Position numbers and translations under genes: made by a program. Shown piece after piece: positions 1 to 50,664 of a DNA stretch of 50,664 nucleotides; position 1 is the stretch's first letter, and each line of letters begins with the position of its first letter. Source of the stretch: Bacillaceae bacterium JMAK1 (GTDB taxonomy: Bacteria > Bacillota > Bacilli > Bacillales > Marinococcaceae); NCBI GenBank assembly GCA_012970285.1, contig JIBW01000009.1, positions 1 through 50,664 on the forward strand. Reading direction: 5' to 3'. The notes beneath the pieces are model-generated. The model searched no databases. It was given only the letters and a program-made list of their open reading frames with translations, and was not told where the DNA came from.

Positions 1-51
1 GGGCAATTTTGTTTGTTTTAAGCGCCGTCATCTCTTGTGGCGACTCTTAGT

Positions 52-80
52 ATATTATCACCATTCGCGCTTCGCGTCAA
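52..80 (-). promoter_or_regulatory. Probable rRNA operon promoter P2
   Basis: On the minus strand a -35 TTGACG (75-80) and -10 TAATAT (52-57) are separated by exactly 17 bases. An A/T-rich tract at about 84-110 lies just upstream and resembles an UP element. Transcription would leave the window to the left. In B. subtilis an rRNA operon lies directly downstream of lysS, so I infer this is the downstream promoter of such an operon; the 16S gene itself is not in the window. Confidence 0.7.
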
Positions 81-147
81 CTCTTTTTTAAAAAGTTTTT
101 TTCGTGATTTGCGATGTGATGTTTGCGCTCTGTTAAGCACAAATAGA

Positions 148-176
148 AATATACCATCTCCTCAGACAAGTTGCAA
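148..176 (-). promoter_or_regulatory. Probable rRNA operon promoter P1
   Basis: A second minus-strand promoter lies about 96 bases upstream of the first: -35 TTGCAA (171-176), 17-base spacer, -10 TATATT (148-153). Tandem promoters about 90-100 bases apart, right after the lysS terminator, are typical of Bacillus rRNA operons. The -35 matches the consensus at only four of six positions, so this is the weaker call of the pair. Confidence 0.55.
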
Positions 177-185
177 GTATTATTT

Positions 186-222
186 CAAAAAAATATTGAG
201 CAACGAAAAATTCGTTGCTCAA
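186..222 (-). terminator. Terminator of lysS
   Basis: A perfect inverted repeat TTGAGCAACGAA / TTCGTTGCTCAA (196-222) is followed on the minus strand by a run of T residues. It begins 9 bases after the lysS stop codon and separates lysS from the outward-facing promoters at the window edge. Confidence 0.85.
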
Positions 223-231
223 TCTATATTT

Positions 232-1758
<1,527 letters not shown>

Positions 1759-1777
1759 TTAATGCTCCTCTACATAC

Positions 1778-1805
1778 GTAAAAACTGCCAGTGAAGACTG
1801 ACAGT
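1778..1805 (-). terminator. Terminator of the folate gene cluster
   Basis: The minus strand carries ACTGTCAGT, a short loop and ACTGGCAGT (1784-1805, one G-U pair), followed by TTTTTACG. It lies about 50 bases beyond the yazB stop and so ends the pabA-folP-folB-folK-yazB unit before lysS. Confidence 0.7.
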
Positions 1806-1853
1806 CCGTACAAACAAAAAAACTTCGTCTACTACCATTTGTGACTTACTTTA

Positions 1854-2069
1854 CTAGCGCTTTATATCCTGTCCGAGCAACTCTTCAACCGATATATCTA
1901 ATAGATGCGACGCTCGTTCTATGAAGTCTTCTTCTGCGGCCCGCGTCCCACGTTCAATTTCACCAACAACGGAAACCGACATGTGCATTTTATCAGCGAA
2001 ACTCTGTTGCGTGTAACCTTTCAACTTTCGAAAGGCACGAACTCTTCCACCTGCTTTTGTTGTTTCCAT
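1854..2069 (-). CDS. yazB: Small Xre-family HTH protein (YazB)
   Basis: This 71-residue protein is almost entirely one helix-turn-helix domain of the Cro/C1 type, with the recognition region around KGYTQQSFADKMHMSVSVVG (residues about 17-36). It is likely a DNA-binding regulator, but its targets are unknown. The start overlaps the end of folK by 49 bases in another frame, implying translational coupling; the same folK-yazB arrangement exists in B. subtilis. No Shine-Dalgarno sequence outside the folK reading frame is possible, so the exact start is moderately certain. Confidence 0.8.
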   Translation of the reverse strand: METTKAGGRVRAFRKLKGYTQQSFADKMHMSVSVVGEIERGTRAAEEDFIERASHLLDISVEELLGQDIKR

Positions 2070-2554
2070 AGAAGTACCCCTTTTCTTAATCTTTCCGGCA
2101 AAGCCATGAATAAGTCATGCACCGACGTTTTAAGAGTTGGTATCTGTTCTAAAGGAGCAATTTCTTGTAGTGGAGCGAGCACAAACGCCCGGTCCTCCAT
2201 ACGAGGATGTGGGATACACAACTGTTCCAACTTAATATTCTCATCGTTAAATAAAAGAATGTCAAGATCAATTGTTCTCGGTCCATTGAAAATCTCACGT
2301 GTGCGATGAAGTTCCCTTTCAATACGTTGAAGCTCCAAAAGCAAGTCCATCGGTTGGAGTGATGTTTCGATTTTACAAACCATATTTAAAAATTGATTTT
2401 GATCTAAGTATCCGACCGGTTCAGTTTCATAGATAGAAGAAACTGCCACGATCGCGATCTGTTCGTTTACTACCATTTCATGCAGAGCACTCTTTAAATA
2501 CTCTTCTCTCGGACTAATGTTTGATCCTAAAGCGATATATGCAATGTGTTTCAT
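2021..2554 (-). CDS. folK: 2-amino-4-hydroxy-6-hydroxymethyldihydropteridine pyrophosphokinase
   Basis: FolK transfers pyrophosphate from ATP to 6-hydroxymethyl-7,8-dihydropterin, the step before FolP in folate synthesis. The 177-residue protein begins with the typical AYIALGSNISPREEYL motif and contains the family signature GPRTIDLDILLF (about residues 90-101) with the metal-binding aspartates, then HPRMEDRAFVLAPL. The start codon overlaps the end of folB by 4 bases. It belongs to the pabA-folP-folB-folK-yazB unit. Confidence 0.96.
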   Translation of the reverse strand: MKHIAYIALGSNISPREEYLKSALHEMVVNEQIAIVAVSSIYETEPVGYLDQNQFLNMVCKIETSLQPMDLLLELQRIERELHRTREIFNGPRTIDLDILLFNDENIKLEQLCIPHPRMEDRAFVLAPLQEIAPLEQIPTLKTSVHDLFMALPERLRKGVLLWKQQKQVEEFVPFES

Positions 2555-2910
2555 CTCGACCTCTTCATTTCAATTGCTACAGAATCATAATGGCCGGGAA
2601 TTGGAGGGTCCGGCTTAATCACTTTAACTGTTACGCTTTGAACAATTGTAAAGTCACCGAGTAATGTCTTCGCAATTTCTTCTGCGATGGTTTCTACTAA
2701 ATCAAATGTATTCTCTTCAACGATTTGTTTCGTTTTCTCATACACTTCAGCATAGTTCACACTATAATTTAAATCATCATTTAAAGATGCCTTCGTTAAA
2801 TCCGCCTCTAAGACGACGTCCACCGCGAAACGTTGACCTAATGCATTCTCTTCTTTATAAACACCGTGGTAGCCGTAAAACTTCATGCCATTAACAAAGA
2901 TTTTATCCAA
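2551..2910 (-). CDS. folB: Dihydroneopterin aldolase
   Basis: FolB converts 7,8-dihydroneopterin to 6-hydroxymethyl-7,8-dihydropterin and glycolaldehyde. The 119-residue length is standard. Motifs include FYGYHGVYKEE near the N-terminus (with the active-site glutamate) and VKVIKPDPPIPGHYDSVA near the C-terminus, which contains the conserved lysine. The start is a TTG at 2910 preceded by AGGTG at a good distance; it overlaps the last 8 bases of folP, so translation is likely coupled. Confidence 0.95.
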   Translation of the reverse strand: MDKIFVNGMKFYGYHGVYKEENALGQRFAVDVVLEADLTKASLNDDLNYSVNYAEVYEKTKQIVEENTFDLVETIAEEIAKTLLGDFTIVQSVTVKVIKPDPPIPGHYDSVAIEMKRSR

Positions 2911-3748
2911 CAGGATTCACCTTTCCTTTACCGAGCATCGCATCCATCATCTTAGATGTACGACTCATCTCCTTCACATCATGGACCCGTACAATATGAC
3001 AGCCTCTTTCAATGCCTAAGCTAATTGTGGCGCTTGTCCCTTCCAAACGATCATTTGGTGGCGTATGAAGTGTATTCGCAATTAAGGATTTCCTTGACGT
3101 ACCCAATAGGACAGGAAAGCCTAACGATGTAATAACATCTAAACGCCTCATTAATTCCAAGTTCTGTTCATGTGATTTGGCAAATCCAATACCAGGATCA
3201 AGAATAATTCGCTCTTTGGGAATACCTGCCTGTAAGCTAGCATCCACACTCTCTAATAAGTCACTTACCACTTCTTGCAAAAAGTCATGATAATTTGCTT
3301 GATTCCGATTATGCGTTAATACAATTGGAACCTCGTGCTTCGCTGCAACAGTTGCCATTTGCGAATCATATTTCGCACCCCAAATGTCATTAATGATGGC
3401 AGCTCCCGCTTTCACCGCGGCTTCTGCTGTAGCTGCTTTGTACGTATCAATGCTTATTGGAACTTCTATTGAAGATGAAATTGCTTCGATGATCGGAACG
3501 ACGCGAGCAATTTCTTCTTCAATACTGACTGGCGTAAACCCTGGACGAGTCGATTCACCGCCGATATCAATAATGTCCGCACCATTCTCTACCATTTGCC
3601 TAGCTCTTTCGACCGCAGCATCGAGATTGTTGTAGCGCCCACCATCAGAAAATGAGTCAGGAGTGACATTTAAGATTCCCATAATGTATGTTTTCTTAGT
3701 AAAGTCCAACCGCCACTGACCCCAACTCATTTCTAACTCTTGTATCAT
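2903..3748 (-). CDS. folP: Dihydropteroate synthase
   Basis: FolP (Sul in B. subtilis) condenses 6-hydroxymethyldihydropterin pyrophosphate with p-aminobenzoate to dihydropteroate; it is the sulfonamide target. The protein of 281 residues has the pterin-binding signatures GILNVTPDSFSDGG (about residue 22) and DIGGESTRPG, plus DPGIGFAKS and LLGTSRKS further on. The reading frame is open further upstream, but the ATG at 3748 follows a GGGAA sequence and gives the family's usual N-terminus. It starts 14 bases after pabA, with no pabC in between. Confidence 0.96.
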   Translation of the reverse strand: MIQELEMSWGQWRLDFTKKTYIMGILNVTPDSFSDGGRYNNLDAAVERARQMVENGADIIDIGGESTRPGFTPVSIEEEIARVVPIIEAISSSIEVPISIDTYKAATAEAAVKAGAAIINDIWGAKYDSQMATVAAKHEVPIVLTHNRNQANYHDFLQEVVSDLLESVDASLQAGIPKERIILDPGIGFAKSHEQNLELMRRLDVITSLGFPVLLGTSRKSLIANTLHTPPNDRLEGTSATISLGIERGCHIVRVHDVKEMSRTSKMMDAMLGKGKVNPVG

Positions 3749-3762
3749 GCTTTTCTTCCCTT

Positions 3763-4353
3763 CTAAATGGATGTTACGACTTGCTCTTGATGCTGCATTA
3801 ACCATTGTTGCATCATTTGCTTCCCATATGCAGTCATAATTGACTCAGGGTGAAATTGAACCCCTTCGGTCGGATGTGTACGATGGCGAAAACCCATCAA
3901 CTCCCCTTCCGCAGTTCTGGAAGTTGCAATGAGGGAACTCGGTAATGAGGCTTCGTCCACCGTTAATGAATGGTACCTCATAATTTCAGTTCCCTGTGGA
4001 ATTCCTTTATATAACGACTGATTGTCATGCATTAGCTTCGATGTTTTGCCGTGCATCAATCGAGGAGCACGTACAACTTGACCGCCAAACACTTGCCCAA
4101 TGGCTTGATGCCCCAAACAAACACCTAGAACAGGAACCTTCCCTGTAAAATGCTCAATTGCGGACAAACTGACGCCTGCTTGGTCTGGGTCACATGGACC
4201 TGGCGAAATAACAAGGCGACTCGGGTTTAGCTTTTCCATTTCTTGTAGCGTTATTTCATCATTGCGGTAAACAAGGCACTCTTCCCCTAGCTCACCAAAA
4301 TATTGGACTAAATTATACGTAAATGAATCATAATTATCAATCATCAACAACAT
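3763..4353 (-). CDS. pabA: Anthranilate/aminodeoxychorismate synthase glutamine amidotransferase subunit
   Basis: The protein releases ammonia from glutamine for aminodeoxychorismate (folate) or anthranilate (tryptophan) synthesis. It is a 196-residue class I glutamine amidotransferase with the nucleophile motif [11 protein letters not shown] (Cys about 79) and the His-Glu pair in VQFHPES near residue 168. The start has an ideal GGAGG eight bases upstream. In B. subtilis the large subunit PabB precedes and PabC follows it; neither is present here. The subunit must therefore partner with a synthase encoded elsewhere, possibly TrpE as well as PabB. Confidence 0.93.
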
Positions 4354-4423
4354 CTACTCTTCCTCCTCAGCTCAGCTTAACTCAACTATTCTCTTCTTAC
4401 TTTTTTAGTTTATCATCTAGCTT

Positions 4424-4461
4424 TAAAAAACTAAAGCGACCTCTATGGAAGAGATCGCTTT
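4424..4461 (-). terminator. Terminator of cysK
   Basis: On the minus strand AAAGCGATCTCT, a short loop and AGAGGTCGCTTT (4433-4461, one G-U pair) are followed by TTTTTT. It lies just after the cysK stop codon and separates cysK from the folate cluster. Confidence 0.85.
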
Positions 4462-4467
4462 TCGTTA

Positions 4468-5397
4468 TTAGTCTTCAAATTGATAAAGTGGTGTACTCAA
4501 ATACCTTTCACCATTAGAAGGTATAATTGCAACAACTTTCTTGCCTTTACCTAATCTCTTCGCTTCTTCTAGTGCGGCATAAATTGCTGCACCAGATGAG
4601 ATACCTCCGAGTATTCCTTCTTCCCTTGCAGCACGTCTAGCATATTCAAACGCTTGCTCTGTTGAAACTTGTGTGATCTCATCGTAAATGTCTGTGTTCA
4701 AAATAGCAGGAACAAAACCAGCCCCAATACCTTGAATTTTATGCGGACCTTTCTGTCCACCAGATAATACTGGCGCATCCGCAGGCTCAACAGCTACGAT
4801 CTTCAAGTTCGGGAAGTTTTCTTTAAGAAATCCTCCTGCTCCAGTAATCGTTCCGCCCGTTCCAACACCTGCAACGAACGAATCAAGCTTACCATCCACT
4901 TGCTCTAGCAGTTCACGACCAGTCGTCTCTCGATGCACATCTACGTTAGCTTCATTCTCAAACTGTTGTGGCATAAAGTAGCCATTTTCATCTGCTAATT
5001 CCTGAGCCTTACGAATGGCTCCGCCCATTCCTTCTGGCCCTGGTGTTAAAACGAGCTCAGCGCCATATGCTTTTAGCAAGTTCCGTCGTTCTTGACTCAT
5101 CGTTTCTGGCATTACGAGACGGGTTCGATATCCTTTAGCTGCAGCTACCATTGCTAAGCCGATTCCAGTATTCCCACTTGTAGGTTCGATGATCGTATCT
5201 TGCCCTGGCTTAATCTTCCCATCACGTTCTGCTTTTTCAATCATTGCAAGCCCGATGCGATCTTTTACAGAAGATCCTGGGTTGAAGTATTCAAGCTTTA
5301 GATAAACATCTGCATCATTTTCCCCAGTTAGGCGGTTGAGCTTTACAAGAGGTGTATTCCCTATTAATTCCGTAACAGAATTTGCAACTCTACTCAT
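4468..5397 (-). CDS. cysK: Cysteine synthase A (O-acetylserine thiol-lyase)
   Basis: CysK makes cysteine from O-acetylserine and sulfide using pyridoxal phosphate; in B. subtilis it also partners the regulator CymR. The 309-residue protein shows the PLP-lysine motif [11 protein letters not shown] (about residues 40-50), the substrate loop [12 protein letters not shown], the phosphate loop [12 protein letters not shown] and the late GGISSGAA motif. It is transcribed alone from its own sigma-A promoter, with a putative CymR site at the transcription start, and ends in its own terminator. The yacD and pabB genes that flank it in B. subtilis are missing here. Confidence 0.96.
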
Positions 5398-5418
5398 TCA
5401 GTAGACCTCCTCAAGTTA

Positions 5419-5441
5419 ATCCCAAGTAATTTTATTGGTAT
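5419..5441 (-). promoter_or_regulatory. Putative CymR operator of cysK
   Basis: On the minus strand ATACCAA (5441-5435) and TTGGGAT (5425-5419) form an imperfect inverted repeat in a 23-base A/T-rich element. It resembles the known CymR box, which also has an ATACCAAT-type half site. It lies directly downstream of the predicted transcription start, where a repressor would block initiation. B. subtilis cysK is a known CymR target; the assignment here is by motif and context only. Confidence 0.5.
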
Positions 5442-5449
5442 TATTAAAT

Positions 5450-5478
5450 ATTCTACTGGAACGACTAAATTCTGTCAA
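5450..5478 (-). promoter_or_regulatory. Sigma-A promoter of cysK
   Basis: A perfect -35 TTGACA (5473-5478), 17-base spacer and -10 TAGAAT (5450-5455) point at cysK. The gap between hslO and cysK is only 93 bases, and this is the only strong promoter in it. Confidence 0.75.
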
Positions 5479-5490
5479 TTAATATTTTCA

Positions 5491-6366
5491 CTATTCCGCT
5501 TCTTGCTTTAGTTCCTCTAAATCCGTTTCATTGAACGTATACACTTCATTACAGAAATGGCATTGTGTCTCTGCACCTTGATCTTCTTCAATCATCGATT
5601 GAATTTCTTCTTTCCCGAGACTTACAATCGCTCTTCCAATCCGTTCTTTTGAGCATTCACACTTAAACTGAACAGGCATCGTTTCCAACACTTTGTAATC
5701 TCCACCGGTGACCGTTGCAATCATTTGTTCAGGTGTATCACCTCGCTCAATTAACTTTGAGACTGGTGGCATGCTACCAATTTGTTTCTCAAGTCGGTCG
5801 ATTGTTTCATCGTCAGTTCCTGGCATCACTTGTAGAATGAAGCCACCAGCAGCTTTAATGGAGTTATCCGTATCCACTAACACTCCAACCCCAACAGAAG
5901 AAGGAATTTGCTCTGACGTTACAAAGTAGTACGTAAAGTCCTCACCTAGCTCCCCTGAAACGATCGGAGAGTGCCCTGTGAACTGCTCTTTCATACCGAG
6001 GTTTTTAGTGACCGCAATTGATCCACTTGTACCTACAGCGCGAGCAACGTCTAATTTCCCGTGTTGGTTAAGTTCAAAATGCACACTTGGATTATATAAA
6101 TACCCTCTAGAATTTCCATGAGCATCGCTATCTACAATGATCGGACCGAGTGGACCATCACCTTCAACTTTAACCGTTACTTTATCTTCGCCTTTTAACA
6201 TTGAACCCATAATCGTACCTGCGATCATCGTTCGTCCAAGTGCCGCAGCTGCCGTTGGCAACACATGGTGACGTTGTACGACTTCATTGACCATATTTGT
6301 CGTTGTCGCCGCATACACTCTTACTTTTCCATCGTATGCTGTTGCCTTCGCTAAATAGTCCGTCAT
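5491..6366 (-). CDS. hslO: Redox-regulated chaperone Hsp33
   Basis: Hsp33 is a cytoplasmic holdase that is activated by oxidation. The 291-residue protein has the usual N-terminal substrate-binding domain. The C-terminal zinc switch has four cysteines: CEC in KCECSKER (about residue 237) and CHFC (about residue 270). All four are present, so the redox switch should work. It is downstream of coaX, as in B. subtilis, with a 21-base gap. Confidence 0.96.
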
Positions 6367-6387
6367 CTTGCATTACTCCTTTTACTC

Positions 6388-7155
6388 TTACAGTATATTT
6401 TTATCGTAAATCCGTTTTAATCCTTTTAACGTTAAAAAAGGATCAATAATATCAATTGAGGTTGTCGCCTTCCCAATCAGCCTAGCTAGGCCTCCTGTTG
6501 CAATGACCTTAGGCTTTCTATTCCCTCGCTTTATCATTCTCATCACAATTCCGTCTACGAGTCCTGCATATCCATAATAAATACCCGATTGCATCGCATG
6601 GACCGTATTTTTACCGACAACAGATTGAGGTTCTTGAATTTCAATGTGAGGCAACTTGGACGCATGAGTATAGAGGGCATCTGTCGAGATCACAATCCCT
6701 GGAGCAATGGCTCCGCCTTGATAGCGGTCTTTCTCATCGATGTAACAAAAGGTTGTTGCAGTACCAAAATCAACGATCACCAATGGACTGCCGTGTTCGT
6801 GTATTCCAGCAACAGCGTTTACGATGCGGTCTGCTCCCACATCCTTTGGATTGTCGTAAAGAATGTTCAATCCGGTTTTAATACCCGGCCCAACGACCAT
6901 TGCTTTTTGATTGAAGTATTTCTCTGTCATATGCTCTAACGTAAACATCAATGAAGGTACAACTGAAGAAATAATAACCCCAGTTACTTCAGATGATTGA
7001 ACACCTTTGTTGTTTAGCATCGTCTGCATAGACATCCCGTATTCATCTTCTGTACGCTCAAGTGACGTCGTCATTCGCCAATAATGTAGCAGTTCATTAT
7101 CATCGTATACCCCAAAAACAATGTGGGTATTCCCAACATCGATTACGAGAATCAT
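6388..7155 (-). CDS. coaX: Type III pantothenate kinase
   Basis: CoaX phosphorylates pantothenate, the first step of coenzyme A synthesis. The 255-residue protein has the ASKHA-fold motifs of type III enzymes: [10 protein letters not shown] at the N-terminus, [10 protein letters not shown] around residue 102 and DFGTATTF around residue 128. The reading frame extends 12 codons further upstream, but the ATG at 7155 gives the family's standard [11 protein letters not shown] start. It follows ftsH and precedes hslO, as in B. subtilis. Confidence 0.95.
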
Positions 7156-7246
7156 CGCTATTTGCCCCCTTTTGCAACAAGTCCAACGCAATTAATCGTA
7201 ACCAATTGCTATTAATTAAACAAACCATTTGCTTTTAAACATAAGA

Positions 7247-7277
7247 ATGAAGGGAGCCTGTAGTGGGCTCCCTTCAT
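7247..7277 (-). terminator. Terminator-like hairpin after ftsH
   Basis: A perfect 12-base inverted repeat ATGAAGGGAGCC / GGCTCCCTTCAT lies 11 bases beyond the ftsH stop. The T run after it on the minus strand is weak (TCTTATGTTT), so it may act as a leaky terminator or as RNA-end protection and let some transcripts read into coaX. Confidence 0.6.
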
Positions 7278-7288
7278 CTATAGTGTCG

Positions 7289-9352
7289 TTACGATCTTCG
7301 ATCGTCTTTGTTATCCTCTTGATCATCGGTAGGTTCAGACTGCTCTTCCGAACGTTCTTCATTCGGTTCGTCTGTACGTTCCTCTGTTTGATCAGCTTGA
7401 TTTACGTGCCCGCTTTCGCTTTCTTCTTCACGATCTTCATCTTGCTTAGAATTGAAGTTCACCTTTACATCGTCAGATTCTGTATCTTTTCGATTTGAAT
7501 GGTGATTTTCCGGCAATTTACCGTCTTCAACGAGTGAATAGATTTGCTCAGCATCTAATGTTTCAAGCTCAAGTAAGCTTTCTGCCACAAGCTCAAGCTT
7601 ATCTTTATTCTCTGTAAGAATCTCTTTACAACGATCATAACATTCTTTAATGATTGACTGGATCTCACGATCAATCTCAAATGCGATAGCATCGGAGTAG
7701 TTCTGTTCATTCTGAATGTCACGACCTAAGAATACTTGACCTCCACTTGATGAACCAAATTGTAATGGTCCGAGCTTCTCGCTCATTCCATATTCGGTAA
7801 CCATCTTACGAGCAATACCCGTTGCCCGTTGGAAGTCGTTGTGAGCTCCTGTACTGGCTTCGCCGAAAATAACGTCTTCAGCAACTCGACCCCCAAGTAA
7901 CCCGACAATCTTATCAAGCAACTCTGGCTTCGTCATGAAGTAACGATCTTCTTTCGGTAACATCATCGCATACCCGCCTGCTTGCCCACGTGGAACAATT
8001 GTAACCTTATGGACCATATCCGCATTCTGCAGTTTCACACCAACAACGGTATGTCCTGCTTCGTGGAACGCGACAATGTTGCGCTCTTTCTTCGAGATGA
8101 CTCTCGTTTTCTTAGCAGGTCCAGCAATTACTCTGTCGATCGCTTCTTCAATATGAATCATACGGATCTCCGTGTTATCAGCTCTAGCCGCTACAAGTGC
8201 TGATTCATTTAGAAGGTTCTCAAGGTCGGCACCAGAGAATCCTGGCGTTCGTTGAGCAACAACTTCTAGGTCCACATCATCGTTTAATGGCTTGTTTTTC
8301 GCATGTACAGCAAGAACTTCTGCACGACCTTTTACGTCTGGAGCTCCTACCGTAATCTGGCGGTCAAAACGTCCTGGACGTAGTAACGCTGGGTCAAGAA
8401 CGTCGGCACGGTTTGTCGCTGCGATAATGATAATTCCTTCATTACCATCAAATCCATCCATTTCAACGAGCAATTGGTTCAACGTTTGCTCACGCTCATC
8501 GTGGCCACCGCCTACGCCTGCACCACGTTGACGACCAACGGCGTCGATCTCATCAATAAAGATGATACACGGTGCATTGCTTTTCGCATTGTTAAACAAG
8601 TCACGAACACGAGAAGCACCAACACCAACAAACATCTCAACAAAGTCGGAACCACTAATGGAGAAGAAAGGCACTCCTGCCTCACCTGCAACCGCTCGAC
8701 CGAGTAGGGTTTTACCTGTACCCGGAGGACCAACAAGAAGTACACCTTTAGGAATACGCGCACCGATGTTTGCGAACTTACGAGGGTCTTTCAAGAAATC
8801 TACAACCTCTACAAGTTCTTGCTTCTCTTCTTCAGCACCGGCAACATCTTTAAAGCGTGCTTTCTTCTTATCTTCTTGGTACATCTTCGCCTTACTCTTA
8901 CCGAAGTTCATCACCCTGCTACCGCCACCTTGCATTTGGCTAAGTAGGAAGAAGAAGAGGATGAAGATAATAATAAACGGAAGCATCGCTGTTAGGAATT
9001 GCAACCAACCACCAGACTCAGGTGCGGGTTCAGAATCACCTGATACGAGGTTAGGATTATTTTCAAATTCGCTAAGTAGCATATCTGTCATTTCTTGAGA
9101 CTGGAGAACATGAACTTGGAACAAGTTCGGTTCTTCTTCTGTACCTCCAGTGAGTTCACCTTCAATATAGTAAACATCTAGCTCTGGTTGAACAGTCATC
9201 GAAACAATTTCATCATTATTTAGTGCTTGGAAAAATTCCTGAGTCGTCATAACCTCTGAATCACCGGTGTCATTATTAAACATGTTAACAATACCGACGA
9301 GAATCAGGACTATTACACCCCAGAAAATCGTATATCTAACCGCCCGACTCAT
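7289..9352 (-). CDS. ftsH: ATP-dependent zinc metalloprotease FtsH
   Basis: FtsH is a membrane-anchored AAA+ protease for quality control and regulated proteolysis. Two membrane segments (about residues 8-25 and 120-140) flank an extracytoplasmic domain. The AAA domain follows, with Walker A GPPGTGKT, Walker [10 protein letters not shown] and the second region of homology [18 protein letters not shown]. The zinc motif HEAGH marks the peptidase domain. The last 55 or so residues are a strongly acidic, low-complexity tail rich in Glu, Asp, Ser and Gln. The ATG at 9352 has a GGAGG seven bases upstream; the eight codons before it in frame are unlikely to be used. Confidence 0.97.
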
Positions 9353-9418
9353 TCGAGACCTCCTCCCGCATGTCACACAATACAGGTAATATTATCATAT
9401 TTACTTGAAAAGCCATAA

Positions 9419-9961
9419 TTAAGAGCCTTGATACACTTCAGGTTTCAAAATACCGATATATGGGAGATTTCGATATCGTTCAGCGAAATCAAGTCCATAC
9501 CCTACGACAAATTCATCTGGAACAGTAAACCCGACTAAATCTGGGACAATATCTACTTTCCTTCCTTCAGGTTTGTCCAGTAACGTCACGATTTTCACTG
9601 AATTCGCACCGCGGTGTCGAAGTAAATTGACTAAATAACTTAGTGTTAAGCCACTATCAATAATGTCTTCAATAATTAATACGTCACGTCCCTCTACAGA
9701 CGCATCAAGATCTTTTACAATCTTAACTTCTCCAGATGAACGCATTTTATTTCCGTAACTTGAAACATCCATAAAATCGATTTCTAAGTGAGTATCAATT
9801 GCGCGCGTGAGATCCGCCATAAATGGCAGCGCCCCTTTTAGCACTCCAATGAGTAACGGGAACTTGTTATCATACTCGTGAGTAATGGTTGCTCCAAGCT
9901 CCTGGCACTTTTCACTAATTTGCTCAGCACTAATTAATACCTCTTGTATTTCACTTCTCAT
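9419..9961 (-). CDS. hpt: Hypoxanthine-guanine phosphoribosyltransferase
   Basis: The enzyme salvages hypoxanthine and guanine with PRPP to make IMP and GMP. The 180-residue protein carries the PRPP-binding signature [15 protein letters not shown] (about residues 95-109), the DFMDVSSYG loop and the purine-binding [12 protein letters not shown] region. The open frame runs 58 codons further upstream, into tilS, but ATG 9961 gives the normal length. B. subtilis HprT acts with TilS as a regulator of ftsH, and the tilS-hpt-ftsH order is kept here. Confidence 0.95.
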
Positions 9962-9996
9962 GTGAATTAAACACCCTCGTTTCCATACAAAAAATT

Positions 9997-11376
9997 TCAG
10001 AAAAGACTTGTGTCCTTTAATGATCGCTGCAATGTTATTAACACATAGGAGTCTGCACGTTCTGTCGCGAAGCGACTTTTCTTCAAGAGTGGCAACCATA
10101 GGATGTTCCCTTTTGAATCCGTAACGACTGGCCATTGATCACGCACTCTTCTAGTCACTTTCTGATCGATGAAGATTCTATTTAGCTTCTGTCTTCCGTC
10201 TAGACCCTTCGGTTCAATGAAATCTCCTCGGTTTCTCGTTCTAACAATGAGCGGAAATGATGCACCCTCCATTGGTATGAAGCATTCGCATTCTTTCGCT
10301 TTACGTTGTTCCATGCTTTTCTCAAACGTGAGAATGCCGCATGATGTTGTAATAGTACTTGGAAGCTCAACCACCTTTCGGTTAAGTTCGAGCGAAACAA
10401 ATTGCTCACGATCTGCCAAAAAGTGTAACGCTTCATAATCCCTTTTGCATACATACCCGTTAGGAAGAGCAATCTCTGCAGAAGGATTCGAGGAGAAAAC
10501 TAAACGCAAGCAGTCATCAATATGTACTCTAGAAACATAGACAGCTTGGGATTGATATAGATAGTTCAATAGTAAGTGAATCGCCTGTCGTTGTAAAGGA
10601 ATAGCGTGTTTACGAAATCGTGTCAATGCAACAATCGCTTGTCCTTGCTCATACGCCACACAATCTTGTAATAGATTTTCCGCTTCTTGAGTGACATATG
10701 CACGTAGTTCATCGTATTCTTCCACAAATTGTTGATACGATTGAACATAACGCTCATTCTCTTTTTGGATTTCTGGGAGAATACGACTTCGATAACGGTT
10801 ACGCGTATAACTTAGATCAGTATTCGATGCATCCTCAAACCAAGGTACATTTTCTGTAGATGCTAAGGCAACAATTGATGCTTTCGAAAGAGCGAGCAAC
10901 GGTCGCACGACAACTCCTTCATTCATCTCTCTTTCGGCTTTAATCCCAATACTTCCTCCAACATGCCCTCGTGTAATCTTCATCAATACCGTTTCAACTT
11001 GGTCATCACCGTGATGACCCGTCACAAGAGCCGTTGCATTTTCTTCTTGCATCACTTCTGAGAAGAATGCATAGCGTAGCGTTCTAGCATCATTTTGGAT
11101 CGACTTAGAAGATACGCTATCCCCTTTTAAATCGATACGCTTAAAATAGAACTTTATGTTATGAGCTTTACAATATTGTTCAATCATTTGTCGTTCGTCG
11201 TCCGATTGTTGTCGTAGTCCGTGATGAACGTGCGCAACGACGACTCGGTGATTCGTATGATGAATCAACCAATGCAACATTAACATCGAGTCTACCCCAC
11301 CAGATACTGCAGCGACAACGACTTCATGATGTTGTAACAATTGATGCCGCTTCACGAAGTTATCGATTTGTTTCAT
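9997..11376 (-). CDS. tilS: tRNA(Ile)-lysidine synthase
   Basis: TilS converts cytidine 34 of the CAU-anticodon tRNA-Ile to lysidine, which is essential for reading AUA codons. The 459-residue protein has the PP-loop ATPase motif [12 protein letters not shown] (about residue 27), followed by [13 protein letters not shown] and [15 protein letters not shown], and a C-terminal substrate-recognition domain. The ATG at 11376 has a GGAG 12 bases upstream and overlaps the end of the upstream exporter gene by 17 bases. In B. subtilis the preceding gene is yabT; here two exporter genes intervene. Confidence 0.95.
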
Positions 11377-11803
11377 ATCGTTGCCCGACTCCTCTACCGA
11401 TTGAGAAAATAGAAAGTGCAAAGGCAAGTCCACCAGCAATTGCACCCGCCTGCAATAATGTCCCTGCTCCTTGAGATAACCCTTCAATGTAGTCACCTTG
11501 AACGAAGGCAAGCATCGTTTCATAAGCACGACCACCGGGCACGAGCGGAATAATTCCTGGAATCGTAAATGTTGTCACCGGAACTCTTTTCTTCCTAGCC
11601 GCAAAATGGCTAATTAACGCTGATGAAAAAGCCGCAACCGCAGCTGCTGGAACAGGACCGACACCAGTAATTGGCAAAAAACTATAAACAGACCATGAAA
11701 GCATTCCAATTAGCCCAATCATCCATAACAATCGATAAGGAATGTTGAAAATTATGGCAAAGGCAACCGTTGCAATGCCACAAATGATTAGCTCCCAAAC
11801 CAT
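11360..11803 (-). CDS. Threonine/serine exporter family protein, small subunit (ThrE C-terminal-like)
   Basis: This 147-residue, very hydrophobic protein has about four or five predicted membrane segments. It contains the motif FTIPGIIPLVPGGRAYE, typical of the C-terminal half of ThrE-type exporters (the YjjB-like half). It lies 16 bases downstream of the larger ThrE-like subunit, with which it probably forms a split transporter for threonine, serine or other small organic acids. The substrate cannot be deduced from the sequence. Its 3' end overlaps tilS by 17 bases, so it shares the transcript with that essential gene. Confidence 0.85.
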   Translation of the reverse strand: MVWELIICGIATVAFAIIFNIPYRLLWMIGLIGMLSWSVYSFLPITGVGPVPAAAVAAFSSALISHFAARKKRVPVTTFTIPGIIPLVPGGRAYETMLAFVQGDYIEGLSQGAGTLLQAGAIAGGLAFALSIFSIGRGVGQRYETNR

Positions 11804-11819
11804 AAACCCCGCTCCTTAT

Positions 11820-12578
11820 CTATAAGAATAACGACACTGCCGTCGCAACACCAGCTGCAATGGAAAGTGAGGTTAATGCAGCCTCTGCACCACGTGCAAG
11901 ACCCGAAATTAAATCTCCTGCCATAAGGTCACGAACAGAGTTCGTTAAAGGAACCCCTGGGACAAGCGGAATTAATGAACCGATAATAATCTGGTCAATG
12001 TTCGTCCCAAATCCACTATGAACAAGAATTAACGCCGTTACTCCTCCAAAAAAAGCCGCTAAGTATTCAGAGAAAAACTTCGCTTGTAAATAATGTTGGA
12101 AAAGCACTAGAGCAAGCGTCGACACGAGCCCACCAATTGAAGCTGGAATCATATCAAATAGTGAATCACCAATAAGGTATGAGAACGCACCACCACCGAT
12201 TGCCGAGGCAATGTAAATTAACCATAATGGATAATTCATCGGCTGCTTCTCAACCCTCTTAAGTTCTTGCCTCGCGTCTGTGATCGACATTCGACCAGCG
12301 ACGAACTCTCTAGAAATGTGATTGACTTCCGTTACCTTACTAAGATCTTGAAAGCGGTCAACGATTCGAATCATCTGCATAATATCATCATCGTCTTCTA
12401 ATACACCCGACAAGAAGATGCCGGTCGTTGTCACAAAACTATTCACATTGTCCATTCCACCAGCAACGGCCATTCGCTTCATTGTGTCTTCAACCCGATA
12501 GGTTTCCGCACCATACATGAGCATCAACTTACCCGCAAGTAGACACAAATCAATTAATTTGTCCTTTTTCGTGGTCAT
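11820..12578 (-). CDS. Threonine/serine exporter family protein, large subunit (ThrE N-terminal-like)
   Basis: The 252-residue protein has a cytoplasmic N-terminal region with the family motif LMLYGAETYRVEDTMKRM and TTGIFLS, followed by about five membrane helices and the loop IPLVPGVPLTNSVRDLMAGD. This is the YjjP-like half of a split ThrE exporter, and the YjjB-like half follows directly. The pair stands between yabT and tilS, where B. subtilis has no such genes, so it is probably a lineage-specific insertion into the operon. Confidence 0.85.
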   Translation of the reverse strand: MTTKKDKLIDLCLLAGKLMLMYGAETYRVEDTMKRMAVAGGMDNVNSFVTTTGIFLSGVLEDDDDIMQMIRIVDRFQDLSKVTEVNHISREFVAGRMSITDARQELKRVEKQPMNYPLWLIYIASAIGGGAFSYLIGDSLFDMIPASIGGLVSTLALVLFQHYLQAKFFSEYLAAFFGGVTALILVHSGFGTNIDQIIIGSLIPLVPGVPLTNSVRDLMAGDLISGLARGAEAALTSLSIAAGVATAVSLFL

Positions 12579-12602
12579 GTATCTTCGTCCTTTTATCGGG
12601 CT

Positions 12603-13568
12603 TTAAATCATCTGTCCTACCAAGTATAAGACAGAAGTGATTAAGAGAAAAGCAATGACTAGCACAAGATCAATGATGCCGACGAGTGCTGGTTGCTTTT
12701 GTGCCTTTTTCCTCACTTTATTTCTTCTATTTTGCCTAGGTGGCTGATCTACCTTCCTATGACGATCTTCTCGTTTTGCAATGAATTTCATTAAGTCTGT
12801 ACGTGCAGCTTCTGCATCTTGAAACGCACCGTTTACTATTTTCTTTAGCCAATGCCGATAAGGACGTAGCTGCTCATTCCGCTCTAAACACGTCATTAAT
12901 GTTTGCTTTCCATCTTTCCCTTTTTCGAATCGTCTTTTTTCGATCAGGTGGATAAAGATCATACCTGCTGCAAACAAATCGTATTGTTCATCTGCTTTAC
13001 GATCACCCATCCCCCAATAGCCTCGATCGTAAAACTCCGTATACTCTTTAATCGCCCGACCTTTAATTGTCGTTCCACCAACGTCTATCCAACGTACTCG
13101 GTATGGAGGACCCGTAATCAAAAGATTCTCAGGTTTTAAATCCCCAAAAACCCAGCCAGCACGATGCAAACGCGATAAATCCCCTAGCAATTGAACCATA
13201 AACACAGGCGCCCATTCGTTGCCATGTTCCTTCAGGTGATCAAACACAGACACACCTTGCAAATATTCCATCACATAAAAAGGATGCTTTTGGCCACTTA
13301 CAATACAATCATCCGTATCGATAAAAGAAGGCCCAAGTATTTGTCCTTGGACCTTCTCAAAATGCTTTAATACATTCACCTCAGACGTAATCGACATACT
13401 GTTATGTCCGATCTTTAATGCGACTTTTCCATGTTTTGAATCAGCGAGGTAAACGATCCCAGTTGCACCGCGGCCTAAAGGCTTTAGAATATGATAAACA
13501 TTGCGGTTCCATTTCCCGAGCAATTTCGTCCCCCTCGGAAAGTTAGGAGCCTCGTTCCTCGAGTTCAT
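12603..13568 (-). CDS. yabT: Sporulation serine/threonine protein kinase YabT
   Basis: YabT is a Hanks-type kinase linked in B. subtilis to spore development and activated by DNA. The protein of about 321 residues has the glycine loop LGRGATGIVYLAD, the ATP lysine in VALKIG and the catalytic loop GDLKPENLLI. The usual HRD is replaced by FGD, and DFG by DVG. A basic linker is followed by one C-terminal membrane segment. ATG 13568 has GGAG nine bases upstream; ATG 13583 is an alternative. Either start overlaps the end of yabS, implying coupled translation. Confidence 0.9.
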   Translation of the reverse strand: MNSRNEAPNFPRGTKLLGKWNRNVYHILKPLGRGATGIVYLADSKHGKVALKIGHNSMSITSEVNVLKHFEKVQGQILGPSFIDTDDCIVSGQKHPFYVMEYLQGVSVFDHLKEHGNEWAPVFMVQLLGDLSRLHRAGWVFGDLKPENLLITGPPYRVRWIDVGGTTIKGRAIKEYTEFYDRGYWGMGDRKADEQYDLFAAGMIFIHLIEKRRFEKGKDGKQTLMTCLERNEQLRPYRHWLKKIVNGAFQDAEAARTDLMKFIAKREDRHRKVDQPPRQNRRNKVRKKAQKQPALVGIIDLVLVIAFLLITSVLYLVGQMI

Positions 13569-14283
13569 ATTCGTCTTCTCCATAAGAGATCATGCTCCTT
13601 CTTTTCCGAGACTGAAATTGTTGAATCGCCGCTTGAATCGCTGGCCCTGTTGGTGTAATGCCGCCGACTGATATTTTATCGAATAAACCGCTTAATCCTG
13701 TAATACCAGATGTCCACCCTTTAATTATGTCCGTATCGTTCCGTTTTCCTGGGAAAGTAAGCAACGTGTAGTAGTTGCTTCCCCCTCTCGAATCCATGGA
13801 TATGGACAAATCTACGAGAGCTTCTTGTACAGTGCGTAATTTATTTCTCATACTTGCACTGGCGTCCACAAGAATGACGACTTCAAAATCGACACGTTCA
13901 CCAAGATCATCAACAACTTCCATGACTTCTCCACGTTTCTCAGGAGAAAGGTCATCCCATTCTTGTTCCCTGCCAAGAATCTGGGACAACTCTTTATTGA
14001 CGACCCCTTGTAATGTTTGTGTCATCGCTTGTCTCGTAACCATCTGGACAGTTTTGGCGAGTTGCTTCATGTAGACGACCTGGCTAATCCCTCCACCAGC
14101 AGTCGCAATCTTTTCAATTTCCTCGTAAGCTTCTTCGTTTAACGACCCTTCCTCAAGAACACCAATCACATTGACCGTTACATTTTCTTCACGCGCAAGA
14201 GCTGCGATTGCAGCTGGATCACCGCCATCATTCGAACAACCGTCGGTTAACAATAGAATCTGTTTTAGCGTCCCATTACTCAT
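13543..14283 (-). CDS. yabS: VWA-domain protein YabS
   Basis: The 246-residue protein has a von Willebrand factor A-like fold: LLLTDGCSNDGGDP at the N-terminus and VVILVDASASMRNKL, with a DxSxS metal site, around residue 140. Two half-domains seem to be present. Function is unknown, but the gene sits between spoIIE and yabT as in B. subtilis, where the group is expressed in sporulation. A GGGAGG sequence precedes the ATG. A 9-base inverted repeat surrounds the untranslated leader next to this ribosome-binding site. Confidence 0.85.
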   Translation of the reverse strand: MSNGTLKQILLLTDGCSNDGGDPAAIAALAREENVTVNVIGVLEEGSLNEEAYEEIEKIATAGGGISQVVYMKQLAKTVQMVTRQAMTQTLQGVVNKELSQILGREQEWDDLSPEKRGEVMEVVDDLGERVDFEVVILVDASASMRNKLRTVQEALVDLSISMDSRGGSNYYTLLTFPGKRNDTDIIKGWTSGITGLSGLFDKISVGGITPTGPAIQAAIQQFQSRKRRSMISYGEDEYELEERGS

Positions 14284-14296
14284 GGCTTTGTCCTCC

Positions 14297-14346
14297 CTTA
14301 GTGAATCTTAAACTTTGTATCTAGCATTGTTGACGATTTCACTAAG
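14297..14346 (-). repeat. Inverted repeat beside the yabS ribosome-binding site
   Basis: CTTAGTGAA (14297-14305) and TTCACTAAG (14338-14346) are perfect 9-base complements separated by 32 bases, filling the spoIIE-yabS gap. On the minus strand the second arm directly touches the GGAGG of yabS (14292-14296). It could form an RNA stem that limits yabS translation or terminates some spoIIE transcripts, but it lacks a T run. Confidence 0.45.
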
Positions 14347-14357
14347 AGATATACCAT

Positions 14358-16847
14358 TTACGCTTCTTTATACATTTGTGGTATCCACTTTTGCATTGGG
14401 ATCTTCGCCCAACGCGGTGTATTCCGACGAATCTTCGTGACAACAACGGTCATGTCATCATCAATCTTGCCGTCGCTAACACGAATGACTTCTTCTAATA
14501 ATAAATCCGACATCGTCTGAGGATCTTCCGTCTCCATCTCAGAAATGATTCGTCTCATCCACCTTTCTTTGTTTTCCACATGCTTCACCCCATCGAACAT
14601 TCCGTCACTCATCATAATTAATAAATCTTCATCTTGCATACTTCTTGAAACGACATCAAAGTGTGCTTCCGATATAATACCCATCGGTAAATTGCCAGAC
14701 TCAACAGAAGAGACTTGCCCACCTCGTTTAATAAAACTTGGCATGGATCCAATTTTTATAAATGATGTATCTGCCGTTTGCAAATCGATAATCGTTAAAT
14801 CAAGCGTTGAAAACATCTCTTCGTCTGCACGAAGCGACAGCACAGAATTCATTGATTGAATCGCTACTTTCTCATCAATGCCAGACTGCAATAAATTTTC
14901 TAACAATTTCAGTGTTGCTTTGCTCTCATCGTGCGCTTTTTTGCCGTTGCCCATGCCATCACTTATGGCCACCGCAAATTTCCCGAACCCAAGTTGCATC
15001 GCTGCGTGGTTGTCCCCCGATAACCACGCCCCTCCTTGTGCAACAGTTGCCGCTCCTGAATCGACCGTATATGTCTTTGCAGAGACGAAATTCATCACTT
15101 TACCGTCCTCTAAATCTTCGTCGTTTTCCGAATCAACGATAATGTGATCATTTAAGATCCCAGACAACATCGGTGCGATCAGCTTTTCTGCTTCTTCCCT
15201 ACCTACATCTTCCCCTAGTTCAATTTCTACTCGTACGTCACGAGGTGTTAAGTTATAGACATCGACTTGGCCGATATCAATCCCTGCTTCTTGGATCGCT
15301 TCGTGAATTTGTTCCTCTTGACTGTCGTGTGTTTCCTTTTCCTTTTGAATTTCCCGAGCGAATTCCCCCATTACTTGCGAAACCCCTTGCAACTGATCAG
15401 CAACTAGCCTTCTGCTCTCTTCCAATTGCTTAGCATACGTTTTGCGAAGTTCATGAGGCCCCCATTGTTCTTTCATCGTTTTCACAATTCGATCGGGGTA
15501 AATGCAATGTCGTTTTAGACGGTCATAAGAGCCTTTTTGGACATCTCCTTGTTCAATATCTGTCATAACGCCTTCCATCACATCATAGGTTGTATCAAAG
15601 CGTTCTGCCCAGCACGTTTCTTTACGGAAACACTTTTGACATGTACTTGCCGTAATTGTCGCTAAGAAGCGATCACCTTCCAGATCTTTCTCATTCGTAT
15701 ACGTTGTTTCCCGGTCATTTGTAAAGCTAGATGATAATGTCTGAAAGAGGTCGGAAAATCGCTCAACACGCGCAGCTGTAACATCACGAATTTTACGCAT
15801 ATACCGTTGTTGTTCCTTCGAATGTTCCGTCGTTCCAGGTACATACTTAGCCATATATTGAATGGCACCTTTTGGCGTCAACAAAAATAACGCAATCGCT
15901 GCGACCGATTCCATGACAGTAATCCCTGCGCTACTTAGCCCTTGACCGTACAAAGCAATCAATGCTGTGCCGACGAGTAAACCTGCACTTACCCCAATTT
16001 TATTACCATCTTTAAGAAGACCACCAAGAAGACCTGCAAATGCAAGTAAACTCATTTGATACAAGTTCACGACAGCAGCCAAACTTAAAACGAGACCTGT
16101 GACAACACCAACCGTCGCACCAATTGTTGCCCCCCCTGCCAATGCAAACAATAAAACCAAATAACGGGCAAGGATATGTTCTGCACCTAGTCCGTAAATA
16201 ACCCAACCAATCGCCCCTGTCATGACCGATGCAATAAGAATAATGAAACAGATAATTTCTTCGCTTTTTAACGAGCGTTGTTTTCGTTTATGTGTAATAA
16301 GAGGCAGGCTCTGTAAAAAAATCATCGTAAGCATTAGTGCAAGTCCTGCTTCGATGGCACCCATCATCCAATGATATTGCGTCACCGTTCCTAAGCTGAC
16401 GTATGTGATCGCGATTCGTGCTAGAAACGAAGTAATTAATACAGTAACTGGCAATGCCCAGCGCGTTTGTATCATTAACGTTTTAAACAGCTTGTACAAA
16501 ACGAGGAAACCAACCATTCCAATAAGTACGTGAGGTAAGTTAAAGGTTAAACCCCAAATCGTTCCGACGAGTATGGCCGTCGCAGCTAATAATGCTCGAT
16601 TCTTCTTTAGAACGAAGACGGCTGCGAAAAAAGGTAACGCAAAGGGATATAGATCCGATAGAATAGCAGCTCGACCGAGCATGACCCCAACGATAAATAA
16701 CAAGACGCCCCATTTAAGGAAAACAAGTTCCGTTCCTTTTTCGAATTTACTCATGAGCTGTAACCATCTTTGTTTAAGAGGAATAAACCCGTCTGTTCCG
16801 ACTGTCACTCTTGCAAATGTTCCTTGGCCCGTCTCTTTATGAATCAT
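14358..16847 (-). CDS. spoIIE: Stage II sporulation protein E (PP2C phosphatase)
   Basis: SpoIIE dephosphorylates SpoIIAA to activate sigma-F in the forespore and also acts at the polar septum with FtsZ. The 829-residue protein has about ten membrane segments in residues 45-335, a central FtsZ-interaction and regulatory region, and a C-terminal PP2C domain. The metal-binding motifs AISDGMGNGKKAHDES (about residue 630) and LIMMSDGMFDG are intact. The promoter upstream has the Spo0A-type 21-base spacing. The ribosome-binding site (GGTGG) is weak. The tRNA-Met gene lies upstream, as in B. subtilis. Confidence 0.96.
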   Translation of the reverse strand: MIHKETGQGTFARVTVGTDGFIPLKQRWLQLMSKFEKGTELVFLKWGVLLFIVGVMLGRAAILSDLYPFALPFFAAVFVLKKNRALLAATAILVGTIWGLTFNLPHVLIGMVGFLVLYKLFKTLMIQTRWALPVTVLITSFLARIAITYVSLGTVTQYHWMMGAIEAGLALMLTMIFLQSLPLITHKRKQRSLKSEEIICFIILIASVMTGAIGWVIYGLGAEHILARYLVLLFALAGGATIGATVGVVTGLVLSLAAVVNLYQMSLLAFAGLLGGLLKDGNKIGVSAGLLVGTALIALYGQGLSSAGITVMESVAAIALFLLTPKGAIQYMAKYVPGTTEHSKEQQRYMRKIRDVTAARVERFSDLFQTLSSSFTNDRETTYTNEKDLEGDRFLATITASTCQKCFRKETCWAERFDTTYDVMEGVMTDIEQGDVQKGSYDRLKRHCIYPDRIVKTMKEQWGPHELRKTYAKQLEESRRLVADQLQGVSQVMGEFAREIQKEKETHDSQEEQIHEAIQEAGIDIGQVDVYNLTPRDVRVEIELGEDVGREEAEKLIAPMLSGILNDHIIVDSENDEDLEDGKVMNFVSAKTYTVDSGAATVAQGGAWLSGDNHAAMQLGFGKFAVAISDGMGNGKKAHDESKATLKLLENLLQSGIDEKVAIQSMNSVLSLRADEEMFSTLDLTIIDLQTADTSFIKIGSMPSFIKRGGQVSSVESGNLPMGIISEAHFDVVSRSMQDEDLLIMMSDGMFDGVKHVENKERWMRRIISEMETEDPQTMSDLLLEEVIRVSDGKIDDDMTVVVTKIRRNTPRWAKIPMQKWIPQMYKEA

Positions 16848-16882
16848 CTATGCCCACCACCGTTTTGTTTTTCTTGGTGATG

Positions 16883-16947
16883 AGTATATCTAGGTTTTGA
16901 TGCAGTGTTTGTCAGAATGACGACGATGTGAAAAAAATCGTTCGACT
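16883..16947 (-). promoter_or_regulatory. Spo0A-activated promoter of spoIIE
   Basis: On the minus strand -35 CTGACA (16910-16915) and -10 TATACT (16883-16888) are separated by 21 bases, too long for a normal sigma-A promoter. This is the spacing known for the Spo0A-dependent spoIIE promoter of B. subtilis. Upstream at 16941-16947 the minus strand reads AGTCGAA, one mismatch from the 0A box TGTCGAA. I infer activation by phosphorylated Spo0A. Confidence 0.7.
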
Positions 16948-17099
16948 CTTTTCTTGAAAGAACAGAAATGCTTGTCCCTTCGCCTTTTTGTAATCAAAAA
17001 CGGTTGTTATGCTCACAAAATTTCGCCATAATCATCAATCATTTTCCGACAGAAGCTACAAAAACAAACCCGTAAACCGTGCGAAATAAAGCGAACGAC
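16948..17099. other. Gap between the spoIIE promoter and the tRNA terminator, no gene seen
   Basis: The roughly 300-base gap between spoIIE and tRNA-Met contains the Spo0A-type promoter on the spoIIE side and the tRNA terminator on the other. The stretch between them shows no open reading frame with a ribosome-binding site, no clear hairpin and no repeat. Further 0A boxes may lie here, but I see none that match well. Confidence 0.5.
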
Positions 17100-17133
17100 A
17101 AAAAAACCATGTTGCAACATAAGCAACATGGTT
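17100..17133 (-). terminator. Terminator of tRNA-Met
   Basis: On the minus strand a perfect 11-base stem AACCATGTTGC / GCAACATGGTT (17105-17133) is followed by a run of seven T residues. It lies 16 bases beyond the tRNA 3' end. Confidence 0.9.
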
Positions 17134-17148
17134 GGATAGTCATATAAA

Positions 17149-17225
17149 TGGTAGCGGCGGAGGGAGTCGAACCCACGACCTCACGGGTATGAACCGTACG
17201 CTCTAGCCAGCTGAGCTACACCGCC
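17149..17225 (-). tRNA. tRNA-Met (CAT anticodon)
   Basis: The 77-base gene starts GGCGGTG and ends with an encoded CCA. The D arm (TAGCTCAGCTGG), anticodon arm (ACGGTTCATACCCGT, anticodon CAT) and T arm (GGGTTCGACTCCC) are all clear. The discriminator base is A. The sequence and the position between yabR and spoIIE match B. subtilis, where a tRNA-Glu gene follows; here the methionine tRNA stands alone. CAT-anticodon tRNAs can also be Ile2 or initiator types, but the resemblance favours elongator Met. Confidence 0.95.
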
Positions 17226-17244
17226 ATTTAACAAGACAAGAGTT

Positions 17245-17273
17245 ATTATATCTACTACATAAAACAAAGTCAA
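17245..17273 (-). promoter_or_regulatory. Promoter of tRNA-Met
   Basis: The minus strand has -35 TTGACT (17268-17273), a 17-base spacer and a perfect -10 TATAAT (17245-17250). Transcription would start about 13 bases before the mature tRNA 5' end. Confidence 0.85.
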
Positions 17274-17299
17274 TGGTAAACCGAAAAATCATGATAGAA

Positions 17300-17334
17300 T
17301 AAGATAGGCGGAATAGGAAAGCTCCTATTCCGCC
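17300..17334 (-). terminator. Terminator of the divIC-yabR unit
   Basis: A perfect 12-base stem GGCGGAATAGGA / TCCTATTCCGCC (17307-17334) lies about 60 bases beyond the yabR stop. The following minus-strand tail TATCTTATTC is only moderately T-rich. Confidence 0.75.
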
Positions 17335-17393
17335 CTTGTTTATATAGTTATTTGAGACGAATCACCATGTCTCTGTTTGCAGAAGGGATCTAA

Positions 17394-17795
17394 CTACTTA
17401 CGGCCACCGCCTTTTCGGTTGTCGCTCTTCTTACGCAAGGTTGAGAGATTCTCCTCACTATCTTTTAAGAAGCGGCTCATCTTATCTTCAAATGAGAGTG
17501 TTTGCTCACGCTTCTTAAACCCGCCTCCTTGATTACGACGCGGTTTCTCTTCTTTTGGTCGCTCTGTTGCTTTACGAATCGAAAGCCCAATCTTCCCGTC
17601 ACTTTCAATCTTTAGAACTTTAACCGTTACTTCATCGCCAACCTTAATGAATTCCTTGATGTCTTTCACGTATTGATCAGCGACCTCACTAATGTGAACG
17701 AGTCCTGTTTGACCTCCTGGTAAATCTACAAAAGCGCCAAAGTTTGTTACACCGGTGACTTTCCCTTGATACTTGCTGCCAGCTTCAATCGACAT
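17394..17795 (-). CDS. yabR: S1 RNA-binding domain protein YabR
   Basis: The 133-residue protein begins with one S1 domain (residues about 5-75: GSKYQGKVTGVTNFGAFVDL, then GLVHISEVADQYVKD). A basic, low-complexity C-terminal half follows with RRNQGGGFKKR and NRKGGGRK. It is a general-stress-type RNA-binding protein of unknown precise role. The frame extends seven codons upstream, but that ATG lies inside the Shine-Dalgarno sequence, so ATG 17795 is chosen. It follows divIC, as in B. subtilis. Confidence 0.92.
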   Translation of the reverse strand: MSIEAGSKYQGKVTGVTNFGAFVDLPGGQTGLVHISEVADQYVKDIKEFIKVGDEVTVKVLKIESDGKIGLSIRKATERPKEEKPRRNQGGGFKKREQTLSFEDKMSRFLKDSEENLSTLRKKSDNRKGGGRK

Positions 17796-17896
17796 TGGTG
17801 AAACGTTCCTCCTCATATTTTCTTAAACCATACGATAAACGTATGTAGATAAAGCTTACACGATTACTATTCTATGTTGCAAAGGTTACTTTGTGA

Positions 17897-18313
17897 TTAG
17901 TCGTCTTCCTCATCTTCTTCTTCCTGACTACCATTGCTCTCAGGAACTTTAAAGATCGTTTCCCCTGGCTTAGTTAAGTATAAATCGCGCCTCGCTACTT
18001 CTGCAATATAATCAATATCATTATAATTAACGATATCTTGCTCTAATTGCTTTTGTTCTTCCATCAACTCGGCGTACCGCTCTTCAAGTTGCTCTTGTTC
18101 TTGATCATTTGCGTCAATCATTGACTTTTGAGAGATGAGTCCGACCGCTGCAAACACGATGACGAACATACCTACGATTCCGATAAACATTAGCCTTCGC
18201 TTTAATCCTCGACGACGTCTTTCCTCTCTCAATTGCAGACGTTTTTGCTCTTTGTCAAATGGCTTGTCCTTATGAATTGTCGTTACTTTTTCTCGATCGT
18301 TTGATTTCGGCAT
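17897..18313 (-). CDS. divIC: Cell division protein DivIC (FtsB-like)
   Basis: DivIC is a bitopic septum protein that forms a complex with FtsL and DivIB. The 138-residue protein has a basic cytoplasmic N-terminus (about 40 residues), one membrane segment (MFIGIVGMFVIVFAAVGLI) and an extracellular coiled coil starting around residue 70. After the coil comes the family motif YIAEVARRDLYLTKPGE, and the tail is very acidic. ATG 18313 has GAGGTG upstream. It lies 45 bases after yabQ. Confidence 0.94.
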   Translation of the reverse strand: MPKSNDREKVTTIHKDKPFDKEQKRLQLREERRRRGLKRRLMFIGIVGMFVIVFAAVGLISQKSMIDANDQEQEQLEERYAELMEEQKQLEQDIVNYNDIDYIAEVARRDLYLTKPGETIFKVPESNGSQEEEDEEDD

Positions 18314-18358
18314 GCCGCACCTCTCTCTCATCATATGAGAAACGTGATGAGAGAATTG

Positions 18359-18925
18359 CTAGGAATCCTCATCATCACTTTTTTTCGAGAACCAACGAAT
18401 CATTCGTGAGTACATAGCTTTTACTCGTTTTACAATTTTCGGTCCTTGTAAAATTGTATATACAGGTCGAATAAAGAAAAACAGAAGTTTACTTAATTGA
18501 ATCACACTCCACCGGACAATTGTCAAGAAAAAAGTTGCTATTTTGGAAATTAATTTATATAAACCTAGGATGGGTGTGATAATTAAGACGTAAATCGTTT
18601 TCTTTACTACCTTGATCAACCACTGGACCATTTGAATGATTCGTTCGAGCAATCGTAAAAAGAAAGGACGTACCGTATGCCAATACGTTACAAACCCTAG
18701 AATAATCGCGATAAAAATGTAAATTCTAAGCTCTCCAAAGTTCATATAAAACAAAAGATAGAAAACGAGCAGAGCCTGTACAATCCAGAAAGCTAAATCC
18801 ATCACTGCTTGTGTCCACTTTGAACGCAAAAGCAAACATCGATGATATACATCTAACTGTAAAGCAATGGCAGAACCCGCAGCAATCATAGCGAAAAAGG
18901 TTTGGAACTGTACGACGAGTGTCAC
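18359..18925 (-). CDS. yabQ: Spore cortex biosynthesis membrane protein YabQ
   Basis: The 188-residue protein has several membrane helices in its first 110 residues and a second hydrophobic, basic half. YabQ is needed for spore cortex formation in B. subtilis and localises to the outer forespore membrane with YabP. The start is a GTG that overlaps the yabP stop by 4 bases (GTGA), so the two are translationally coupled. Confidence 0.9.
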   Translation of the reverse strand: MTLVVQFQTFFAMIAAGSAIALQLDVYHRCLLLRSKWTQAVMDLAFWIVQALLVFYLLFYMNFGELRIYIFIAIILGFVTYWHTVRPFFLRLLERIIQMVQWLIKVVKKTIYVLIITPILGLYKLISKIATFFLTIVRWSVIQLSKLLFFFIRPVYTILQGPKIVKRVKAMYSRMIRWFSKKSDDEDS

Positions 18926-19227
18926 TTAAATAACTTCCCGAACAAGCCTTTTGGTTTGCCTGAGCCATTGCTATCTACGTAGATTAAATCATCAACTTTT
19001 CCTACGATTGAAACGATGCCTTCTTCCACATTCAAGTTCTTCATATGCAAGTCATGACCTCGAACAGATAGGAAACCCATGACGGTTTCTAATAGAAACT
19101 CTTCACTATCAAAACTTTGAACTTCTTTTACTCCGCTAATTTCGAGAAGTTTACGACCTTTCATAATCACTTCATGATCACTATTCGTGTTGTTTTGGTA
19201 CCGTTGATTCGTGACATATTCAGACAT
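18922..19227 (-). CDS. yabP: Sporulation protein YabP
   Basis: The 101-residue protein has the YabP/YqfC fold, seen in HEVIMKGRKLLEISGVKEVQ and FLSVRGHDLHMKNLNVEEG. In B. subtilis YabP is made in the mother cell under sigma-E and takes part in coat and cortex assembly. ATG 19227 has GGAGG seven bases upstream. A terminator separates it from hslR, so a separate promoter must lie at 19240-19300. A CATAAGAT at about the right distance could be a sigma-E -10, but no convincing -35 is visible. Confidence 0.92.
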   Translation of the reverse strand: MSEYVTNQRYQNNTNSDHEVIMKGRKLLEISGVKEVQSFDSEEFLLETVMGFLSVRGHDLHMKNLNVEEGIVSIVGKVDDLIYVDSNGSGKPKGLFGKLFK

Positions 19228-19307
19228 ATCGATTCCTCCCAACATAATCCAATCGTTGTCTTATCTTATGCCTCACCGTATTGAAAAAGAACAAGCCATT
19301 CACATCG

Positions 19308-19341
19308 ATAAAAAAAGAAGCCCTTTTATAAAAGGGCTTCT
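19308..19341 (-). terminator. Terminator of the mazG-hslR unit
   Basis: A perfect palindromic stem AGAAGCCCTTTT / AAAAGGGCTTCT (19316-19341) is followed by TTTTTTT on the minus strand, just beyond the hslR stop. Confidence 0.9.
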
Positions 19342-19357
19342 GATACGTTGGAGTTTC

Positions 19358-19618
19358 TCAATCGCCGTGGTAGACTTCTTCAATTGTCGTATACATATGT
19401 GCCGCCTCATTCTTTTGGGCCGCACTGTTAATTGATTCGACCTTTACACGAAGCGTCTTTTTTCCGAAGCGAATGGACACTTCATCTCCTGGGATTACTT
19501 CAGTTCCAGCTTTTGCAGCATGGCCATTTACGGTAATACGGCCTGCAGCTGCAACTTCCTTAGCCACAGTACGCCTTTTTATAATTCGTGATACTTTAAG
19601 AAACTTATCGATTCTCAC
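19358..19618 (-). CDS. hslR: S4-domain RNA-binding heat shock protein HslR (RqcP)
   Basis: The 86-residue protein is a single S4 domain (MRIDKFLKVSRIIKRRTVAKE, AAAGRITVNGHAAKAG). In B. subtilis YabO/RqcP works with RqcH in ribosome-associated quality control, adding alanine tails on stalled 50S subunits. The start is a GTG right after the mazG stop codon, with AGGG inside the end of mazG as its likely ribosome-binding site. Confidence 0.93.
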   Translation of the reverse strand: MRIDKFLKVSRIIKRRTVAKEVAAAGRITVNGHAAKAGTEVIPGDEVSIRFGKKTLRVKVESINSAAQKNEAAHMYTTIEEVYHGD

Positions 19619-21115
19619 CTAATTGCCCTCACTTTCTCGTTCCAATTGTTTTGCCTCGTCCCAAAAACGATCCATCGCTTCTAGCGATACGTCATTCATC
19701 GTTTGTCCTTGTTCTAATAAACGCTTTTCAATGTGCATAAACCGCTTTTTAAACTTCTTATTCGTCATCTGCAATGCTTCTTCTGGTTGTAATCGATAGA
19801 ACCGAGCAAGGTTTACAACAATAAACAACACATCGCCAAGTTCTTTCTTAATGTCCACTTCGTCATGTCGTTCGCTTAACGCTTCTTTCCACTCACGAAT
19901 CTCTTCGTCGAGTTTTTGCCACATTGGCGCTGCTGTTTCCCAACTGAATCCTACTTTTGCGGCTTTCTTTTGCAATTCGTAGGAAACCATGAGTGCTGGC
20001 ATCGACTTCGGGATTCCTGTCAGCACAGATTGGTCAATTTCTTGGCCTTGCTTTTCTTGTTTTTTTATTTCGTCCCAATTCGTCACGACGTCCTCGCTCG
20101 TTTCGACAGTAGCTGTTGAAAAGACGTGTGGGTGTCTTCGGATCATCTTATCCGTAAGTGTCTTTATCACATCATCAATCGTATAGTACCCTTCATCTTC
20201 ACCAATTTGGCTATGAAGCATCACTTGTAACAACACATCGCCAAGTTCCTCAATGAGATGATCATCATCTTCTTCATCGATTGCTTCTAATACTTCATAA
20301 GCTTCTTCTAGCAAGTATTTCTTGAGCGATTGATGCGTCTGCTTACGATCCCAAGGGCATCCGTCAGGGCTTCGCAATACGCCAATGACTTCTCGTAAAC
20401 GACGGAACGTGTGACGAGTTAGCTCTTCTTCACGCACCGGGGGAACATAGACAACAGCTAAGTTCGATGTCTCTTCAAACGCCCGGTCCAACTCATAAAG
20501 AGGCATTTTGACAACGGATTCACCGGCTCCACCCGCTTCTTTTACGACCATCACACTATAGTCGTCTGGTAATTGCTCCATTAAAGAAAGTTTAACGTTG
20601 GATGCAGTAAAGAAATCGTACACCTGTGTCAAAATCAAATGTTGATTTAACGACCAGTCCGGACTAGAAAAGCTTGTCGCATCAAGAAGCTGAAAGCCTT
20701 CACTAGGGTCAATCCGCAACGCTGTAAAAACCGGATCTAGAAAGCTTTGCCCCCCTTCAATCTGGAGGTGAATGACACCTTGTCGTTCCTTTTCTAGTAA
20801 TCGTTGCACGGTTTCTTCCGCGACAAGTGGATGGCCAGGTACGGCATACAAGACCGGTTCATCATGACGAGACGCTTCGTTAACTAATTGCTCAACAATT
20901 GCTTCGTACACCGGTTGGAACGTATCGTGCACTTCATATACATCATCAAATGGATGAATCGTAAGTCCTTCTAACTCCAATTCTTCCATTACCGGGTGTG
21001 CTTTCGTTCTTACATACAATTTATTTGAATTTTTTAATCGTTTATACGTTGAAAGTGTCATTTGGTCGAGCGATCCCGCCCCTAAGCCAAATACACAAAT
21101 TGTTGGTAAATTCAC
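19619..21115 (-). CDS. mazG: Tetrapyrrole methylase-MazG nucleotide pyrophosphohydrolase fusion (YabN)
   Basis: The protein of about 498 residues begins with a SAM-dependent tetrapyrrole-methylase-like domain (VFGLGAGSLDQMTL; residues 1-220). Two MazG regions follow, with the metal-binding EELGDVLLQVMLHSQ (about residue 290) and KKELGDVLFIVVNLARF (about residue 420). MazG hydrolyses nucleoside triphosphates to monophosphates and removes aberrant nucleotides. GAGGAG at 21125-21130 suits GTG 21115 or TTG 21118 better than TTG 21124. It now has its own promoter region because a foreign segment separates it from spoVT. Confidence 0.92.
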   Translation of the reverse strand: MNLPTICVFGLGAGSLDQMTLSTYKRLKNSNKLYVRTKAHPVMEELELEGLTIHPFDDVYEVHDTFQPVYEAIVEQLVNEASRHDEPVLYAVPGHPLVAEETVQRLLEKERQGVIHLQIEGGQSFLDPVFTALRIDPSEGFQLLDATSFSSPDWSLNQHLILTQVYDFFTASNVKLSLMEQLPDDYSVMVVKEAGGAGESVVKMPLYELDRAFEETSNLAVVYVPPVREEELTRHTFRRLREVIGVLRSPDGCPWDRKQTHQSLKKYLLEEAYEVLEAIDEEDDDHLIEELGDVLLQVMLHSQIGEDEGYYTIDDVIKTLTDKMIRRHPHVFSTATVETSEDVVTNWDEIKKQEKQGQEIDQSVLTGIPKSMPALMVSYELQKKAAKVGFSWETAAPMWQKLDEEIREWKEALSERHDEVDIKKELGDVLFIVVNLARFYRLQPEEALQMTNKKFKKRFMHIEKRLLEQGQTMNDVSLEAMDRFWDEAKQLERESEGN

Positions 21116-21152
21116 CAAAGACAACTCCTCGTTTCTCTTGCTTGTCTATGTT

Positions 21153-21158
21153 ATTATA
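21153..21158 (-). promoter_or_regulatory. Probable -10 element of the mazG promoter
   Basis: The minus strand has a perfect TATAAT 38 bases upstream of the mazG start. A -35 at the standard distance is poor (TTGTAG lies at a 15-base spacing). As the neighbouring gene diverges, mazG must be transcribed from within this roughly 100-base gap. Confidence 0.45.
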
Positions 21159-21221
21159 TCATAGGCAATACCTCTACAATCTAGAAGCTTTACACATCAT
21201 TTATTAATGGGGGAATGAGTT

Positions 21222-22814
21222 TTGGCTAACTTAAAACGTTATGTCGCTGGCTTTGCAGGAGCCACAGTACTTCTTGCAGGTTGTTCATCAGATCCTGGTG
21301 CAGTTGAAGAAGGAAGCGACGGAGGTACATCAACGGGTAGTGCTGGAGGAGACCAATTTGTGTTAGCGCTCTCTTCAGACATTGTTTCTTTGGATCCGCA
21401 AGAAACAACAGACGTTCCATCATCACAAGTATCGACAAACATTTATGAAAATTTGCTAGAGCACGACAGTAATATGGAACTTCAACCTGTACTTGCAGAA
21501 TCGTACGAAATGGTTGACGATTTAACATGGGAATTCCAAATTCGTGAAGGCGTTACGTTCCATGATGGTGAAGAATTAAATGCAGATGCGGTTGTCAAAA
21601 ACTTTGAGCGTCTGTTAGATCCAGACAACGCGAAACCTCGTGCAAACATGTTTGAATTAGTAGAAGAAATTACAGCAATTGACGAGTATACAGTAGAATT
21701 CACAACGAGTGAACCTTTTGCACCACTTGACGCTCATCTTGCTCATAGCGCAGCAGCGATTATTAGTCCAGCAGCCATTGATGCAGATGAAAGTGGAGAT
21801 GCACTTTTAAGTGTTAATGCAGCAGGTACAGGCTCTTTTGAACTTGACGAATGGGCTCAAGGTAATGAAGTTCGTTTAAGCAAAAATGAAAATTATTGGG
21901 GCGAAGAGGCTCAAGTATCACAAGTAACACTTCGTGTTGTTCCAGAGCAAAGCACGCGTATCGGAATGCTTGACCAAGGGGAAGTACACTTTATTGATCA
22001 AGTAGAATCGGCAAACGCAGGCATTGTTGACGACATGCAAAATGCAAGTCTTCTTACACAAGAACAACTTGGATTTGAATACCTAGGCTTTAACACTGAC
22101 GTTGAGCCATTTGACGATCCTGATGTTCGTCGCGCCATCGCAATGGCCATTGATTCCGAAGTACTTCTTGAAGGTCTTTACGGTGGGTTCGGCTCTGTTG
22201 CAACAGGTCCCTTAAGCGAGTATACATTTGGATATAGCGAAGATACACAAGGTATTGAATACGATCCAGAAGGTGCGAAAGAATTATTAGCAGAAGCGGG
22301 TTACGAAGACGGCTTCTCTGCATCAATTCTTACAAATGACGCAAACCCTACACGTATTCATATTGCAGAAGTTGCTCAAGATTATCTTCAAGACATTGGC
22401 GTAGATCTTTCCATTGAAATGATGGAGTGGGGAGCATTTTTAGATGCTACTGATCAAGGGAATACGGAGATGTTCGTTCTTGGTTGGTCTACAGTAACTG
22501 CTGATGCTGATTATGCTTTGCATCCTAACTTCTATTCTGGAAATCACGGCTCTCAAGGAAACTCAACATTCTACGATAACGAAGAAGTCGACGCATTATT
22601 AACAGAAGCTCGTAGTGAATCTGATAATGAAGCCCGTGCTGATCTTTATGCACAAGCTGAGCAAATCATTATAGATGAAGCTCCAATGGTCTTTACCGTT
22701 CATAATGATTACATCACAGGTATTGCCAACTCTGTAGAAAACTTTAATCACTTAGCTACAGGTATTTATGACCTAAGTGAAGTTTCAATCAACGAAGAAG
22801 AAGCAGGATATTAA
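21222..22814 (+). CDS. Oligopeptide-type ABC transporter substrate-binding lipoprotein
   Basis: The 530-residue protein starts with a lipoprotein signal (hydrophobic run, lipobox LLAGC, lipidated Cys 21). A family 5 extracellular solute-binding domain follows, with the signature region ESYEMVDDLTWEFQIREGVTFHDGE split around residues 90-115. The mature protein is markedly acidic. It should bind peptides, nickel or other small ligands outside the membrane, but no permease or ATPase genes are nearby. The start is TTG at 21222 behind GGGGGA. An ATG at 21215 begins a 4-codon frame instead. It has its own terminator and runs against the flanking operons. Confidence 0.88.
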   Translation: MANLKRYVAGFAGATVLLAGCSSDPGAVEEGSDGGTSTGSAGGDQFVLALSSDIVSLDPQETTDVPSSQVSTNIYENLLEHDSNMELQPVLAESYEMVDDLTWEFQIREGVTFHDGEELNADAVVKNFERLLDPDNAKPRANMFELVEEITAIDEYTVEFTTSEPFAPLDAHLAHSAAAIISPAAIDADESGDALLSVNAAGTGSFELDEWAQGNEVRLSKNENYWGEEAQVSQVTLRVVPEQSTRIGMLDQGEVHFIDQVESANAGIVDDMQNASLLTQEQLGFEYLGFNTDVEPFDDPDVRRAIAMAIDSEVLLEGLYGGFGSVATGPLSEYTFGYSEDTQGIEYDPEGAKELLAEAGYEDGFSASILTNDANPTRIHIAEVAQDYLQDIGVDLSIEMMEWGAFLDATDQGNTEMFVLGWSTVTADADYALHPNFYSGNHGSQGNSTFYDNEEVDALLTEARSESDNEARADLYAQAEQIIIDEAPMVFTVHNDYITGIANSVENFNHLATGIYDLSEVSINEEEAGY

Positions 22815-22827
22815 GTCCGAGTTTTCG

Positions 22828-22860
22828 ACCCATCTGTACTTTTGTATAGATGGGTTTATT
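22828..22860 (+). terminator. Terminator of the substrate-binding protein gene
   Basis: ACCCATCT, a loop and AGATGGGT (22828-22855) are followed by TTATT. It lies 13 bases after the stop codon. Its tail touches the -35 of the next promoter. Confidence 0.8.
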
Positions 22861-22887
22861 GTGTTCTTTCGAACACTCCGATATAAT
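22859..22887 (+). promoter_or_regulatory. Promoter of the MFS gene
   Basis: -10 TATAAT (22882-22887) is perfect. A -35 TTGTGT (22859-22864, four of six consensus bases) is 17 bases upstream. Transcription would begin near 22894, giving an untranslated leader of about 130 bases before the exporter. Confidence 0.65.
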
Positions 22888-22905
22888 CTGAATAAATAAA
22901 AAACT

Positions 22906-22923
22906 GAGGTGCTTCCAATGTAA
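22906..22923 (+). other. Start-stop mini-ORF 1 (ATG TAA)
   Basis: A Shine-Dalgarno-like GAGGTG (22906-22911) is followed after six bases by ATG TAA (22918-22923), an initiation codon directly followed by a stop. Translated, it would hold a ribosome with initiator tRNA only. It may be a regulatory site or a chance match; a 4-codon GTG frame ending at the same TAA lacks a ribosome-binding site. Confidence 0.4.
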
Positions 22924-22951
22924 ACATCCACCCAACCATTTAGAATTTAAT

Positions 22952-23014
22952 AAAGGAGGTTATCCGATGTGATTCACTCCTTTTCTTCAGTAATCGACTG
23001 ATAAGAAAAGGAGG
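22952..23014 (+). promoter_or_regulatory. Putative translational attenuator of the MFS exporter
   Basis: AAAGGAGGT (22952-22960) precedes ATG TGA (22967-22972) at ideal spacing. Next comes a hairpin: arm CTCCTTTTCTT (22977-22987), inner stem CAGT/ACTG (22988-22991 with 22997-23000) and arm AAGAAAAGGAG (23003-23013). The last arm is the exporter's ribosome-binding site, so the hairpin hides it. The first arm can instead pair with the leader's own AAAGGAG (22952-22958), giving two exclusive structures. This is the layout of erm/cat-type translational attenuation, in which a ribosome stalled on the leader frees the downstream site. Confidence 0.65.
22969..23001 (+). CDS. Possible 10-residue leader peptide of the MFS attenuator
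   Basis: A GTG overlapping the ATG TGA start-stop (spacing of 9 bases from GGAGG) opens a 10-codon frame encoding MIHSFSSVID, followed by TGA and TAA. It runs through the 5' arm of the hairpin and stops in the inner stem, exactly where a stalled ribosome would open the structure. Either the start-stop ATG or this GTG could be used. Coding cannot be proven from one sequence. Confidence 0.4.
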   Translation: MIHSFSSVID

Positions 23015-23025
23015 CTGATGTTTTC

Positions 23026-24219
23026 GTGCATTGGAATTTTGTTTTTTTAGTCGTGGGCAGAGCTTGCCATCAATCGGGATTCGTACTCTTAATCGTTGCT
23101 CTCATGCACATGATTTATGTAGAGACTTCATCCGCATTATTCATGAGCTTAATCCCTGTAACGATTACTTCTGCTCGATTCGGCTCAAACCTCATAGCTC
23201 CGTTACTGTTTGCTCGTTTTTCTTTAACGACAATTCTCATATACGCTACGAGAACAAAAGTCTTACTTCTTGTGCTCGTCTATATTTGCATATTCTATGA
23301 TTTATTGTTTTCGGTCTATATCATTGTCTTTTTTATATCGATGATGGATGCCTGGTTCGACCCGAGCAGTCAAGCGCTTATTCCGAGAATCATTGCCAAG
23401 GAGGAACGCGTTCGTGCAAACAGTACGATCAGCCTCGTTAGTGAGGGTGTTGAATTCATTTGCTGGGCGCTTGGAGGTCTGTTACTTGCGTATGTTCATG
23501 CACCTTTTTTATTCCTACTCGTTGTGCTTAACGCGATCTTTACTGCCCTTTCGTTTTCCTGCTTACATCAACGAACGAAAGGGACGTTCGCGAACGACAG
23601 CACCTCAAAGACTTGGCAAACGGAAATTCGCCGTGGCTTCTCGGTAATGGTCTCGTCTCGGTGGCTTTCGCACGCTATATTGGCGTCATTTCTCACGTCT
23701 TTAGCAAGCGTCGTATGGATTGCAGCTATCACATACCTTTTTGTTGAACAAGTTCTCATGGAGAGTGAAAGCTGGTGGGGATTTTTGAATGCAAGCCTAT
23801 TAGTCGGATTGCTCTTTGCGGGTGTCATGCTAAGAAAGCTTCATTCTCTATTTCAAAAAAATCAATCTAAGACGGTGTTTATAGGGTTGGTTGGCACTGC
23901 AATCGTTACGTTTATATTCGCGTTAACGTTCGAGCCCGCTGTTGCGCTCTTCATCATTGCTTGTCTCGGGTTCTTTTTACAACTCGAGGCAGTCGCTTCA
24001 CATACTTTGTATCAAGAGCGTATAGACATAGACGTTCTTCCTTACGTCTATGCAGCGGAGGGCGCCATTGCCATGTTCGGATTTGCACTAGGATCCTTGC
24101 TCGTCGGCTTGGCCGCAAACCATATACATTTAACGTACATTTACTTGATTTCAGCACTCCTCATCGTATTGGCCAGTATTGTCTGGTTTCGAGCATTTAG
24201 ACAAGAATGGCGAAAATAA
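23026..24219 (+). CDS. MFS transporter, probable drug exporter
   Basis: The 397-residue protein has 10-12 hydrophobic membrane segments and resembles the MFS_3 group (EntS/Mef-like). In that group the region following the fourth helix reads like FDPSSQALIPRIIAKEERVRANS, seen here around residues 108-130 (split for brevity: FDPSSQALIPRI, then RVRANSTISLVSEG). The only usable in-frame start is GTG 23026, 11 bases after GGAGG. An ATG at 23018 starts a 10-codon frame that overlaps it out of frame. The leader suggests control by ribosome stalling, hence a role against a ribosome-targeting compound; that is inference, and the substrate is unknown. Confidence 0.8.
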   Translation: MHWNFVFLVVGRACHQSGFVLLIVALMHMIYVETSSALFMSLIPVTITSARFGSNLIAPLLFARFSLTTILIYATRTKVLLLVLVYICIFYDLLFSVYIIVFFISMMDAWFDPSSQALIPRIIAKEERVRANSTISLVSEGVEFICWALGGLLLAYVHAPFLFLLVVLNAIFTALSFSCLHQRTKGTFANDSTSKTWQTEIRRGFSVMVSSRWLSHAILASFLTSLASVVWIAAITYLFVEQVLMESESWWGFLNASLLVGLLFAGVMLRKLHSLFQKNQSKTVFIGLVGTAIVTFIFALTFEPAVALFIIACLGFFLQLEAVASHTLYQERIDIDVLPYVYAAEGAIAMFGFALGSLLVGLAANHIHLTYIYLISALLIVLASIVWFRAFRQEWRK

Positions 24220-24230
24220 TGGTCACGAAT

Positions 24231-24260
24231 AAAACCCCTTCCAAGGTTGGAGGGGGTTTT
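24231..24260. terminator. Bidirectional terminator between the MFS and GntR genes
   Basis: AAAACCCCTTCC and GGAGGGGGTTTT form a 12-base stem with T runs at both ends, so it can end transcripts from both convergent genes. It overlaps the stop codon of the GntR gene. Confidence 0.85.
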
Positions 24261-24924
24261 ATTCCGATGTAAGCACTTCATGTAAATGATCTAAATCGTG
24301 TTTAAGATGCTTCTTCATCATTGCACTTGCTTTTTGTGCATCTCGTTCTTTTAAGGCTTTAAAGATTTGTCGATGTTCGTCTTGTATATGCGTGGCACGC
24401 CCACGCCCTTCAAAGTTCATCACACGACAGTAGTATATCAGGGCCTCAATTGTACTCAATTGCTTCGCTAAGTATGGGTTGTGACTACATTGAGCTATCT
24501 CTTGGTGGAATTTCTGATTCCAATCAATAATGCGTTCGTCATCGGCTTGATCACGAATAAGCCGATCAACTTCTTCTAGAATATCTGAAACTGCCTCTAA
24601 ATCTTCTTCACTGGCGTGTATGACTGCCAATTCAACGGCCAATACTTCAAGCGCTATTCTAAGCTCATAGATGTGCTCGACGTCGGTTACCGTTAGGGAG
24701 TAGACAACAAATCCAAGTTTCTCATCTGCGACCAGCAAACCATCTTTTTCGAGCAATCGCATTGCTTCACGAATTGGGGAACGACTAATTCCCATTTCTT
24801 TTGATAGTTGACTCTCATTAATTCTGTCACCAGCACGATACGTGCGATCATAGATGCGTTGTTTGATTTCTCGATATAGTTGGAGGTAATATGGAGTCGG
24901 CTTATCAATCTTTGCAGCGCACAT
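24259..24924 (-). CDS. GntR-family transcriptional regulator, FCD (FadR) subfamily
   Basis: The 221-residue protein has an N-terminal winged helix (YREIKQRIYDRTYRAGDRI, then SQLSKEMGISRSPIREAMRL; residues about 15-70). An all-helical FCD ligand domain follows, with metal-binding candidates in DWNQKFHQEIA (Asp, His) and later histidines. Such regulators usually bind carboxylic acids and control a neighbouring catabolic operon, but none is next to it. Its target could be the adjacent exporter or lipoprotein gene. ATG 24924 has AGGTG six bases upstream; a GTG at 24933 is an alternative start. Confidence 0.85.
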   Translation of the reverse strand: MCAAKIDKPTPYYLQLYREIKQRIYDRTYRAGDRINESQLSKEMGISRSPIREAMRLLEKDGLLVADEKLGFVVYSLTVTDVEHIYELRIALEVLAVELAVIHASEEDLEAVSDILEEVDRLIRDQADDERIIDWNQKFHQEIAQCSHNPYLAKQLSTIEALIYYCRVMNFEGRGRATHIQDEHRQIFKALKERDAQKASAMMKKHLKHDLDHLHEVLTSE

Positions 24925-25043
24925 GTCATTCACCTATCTTTCAATCGATCGACAATGCTTCAAGTCCGTTTGTTCATCCCAATGATAACGCTACGTATTA
25001 TTTACGTTTAAATCTACAAAAACCGGGAAAAGGTTCTTTAACG

Positions 25044-25079
25044 TTAGAAAAGCAGACCACGATGACAATGGCCTGCTTT
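25044..25079 (-). terminator. Probable terminator of spoVT
   Basis: AAAGCAGGCC, a loop and GGTCTGCTTT on the minus strand (one mismatch) are followed by TCTAACG, a weak T tract. It lies about 110 bases beyond spoVT. The rest of the 25080-25186 gap shows only a short CCGG-based dyad around 25137-25162. Confidence 0.55.
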
Positions 25080-25186
25080 CCGTAGGTTATGATATTTGGG
25101 GTGAATCGATATGTTACTTACAATGATAAAGGAACAGCCGGAATCTGTAAAGGGATACCGGCTTATAAATTTAAATTAGTTCGGTA

Positions 25187-25726
25187 TCATTGTTCCATTT
25201 GTCTTGCTAAGAAACCAGCTGCTGTTTCAATAAGCATTCGTGCCACGCTTTCTTCGGGTGGTTTTTCTTTTGAAATCATGACAACAGCTCCGATTGGATC
25301 GCCGTTTGCAATAATCGGCGCGACAACATAACCTTCCATCGCATCTCGGTGATCACTTACTAAGTTGTACTCACCGTGTTGAAACTCCGCTTTCGTCGTA
25401 CGGGTATTAATCGCATCCTCTACAATTTCCCCAATACTCTTATTTGCATAGTCTTTTTTCGATCCACCAGATACAGCAATGTATGAATCGCGATCTGCAA
25501 CAAGAATAGGATGTCCTAAGCTGTCGTAAAGTGCCTCCGCATACTCCTTTGCAAAGTCCCCCAGCTCAGAGATGGGTGAATACTTCTTTAAAATGACTTC
25601 GCCGTCTCGGTCCACAAAGATTTCTAATGGGTCTCCCTCACGAATCCGTAACGTACGTCTGATTTCTTTTGGGATAACCACTCTGCCGAGATCGTCAATT
25701 CGACGAACAATACCAGTAGCTTTCAT
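25187..25726 (-). CDS. spoVT: Stage V sporulation protein T
   Basis: SpoVT is a forespore transcription factor that modulates sigma-G genes. The 179-residue protein has an AbrB-like swapped-hairpin DNA-binding domain (MKATGIVRRIDDLGRVVIPK; residues 1-50) and a C-terminal GAF-like domain (about residues 60-178). It closely resembles AbrB in its first 50 residues. It lies downstream of mfd, with a terminator and a sigma-G-like promoter between them. In B. subtilis yabM follows; here the inserted plus-strand genes do. Confidence 0.96.
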   Translation of the reverse strand: MKATGIVRRIDDLGRVVIPKEIRRTLRIREGDPLEIFVDRDGEVILKKYSPISELGDFAKEYAEALYDSLGHPILVADRDSYIAVSGGSKKDYANKSIGEIVEDAINTRTTKAEFQHGEYNLVSDHRDAMEGYVVAPIIANGDPIGAVVMISKEKPPEESVARMLIETAAGFLARQMEQ

Positions 25727-25793
25727 TGGTGTGCCTCACTTTCATGTCGATGTACTATCTAATCAATGATGTTCCTTCTCTCATGACTGTTTT

Positions 25794-25823
25794 TAGTATC
25801 CGTAACCAAAAAAGAACTATTCA
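25794..25823 (-). promoter_or_regulatory. Sigma-G-type promoter of spoVT
   Basis: On the minus strand TGAATA (25818-25823) is followed after 17 bases by GATACTA (25794-25800), close to the forespore consensus GNATR and CATNNTA. B. subtilis spoVT is transcribed by sigma-G. Confidence 0.65.
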
Positions 25824-25885
25824 CCCATAATAAAAAAAGTTTACCTTACACATCCTGATCCCGTAGATTACAGGGATTAATTCCA

Positions 25886-25926
25886 TAAAAAAAAATGAAG
25901 CACTCCATCATATAGAGTGCTTCATT
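25886..25926 (-). terminator. Terminator of mfd
   Basis: AATGAAGCACTC / GAGTGCTTCATT (25894-25926) is a perfect 12-base stem followed by a long T run on the minus strand. It begins right after the mfd stop codon. Confidence 0.92.
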
Positions 25927-25928
25927 CG

Positions 25929-28900
25929 TTAAGAAACTGTCTTAGAAACGGTTTTCTTTTTCACTTCAGGTATTCTAGACATTAATTTCTCAAGAAGCGT
26001 TACATAGACGAGAGAGCCCATACGCTTCTTTTGGATATTGAGCTTAATCTGACTGCCCTCTGTTCCTACGCCAACATCTCGGCCAAGTTCATTCACAAGG
26101 CGGAACAATTCTGCGCCGTCGATGTTATTCGATGCTTCTTCAGTAAACAAGATTGTACATTTACCGCCTGATTCTGAAATTGAAGCAACGCCTTCTTGCA
26201 AGCTATATAACTTAATCGTTGCAATAGAGAAGAGCGCTCGAACTTCATCTGGATACTCACTAAAACGATCCATCATTTCATCTTGCAAATCGGTTAGTTC
26301 ATCAAACGTATTGATTCCTTTGAAACGCTTATACATTTCAATCTTTTGTTTTGGATCATGAATGTACGTCTCAGGAATGTACGCTTCAACTTTAATATCT
26401 AATGGAATATCTTCGGCCCTTGGTTCACGCTCTTTCGTGCTTCCTTTGTACCTTCGCTGCTCAATTGCATCTTTTAGCATTTGAGAATACATATCAAAGC
26501 CAACGCTATCGATATAGCCATGTTGTTCGGCTCCAAGCAAATTCCCTGCTCCTCGAATCGATAAGTCACGCATTGCGATCTTGAAACCTGAACCGAGCTC
26601 AGTAAATTCTTTAATCGCTTGTAGACGTTTTTCCGCGACTTCCGTTAGAACTTTATCGCGTTTGTACGTAAAGTACGCATACGCAACACGATTTGAACGC
26701 CCCACTCGTCCCCGGATTTGATAAAGCTGACTTAGTCCCATTTGATCAGCGTTATAAATAATGAGCGTATTTACATTGGGAATATCTACACCCGTCTCAA
26801 TAATTGTCGTCGTTACGAGAACATCTTTATGTCCTTCTAAGAAATCAATCATCACCGACTCTAACTCTCGCTCATTCATTTGACCGTGCGCATACGTGAC
26901 GTCGGCATCTGGTACGAGCATAGAGATCTGTTCTGCCATCTGTTCAATGTTATCGACACGGTTGTACAAGAAGTACACTTGGCCACCACGACTGATTTCA
27001 CGCTCAATCGCTTCTTTGACTAGAGACGCATTGTACTCCAGTACATACGTCTGTACAGGGAAACGGTTTTCTGGTGGTGTTTCAATAAGCGATAAATCAC
27101 GTACACCGAGCATCGACATGTGAAGGGTACGTGGAATTGGTGTTGCGGTTAACGTCAACACGTCGATGTTTGAGCGTAATTGTTTAATTTTCTCTTTATG
27201 CGTCACACCAAATCGCTGCTCCTCATCAACAATCAGTAGCCCTAAGTCTTTGAACTTCACATCTTTGGATAATATACGATGTGTTCCAATAACCATATCC
27301 AAGCCACCTGTCTCAAGGGAACGGACATTTTCATTGATTTCTTTACGCGTTCTAAAACGATTGAGCAAACCAATGTTAATTGGATAATCGCCAAAACGCT
27401 CTAAAAACGTATCGAAATGTTGTTGGGCAAGGATTGTTGTCGGTACAAGTAGTGCTACTTGTTTGCCTGACATGATTGCCTTAAACGCCGCACGAATTGC
27501 AACTTCCGTCTTTCCATATCCTACGTCTCCACACAATAAACGATCCATCGGACGTTCTTTTTCCATATCTTCTTTAATCTCTTCAATTGCTTTTACTTGA
27601 TCTTCAGTTTCTTGGTAAGGGAACGAGTTTTCAAACTCTCTTTGCTCCGCGCTATCTTCTGAGAACGCATGTCCTTTAGAACTTTCACGTTCTGCATAAA
27701 GCTTGATCAAATCGTCAGCAATGTCTTCAACAGATGACTGTACTTTTCGTTTGACTTTCTTCCAATCTTGACCGCCCAACTTGTAAATCTTCGGATCCTT
27801 ATCTTCAGAACCGACATACTTTTGGATTTGGTCAATTTGCTCTACAGGAACGTACAACTTGTCATTTCCCGCATAAGAAATATGAACGTAGTCTTGGTTC
27901 ATGTTGTTCACAGACAGCGTTTCTACACCGAGGTATTTACCAATACCGTGACTAATGTGAACGACCAAATCACCAACATTAAGTTCCGAATAACTTTTAA
28001 TCCGCTCAGCGTTCGATAACTTTTGTCGACGTCTAGCTTTGGTTACTTTTTTCGTGAACGTTTCACGCTCTGTAATAACGGCAAGGTGCTCAAATGGCAA
28101 CTCAAAGCCATTGTGCAAGTCTCCTTGTACAATGTATGCCTTGCCTTGGTCAAGTTGTTCATCCCGAGAAATTGGAGTAGCTTCGATATCATAATCCTGG
28201 AGGATTCCTTTTAGACGCTTCACACGATCTTCATCTGAAGCAATAAATACAATGGTAAAGTTCGCTTTCGTCCAGCGTTCCACTTCATTTTGCAACACTG
28301 GCATTTGACCGTGGAATTGCTGCATCGCTTTACAATTAATGCTTTCAACGTTTGCAGGTTGAACACCAGGTACACCACGTAAAAAGATGGAGAAATAAAT
28401 CACCGATTGATTGATCGACTTGATAATATCTTCATAATGCTTCGATAGACGTAAATCATGGGGAGCTTCCCCTTGTTCAAGCATCGTCATATGCCAATCC
28501 GACTCTTCTCGATCCAAACGAACGGCTGTTTCTTGAACACGACTAATTTCGTCCACGAAGATTTTCGTCTCTTCAGGTAAATAATCCAGTAGTGTTGCTG
28601 GTGATTCATACATATACGAAATGTACTTGTATAACCCTTGGAAACGAATACGTTCGTTGATTTGATCAAGTTCAAACGATAACGACTGCTCAAGCTTATC
28701 TCGCGTTTCTTCATCATTTACTTTTTTAAGGCTACTTTGCATTTGATCTGTGAGGTTCTCAGCCGCCCGTTGCCATTCTACCTCAGTTAAGATGGTCTCC
28801 TCAGCGGGTCCAATTGTAATGTGCTCAATCGACTCAAGAGAACGTTGGTCTTCTGCATTGAAATAACGCATCGAATCAATTTCAGTATCAAAAAGGTCAA

Positions 28901-29480
28901 TACGTAACGGATGTTCTTCAGTTAAAGGATAAATATCTATAATTCCACCACGCACACTAAACTCACCCGGCGTAGACGCAAGGTCTGCACGAACGTAGCC
29001 CATTGCTTGTAGATGAGCTAAAAACGCCTCTACATCTAGATTTTGACCAACACGCAACTCATATTGACTACTTTCCCATCGTTCTTTAGGTGGCAATAGG
29101 CGACGTAATCCTGCAATTGGAATAATAATAATTCCTTTGAAATCAGCAAAAAGCGCATTCATAACCTCAATGCGCTGAGACCTCATTTCTGGACTCGCTA
29201 CAGCGATTTCTGAAGAAATTAATTCGTTCACCGGATAAAGGTATACGTGATCTTCGCCAATAAGATCACTTAAATCTTCCTGCCATTTTTGAGCTTGCAA
29301 TAAATTGTACGTAACGAGAACTTGCGGCTTATGCCCCAACTCATAAAGACCAGACAATAATAATGTCTTAGCCGACCCGCTCAACCCCGTTAAAAGTTGC
29401 TCTTTTAATCCTTTCTCCAAACCATCTTCAACGCTTTGGATTTGTTGATTATTTAAGAGCTTCTGCTCGATCGCTTTCAT
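25929..29480 (-). CDS. mfd: Transcription-repair coupling factor Mfd
   Basis: Mfd removes RNA polymerase stalled at DNA lesions and recruits UvrA. The protein has 1183 residues, full length. In order it has the UvrB-like N-terminal region, the CarD-like RNA polymerase-interaction domain (ELNVGDLVVHISHGIGKYLG, about residue 500) and the helicase. The helicase motifs are LCGDVGYGKTEVA (Walker A), DEEQRFG and the TRG region with QIRGRVGRSNRVAYAY. A C-terminal autoinhibitory domain follows. It lies 71 bases downstream of fin. Confidence 0.97.
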   Translation of the reverse strand: MKAIEQKLLNNQQIQSVEDGLEKGLKEQLLTGLSGSAKTLLLSGLYELGHKPQVLVTYNLLQAQKWQEDLSDLIGEDHVYLYPVNELISSEIAVASPEMRSQRIEVMNALFADFKGIIIIPIAGLRRLLPPKERWESSQYELRVGQNLDVEAFLAHLQAMGYVRADLASTPGEFSVRGGIIDIYPLTEEHPLRIDLFDTEIDSMRYFNAEDQRSLESIEHITIGPAEETILTEVEWQRAAENLTDQMQSSLKKVNDEETRDKLEQSLSFELDQINERIRFQGLYKYISYMYESPATLLDYLPEETKIFVDEISRVQETAVRLDREESDWHMTMLEQGEAPHDLRLSKHYEDIIKSINQSVIYFSIFLRGVPGVQPANVESINCKAMQQFHGQMPVLQNEVERWTKANFTIVFIASDEDRVKRLKGILQDYDIEATPISRDEQLDQGKAYIVQGDLHNGFELPFEHLAVITERETFTKKVTKARRRQKLSNAERIKSYSELNVGDLVVHISHGIGKYLGVETLSVNNMNQDYVHISYAGNDKLYVPVEQIDQIQKYVGSEDKDPKIYKLGGQDWKKVKRKVQSSVEDIADDLIKLYAERESSKGHAFSEDSAEQREFENSFPYQETEDQVKAIEEIKEDMEKERPMDRLLCGDVGYGKTEVAIRAAFKAIMSGKQVALLVPTTILAQQHFDTFLERFGDYPINIGLLNRFRTRKEINENVRSLETGGLDMVIGTHRILSKDVKFKDLGLLIVDEEQRFGVTHKEKIKQLRSNIDVLTLTATPIPRTLHMSMLGVRDLSLIETPPENRFPVQTYVLEYNASLVKEAIEREISRGGQVYFLYNRVDNIEQMAEQISMLVPDADVTYAHGQMNERELESVMIDFLEGHKDVLVTTTIIETGVDIPNVNTLIIYNADQMGLSQLYQIRGRVGRSNRVAYAYFTYKRDKVLTEVAEKRLQAIKEFTELGSGFKIAMRDLSIRGAGNLLGAEQHGYIDSVGFDMYSQMLKDAIEQRRYKGSTKEREPRAEDIPLDIKVEAYIPETYIHDPKQKIEMYKRFKGINTFDELTDLQDEMMDRFSEYPDEVRALFSIATIKLYSLQEGVASISESGGKCTILFTEEASNNIDGAELFRLVNELGRDVGVGTEGSQIKLNIQKKRMGSLVYVTLLEKLMSRIPEVKKKTVSKTVS

Positions 29481-29551
29481 GAAGCCGATCCTCCCCTAAT
29501 GATTCAAACTATTCTCCATTTATATGTCGCTCGTTCATGTCCTTGTTCATC

Positions 29552-29782
29552 TTAATGGTACCAATGATCTTGCTCATGAACGTGCGGTGAAGATTGACTC
29601 ATCTCATAGCACGTATCACATAGTGCATGTACATGTAAATTCCCTTGTCCATCGGTTTCAAGTACTTCTTTCTTCTCTTCTTGATTGAGTACCGAAAAAC
29701 CTAAATCATAGTCCATCGCCTCACGAGATGAGACTGTCCCAAGTTCTGCGTTGCACTGTTTGCAATGATAATAAACGACCAT
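29552..29782 (-). CDS. fin: Anti-sigma-F factor Fin
   Basis: Fin (YabK) binds RNA polymerase and blocks sigma-F so that sigma-G can take over in the forespore. The 76-residue protein has two zinc-binding CxxC pairs, CKQC near residue 7 and CDTC near residue 56, as in the family. The frame opens five codons earlier, but ATG 29782 has GGAG nine bases upstream and gives exactly the usual length. It lies between pth and mfd, as in B. subtilis. Confidence 0.93.
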   Translation of the reverse strand: MVVYYHCKQCNAELGTVSSREAMDYDLGFSVLNQEEKKEVLETDGQGNLHVHALCDTCYEMSQSSPHVHEQDHWYH

Positions 29783-29841
29783 ATGCTCTCTCCTCACTTT
29801 CTTTCTACTAGTTTCAACGAGTAAGGAGAGCGCTATACCTC

Positions 29842-30402
29842 TTAATTATGTTGGTTCATGACGCGATCAAAATCATCGCTAATCCACGTCTCGCATGCAC
29901 GAACAACGTTTTCACGGGCATCTTGAACGAAATCAATTTCCCGTTTATCAAATTTCGAGAGTACGTAATCAACAACAGCTTTGCCTTCTGGCGGACGATC
30001 AATGCCAATTCTTGCTCGGTTAAACTGCTTTGTTCCTAACTGGTCAATGATGGAACGGATGCCATTGTGACCTCCATGGCCGCCCGATTTACGGTATTTC
30101 ACTGTACCTGTCGGTAAATCAAGGTCATCATAAACGACAAGAAGATCTTCTGAATCAAGATTATAATAATTGACAACCGCTCGAACGGACTCTCCGGAAA
30201 GGTTCATAAATGTAAGCGGTTTTAACAGAATAAACTTCTCGCCATCACGAATCACTTCAGTATATTCAGCCCTAAAGTTTGTATGCTTTTTTAGCTTTTC
30301 GCCCCAGCTCTTTGCCAAATCATCTATAGCCATAAAACCAACATTATGTCTCGTTTTCGTATATTTTCTCCCAGGATTACCTAGGCCTATAATTACCTTC
30401 AA
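29842..30402 (-). CDS. pth: Peptidyl-tRNA hydrolase
   Basis: Pth (SpoVC) recycles peptidyl-tRNA released early from ribosomes. The 186-residue protein starts with the signature GLGNPGRKYTKTRHNVGF (catalytic His in RHNVG, about residue 20). It also has LLKPLTFMNLSGESV, the catalytic Asp in VYDDLDLPTG and GGHGGHNGIRSI. The start is a TTG with GGAAG eight bases upstream. A terminator separates it from ctc. Confidence 0.96.
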   Translation of the reverse strand: MKVIIGLGNPGRKYTKTRHNVGFMAIDDLAKSWGEKLKKHTNFRAEYTEVIRDGEKFILLKPLTFMNLSGESVRAVVNYYNLDSEDLLVVYDDLDLPTGTVKYRKSGGHGGHNGIRSIIDQLGTKQFNRARIGIDRPPEGKAVVDYVLSKFDKREIDFVQDARENVVRACETWISDDFDRVMNQHN

Positions 30403-30438
30403 GGATGTAACTTCCTTTCAGTTCATTTACTTAAACTG

Positions 30439-30470
30439 CGAAAAAAGGCATAACCGAGGGGCTATGCCTT
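30439..30470 (-). terminator. Terminator of ctc
   Basis: The stem AAGGCATA / TATGCCTT with inner pairs (30445-30470) is followed by TTTTTT on the minus strand, 20 bases after the ctc stop. Confidence 0.85.
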
Positions 30471-30489
30471 GTCCTTCATTCGCTTTTCA

Positions 30490-31134
30490 TTATTGTTCGC
30501 TATCGTTAGAACCTTCTTCAGAATCCTCATCGTTCCCTACGAGTTCAGGCTCGTCCGAAGCTTCTTCTGTGCCATCGTCCTCAAGAGTTGGAGCCAGAAC
30601 TGCAACAACCGTTTCTTCATCATCGTTGTTGAATTCGAAGTTCTTTCCTGACTTAAGGTCTGAGACAGCAATTGAATCACCAACACCTAATTGAGAGATG
30701 TCAACTTCAATTGATTCTGGAATTTCTGTTGGTAGTGCACGAACAGAAATCGTGTAAAGCATATGAGAAAGTACGCCACCTTCTGCTTCACCTGGTGCAT
30801 CTCCAACAAGGTTGACAGCAACATCTGCATCAAGTTCTGATTTCATATCCACTTCAAAGAAGTCGATGTGTGTTGTGTTCCCTTTAAGAATATCATTTTG
30901 TAAATCGTGTACCATTACTTGATGCTTCTTACCATCGCCATCGACAAAAAGATCAATAATACCGTTACGTCCTGCTTCACGCAATGTCTTCATAAATTCG
31001 ATGCTTGGTACAGAAACCGCAGTACTTTCGGTTTTCTTTCCGTAAAGAACAGCTGGAACAAACCCGTCAACTCTTAGCTTACGTGTTACGGAACGTCGTA
31101 AGTCATTTCTAGAATGTGCTTGTAATTTAGCCAT
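30490..31134 (-). CDS. ctc: Ribosomal protein L25/general stress protein Ctc
   Basis: Ctc binds 5S rRNA in the large ribosomal subunit. The 214-residue protein has an N-terminal L25 beta-barrel (LQAHSRNDLRRSVTRKLR; residues 1-90), the TL5-type C-terminal domain and an acidic tail rich in Glu, Asp and Ser. In B. subtilis it is under the stress factor sigma-B. I looked for GTTTAA and GGGTAT upstream and found no correctly spaced pair, so stress control is not evident here. Confidence 0.94.
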   Translation of the reverse strand: MAKLQAHSRNDLRRSVTRKLRVDGFVPAVLYGKKTESTAVSVPSIEFMKTLREAGRNGIIDLFVDGDGKKHQVMVHDLQNDILKGNTTHIDFFEVDMKSELDADVAVNLVGDAPGEAEGGVLSHMLYTISVRALPTEIPESIEVDISQLGVGDSIAVSDLKSGKNFEFNNDDEETVVAVLAPTLEDDGTEEASDEPELVGNDEDSEEGSNDSEQ

Positions 31135-31274
31135 TTTCTATAGTCACCTCATCGATTATTTTCACGTACATTACTGCTCATGCATCCTGTTAACGTTTGT
31201 ACGTACGATAAACTCACCCTCTAAGGCTATATGCTAGCATGATTTAAACCCGCATGCAAATGATGCCCCTTTTC

Positions 31275-32219
31275 CTAAAACAACGTACTTACGGATGTTT
31301 GCTCATGGACACGAATAATTGCATCAGCCATTAAAGAGCCGATAGACAATTGAACGAGCTTTGGAATCTTCTTATCTTCTGGTAAAGCAATCGTATTCGT
31401 TACGACGACTTCTTTAATTTGTGAGTCACGCAACCTTGAGATTGCAGGACCTGAAAGGACAGGATGAGTCGCACACGCATAGACTTCTTTAGCCCCATGC
31501 TTCATTAAGGCATCTCCCGCAAGCTGGAGCGTTCCTGCCGTGTCAATAATATCATCAATAATAATGGCCGTTCTGTTCTCAATGTTACCGACAATATTCA
31601 TTACTTCAGCTTCATTAGGACGTGGTCTACGCTTATCGATGATTGCGATCGGTGCATCCATTAAGTCAGCCATTCTTCTTGCTCGCACAACACCACCGTG
31701 ATCTGGGGATACAATAACGAGATCTTCTAGGTTCTTCTCCAAGAAATAAGAAGATAGAATTCTTGATCCGAGAAGTTGATCCACTGGAATATCGAAGAAA
31801 CCTTGGATTTGTGACGCATGCAAATCAAACGTCAATACGCGAGTCACGCCCGCTGTCTCCAAAAGATTTGCCACGAGCTTGGCGGTAATTGGCTCTCTCG
31901 AACGAGCTTTACGATCTTGTCTTGCATAACCATAATATGGAATAACAACATTTATCGTTTTTGCAGAGGCACGTTTACAAGCATCGATCATAATTAACAG
32001 TTCCATCAAGTGTTCATTGGCTGGTTCAGATGTGGATTGAATTAAGTAGACATCATCACCACGAATACTCTCTTCGATGTTGATTTGTACTTCACCATCG
32101 CTAAACCGTTTAACAGAACTCTTTCCCATTTCTACACCGATGTGAGAAGCAATCTCCTCAGCAAGAGCGGGATTTGAGTTCAATGTGAAAATCTTTAATG
32201 TTGAGTCAACATAGCTCAT
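31275..32219 (-). CDS. prs: Ribose-phosphate pyrophosphokinase
   Basis: Prs makes PRPP from ribose 5-phosphate and ATP for nucleotide, histidine and tryptophan synthesis. The protein has 314 residues. Motifs include [15 protein letters not shown] near the N-terminus, [18 protein letters not shown] (ATP and metal binding, about residue 100) and the PRPP loop [13 protein letters not shown] (about residue 218). It has a strong AGGAGG and starts 19 bases after glmU; the two form an operon, as in B. subtilis. Confidence 0.97.
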
Positions 32220-32238
32220 TGAACGAACCTCCTAAAGG

Positions 32239-33612
32239 TTATTTTTTATCGTTTTTGCTCATATAGCCTGTTTTATTCGTTTGTCTCGCTCTTGCAAGCG
32301 CTAAAGAATCCCCCGGCACATCATCTGTAATTGTTGATCCTGCAGCTACAAAAGCTCCTTTGCCAATCGTTACAGGTGCTATTAGGTTCGCATTACATCC
32401 AATAAACGCTCCATCTTCAATCGTCGTTAGGTGCTTTTCTTTTCCATCATAATTAACGGTAATTGAGCCACAGCCAACATTTACACCTTCTCCGATGTTT
32501 GCATCACCAAGGTAACTTAAATGATTCGCTTTTGAGCCCTTTCCAATAACTGATTTCTTCACCTCAACGAAGTTACCAAGCTTTGCTTCGTCGTGAATCG
32601 TTGATTCTGGACGAACGTGTGCAAAAGGACCAATATTGACGTCACGACCAACTGTACTCTTTGTGACTACAGATTGTTTGATGTTCGAATAAGCACCAAC
32701 TGAACTATCTTCAATCTCTGAGTTCGGTCCGATTTCACTGCCTTCGTGAATAATCGATTTCCCTCGAATAACCGTACCAGGGTGAAGAATCGTATCTGGG
32801 TGTAACTCTGCGTCTGAAGAGACATACGTCTGTTCAGGAGCAATAAACGTGACACCTTGTTTCATCCAATGTTCATTAATCCGCTTTTGCATGACTTGCT
32901 CTGCCTGCGAGAGTGCTAAGCGATCGTTTACTCCCATGGCTTCTGCACCATCATGGGTTTCAAACGCTGCGACACGTTCACCTTCGTTCTTTAAGATTTC
33001 TAATACGTCAGGAAGGTAGTATTCGTTCTGAGCATTTTCGTTCGTAACTTTTTCTAAAGCAGCAAACAAAGCTTCATTATCAAAACAATATGTCGCAGTG
33101 TTGATTTCAGAAATTCCACGCTCTTTTAGTGTTGCATCTTTATGTTCAACAATACGTAAGACATCGCCACTTTCAGGATCACGGATAATTCTTCCGAGTC
33201 CCGTCGCGTCGTCTACACGAGCTGTAAGTACCGTTACTTTTGCCCCGCGATCTTCATGATAGTCACTAAGCGCTTTCATCGTGTCGGCAGAAATCATTGG
33301 CGTATCTGCACTAATGACTAGCGTCGTTCCTGATCGATCAGCTAAATGGGGCGCTGCTTGTTTCACAGCATGACCGGTTCCGAGCTGTTCATGCTGCCAA
33401 ACAAACTGACAACGATCTCCTAGCGTTTCTTTTACTTCTTCACCTTGATGACCGATGACGACAGTAGACTCTTCAAAACCAGCCGCTTGTACTTGTTCTA
33501 GAACATGCGAAATCATTGGTTTCCCACAAACTTGATGTAAAACTTTAGGCAGTTTCGACTTCATACGTGTACCTTGCCCAGCTGCAAGAATAATTGCGTA
33601 TCGGTTACTCAT
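32239..33612 (-). CDS. glmU: Bifunctional GlcNAc-1-phosphate uridyltransferase/GlcN-1-phosphate acetyltransferase
   Basis: GlmU (GcaD) makes UDP-N-acetylglucosamine for peptidoglycan and teichoic acids. The 457-residue protein has the N-terminal nucleotidyltransferase ([18 protein letters not shown] at residue 10, [15 protein letters not shown] around 130). A C-terminal left-handed beta-helix follows with hexapeptide repeats ([31 protein letters not shown]) and catalytic residues in HLSYLGDA. It is followed by prs. Confidence 0.97.
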
Positions 33613-33719
33613 TCAAAGACCTCCGATTGAATTTATCCAAAAAGTGCATACGTCTGCACTTTATTTATGACTTATGATCTTGTATGAATATATCTTATCT
33701 CGAAGGGTTTTTCAATCAC

Positions 33720-33750
33720 GAAAAAAGACCCTGCACATCGTTGTGCAGAG
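33720..33750 (-). terminator. Terminator of spoVG
   Basis: CTGCACAA, a short loop and TGTGCAG with flanking pairs (33728-33750) are followed by TTTTTT on the minus strand, 10 bases after the spoVG stop. Confidence 0.85.
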
Positions 33751-33759
33751 CCTTCATGA

Positions 33760-34053
33760 TTAAGAAGCACCCGCTTCTTCATACTCAACATTTTCATATT
33801 GTCCTTGACGCTCGTATTCATCCAACACTGCTGTTTGGATCTTTTCGCGTGTACGGGAAGAAATTGGGTGGGCGATGTCTCTAAATTCTCCATCAGGGGT
33901 ACGCTTGCTTGGCATTGCCACGAACAACCCGTTGTTGCCGTCGATAACACGAATATCATGTACTACAAATTCCTGATCAAACGTAATCGATGCAATGGCA
34001 CGCATCCGACCAGCTGTATTGACCCTACGAAGTCTTACGTCTGTTACTTCCAT
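33760..34053 (-). CDS. spoVG: RNA-binding regulator SpoVG
   Basis: SpoVG is a small regulator of septation, sporulation and, in several Firmicutes, virulence or capsule genes; it binds nucleic acids. The 97-residue protein is the standard length and begins [20 protein letters not shown], with [20 protein letters not shown] in the middle. A GAAAGG ribosome-binding site precedes ATG 34053. The upstream region holds a sigma-H-like promoter next to an A/T-rich box, as in B. subtilis. Confidence 0.97.
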
Positions 34054-34121
34054 CCTTTCACCACCTTCACTAACTCTTCACATCTTCATGTTGTGAGCGT
34101 TTTATTTTGGCTCTGGGGAAT

Positions 34122-34150
34122 ATTTTTCCACATTTAGCTTGCATATTCCT
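34122..34150 (-). promoter_or_regulatory. Sigma-H-type promoter of spoVG with A/T-rich box
   Basis: On the minus strand GCAGGAATA (-35, ending at 34144) and GGAAAAAT (-10, about 34122-34129) have the layout of the sigma-H promoter of B. subtilis spoVG, within one base in spacing. The -10 is imperfect (GAAAA rather than GAATT). An A/T-rich tract lies just upstream (34151-34185), where AbrB binds in B. subtilis. Confidence 0.5.
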
Positions 34151-34221
34151 GCTTAATTTCTAAAAATATTTAATATTTGTTCGTTTGGTGTTCTCAATCA
34201 AATCATGAACCTCACTTTTCG

Positions 34222-34242
34222 CTGATTGTCAGTGACAATCAG
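34222..34242. repeat. Perfect 21-base palindrome upstream of spoVG
   Basis: CTGATTGTCA and TGACAATCAG flank a single G, a perfect 10-base inverted repeat. It lies between the yabJ terminator and the spoVG promoter, about 70 bases above the -35. It has no T run and too short a loop for a terminator, so it looks like an operator for a dimeric DNA-binding protein. I do not recognise the protein. Confidence 0.6.
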
Positions 34243-34303
34243 TAATACAAGTGGAAAGTTACCGATTCTTTTGTAACCCTCTTATAGTCACTAGTACGAC
34301 GAA

Positions 34304-34333
34304 CAAAAAAAAACGAACCGAAAGGTTCGTTTT
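34304..34333 (-). terminator. Terminator of purR-yabJ
   Basis: AAAACGAACC / GGTTCGTTTT (34310-34333) is a perfect stem followed by a T run on the minus strand. It overlaps the stop codon of yabJ. Confidence 0.9.
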
Positions 34334-34709
34334 AATCTTGTACAAGCGCTATAACTTCGATTTCAATGAGTACGTCTTTTGGAAGACGTGCCACCTCTAC
34401 ACACGAACGTGCAGGTTGGTGCGTATCAAAATACTGTCCGTAAACGTCATTAATCTCAGGGAATTGATTCATATCTTTAATAAACACTGTCGTCTTCACA
34501 ACAGATTCAAGCGTTGCACCCGCTTCTTGTAACACGGCCTTAACGTTTGCCATCACTTGGTGTGTTTGCTCTTGAATACCCCCATCAACAATCGTCATGT
34601 CCTTCGTTAAGGGAATCTGCCCTGAACTATAAAACATGTTATTCACGATGATTCCTTGAGAATATGGGCCAATGGCTTCAGGTGCTTCTTTAGTAAATAC
34701 CTTTTTCAT
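34332..34709 (-). CDS. yabJ: RidA-family enamine/imine deaminase (YabJ)
   Basis: RidA proteins hydrolyse reactive 2-aminoacrylate-type intermediates; YabJ is linked to purine regulation in B. subtilis. The 125-residue protein has the signature [20 protein letters not shown] near the N-terminus and the substrate-binding arginine and glutamate in [18 protein letters not shown] near the C-terminus. The frame runs 28 codons further upstream into purR, but ATG 34709 has GGAGGG upstream. It is co-transcribed with purR (22-base gap). Confidence 0.94.
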
Positions 34710-34731
34710 TGCTTTTCCCTCCAAGATCAAT

Positions 34732-35559
34732 CTAGAATTTGAGATGTTTTGAGTAATTCCCTGGAACAGCTTTAATTTCTTTCGTTTTCTCATTCACTTC
34801 TTCAAGTCGGACGAGTGAAATGTAATCATCTATAACTCTCTCATCTGTTGCAGCTTCGACGAGCACAGCAATACCAACAAGGTTCGCTTTAACCTCTTTT
34901 AATAACTCTGCCATCCCTTGAGCGGTGCCTCCGCCCTTCATAAAGTCATCAACGATAAGCATGTTCGCTCCTTCGGATATACTTCGACGTCCAATCGACA
35001 TCGTTTGAATCCGATTTGACGAGCCTGATGCATAATTGATACTCACGACAGAACCTTCCGTTACCCGATGGTCTTTTCGAACGATGCTAACCGGAACATC
35101 TAGGTGATTACCAATAGCATAAGCCAGGGGAATCCCTTTCGTCGCAACGGTCATAACCCCGTCAATTTCCCTTGAACGATAAATACCAGCGAACAATCGT
35201 CCAATATCATTCATAAATCGGGGTTGTCCAAGAATATCCATAAGGTAAAGGTACCCGCCTGGGAGCAACCGACTAACGTCCTCTAGACGTTCGCAAAGAG
35301 ATTGAACAAGCCTTTCCCCTTCTTCTAGTGGAACCGCCGGTTCATAACGAACACCACCACTTGCTCCAGGTACGGTTGTCAAATAACCCATCTTCTCACT
35401 TTCAAAAATGGACTTAACGATCGTTAAATCTTCACTAATCGATGACTTTGCCGATTGATAACGCTCTGCAAAGTACGTTAATGAGATCAATTGATTCGGA
35501 TTTTGTAATAAAAAGTACGTCATATCAACAAGACGTCCACTTCTTTTTAGCTTTTTCAT
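34732..35559 (-). CDS. purR: Purine operon repressor PurR
   Basis: PurR represses purine synthesis genes, and PRPP releases it from DNA. The 275-residue protein has an N-terminal winged helix ([20 protein letters not shown], residues 1-70) and a phosphoribosyltransferase-like domain with the PRPP loop [17 protein letters not shown] (around residue 205). ATG 35559 has GGAGG four bases upstream; the six codons before it are not needed. It precedes yabJ. Confidence 0.96.
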
Positions 35560-35627
35560 GACGACCTCCGAAAACACGAATATTTCAAGAGTATGATACC
35601 ATTTTTATACGTATTTTCACAAGTAAC

Positions 35628-36482
35628 TTAGGAAATCGTTCGGACTGCATACACTTGATCACAAAATCCTCGCAATGCATTGTAGACTCTATGGACTTTT
35701 CCTTCGTTACGAATAAGGCCAAATACGGTCGGTCCACTCCCACTCATTAAAGAGGCGTCTGCACCTGATTCAAGCATACGTTCTTTAATTTGTAGCACTT
35801 CCTGATGCAAAGACATCGTCACAGGCTCCAAGTCGTTGTGAAGATGATTACAGATTTGGTTGTAATCCCCAGCTAGGATCGCTTGTTTAATCGTTTCACT
35901 TTTAGGGGTTGCAGCGTTTGATGACATCTGAACCCTTCCGTACACTTCTCCCGTTGACACGCCAATCGGAGGTTTTGCTAAAACGACCCAGCACGGTGGA
36001 GGTGCAGGTAACCGTTCAATCTTCTCTCCTCTTCCCGTTGCCTTTGCTGTTCCACCATACACGCAAAACGCAACATCTGAGCCGATTTCTGAACCAAGAG
36101 CAGCCAATTGTGCTTTGGACAGTCCTAAATCCCACATTTGGTTTAATCCACGTAACACCGCTGCTGCATCACTACTACCTCCAGCAAGACCTGCAGCTAC
36201 GGGGATGTTTTTTTGAATATAAATCGTTACACCGGCAGCAATTTTAAATCGATCTTTAATTAAACGTGCCGCTTGGTAAGCGAGGTTACGGCTATCAGCA
36301 GGAATGTACCCTGCTAATGTTTGTATAACAATTTGTTGATCGCTTCGAATCGTTAAATCAATTCGATCAGCTAGATCAACTTCTGTCATAATCATTTCAA
36401 CTTCATGAAATCCATCCTCGCGTTTTGCCAGCACGTCTAACGAAAGATTAATCTTTGCTGGTGCTTTCAGCGAACATTTCAA
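35628..36482 (-). CDS. ispE: 4-diphosphocytidyl-2-C-methyl-D-erythritol kinase
   Basis: IspE phosphorylates CDP-methylerythritol in the MEP isoprenoid pathway. The 284-residue GHMP kinase has [20 protein letters not shown] at the start, the ATP loop [20 protein letters not shown] around residue 90 and [11 protein letters not shown] near residue 245. The start is TTG with a GAGGAG ribosome-binding site. It follows sspF, as in B. subtilis. Confidence 0.95.
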
Positions 36483-36594
36483 CAGCTTTCTCCTCTTTCT
36501 CGCAATCTACACGAATTGTATTCCTTTATTTTAGTCGAAATACTTACCTATGTACAGGATGCGAACCCATCGCTTCTAACGAGTGTTCTAATAC

Positions 36595-36628
36595 AAAAAG
36601 AGACACCAGCAGATGAACTGCGGTGCCC
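36595..36628 (-). terminator. Terminator of sspF
   Basis: GGCACCGCAG, a loop and CTGCTGGTGTC (36602-36627) are followed by TCTTTTTG on the minus strand, 17 bases beyond the sspF stop. It isolates sspF from ispE. Confidence 0.8.
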
Positions 36629-36644
36629 TTTCTTTGTACGGCTG

Positions 36645-36827
36645 TTACTTCTGGTATTTGCTGGATAATTGCTCTTCTGCCATTTGCACGGCGCGTTTGA
36701 CCATGTTCCCGGCATCTCTTGACTTAATGCCGCCCCAACCTTCACGTTGGACCGTATCATAAAAGCCTAGTTCTTTTGCAATTTCTTCTTTGAGTGCATC
36801 TGACATAATACTTCGATGACGGCTCAA
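36645..36827 (-). CDS. sspF: Small acid-soluble spore protein SspF (alpha/beta-like)
   Basis: The 60-residue protein matches Ssp[21 protein letters not shown] and [17 protein letters not shown]. It contains the germination-protease-like and DNA-binding segments of alpha/beta SASP relatives. It should coat forespore DNA. It has its own terminator. A GCATC about 40 bases upstream may be part of a forespore promoter, but I see no clear -10. Confidence 0.93.
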
Positions 36828-36882
36828 CGGAACCAGCTCCCTATATAAGCTTTACCGTACACCCATTATGATGCTCTACAGA

Positions 36883-36923
36883 CAAAAAAATATAGCTGCC
36901 AGTTCTTAACAGAACTAGGCAGC
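36883..36923 (-). terminator. Terminator of veg
   Basis: GCTGCC-A-GTTCT type stem (36895-36906 with 36911-36923, one bulged base) is followed on the minus strand by TATATTTTTTTG. Confidence 0.85.
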
Positions 36924-36957
36924 ATAAGTAAGGTCAATCTATCATTCTCTGTTATAT

Positions 36958-37209
36958 TTAAGCTAATTCTTGATCTTCGCAAACCGTAAGTTGTACGGTT
37001 TCCGTTAATACGTCCGTGTAACTGTAAGACACACGTTCTACTTTGTGTTTGTCTCGGTCTAACTTCACAATAAATACTGAGGGGTACGTGCCTTCTAACA
37101 TTCCTGAACGCTCCACAATCTTGCGGCGTCCTCCATTAGCTTTCAGTGTAATCCGCTTACCTACGTTCTCTTCAAGCGACTGCTTAATTTCTACTAACGT
37201 TTTACCCAT
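36958..37209 (-). CDS. veg: Biofilm-associated protein Veg
   Basis: Veg is a small, highly expressed protein that stimulates biofilm gene expression in B. subtilis. The 83-residue protein contains [20 protein letters not shown] and [20 protein letters not shown]. The frame opens 18 codons upstream, but ATG 37209, seven bases after GGTGGGGTG, matches the family's MAKTL-type start. It is transcribed alone from a strong promoter and ends at its own terminator. Confidence 0.95.
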
Positions 37210-37282
37210 CTTGTCACCCCACCTCACTAAGTTAATTTTATCACAAATCCAACAATTGGTCAATGAAATACAAAATATTAAA

Positions 37283-37311
37283 TTTTAACAGTCAGAAGTG
37301 CAGACTGTCAA
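37283..37311 (-). promoter_or_regulatory. Sigma-A promoter of veg
   Basis: A perfect -35 TTGACA (37306-37311) is followed after 17 bases by TTAAAA (37283-37288), within an A/T-rich tract. The B. subtilis veg promoter is a classic strong sigma-A promoter. The -10 here is weaker than expected; TTTAAT a few bases on is an alternative. Confidence 0.6.
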
Positions 37312-37421
37312 CCATTAATAATGTCGAATCTGAAGATTTCTCCTTAGGATGCCTCATTTTGGTAAGACTATACATGTGTGGTTTAACGTATTTTTTACGA
37401 TGAATTGAAAATCGAATACAT

Positions 37422-37457
37422 GAAAACCTGTCGAATGAACGTTCACGACAGGTTTTC
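37422..37457 (-). terminator. Terminator of yabG
   Basis: AAAACCTGTCG / CGACAGGTTTT (37423-37456) forms a perfect 11-base stem whose loop holds a second small dyad GAACGTTC. The T run after it is short. It lies just past the yabG stop. Confidence 0.8.
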
Positions 37458-37460
37458 TCG

Positions 37461-38333
37461 TTACAAATCATCTTGGTTTTTTAACGGGATCCCTCGACGT
37501 AAGACACCTTTTGTGTCGATCCCACCAAGACCATCCTCACCAGTAATCGTATTCCGTAACACTTCACTTAATTGTACTCGATCCAAAAAAGGGGTCATAC
37601 TGACACGCGATGCAATATATACAGGGTCTAGGGCATGAATGTTCACTCTCGATGGAGAGCTTGCGAAGTTTGCTCCAGCACGAATCAGCCCTTCGAAATA
37701 GGATTGACAAGCACCAGCAAAGATAATGAGATCGTCTAAGTTCGGAATTGCCTTCCGTGCTTCTCGAACCGTTTGGGCAAACGCTTTGGAATGTCGGTAT
37801 GCTTTTAAGTCTTTATCCGTCCCTTTTGAACGCGTAAATGCATCGTGCCCTGTAATGACTAAGATATCCGGTTGAACCATCTCCAGAAGAGAAGCAACTT
37901 GATGAGGCATATCTGTCTCACGCATGTGGGCGCCGTACACAGGAATTCCTAGCCGGTCATACATGGCTGTGCATTTTTGCAAATAAGAGGCGTCTCCATC
38001 CATATGCAAAACACGACCCCTCATCTCAAAATATTGGGGATTCGGGGTCGTATACGCTGAAGACAATTCATATTCATTTTTTTCTCGCATCAGCCGATAA
38101 TCTTGCCGAAATAAGCGGTAACATTGCTCTTCTTTTTTCTTTTGCTCTTCTTCAAACTCCGTCCGTTCATCTTCATCTACTTTTTTCAAATCCGAGAGCG
38201 GGGCATCTGCAACGAGGCGTAGCTCCTCACCCTTCAGTTCAATGTTCGCTTCATCATCAACCGATGTAACGCGAAACAATACGTCCTCCCCATAGGAAAT
38301 CCGTGTAACTAAATCGCCGACCTGTAGGGACAT
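37461..38333 (-). CDS. yabG: Sporulation-specific cysteine protease YabG
   Basis: YabG processes spore coat proteins late in sporulation. The 290-residue protein matches the family from its LQVGDLVTRISYGEDVLFRV N-terminal domain through VLHMDGDASYLQKCTAMYDR and ILVITGHDAFTRSKG to FAGACQSYFEGLIRAGANFA near residue 230, which contains the candidate active cysteine. It lies between ksgA and veg, with a sigma-K-type promoter overlapping the end of ksgA. Confidence 0.95.
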   Translation of the reverse strand: MSLQVGDLVTRISYGEDVLFRVTSVDDEANIELKGEELRLVADAPLSDLKKVDEDERTEFEEEQKKKEEQCYRLFRQDYRLMREKNEYELSSAYTTPNPQYFEMRGRVLHMDGDASYLQKCTAMYDRLGIPVYGAHMRETDMPHQVASLLEMVQPDILVITGHDAFTRSKGTDKDLKAYRHSKAFAQTVREARKAIPNLDDLIIFAGACQSYFEGLIRAGANFASSPSRVNIHALDPVYIASRVSMTPFLDRVQLSEVLRNTITGEDGLGGIDTKGVLRRGIPLKNQDDL

Positions 38334-38356
38334 CGTGATTCCTCCTCTTATATCGT

Positions 38357-38385
38357 TACCTTATGCAACGATCCTTAGAGAGGTG
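38357..38385 (-). promoter_or_regulatory. Sigma-K-type promoter of yabG
   Basis: On the minus strand CACC (38382-38385), 16 bases and CATAAGGTA (38357-38365) match the late mother-cell consensus mACm-N16-CATAnnnTA at every fixed position. The -35 lies inside the last codons of ksgA. B. subtilis yabG is transcribed by sigma-K. Confidence 0.75.
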
Positions 38386-39250
38386 AGGAGGTTCGTGCGA
38401 TTTCCCAAGCATCTGCAAGAGCTGCAAACTCCTCAATCGTTAACGACTCAGCTCTTCTTCCGCCGTCAATGCCCGACAAATCAAATGCTTGAGCGACCGC
38501 TTCTTTATTTCCTGACCACGACTGCAAATTATTCCGAAGTGTTTTTCTTCGTTGTGCAAAGGAAGCACGAATTAATTTAAAGAAGGCATCTTCATTTTTC
38601 ACCTGTACAGCTTTTTCACTTCGAATTGTGAACCGAATAATGGATGATTCAACATTTGGTTTGGGTACGAAAACATTGGCAGGTACGTGGCTAATCACTT
38701 CAGTTTCTGCATAATACTGTGTTGCAATCGATAATGAACCATACGCTTTGGTCGATGGTTTTGCTGCTAGACGATCACCAACTTCTTTTTGAATTAACAC
38801 GGTTAACGTCTTAATTGGCAACCGTTCTTCTAGAAAGCGCATGAGAATTGGTGTCGTCACATAGTAAGGCAAGTTACCCGCTGCATAGACGTGTTCTACT
38901 GATTGAAAATCTTCACTAAATACGTGATCTAAATTGGCTTTCAAAAAATCTTCGTGACGAATTTCAACATTGTCATATTGCTTTAGCGTTTCATCTAACA
39001 CAGGTAATAAGCGTTGATCAATTTCATATGCGATGACTTTCTTTGCACGCTTTGCTAATTGTTCAGTTAAAGCACCAATACCAGGACCGACTTCAATGAC
39101 ACCATCTTCAGAAGTCATTCCAGTCGCATCAACGAACTTATGCAAAATATTAACGTCAGTCATGAAGTTCTGACCGAGGCTTTTTTTTGCTTTTAAATCA
39201 AACTGTTCAACAATCTCTCTCGTTCTTGAGGGCGTTGCAATGTCTTTCAT
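38375..39250 (-). CDS. ksgA: 16S rRNA (adenine(1518)/(1519)-N6)-dimethyltransferase
   Basis: KsgA dimethylates two adjacent adenosines in helix 45 of 16S rRNA. The 291-residue Rossmann methyltransferase has SAM motif I in VIEVGPGIGALTEQLAKR (about residue 48) and the catalytic motif IV as AGNLPYYVTTPI (about residue 124). Its start overlaps the end of rnmV by 4 bases. The pair encodes successive rRNA maturation functions, as in B. subtilis. Confidence 0.96.
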   Translation of the reverse strand: MKDIATPSRTREIVEQFDLKAKKSLGQNFMTDVNILHKFVDATGMTSEDGVIEVGPGIGALTEQLAKRAKKVIAYEIDQRLLPVLDETLKQYDNVEIRHEDFLKANLDHVFSEDFQSVEHVYAAGNLPYYVTTPILMRFLEERLPIKTLTVLIQKEVGDRLAAKPSTKAYGSLSIATQYYAETEVISHVPANVFVPKPNVESSIIRFTIRSEKAVQVKNEDAFFKLIRASFAQRRKTLRNNLQSWSGNKEAVAQAFDLSGIDGGRRAESLTIEEFAALADAWEIARTSSPL

Positions 39251-39801
39251 AACTTAAAACCAACTTTCTTCGCAGCATCATAAAATTCACGCTTGGAGAT
39301 TCTGAACTTGTGCATCCGTTTTAAAAACTGCTTACCATTCGCATAACCAATACGCAGCTCATTTCCAATCAGCTCACGCCTATAACGCGCTTCTGATCCT
39401 GCCATCAAGCCTGCTGCATGGATGTCTTCAAGCAAAACCGGATCATACTCGTCTAGGACACTGCCATCTCTCACATTTTGTAAGGCTTCACGAATGACCT
39501 CTGGAGAAGCATGTTCAACACCTACGCTCTTCTTATTAGCAGAGATCGCTAAATGCTTGGGTATAAACGCGTGTTTAGAAGAAGGCACTGCCTCAGTAAC
39601 GATTCTACGAATACGCTCTCCTGGATAATCTGGGTCTGTCAAAACAATGATTCCTCGACGCTCATCTGCCAATTTAATTTGTTCAATCACATGCTTAGGA
39701 ACTGACGAACCGATGGTTTCTATCGTTTCCGCATCAACCGCACGCTTTATAGCGACCGTATCATCTCGGCCTTCAACGACAATACATTCTTTAATCTTCA
39801 T
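39247..39801 (-). CDS. rnmV: Ribonuclease M5
   Basis: RNase M5 matures 5S rRNA, using ribosomal protein L18 as co-factor. The 184-residue protein has the Toprim domain (CIVVEGRDDTVAIKRAV, then IIVLTDPDYPGERIR with the metal-binding DPD; residues 1-105) and a basic C-terminal region. It overlaps tatD (ATGA) and ksgA by 4 bases each. B. subtilis has yabE between tatD and rnmV; here the genes abut directly. Confidence 0.96.
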   Translation of the reverse strand: MKIKECIVVEGRDDTVAIKRAVDAETIETIGSSVPKHVIEQIKLADERRGIIVLTDPDYPGERIRRIVTEAVPSSKHAFIPKHLAISANKKSVGVEHASPEVIREALQNVRDGSVLDEYDPVLLEDIHAAGLMAGSEARYRRELIGNELRIGYANGKQFLKRMHKFRISKREFYDAAKKVGFKL

Positions 39802-40574
39802 GATGAAATCCTGAATAATCGCTTCGCATTCTCTGTCGTTATGTCACTCAACTCTTCAAGAGTCAGCCCTTTCAATTCGGCTAATTGTTCCGCAATGATT
39901 CGCACACGTGCTGGTTCATTTCTCTTTCCGCGGTACGGGTGTGGAGAAAGGAAGGGACAGTCCGTTTCAATCAGCAATCGATCCAGAGGAACAATCTTTG
40001 CAACTTCCTTTGGCAACGTCGCATTTTTAAACGTGACCGGCCCACCAAATGAAATGTGCATCCCTTGAGCTAAACATCGTTCTGCAGTCGCAACGTCACC
40101 ACTAAAGCAGTGCATAATCCCCCCTGCTTCTCCAACGCCTTCCTCTTCTAACATAGTAGCAATGTCTTCTTGAGCATCACGACCATGAATTACAAGCGGC
40201 AAGTTCACTCGTTTATGAAGATCAATTTGGTCTTTAAACACACGTTTTTGAACGTCAGCTGGGGATTTATCCCAATGGTAATCAAGACCTGTTTCACCAA
40301 TTGCGACGACTTTTTCGTGAGAAGCAAGTGACTCAATCCATTCCAAGTCTTCTCGTTTCATATCAACACTATCCACTGGATGCCAGCCAATCGTTGCATA
40401 CATGAAATCATAACGTTCAATCAAATCCATTGCCTTTGTAATCGTCTCCCGATCAAACCCAACAACATTCATCCACTTAACTCCTGCTTCTTGGGCACGT
40501 TCAATGACTTCTTCAAGATCCTCATCAAACTGTTCAACATTCAAGTGTACATGTGTATCAAATAGCTCAACCAT
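39798..40574 (-). CDS. tatD: TatD-family metal-dependent deoxyribonuclease
   Basis: YabD/TatD-type nucleases act on DNA 3' ends and are linked to repair. The 258-residue TIM barrel has the metal ligands in DTHVHLN (residue 6), GETGLDYHW (about residue 93), HGRDAQED, HCFSG and ETDCPFLSPHPYRG. The frame extends 11 codons upstream, but ATG 40574 has AAGGAG seven bases upstream. It follows metS after a terminator. Confidence 0.95.
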   Translation of the reverse strand: MVELFDTHVHLNVEQFDEDLEEVIERAQEAGVKWMNVVGFDRETITKAMDLIERYDFMYATIGWHPVDSVDMKREDLEWIESLASHEKVVAIGETGLDYHWDKSPADVQKRVFKDQIDLHKRVNLPLVIHGRDAQEDIATMLEEEGVGEAGGIMHCFSGDVATAERCLAQGMHISFGGPVTFKNATLPKEVAKIVPLDRLLIETDCPFLSPHPYRGKRNEPARVRIIAEQLAELKGLTLEELSDITTENAKRLFRISS

Positions 40575-40593
40575 TTTGTACTCCTTCTTTATC

Positions 40594-40634
40594 GTAAAAT
40601 GAGTCAAGTCCCATACGTTAGTATGGAACTTGAC
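40594..40634 (-). terminator. Terminator of metS
   Basis: GTCAAGTTCCATAC / GTATGGGACTTGAC (40603-40634, one mismatch) is followed by TCATTTTACG on the minus strand. It lies 10 bases beyond metS. Confidence 0.75.
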
Positions 40635-40643
40635 CGTTTTTGT

Positions 40644-42968
<2,325 letters not shown>

Positions 42969-42976
42969 AATTAATA

Positions 42977-43005
42977 ATTATAATTTATAGGCAATGGAAA
43001 GTCAA
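42977..43005 (-). promoter_or_regulatory. Promoter of the metS T-box transcript
   Basis: -35 TTGACT (43000-43005), 17-base spacer and a perfect -10 TATAAT (42977-42982) on the minus strand. Transcription would start near 42970, at the 5' end of the T-box leader. Confidence 0.88.
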
Positions 43006-43103
43006 TGATAAACACCGTGTTTACTACCCTCATCAATAGCAAAAATGTGAAAAAAACCTGATATGACGCCCATTTCCTTCATTTGAATTTTAAGATTATT
43101 ATA

Positions 43104-43132
43104 TTGACTTGATTTTACTATACTGGTATGAT
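43104..43132 (+). promoter_or_regulatory. Promoter of abrB
   Basis: -35 TTGACT (43104-43109), 17 bases, -10 TATGAT (43127-43132). The start site would be near 43139, about 67 bases before the abrB ATG. It diverges from the metS promoter with about 100 bases between the two -35 boxes and no other gene in the gap. Confidence 0.75.
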
Positions 43133-43152
43133 TGCACACATAGAGATAAAAA

Positions 43153-43169
43153 GTGTCAAAAAATGACAC
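43153..43169 (+). promoter_or_regulatory. Dyad downstream of the abrB start, possible Spo0A site
   Basis: GTGTCA and TGACAC flank AAAAA, a perfect 6-base inverted repeat about 15 bases into the abrB transcript. TGTCAAA is one mismatch from the 0A box TGTCGAA. In B. subtilis Spo0A represses abrB from two 0A boxes just downstream of its promoter. The symmetric form is less typical, so a hairpin or another operator is possible. Confidence 0.4.
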
Positions 43170-43205
43170 GAATATACAGTACACTCAAGGAGGAGATTCT
43201 AAGTA

Positions 43206-43508
43206 ATGAAATCAACTGGAATCGTAAGAAAGGTTGACGAGCTCGGTCGGGTTGTTATCCCCATAGAATTAAGAAGGACTTTAGATATTGCAGAGAAAGA
43301 TGCACTAGAGATCTATGTAGACCATGACCGCATCATCTTAAAGAAATATAAACCGAACATGACGTGCCAAGTAACTGGAGAGGTGTCTGACGATAACATC
43401 TCCATTGCAGATGGCAAAATTATTCTTAGCCCTGAAGGTGCAAAAGAAGTCGTCGAGTCTCTTCAAGGTTATTTATCACAATCGAACCAAAAGGCAACAA
43501 CGGTTTAA
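43206..43508 (+). CDS. abrB: Transition-state regulator AbrB
   Basis: AbrB represses many stationary-phase genes during growth. The 100-residue protein has the DNA-binding swapped hairpin (MKSTGIVRKVDELGRVVIPI, then LRRTLDIAEKDALEIYVD) and the C-terminal dimer domain beginning at KPNMTCQVTGEVSDDN, including a cysteine at about residue 54. It is nearly identical to B. subtilis AbrB in its first half. AGGAGG lies upstream. As in B. subtilis, it runs opposite to its neighbours. Confidence 0.97.
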   Translation: MKSTGIVRKVDELGRVVIPIELRRTLDIAEKDALEIYVDHDRIILKKYKPNMTCQVTGEVSDDNISIADGKIILSPEGAKEVVESLQGYLSQSNQKATTV

Positions 43509-43536
43509 TACCTTCCATATACTTATTTCAATAACT

Positions 43537-43573
43537 AGGGCTACCTTGCCGATTTGACAGGTAGCCCTTTTCT
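43537..43573 (+). terminator. Terminator of abrB
   Basis: AGGGCTACCT, a loop and AGGTAGCCCT (43537-43568) are followed by TTTTCTT. It ends at the stop codon of the convergent rsmI. Confidence 0.88.
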
Positions 43574-44409
43574 TATTGTTGCAGTTCATGAAACGCCTTA
43601 TAAACCTCATTACGACTAAGGCCACGATCTTTTGCACATTGCTTGAGTGCTTTCTTGTGATCGTCTCCTTGCTCTTCATAATACTGAATATGCTCTTGTA
43701 CAGTGTACGACTGCCACCAAGCCTCTGTTTGGTCTTTACCCATACCACCTTCAACGATAAAACAAAGCTCTCCACGCCATTCGTGATCAAGATCTACTAA
43801 TTCAGTGATCGTTCCACGGTAAAACGATTCATACCGTTTCGTCACTTCACGTCCAATGACCATTCGTCGATCTCCCCACAATCCTTGCAGTCGCTCAAGC
43901 GTCTGTTTCATACGGTGAGGTGATTCATAAAAGATCATTGGAACAGTAATAGCCTCTAGCAACTGTTGTACTTCTTCGATTTCCTTTTTCTTTCGAGGTA
44001 AGAACCCGTGAAAGTAAAACCTTCCCCCTTCAAACCCTGACGCAATCCACGTGGTTACCGCAGCATTTGCACCTGGTAATGGGGTCACGGTAATGCCTTC
44101 TTCTATACACTTTTGAACGAACCACTCTCCTGGGTCAGACACGAGTGGGGTTCCTGCATCACTTACGAGCGCCAAGCTCTTTCCATTGTGTAAGTCAGCC
44201 AACAGCTGCTCTGAACGAGTTCGCTCATTATGCTCATGCAAACTAATCATTTTTGTCGTAATCGTAAAATGATTGAGAAGCTTCACGGTCTGACGGGTAT
44301 CTTCTGCACAAATAAGATCCACTTCTTGTAGTGTTCTTACTGCTCGGTACGTCATATCTTCAAGATTGCCAATCGGTGTAGGAACCAGGTATAATGTGCC
44401 CGCTTGCAT
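43573..44409 (-). CDS. rsmI: 16S rRNA (cytidine(1402)-2'-O)-methyltransferase
   Basis: RsmI (YabC) methylates the 2'-O of C1402 in 16S rRNA. The 278-residue tetrapyrrole-methylase-fold protein has YLVPTPIGNLEDMTYRAVR at the start, CAEDTRQTVKLL (about residue 36), VSDAGTPLVSDPG (about residue 83) and ESPHRMKQTLERL. The frame also opens with TTG 44433, but ATG 44409 has GGAGG ten bases upstream. The start lies 50 bases inside the end of the upstream fused gene. Confidence 0.95.
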   Translation of the reverse strand: MQAGTLYLVPTPIGNLEDMTYRAVRTLQEVDLICAEDTRQTVKLLNHFTITTKMISLHEHNERTRSEQLLADLHNGKSLALVSDAGTPLVSDPGEWFVQKCIEEGITVTPLPGANAAVTTWIASGFEGGRFYFHGFLPRKKKEIEEVQQLLEAITVPMIFYESPHRMKQTLERLQGLWGDRRMVIGREVTKRYESFYRGTITELVDLDHEWRGELCFIVEGGMGKDQTEAWWQSYTVQEHIQYYEEQGDDHKKALKQCAKDRGLSRNEVYKAFHELQQ

Positions 44410-45430
44410 AAACGCCTCGCCTCCTCTCTTCAATGTATTGGAGCTTTTCTGCCCGAGAAAGCTGCTTTAATCGCCATTCCTCTTGTAACGCTTCACGCTT
44501 TGTTTCAAAGCCTTCCATATGGACAAGTGTAAACGGACCTCGTCCCCTTGTATACTTTGCACCTTTTCCACTTTCATGTAACCGGAGTCTCTCCCATACA
44601 TTTAGCGCATACCCCGTGTACAGCGAATTATCAGTGCAATGAATCATATACACGTAATGATCGGTGTGCTCTTTTTGATTGACCTTACGCTCACACGTGA
44701 CCTGATTCCCGTTGTAAGCCTTTTGAAAGGCACGTGTATGCTTTCCATCTTCACCATATACGATCAGTGGTTCTAGTACAGTTAATCCCCGCCTGCCGCC
44801 CTTACTCGCTTCAAGCAGTATGATATTCGCCTGTGCGTCGGCTTTAGGATGAACAAACTGAATTCGTTTCGGCTCTAAATTTGCGAGCGTGCATGCTTCA
44901 AATAAATCATGAATCCGCTCTGGGCGAAAAACAAATGCCGCTTTGCCTTTATCTTTTAATAGCTTTGAGGCGACTTGAGCAATTTCATGAATCGTAAGCT
45001 CGGTTTCATGCCTCGCTAATGTTAACCGCTCGTTTTTATTTGTAAGTGACGATTGATAATAAGGAGGGTTGCACGTAACCACATCAAAGCTTTCACGACC
45101 AAATGCTTCTGGCGCTTCTTTTAAGTCCCCACAATGCATGTGAATTTGTTCTTTACGATTGTTCATCGTAACGCTTTTCTTAGCCATTTCAACAACATCA
45201 GATTGAATCTCAACACCTGTAATCGCCACCGTACTTCTCTCGGACATGACGAGAGGAATAACACCATTTCCTGAACACAAATCGACCATTGTCCCTCTCG
45301 TTTTCTTAACCGAAACAAACTGACCCAAAAGAATGGAATCTATTGAAAAAGCCAAACGTTCTCGACTCTGGACGATCTTTAGTCGATTTCTAAAAATATA
45401 ATCGATCCGTTCTTTTTCATGCAATATCAA
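44360..45430 (-). CDS. trmN6: Fused tRNA1(Val) (adenine(37)-N6)-methyltransferase (TrmN6) and GIY-YIG nuclease domain
   Basis: Residues 1 to about 245 form a class I SAM methyltransferase (YabB-type), with MVDLCSGNGVIPLVM as the SAM loop and the catalytic VVTCNPPYY. Residues about 255-340 are a complete YazA/UPF0213-type GIY-YIG domain (VYMIHCTDNSLYTGYALNV, HESGKGAKYTRGRGPFTL), with the conserved Arg and Glu retained. In B. subtilis yabB and yazA are separate, overlapping genes; here they are one frame of 356 residues. The start is TTG 45430 behind AAGGTGAAGG. The last 50 bases overlap rsmI. Confidence 0.92.
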   Translation of the reverse strand: MILHEKERIDYIFRNRLKIVQSRERLAFSIDSILLGQFVSVKKTRGTMVDLCSGNGVIPLVMSERSTVAITGVEIQSDVVEMAKKSVTMNNRKEQIHMHCGDLKEAPEAFGRESFDVVTCNPPYYQSSLTNKNERLTLARHETELTIHEIAQVASKLLKDKGKAAFVFRPERIHDLFEACTLANLEPKRIQFVHPKADAQANIILLEASKGGRRGLTVLEPLIVYGEDGKHTRAFQKAYNGNQVTCERKVNQKEHTDHYVYMIHCTDNSLYTGYALNVWERLRLHESGKGAKYTRGRGPFTLVHMEGFETKREALQEEWRLKQLSRAEKLQYIEERRRGVYASGHIIPGSYTDWQS

Positions 45431-45461
45431 AAGCCTTCACCTTCAAACTGCGTTCACCAAA

Positions 45462-45490
45462 GAAAAAACCCGACACCTTGGTGACGGGCT
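45462..45490 (-). terminator. Terminator after yabA
   Basis: CCCGACACC / GGTGACGGG (45469-45488, one A-A mismatch) is followed by TTTTTT on the minus strand. It lies between yabA and the fused methyltransferase gene. Confidence 0.85.
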
Positions 45491-45506
45491 TCAAAGCAAA
45501 CAACGA

Positions 45507-45866
45507 TTATTTTGCCTGGAAAAAAGAAAGACAAAACAGGCAATCCCCATCAGTACGCAAGCTACCGTAGTGCAAGTTACAAATGTGAAAGCCTTCGTGA
45601 TACAGTCTTGCTAAGTTATCATAGCCTTCACCAGGTGGGACCGTATCTTTTTTGTCTTGATTAGAATGGTCAGAATGCTCGTCCTTTTGTTCATGGAGTT
45701 CTTCTGCTTCCATTCGTTCTCGCAACAGACGGTTCTCTGTTACTAATGCTTGATTCTCTTCAATTAGCGAAGCAAGCTGCTCTTTTAATTCACGGAGTTC
45801 TTCGTGAAAAGCAAGGAGCTTCTTTTCCATATGAATCACTTGTGAAAACATTTCTTTCTTCGCCAC
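45507..45866 (-). CDS. yabA: Replication initiation control protein YabA
   Basis: YabA bridges DnaA and the DnaN clamp to prevent re-initiation. The 119-residue protein has an N-terminal coiled coil ([20 protein letters not shown], residues 12-60), an acidic linker and a C-terminal zinc region with [12 protein letters not shown] and CLFCLSFF. The zinc ligands (HxC and CxxC) are present. The start is GTG with GGTGGGAG upstream. It follows ricT, as in B. subtilis. Confidence 0.95.
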
Positions 45867-45894
45867 GTTCGTCTCCCACCCTCTTGTGGCAGCT

Positions 45895-46710
45895 TTAGCC
45901 GATTAATGAACCTTGCTCAATCAATTCTTCTAATGAGTACTCAACCGTTCGCTCTTCATCAAACAACTCGACTTGAACAAGTCTTTCAAGCATATTCAAA
46001 CCAACGACACGACCTTTCCCTTCAGATGTAACAATCTTCTCACCGACATCGGGAAGTTCCTTCTTGGCTTGTTCATACTCATCATTTTCGTATTTCAGAC
46101 AACACATTAAACGACCACAAAGACCTGATATTTTCGCTGGATTTAGCGATAAATTCTGATCTTTAGCCATCTTAATACTCACTGGTTCGAAATCGCCAAG
46201 AAACGTTGAGCAACAGAGAATTAACCCACACGGTCCTACACCACCGAGCATTTTAGCCTCGTCACGAACACCGATTTGCCTCAGTTCTATGCGCGTTCGA
46301 AATACCGCTGCTAGATCCTTGACCAATTCCCGGAAGTCAATTCTTCCATCAGCAGTGAAGTAAAACAACACTTTGTTACGATCGAATGTATATTCAACAC
46401 TAACAAGCTTCATGTCCAATTTATGTTCTCTAATCTTCTCTGAACATACATCTTGTGCCTTCTGTGCCATCGTTTCGTTTTCAAGCACTCTAGTTGTATC
46501 TTCGTCTGTCGCAATCCTAAGAACTTTCTTTAATGGAAGAACAACATCTTCTTCTTCCACACTCTTGACACCTAGGACTACAATTCCATATTCAACACCT
46601 CGCGCGGTTTCAACAATGACTGATTCGCCAACATGTATGTTGTGACCTGCTGGGGAAAAATAATAGATCTTTCCTGCTTTCTTGAAACGAACCCCAATCA
46701 CTTGGTGCAA
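45895..46710 (-). CDS. ricT: RicT (YaaT), PSP1-domain protein
   Basis: RicT forms, with RicA and RicF, an iron-sulfur complex that stimulates RNase Y processing and influences sporulation, biofilm and competence. The 271-residue protein has cysteine-rich segments [11 protein letters not shown] (about residue 158) and [14 protein letters not shown] (about residue 195) that bind iron-sulfur clusters, and the PSP1 C-terminal domain. The start is TTG with an ideal GGAGG; it follows holB without a gap. Confidence 0.94.
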
Positions 46711-47697
46711 TTATAATCCCTCCTGAATTCGGAACAAAAGTCGCTCCATGATCAGTTGTGGGTTAACATTCGCGGACAAATATCGTTTCGCCTCCATAAC
46801 AGCTTTCATATTTGCCGCAAGCATTAATTCTGAACGATGCAGACCCTCGATGCGTAGTCGTTCCAACTGATCTGGATACGCAAGATCTTCTCTGCTCCAC
46901 TTTGTATAAAGTACATCTCGGTACCAGAATAGGATAAGGTCTAGCCCCGTCTCAATATGGTTCCTATCTTTAAAATGGACGTGCCATTTCTCTTGTAAAA
47001 AAAGCCTTGCTTGACGAGGTCTTAATAATACCTCTTCCGCCAATTGTATCACTACCTGGCGCCCGTGTACAATCCACGTTGACCGCTCTTCATCAGGAAT
47101 ATCTGCTGGTATTTCACGAATTCTAGCTTTGATTGCAGCAAGTACTTCTGTTTCCCCTTCGTTTTGAAAAACTTTTTGCCGTTCAACTTCAGACAATGGG
47201 GCAAATGTTAATACTTGTGACCTCGATACGATCGTAGGTAATAGAAAATGTAAATTTGAAGTAATTAAAATCGCTAACGTTTCTCCTTCTGGTTCTTCAA
47301 GAAACGTGAGCAAGCTATTCGCCGCACTTGCGGTCATTAGATCGGCTTCCTCAATGATGTAGACTTTTCGAACCGACTCCATTCCTTTGTACGTAAACTC
47401 TTTTTGAAGCCGTTCAACTTGATGCTTCTTAATCGATTGTCCGTCAGGCTTAATTGACGTGACATCGGGGTGATTTCCAGATTCTACACGCCTGCAATCA
47501 CTACACTCTCCACACGGCTTGTCTACCTTGTCTTTTTGACATAAAAAGGCACGACAAAGCAGCGAAGCCGCTGATACTTGTTCAGAACGATCTTCGCCTT
47601 CAAATATATATGCGTGAGGAAGCCGCTCTCTTACGACAGCATGTCGGAGCAACTTAGCAACGACAGGTTGCCTCGTTTGCAGTTGTTCCCATTTCAT
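46711..47697 (-). CDS. holB: DNA polymerase III delta prime subunit
   Basis: Delta prime is part of the clamp loader of the replicative polymerase. The 328-residue AAA+-related protein lacks a functional P-loop (YIFEGEDRSEQVSAASLLCR), as expected for delta prime. It keeps the zinc module CGECSDCRR and the sensor-type region EEADLMTASAANSLLTFLEE, ending in an SRS(Q) arginine motif (TIVSRSQVL). In B. subtilis yaaR lies between darA and holB; here it is absent. Confidence 0.95.
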   Translation of the reverse strand: MKWEQLQTRQPVVAKLLRHAVVRERLPHAYIFEGEDRSEQVSAASLLCRAFLCQKDKVDKPCGECSDCRRVESGNHPDVTSIKPDGQSIKKHQVERLQKEFTYKGMESVRKVYIIEEADLMTASAANSLLTFLEEPEGETLAILITSNLHFLLPTIVSRSQVLTFAPLSEVERQKVFQNEGETEVLAAIKARIREIPADIPDEERSTWIVHGRQVVIQLAEEVLLRPRQARLFLQEKWHVHFKDRNHIETGLDLILFWYRDVLYTKWSREDLAYPDQLERLRIEGLHRSELMLAANMKAVMEAKRYLSANVNPQLIMERLLFRIQEGL

Positions 47698-47721
47698 TGA
47701 TGAGCGCCCTCCTCTTAATCA

Positions 47722-48075
<354 letters not shown>

Positions 48076-48124
48076 TCATTACGTAGTTTACTGTCTTAAT
48101 CATACTGGATGATGTCAACAAAAA

Positions 48125-48769
48125 CTAGTCTCTGTTTTTGTTGACGATAAAGTCCTCAATGACCTGAGTCACTTCTTGAATGACTGAATGAATGGGTGCC
48201 TCTGCATTTATAATACGATACCGTTCCTCGTTTTGTGACGCAAGTTCAAGGTAAGCTTTTCTAACGGTTAAATGAAAATCAACCTTTTCTTTATCTAAGC
48301 GATTTGTTTCCCTTGCGTTACCGTGAATTCGCGCCTGACCAACTTCTACTGGCAAATCAAACAACAAGGTGATATCAGGCATTCTTCCTTCAATGGCAAA
48401 ATCGTTAACTCGCTGAATTTCTTCGACACCAATACCTCGTGCTGCGCCTTGATAAGCAATACTGCTATCAACAAAGCGATCACATAGAACGATCTTTCCT
48501 TCCTCCAAGCCGGGTAGGATACGTTCAACGAGGTGTTGCCGTCTTGCGGCTGCAAACAACAACGCTTCCGTTCGTGCTTCAACTTCAATCGTTTGATCGT
48601 CTAACAAATAGTGACGAATTTTCTCTGCAAGTGCGACGCCCCCAGGCTCTCGCGTTGTATCTACACGATGTCCCTTTTGCTGCAATTGTTCTGCAACCGC
48701 CTTAAGGACTGTAGACTTCCCTGCTCCTTCGCCACCCTCAAATGTAATAAATAAACCTGAATGATTCAT
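48125..48769 (-). CDS. tmk: Thymidylate kinase
   Basis: Tmk phosphorylates dTMP to dTDP. The 214-residue protein has the P-loop FEGGEGAGKSTVLKAV (residue 10), the DR motif REPGG and LCDRFVDSSIAYQGAARGIG (residues about 90-110), with the lid region NRLDKE. It starts four bases after yaaO. Confidence 0.97.
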   Translation of the reverse strand: MNHSGLFITFEGGEGAGKSTVLKAVAEQLQQKGHRVDTTREPGGVALAEKIRHYLLDDQTIEVEARTEALLFAAARRQHLVERILPGLEEGKIVLCDRFVDSSIAYQGAARGIGVEEIQRVNDFAIEGRMPDITLLFDLPVEVGQARIHGNARETNRLDKEKVDFHLTVRKAYLELASQNEERYRIINAEAPIHSVIQEVTQVIEDFIVNKNRD

Positions 48770-48772
48770 CGT

Positions 48773-50182
48773 TCACCTCGATTTACGAACAAGAACTTGT
48801 CCGTTTCTAACATGTTCTTCATTTTGTAACTTTCCACCTTGAGCCATCCACTCTGACAAGTAGTGTAGTCGCCTCACATCAATGGTTTCTCCTGCAATAA
48901 ACAAAGGGATCCCCGGAGGATAAGGAACAATATTCTCTGCGATTACCTTTCCTGCTGAAGTTTCCATTGAACATAATTCAACTTCATAATCAACTAAGAA
49001 CGCTTTTTCAATTGTTGCACGAGTATACGCTGGATAATGAGGCAATTGCCGTTTCTTTATCATCACTCGTTGACCTGCATACGCATCAACGATACGCGTT
49101 TTTAGATCGATCGCTTCTTCGTCTTCCAATAATAATGGAAGAAATAGTAAAACATAATCATGGTTACTTAATTCAACATAGATTTGTTGTTTTTGGAGCA
49201 CCTTCTCCCACTGCAGACCTGTATATGGTTCAGGTGCTCTTAATACGAGCTTTAAAGGGTCCTCGTTTGGTACGTATGTATCTTTAGGCAGTCTTGCCTT
49301 TAATTCATCATGAAACGCCCACAGTCTCTTTGCAGGCTCATTAGAACGAACTTCTGCAACATAGGCTCTTGCAGCATCTAAAGAAGCCATAATTACGTAA
49401 GATGGACTACTTGATTGGAATCGTCGTAACCACGGTCGTATTCGTTGCTCATCGTCTTTATTTTTCACATGTAAATATGCGCCCATCGTTAACGCTGGTA
49501 ACGTTTTATGTGCCGATTGTACAACAACATCCGCACCTGCTTCTAATGAAGAGAGCGGAAACTGTTCATCACTATGTAGATGAGCACCATGGGCTTCATC
49601 AACGAGCACTCGTTTATCGTTCATTTTCGCATACTGAACAACACGTTGAATCTCGCCAACATTCCCAAAGTAACTCGGTGATGAAAGAACAATAACCTCT
49701 GCCTCTTTATAAGCATCAATCGCTGAGACGAGTGTGTGTAAAGAAACCCCTTTAGATAGCCCTGTTTGCTCATCAAACGTAGGACTAACAAACACAACTT
49801 CAACACCAATCATCTCTAAACCATGGATAATCGATTGGTGTACATCACGTTGCACAATTACAGGTACACTAGGACGACAAAATGCTGACAACATCGCCAA
49901 ATTCCCAACGGTAGAGCCTCCAACTAAAAACATCGACGCTCCCGTTTGGTAATGCTCTGCCGTCAGCTTTTCTGCTTGTTGAATGACACCAGAAGGTGCA
50001 TGCAAATCATCAAACCCAGGCAACTCAGTTTGATCGAGTCTCATAATCGTCTCATAATACTCTTGGTAGATCCCTTTCGGTAACTTTCCATTTTTATGAC
50101 CAGGCACGTGCAATGAAATTGGATCCGTATCTGCATGGTGTACCAGATGATCAAGTAAAGGTGTAGACTTCGTATTCATCAT
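48773..50182 (-). CDS. yaaO: PLP-dependent Orn/Lys/Arg decarboxylase family protein YaaO
   Basis: The 469-residue protein is a short member of the group III basic amino-acid decarboxylases (SpeA/YaaO branch). It has SLHVPGHKNG at the N-terminus, LPGFDDLHAPSG, the PLP-binding aspartate in LVDEAHGAH and the Schiff-base lysine in VVQSAHKTLPALT. Substrate could be arginine, lysine or ornithine; the motif set does not decide. It lies upstream of tmk with a 3-base gap, as in B. subtilis. The xpaC and yaaN genes seen there are absent. Confidence 0.9.
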   Translation of the reverse strand: MMNTKSTPLLDHLVHHADTDPISLHVPGHKNGKLPKGIYQEYYETIMRLDQTELPGFDDLHAPSGVIQQAEKLTAEHYQTGASMFLVGGSTVGNLAMLSAFCRPSVPVIVQRDVHQSIIHGLEMIGVEVVFVSPTFDEQTGLSKGVSLHTLVSAIDAYKEAEVIVLSSPSYFGNVGEIQRVVQYAKMNDKRVLVDEAHGAHLHSDEQFPLSSLEAGADVVVQSAHKTLPALTMGAYLHVKNKDDEQRIRPWLRRFQSSSPSYVIMASLDAARAYVAEVRSNEPAKRLWAFHDELKARLPKDTYVPNEDPLKLVLRAPEPYTGLQWEKVLQKQQIYVELSNHDYVLLFLPLLLEDEEAIDLKTRIVDAYAGQRVMIKKRQLPHYPAYTRATIEKAFLVDYEVELCSMETSAGKVIAENIVPYPPGIPLFIAGETIDVRRLHYLSEWMAQGGKLQNEEHVRNGQVLVRKSR

Positions 50183-50244
50183 TTCCTGGACATTCCCTTA
50201 CAACTTTATCACTTTCATTATAACAAAGTTTAGAAGTGAGCTCA

Positions 50245-50433
50245 TTAATGAGTCAACAGCAGGTTCATCTTACTTTTACGTAATTGCTCTACATACCATT
50301 GGTAATTCGCATCTTCAATCTCTAACTCTACAATCGCTCTTTCACAGTCTTTACATAGCCACATGGACATTAAGTACATCCCTTGAACGGACTCATTTTT
50401 ACAAACCCCGCACTCTTGTCTTGAAATCCTCAT
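50245..50433 (-). CDS. gin: Anti-sigma factor Gin (CsfB)
   Basis: Gin inhibits sigma-G (and sigma-E) until the right compartment and time. The protein of 62-64 residues has two zinc-binding cysteine pairs, CGVC near the N-terminus and CKDC around residue 31, followed by a helical tail. ATG 50433 has GGGAG eight bases upstream; the ATG at 50439 is only two bases away from it. The promoter upstream has a clear sigma-F pattern, matching the known forespore expression of csfB. Confidence 0.9.
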   Translation of the reverse strand: MRISRQECGVCKNESVQGMYLMSMWLCKDCERAIVELEIEDANYQWYVEQLRKSKMNLLLTH

Positions 50434-50466
50434 CTCCATCTCTCCCTTTACGACCGTATTCGATCT

Positions 50467-50495
50467 TAGTGTTTCCTAAATTCATAGAAATATAC
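50467..50495 (-). promoter_or_regulatory. Sigma-F-type promoter of gin
   Basis: On the minus strand GTATA (50491-50495) and GGAAACACTA (50467-50476) are separated by 14 bases. The -10 fits GGNNANANTR at every fixed position. It lies about 30 bases upstream of gin, which B. subtilis transcribes with sigma-F. Confidence 0.75.
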
Positions 50496-50620
50496 TTAGT
50501 CAAAGGTATGAGAGTGCCGTTTATAATAAAAAGACGTTAAATCAGAGCCCATTAGTTCAGTCTATGGTTCGAAATCAATAAAAGTGCCTGTATGGATAAT
50601 AAAAAGAAGCTTACCAGTTA

Positions 50621-50662
50621 CAAAAACAAAAAAGCACGAAGTTCAAAAGAACTTCGTGCTTT
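50621..50662 (-). terminator. Terminator of an upstream gene beyond the window edge
   Basis: AAAGCACGAAGTTC / GAACTTCGTGCTTT (50631-50662) is a perfect 14-base stem with loop TTTT, followed by TTTTTTG on the minus strand. It must end a minus-strand transcript that begins outside the window. In B. subtilis an rRNA operon precedes csfB, but nothing here proves that. Confidence 0.85.
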
Positions 50663-50664
50663 GA

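Follow-up and report, generated by a model that had tools for sequence, protein, structure and literature searches.

Expression of an MFS exporter gene in Bacillaceae bacterium JMAK1 is likely to be controlled by a translational attenuator in which the sensor is a one-codon start-stop ORF, that is, a start codon followed directly by a stop codon, without a leader peptide. This proposal is drawn from the comparison of leader sequences. The start-stop, rather than the 10-codon ORF that overlaps it, is the conserved element upstream of the gene. The window analysed is a stretch of 50,664 nucleotides (contig JIBW01000009.1, forward strand); the features discussed are collected in Table 1.

Table 1 Features of the exporter leader and gene, with coordinates in the window
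Feature	Coordinates	Strand	Basis or remark
Putative promoter, TTGTGT-17-TATAAT	22859..22887	+	Sequence; also in the congener leaders L002 and L003
Shine-Dalgarno sequence (SD) of start-stop 1, GAGG	22906..22909	+	SD energy -9.3
Lower stem, 5' strand TTCCAATG, holding the AUG of start-stop 1	22913..22920	+	Minimum-energy fold
Start-stop ORF 1, AUG-UAA, CC at -3,-2	22918..22923	+	Sequence
SD of start-stop 2, AAAGGAGG, strong	22952..22959	+	SD energy -13.2
Start-stop ORF 2, AUG-UGA, CC at -3,-2; element shared in the family	22967..22972	+	Relatives' leaders
Overlapping GUG ORF, 10 codons, MIHSFSSVID	22969..23001	+	Peptide not kept beyond the genus
SD hairpin, 5' arm (CTCCTTTTCTT and CAGT)	22977..22991	+	Fold; first base 10 nt past the A of start-stop 2
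SD hairpin, 3' arm (ACTG, 2-nt bulge, AAGAAAAGGAG)	22997..23013	+	Fold
Exporter SD, AAAGGAGG, sequestered in the hairpin 3' arm	23007..23014	+	Fold
MFS exporter, 397 aa, GUG start	23026..24219	+	Reading frame, Pfam and NCBIfam comparison, homologue search
Lower stem, 3' strand CATTGGAA, exporter codons 2-4	23029..23036	+	Minimum-energy fold

The exporter passes the Pfam gathering cut-offs for MFS_1 (47.7 against 33.4) and MFS_3 (41.1 against 27). Its top NCBIfam matches, both near full length, are the ryptide export MFS transporter NF041056 (E-value 5.7e-40) and the H+ antiporter family TIGR00900 (2A0121; E-value 1.2e-30). The scores of 137.6 and 107.1 bits lie far under the curated cut-offs of 575 and 319.6, so the protein is a relative rather than a member of these families; it also falls below the cut-off for the macrolide exporter Mef(A) (NF000245; 29.2 against 675). 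The putative export role rests on family resemblance under the curated cut-offs. Identity is 83% to the protein of Geomicrobium sp. JCM 19038 and 82% to that of G. sediminis. The 5' neighbour is a solute-binding-protein gene (21222-22814), and a terminator scan places a terminator-like hairpin (22827-22856) between it and the putative exporter promoter. In 22 loci of the family the neighbouring reading frames, taken as the largest frames and compared by eye, look varied, and the exporter gene thus appears to stand alone. A copy on the Staphylococcus aureus plasmid pPH1-1, with a start-stop at -65, adjoins a pair of genes with the annotation of HEXXH-motif peptide-modification proteins. This hints at export of a modified peptide by at least one family member.

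The exporter leader is about 130 nt long. Its putative promoter escapes a consensus promoter scan because the -35 element matches at only three of six positions. Downstream lie two start-stops, with the spacings GAGG-N8-AUG-UAA and AAAGGAGG-N7-AUG-UGA. The leader thus contains an upstream ORF with its own SD, as erm/cat-type attenuators do, and contains it twice (SD energies -9.3 and -13.2). As in AUG-stop upstream ORFs, each start codon (22918 and 22967) is preceded by an initiation signal and followed directly by a stop, an arrangement that recurs in 66/151 leaders of the family. An earlier note on this DNA had described the promoter, a leader of about 130 nt and a strong SD with a minimal or 10-codon ORF, all of which we confirm in the sequence; it had overlooked start-stop 1 (22918-22923) and the lower stem (22913-22920/23029-23036). 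The AUG-UAA of start-stop 1 sits at the same place in the congener leaders L002 and L003, in the latter with an SD that misses our threshold of -7, and L004, a locus of the same genus, likewise carries two start-stops.

The exporter SD is buried in a stem of 15 pairs. In the register given by the earlier note, these are 11 pairs (22977-22987/23003-23013) and four CAGT/ACTG pairs (22988-22991/22997-23000), with the 3' arm overlapping the SD, and this description is borne out; in the minimum-energy fold these strands make 10 + 5 pairs and leave a bulge of 2 nt. Folding of 22894-23060, which had been suggested as a check, gives a structure stabler than its shuffles (-42.4 kcal/mol against a mean of -32.9; z -2.43), with 3/200 shuffles as good. 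The proposed alternative pairing of the 5' arm with the leader SD (AAAGGAG with CTCCTTT) is also present as complementarity, but is weak evidence of a two-state switch on its own, since a 5' arm able to pair with one SD will likewise pair with another. The lower stem shows no covariation because its 5' strand is identical in this locus and the two congeners.

A hairpin in a leader could also act as a terminator. Transcription attenuation is described for the antibiotic-inducible vmlR and bmrCD genes of B. subtilis (PMC9226507, PMC4191407). Here, however, the terminator scan finds no terminator within the exporter leader, the 3' arm of the hairpin is the exporter SD, and no U run follows the stem. 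We give this explanation a negligible probability. A candidate link to the Rfam family RF02888 (BtsR1) was also rejected. The match, over the start-stop and hairpin, scores 19.1 bits against a gathering cut-off of 66 (E 0.087-0.33), no such match is found in 15 related loci, and at E 1e-5 the family matches 0/299 genomes, though the control genomes matched none either, so that this zero is no evidence of absence. We take the match to be chance.

To place the leader in its family, the exporter protein was compared with 150 related genomes, of which the best 30 loci were used with one match per genome. A second search, with a 17-row profile against 398 genomes of the class, gave another 30 loci, with duplicates within the two sets, and a further 119 stretches include 20 more distant MFS genes that serve as controls. 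Duplicates (L051, L052, L055, L177, L059 and L065) were dropped. The leaders were scanned by script and largely also by eye (L134 to L147 by script alone); the strict script accepts a start-stop between -100 and -35 whose SD energy is -7 or better. By this measure a start-stop with an SD is present in 66/151 family leaders, this locus included, a count in which L010 is entered as a miss and L067 and L078 are left out as no start was called. The flanks of L010 and L067 are cut by a contig end, and the exporter start of L004 was miscalled by the script. In dinucleotide shuffles (n=20) of the same leaders the count averages 2.35 and never exceeds 4, and the control MFS genes have 1/20 (Fisher 4.6e-4). 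With looser limits the counts become 79/153 in the family and 1/20 in the controls.

Among the best 30 homologue loci from the 150 genomes, this one included, 27/30 pass the strict script, and with L004 and L010, which carry a start-stop under the looser limits, the figure rises to 29/30. L027 has a start-stop only at -107. A close paralogue (L081), a second-copy match that ranked 25th in the protein search, has none. Under the strict script 64/151 family leaders fit neither the start-stop class (class A) nor the Pro-Ile-stop class described below; the looser limits reveal a CC start-stop in 7 of these and inspection by eye one in L066, while many, mostly from distant members, are without a start-stop.

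Among 740 SD-called genes in 0.85 Mb of the same genome, a start-stop with an SD before it occurs at -100 to -35 in 13 (1.8%), and 3 of these 13 sit inside other frames. Of the 13, only this exporter has CC at -3,-2 of the start-stop, and its arm pairing is the strongest (-15.5; the next is -10.6 kcal/mol). Comparison of 66/151 family leaders with 12/739 other genes of the genome gives a Fisher value of 9e-45, although, as with all our Fisher values and counts, related loci are treated as independent. A search for the start-stop pattern in 4 genomes, allowing one mismatch, returned 18 matches against 7 for the reversed pattern, counted as sites only; in 150 genomes matches were many both forward and reversed, and neither set of matches has a bearing on other gene families.

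Class A start-stops lie at a median position of -57, i.e. 57 nt from the exporter start. They use AUG (47), GUG (11) or UUG (8) as start codon and UAA (32), UGA (25) or UAG (9) as stop codon. This bears on the logic that the earlier note had favoured, in which, as in erm/cat-type attenuators, a ribosome with bound drug would stall within the 10-codon GUG ORF MIHSFSSVID. The SD score of that ORF is good (-15.5) and a similar ORF (VNHSFSSVNN) occurs in two congeners. However, the same nucleotides encode the hairpin 5' arm, which can explain their conservation within the genus. The overlapping GUG ORFs of other relatives are unrelated in sequence and in length (4 to 43 codons), while the start-stop is kept, and such an ORF is impossible wherever the stop is UAA or UAG (32 + 9 of 66). 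The start-stop leaders that were compared lack a multi-codon leader peptide with a conserved arrest sequence, and the ORF that is kept has one codon. Arrest within the GUG ORF is thus highly improbable, and the leader-peptide part of the earlier proposal is not supported.

The SD-sequestering hairpin, in contrast, is retained. When the stretch from start-stop to exporter start is folded, 4.33 of 6 SD bases on average are paired upstream in the 66 class A leaders, compared with 3.22 when the intervening stretch is shuffled (largest of 20 runs 3.62); in the sister, Pro-Ile-stop class the values are 5.05 and 3.72. Arms taken from the same leader pair better than arms combined from different leaders: among 58 class A leaders of at most 80% identity, the mean is -13.3 kcal/mol in cis and -8.8 in trans, and none of 2000 permutations does better than -10.1. 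The 5' arms are of 55 distinct sequences among these 58 leaders, and the first paired base lies at +6 to +12 from the A of the AUG in 51/58. Because the search admitted 5' arms only between +6 and +29 relative to the P codon and 3' arms only between -24 and +2 relative to the exporter start, these windows set the lowest arm offset and part of the SD overlap (56/58); the shuffle comparison of SD pairing is independent of them. RNAalifold predicted no consensus pairs on a MAFFT alignment of 51 leaders, which we attribute to variable loops and to misalignment of the 3' arms by MAFFT. A stem that sequesters the SD and covaries, as expected of an erm/cat-type device, is therefore supported by the fold, by SD pairing and by the cis/trans comparison, with RNAalifold as the contrary result. 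The broader claim of a translational attenuator with an SD-sequestering stem is backed by conservation and arm covariation across the class.

The start-stops also share a sequence context. CC occupies -3,-2 in 41/66 start-stops, against 0/66 exporter starts of the same loci and 2/175 of all exporter starts, a set that includes 20 controls and 4 duplicates (Fisher 8e-17). C is found at -3 in 80% of start-stops. In 33/66 the C at -3 pairs upstream in the local fold, and CC may have a partial role as partner of the start-stop's own SD.

In 21 leaders an ORF of 4-6 codons ending in Pro-Ile-stop takes the place of the start-stop. These ORFs include MTISPI, MNSPI, MNRPI, MIRPI and MGPI, and one, MRRI, ends in Arg-Ile. 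C is present at -3 in 100% and at -2 in 95% (22 ORFs), the SD hairpin is present, and the arm offset is +6 to +10 in 19/19 tested. At the nucleotide level one base separates GUCCAAUGUAA of the start-stop from GUCCAAUUUAA of the Pro-Ile-stop form. In a midpoint-rooted tree of 58 exporter proteins, either side of the root contains start-stop leaders (41 rows, of which six were classed by eye). All Pro-Ile-stop rows group in a single clade apart from L078, which is a Pro-Ile-stop leader by eye yet labelled 'none' in the tree. The sister row of this clade is a Lacticaseibacillus plasmid gene on a long branch, of unsure placement, with CC-AUG-UAA 135 nt upstream and a weak-looking (unscored) SD.

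One alternative is a device without any sensing that fixes expression at a low level: ribosomes cycling on the start-stop would open the hairpin for brief moments, or would terminate there and initiate again further downstream. A start-stop ORF would indeed give frequent, brief ribosome occupancy, and termination-reinitiation at AUGUGA and GUGUGA is documented in E. coli (PMC9841429). However, re-initiation at the overlapping GUG requires UGA, whereas 41/66 stops are UAA or UAG, and the exporter start is about 57 nt distant. A constitutive device also leaves unexplained both the CC before the start codon and the replacement of the start-stop by Pro-Ile-stop with similar geometry. We consider it unlikely, though it deserves more weight than the other alternatives to sensing of a ribosome block. 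A sensor of metabolic state or termination capacity, responding to a release factor, initiator tRNA or a small solute and controlling export of a metabolite, has a precedent in the solute-sensing AUG-stop of plant NIP5;1 (PMC5972666; PMC11915504). The use of all three stop codons (UAA 32, UGA 25, UAG 9) singles out no one release factor, and the neighbours of the 22 loci look varied by eye. Such a sensor appears improbable to us.

Instead, the leader probably acts as a switch that responds to ribosomes held up on a start or stop codon. By default, a ribosome on the start-stop would terminate at once and depart, the hairpin would re-form and the exporter would stay off. A ribosome slowed there, by a block just after initiation or of termination, would stay put and cover the start of the 5' arm, and thereby free the exporter SD and turn the exporter on. 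As the ORF has one codon, with nothing to elongate and no nascent chain, only a delay at initiation or termination would be sensed. Start-stop 2 would face the SD hairpin and start-stop 1 the lower stem over the exporter start codon. We infer induction by a ribosome inhibitor, and the exporter presumably removes the compound behind the ribosome hold.

A folding model in which positions -20 to +16 of the start-stop are blocked by a ribosome footprint is consistent with partial opening. The mean probability that the SD is open, P(SD open), rises from 0.21 to 0.36 in class A (gain >0.2 in 20/66); for the sister class the values before and after are 0.14 and 0.49 (gain >0.2 in 14/21). Blocking the upstream part alone has no effect (0.22 and 0.15, respectively). 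In this leader P(SD open) is 0.11 without a ribosome. It becomes 0.42 when the model places one on start-stop 2 and 0.14 with start-stop 1 alone occupied, while ribosomes on both give 0.37, below start-stop 2 alone. The model therefore gives start-stop 1 no clear role in freeing the SD. Overall the modelled footprint opens the exporter SD partly, and the gain is modest.

Drugs that trap ribosomes on start codons are known, among them retapamulin, tetracycline and thiostrepton, while etamycin A shows a preference for an A site that contains a stop codon or a charged residue (PMC13410324). The CC context directs attention to the E site of the 30S subunit. There, kasugamycin can stack on base -2 and clashes with -1 and -2, GE81112 overlaps mRNA positions -1 and -2, and G693 seems to be the stacking partner of position -3 (PMC11903750). 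Amicoumacin A, a Bacillus product, binds near the E-site codon, stabilises the mRNA and makes the 70S initiation complex form 30-fold more slowly (PMC7907450). More speculatively, the start-stop could be tuned to E-site antibiotics that act near mRNA -1 to -3, above all to those that, like amicoumacin A, stabilise the mRNA, with CC as the motif contacted by the drug. The drug would hold the ribosome on CCN-AUG-stop, or on CCA-AUU-stop in the sister class, and the exporter would expel it. This specific version is rather unlikely. It is weakened by the context dependence of kasugamycin, which is known at -1, a position that varies here, and by edeine, which prevents ribosome binding to mRNA (PMC13410324) and so keeps ribosomes off the mRNA instead of holding them.

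The attenuators of erm, cat and tet(L) have an upstream ORF with its own SD and a hairpin that hides the SD of the resistance gene. A ribosome held upstream is expected to free that SD, and the arrest takes place inside a leader peptide of several codons. The leader described here shares the upstream ORF with its SD and the SD-hiding hairpin, but its ORF has one codon. To our knowledge, the bacterial drug-sensing attenuators all read a stalled leader peptide. The termination-arrest leaders TnaC and SpeFL need a specific nascent peptide together with a metabolite; the start-stop dispenses with the peptide, and the sister Pro-Ile-stop leaders resemble TnaC and SpeFL more closely. The plant NIP5;1 system is eukaryotic and involves mRNA decay, with no SD and no SD-sequestering hairpin. 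In NIP5;1, which is boron-dependent, an AUG-stop, a held ribosome and control of a transporter gene are nevertheless likewise combined (PMC5972666; PMC11915504), the hold being a proposal in our case. Ribosome profiling in Campylobacter and E. coli has also found initiation on very short bacterial ORFs, and potential regulatory functions of the E. coli start-stop sites are cited there (PMC11955535). The 18 Campylobacter sites reported in that work, each of 2 or 3 codons, are described as internal, out-of-frame sites, whereas the start-stops described here are leader elements with a covarying hairpin, shared by many relatives in the class. Among the matches listed in our search of the open-access literature, outside which most subscription papers lie, no bacterial attenuator built on a start-stop ORF was found.

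The arrangement is best read as a variant of translational attenuation in which the leader peptide is missing. What a bare start-stop sensor could report would be limited to initiation and termination, two steps at which several classes of antibiotic act. A regulatory ORF class that is widely shared can go unnoticed owing to the minimum ORF length that tools impose; the default minimum of uORF4u, for example, is nine nucleotides, or three codons (PMC10219788). The CC rule and the natural Pro-Ile-stop alternative offer ready tests of what the ribosome senses. Should drugs of the E site prove to be the signal, the family would represent a whole class of peptide-free sensors of E-site mRNA context, one that would be easily overlooked since searches for upstream ORFs demand longer ORFs.

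In a sister set of exporter leaders, the place of the start-stop (a start codon followed directly by a stop codon) is taken by an ORF of four to six codons ending in Pro-Ile-stop. The geometry of the SD hairpin, whose 3' arm overlaps the exporter's Shine-Dalgarno sequence (SD), is similar in both sets. Pro-Ile-stop leaders occur at L063, L071-L073, L075-L079, L082, L085, L087, L089, L090, L095 and L097, with L078 placed among them by eye, and further at L124, L127, L138, L154 and L175. The leader of L162 carries a related ORF, but one that ends in Arg-Ile-stop.

Upstream of the Pro-Ile-stop ORF, inspection by eye showed an extra hairpin, GATAAATC-loop-GATTTATC with variations, in L071, L078, L085, L087 and L095. 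Its loop holds a C run, judged by eye to be the complement of the exporter SD's G-run; a contact between this loop and that SD is possible.

Among the start-stop leaders (class A), a AACTGAATA-like motif recurs in the SD hairpin loop, just 5' of the 3' arm; 27 of the 66 leaders have it in degenerate form (raw count). In six leaders, a CCTCC immediately 5' of the start codon makes up a near-palindrome together with the SD of the start-stop; this could act as a second lock, on the start-stop sensor itself.

Features of the exporter leaders and their neighbourhoods
Feature	Location	Strand	Remark
GntR/FCD regulator gene	window 24259-24933	-	convergent with exporter, directly downstream
AACTGAATA-like loop motif	L015, L016, L030, L119, L148 (examples)		class A leaders
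Near-palindrome of start-stop SD with CCTCC	L160, L120, L121, L123, L126, L133		GAGGTGCACCTC, GGAGGATCCTCC
SAM riboswitch	L014:578-683	-	near exporter homologue; 88.1 bits
Exporter homologue with start-stop leader and its neighbouring genes	L231 (plasmid pPH1-1), 2838-6194

The window's regulator gene shows no sign of a part in the exporter's proposed leader switch. The SAM riboswitch, a strong match, is unrelated to the start-stop leader finding. On pPH1-1, the exporter homologue has a 42-aa small ORF and a pair of HEXXH peptide-modification genes next to it, which suggests that this gene set is a modified-peptide cluster.
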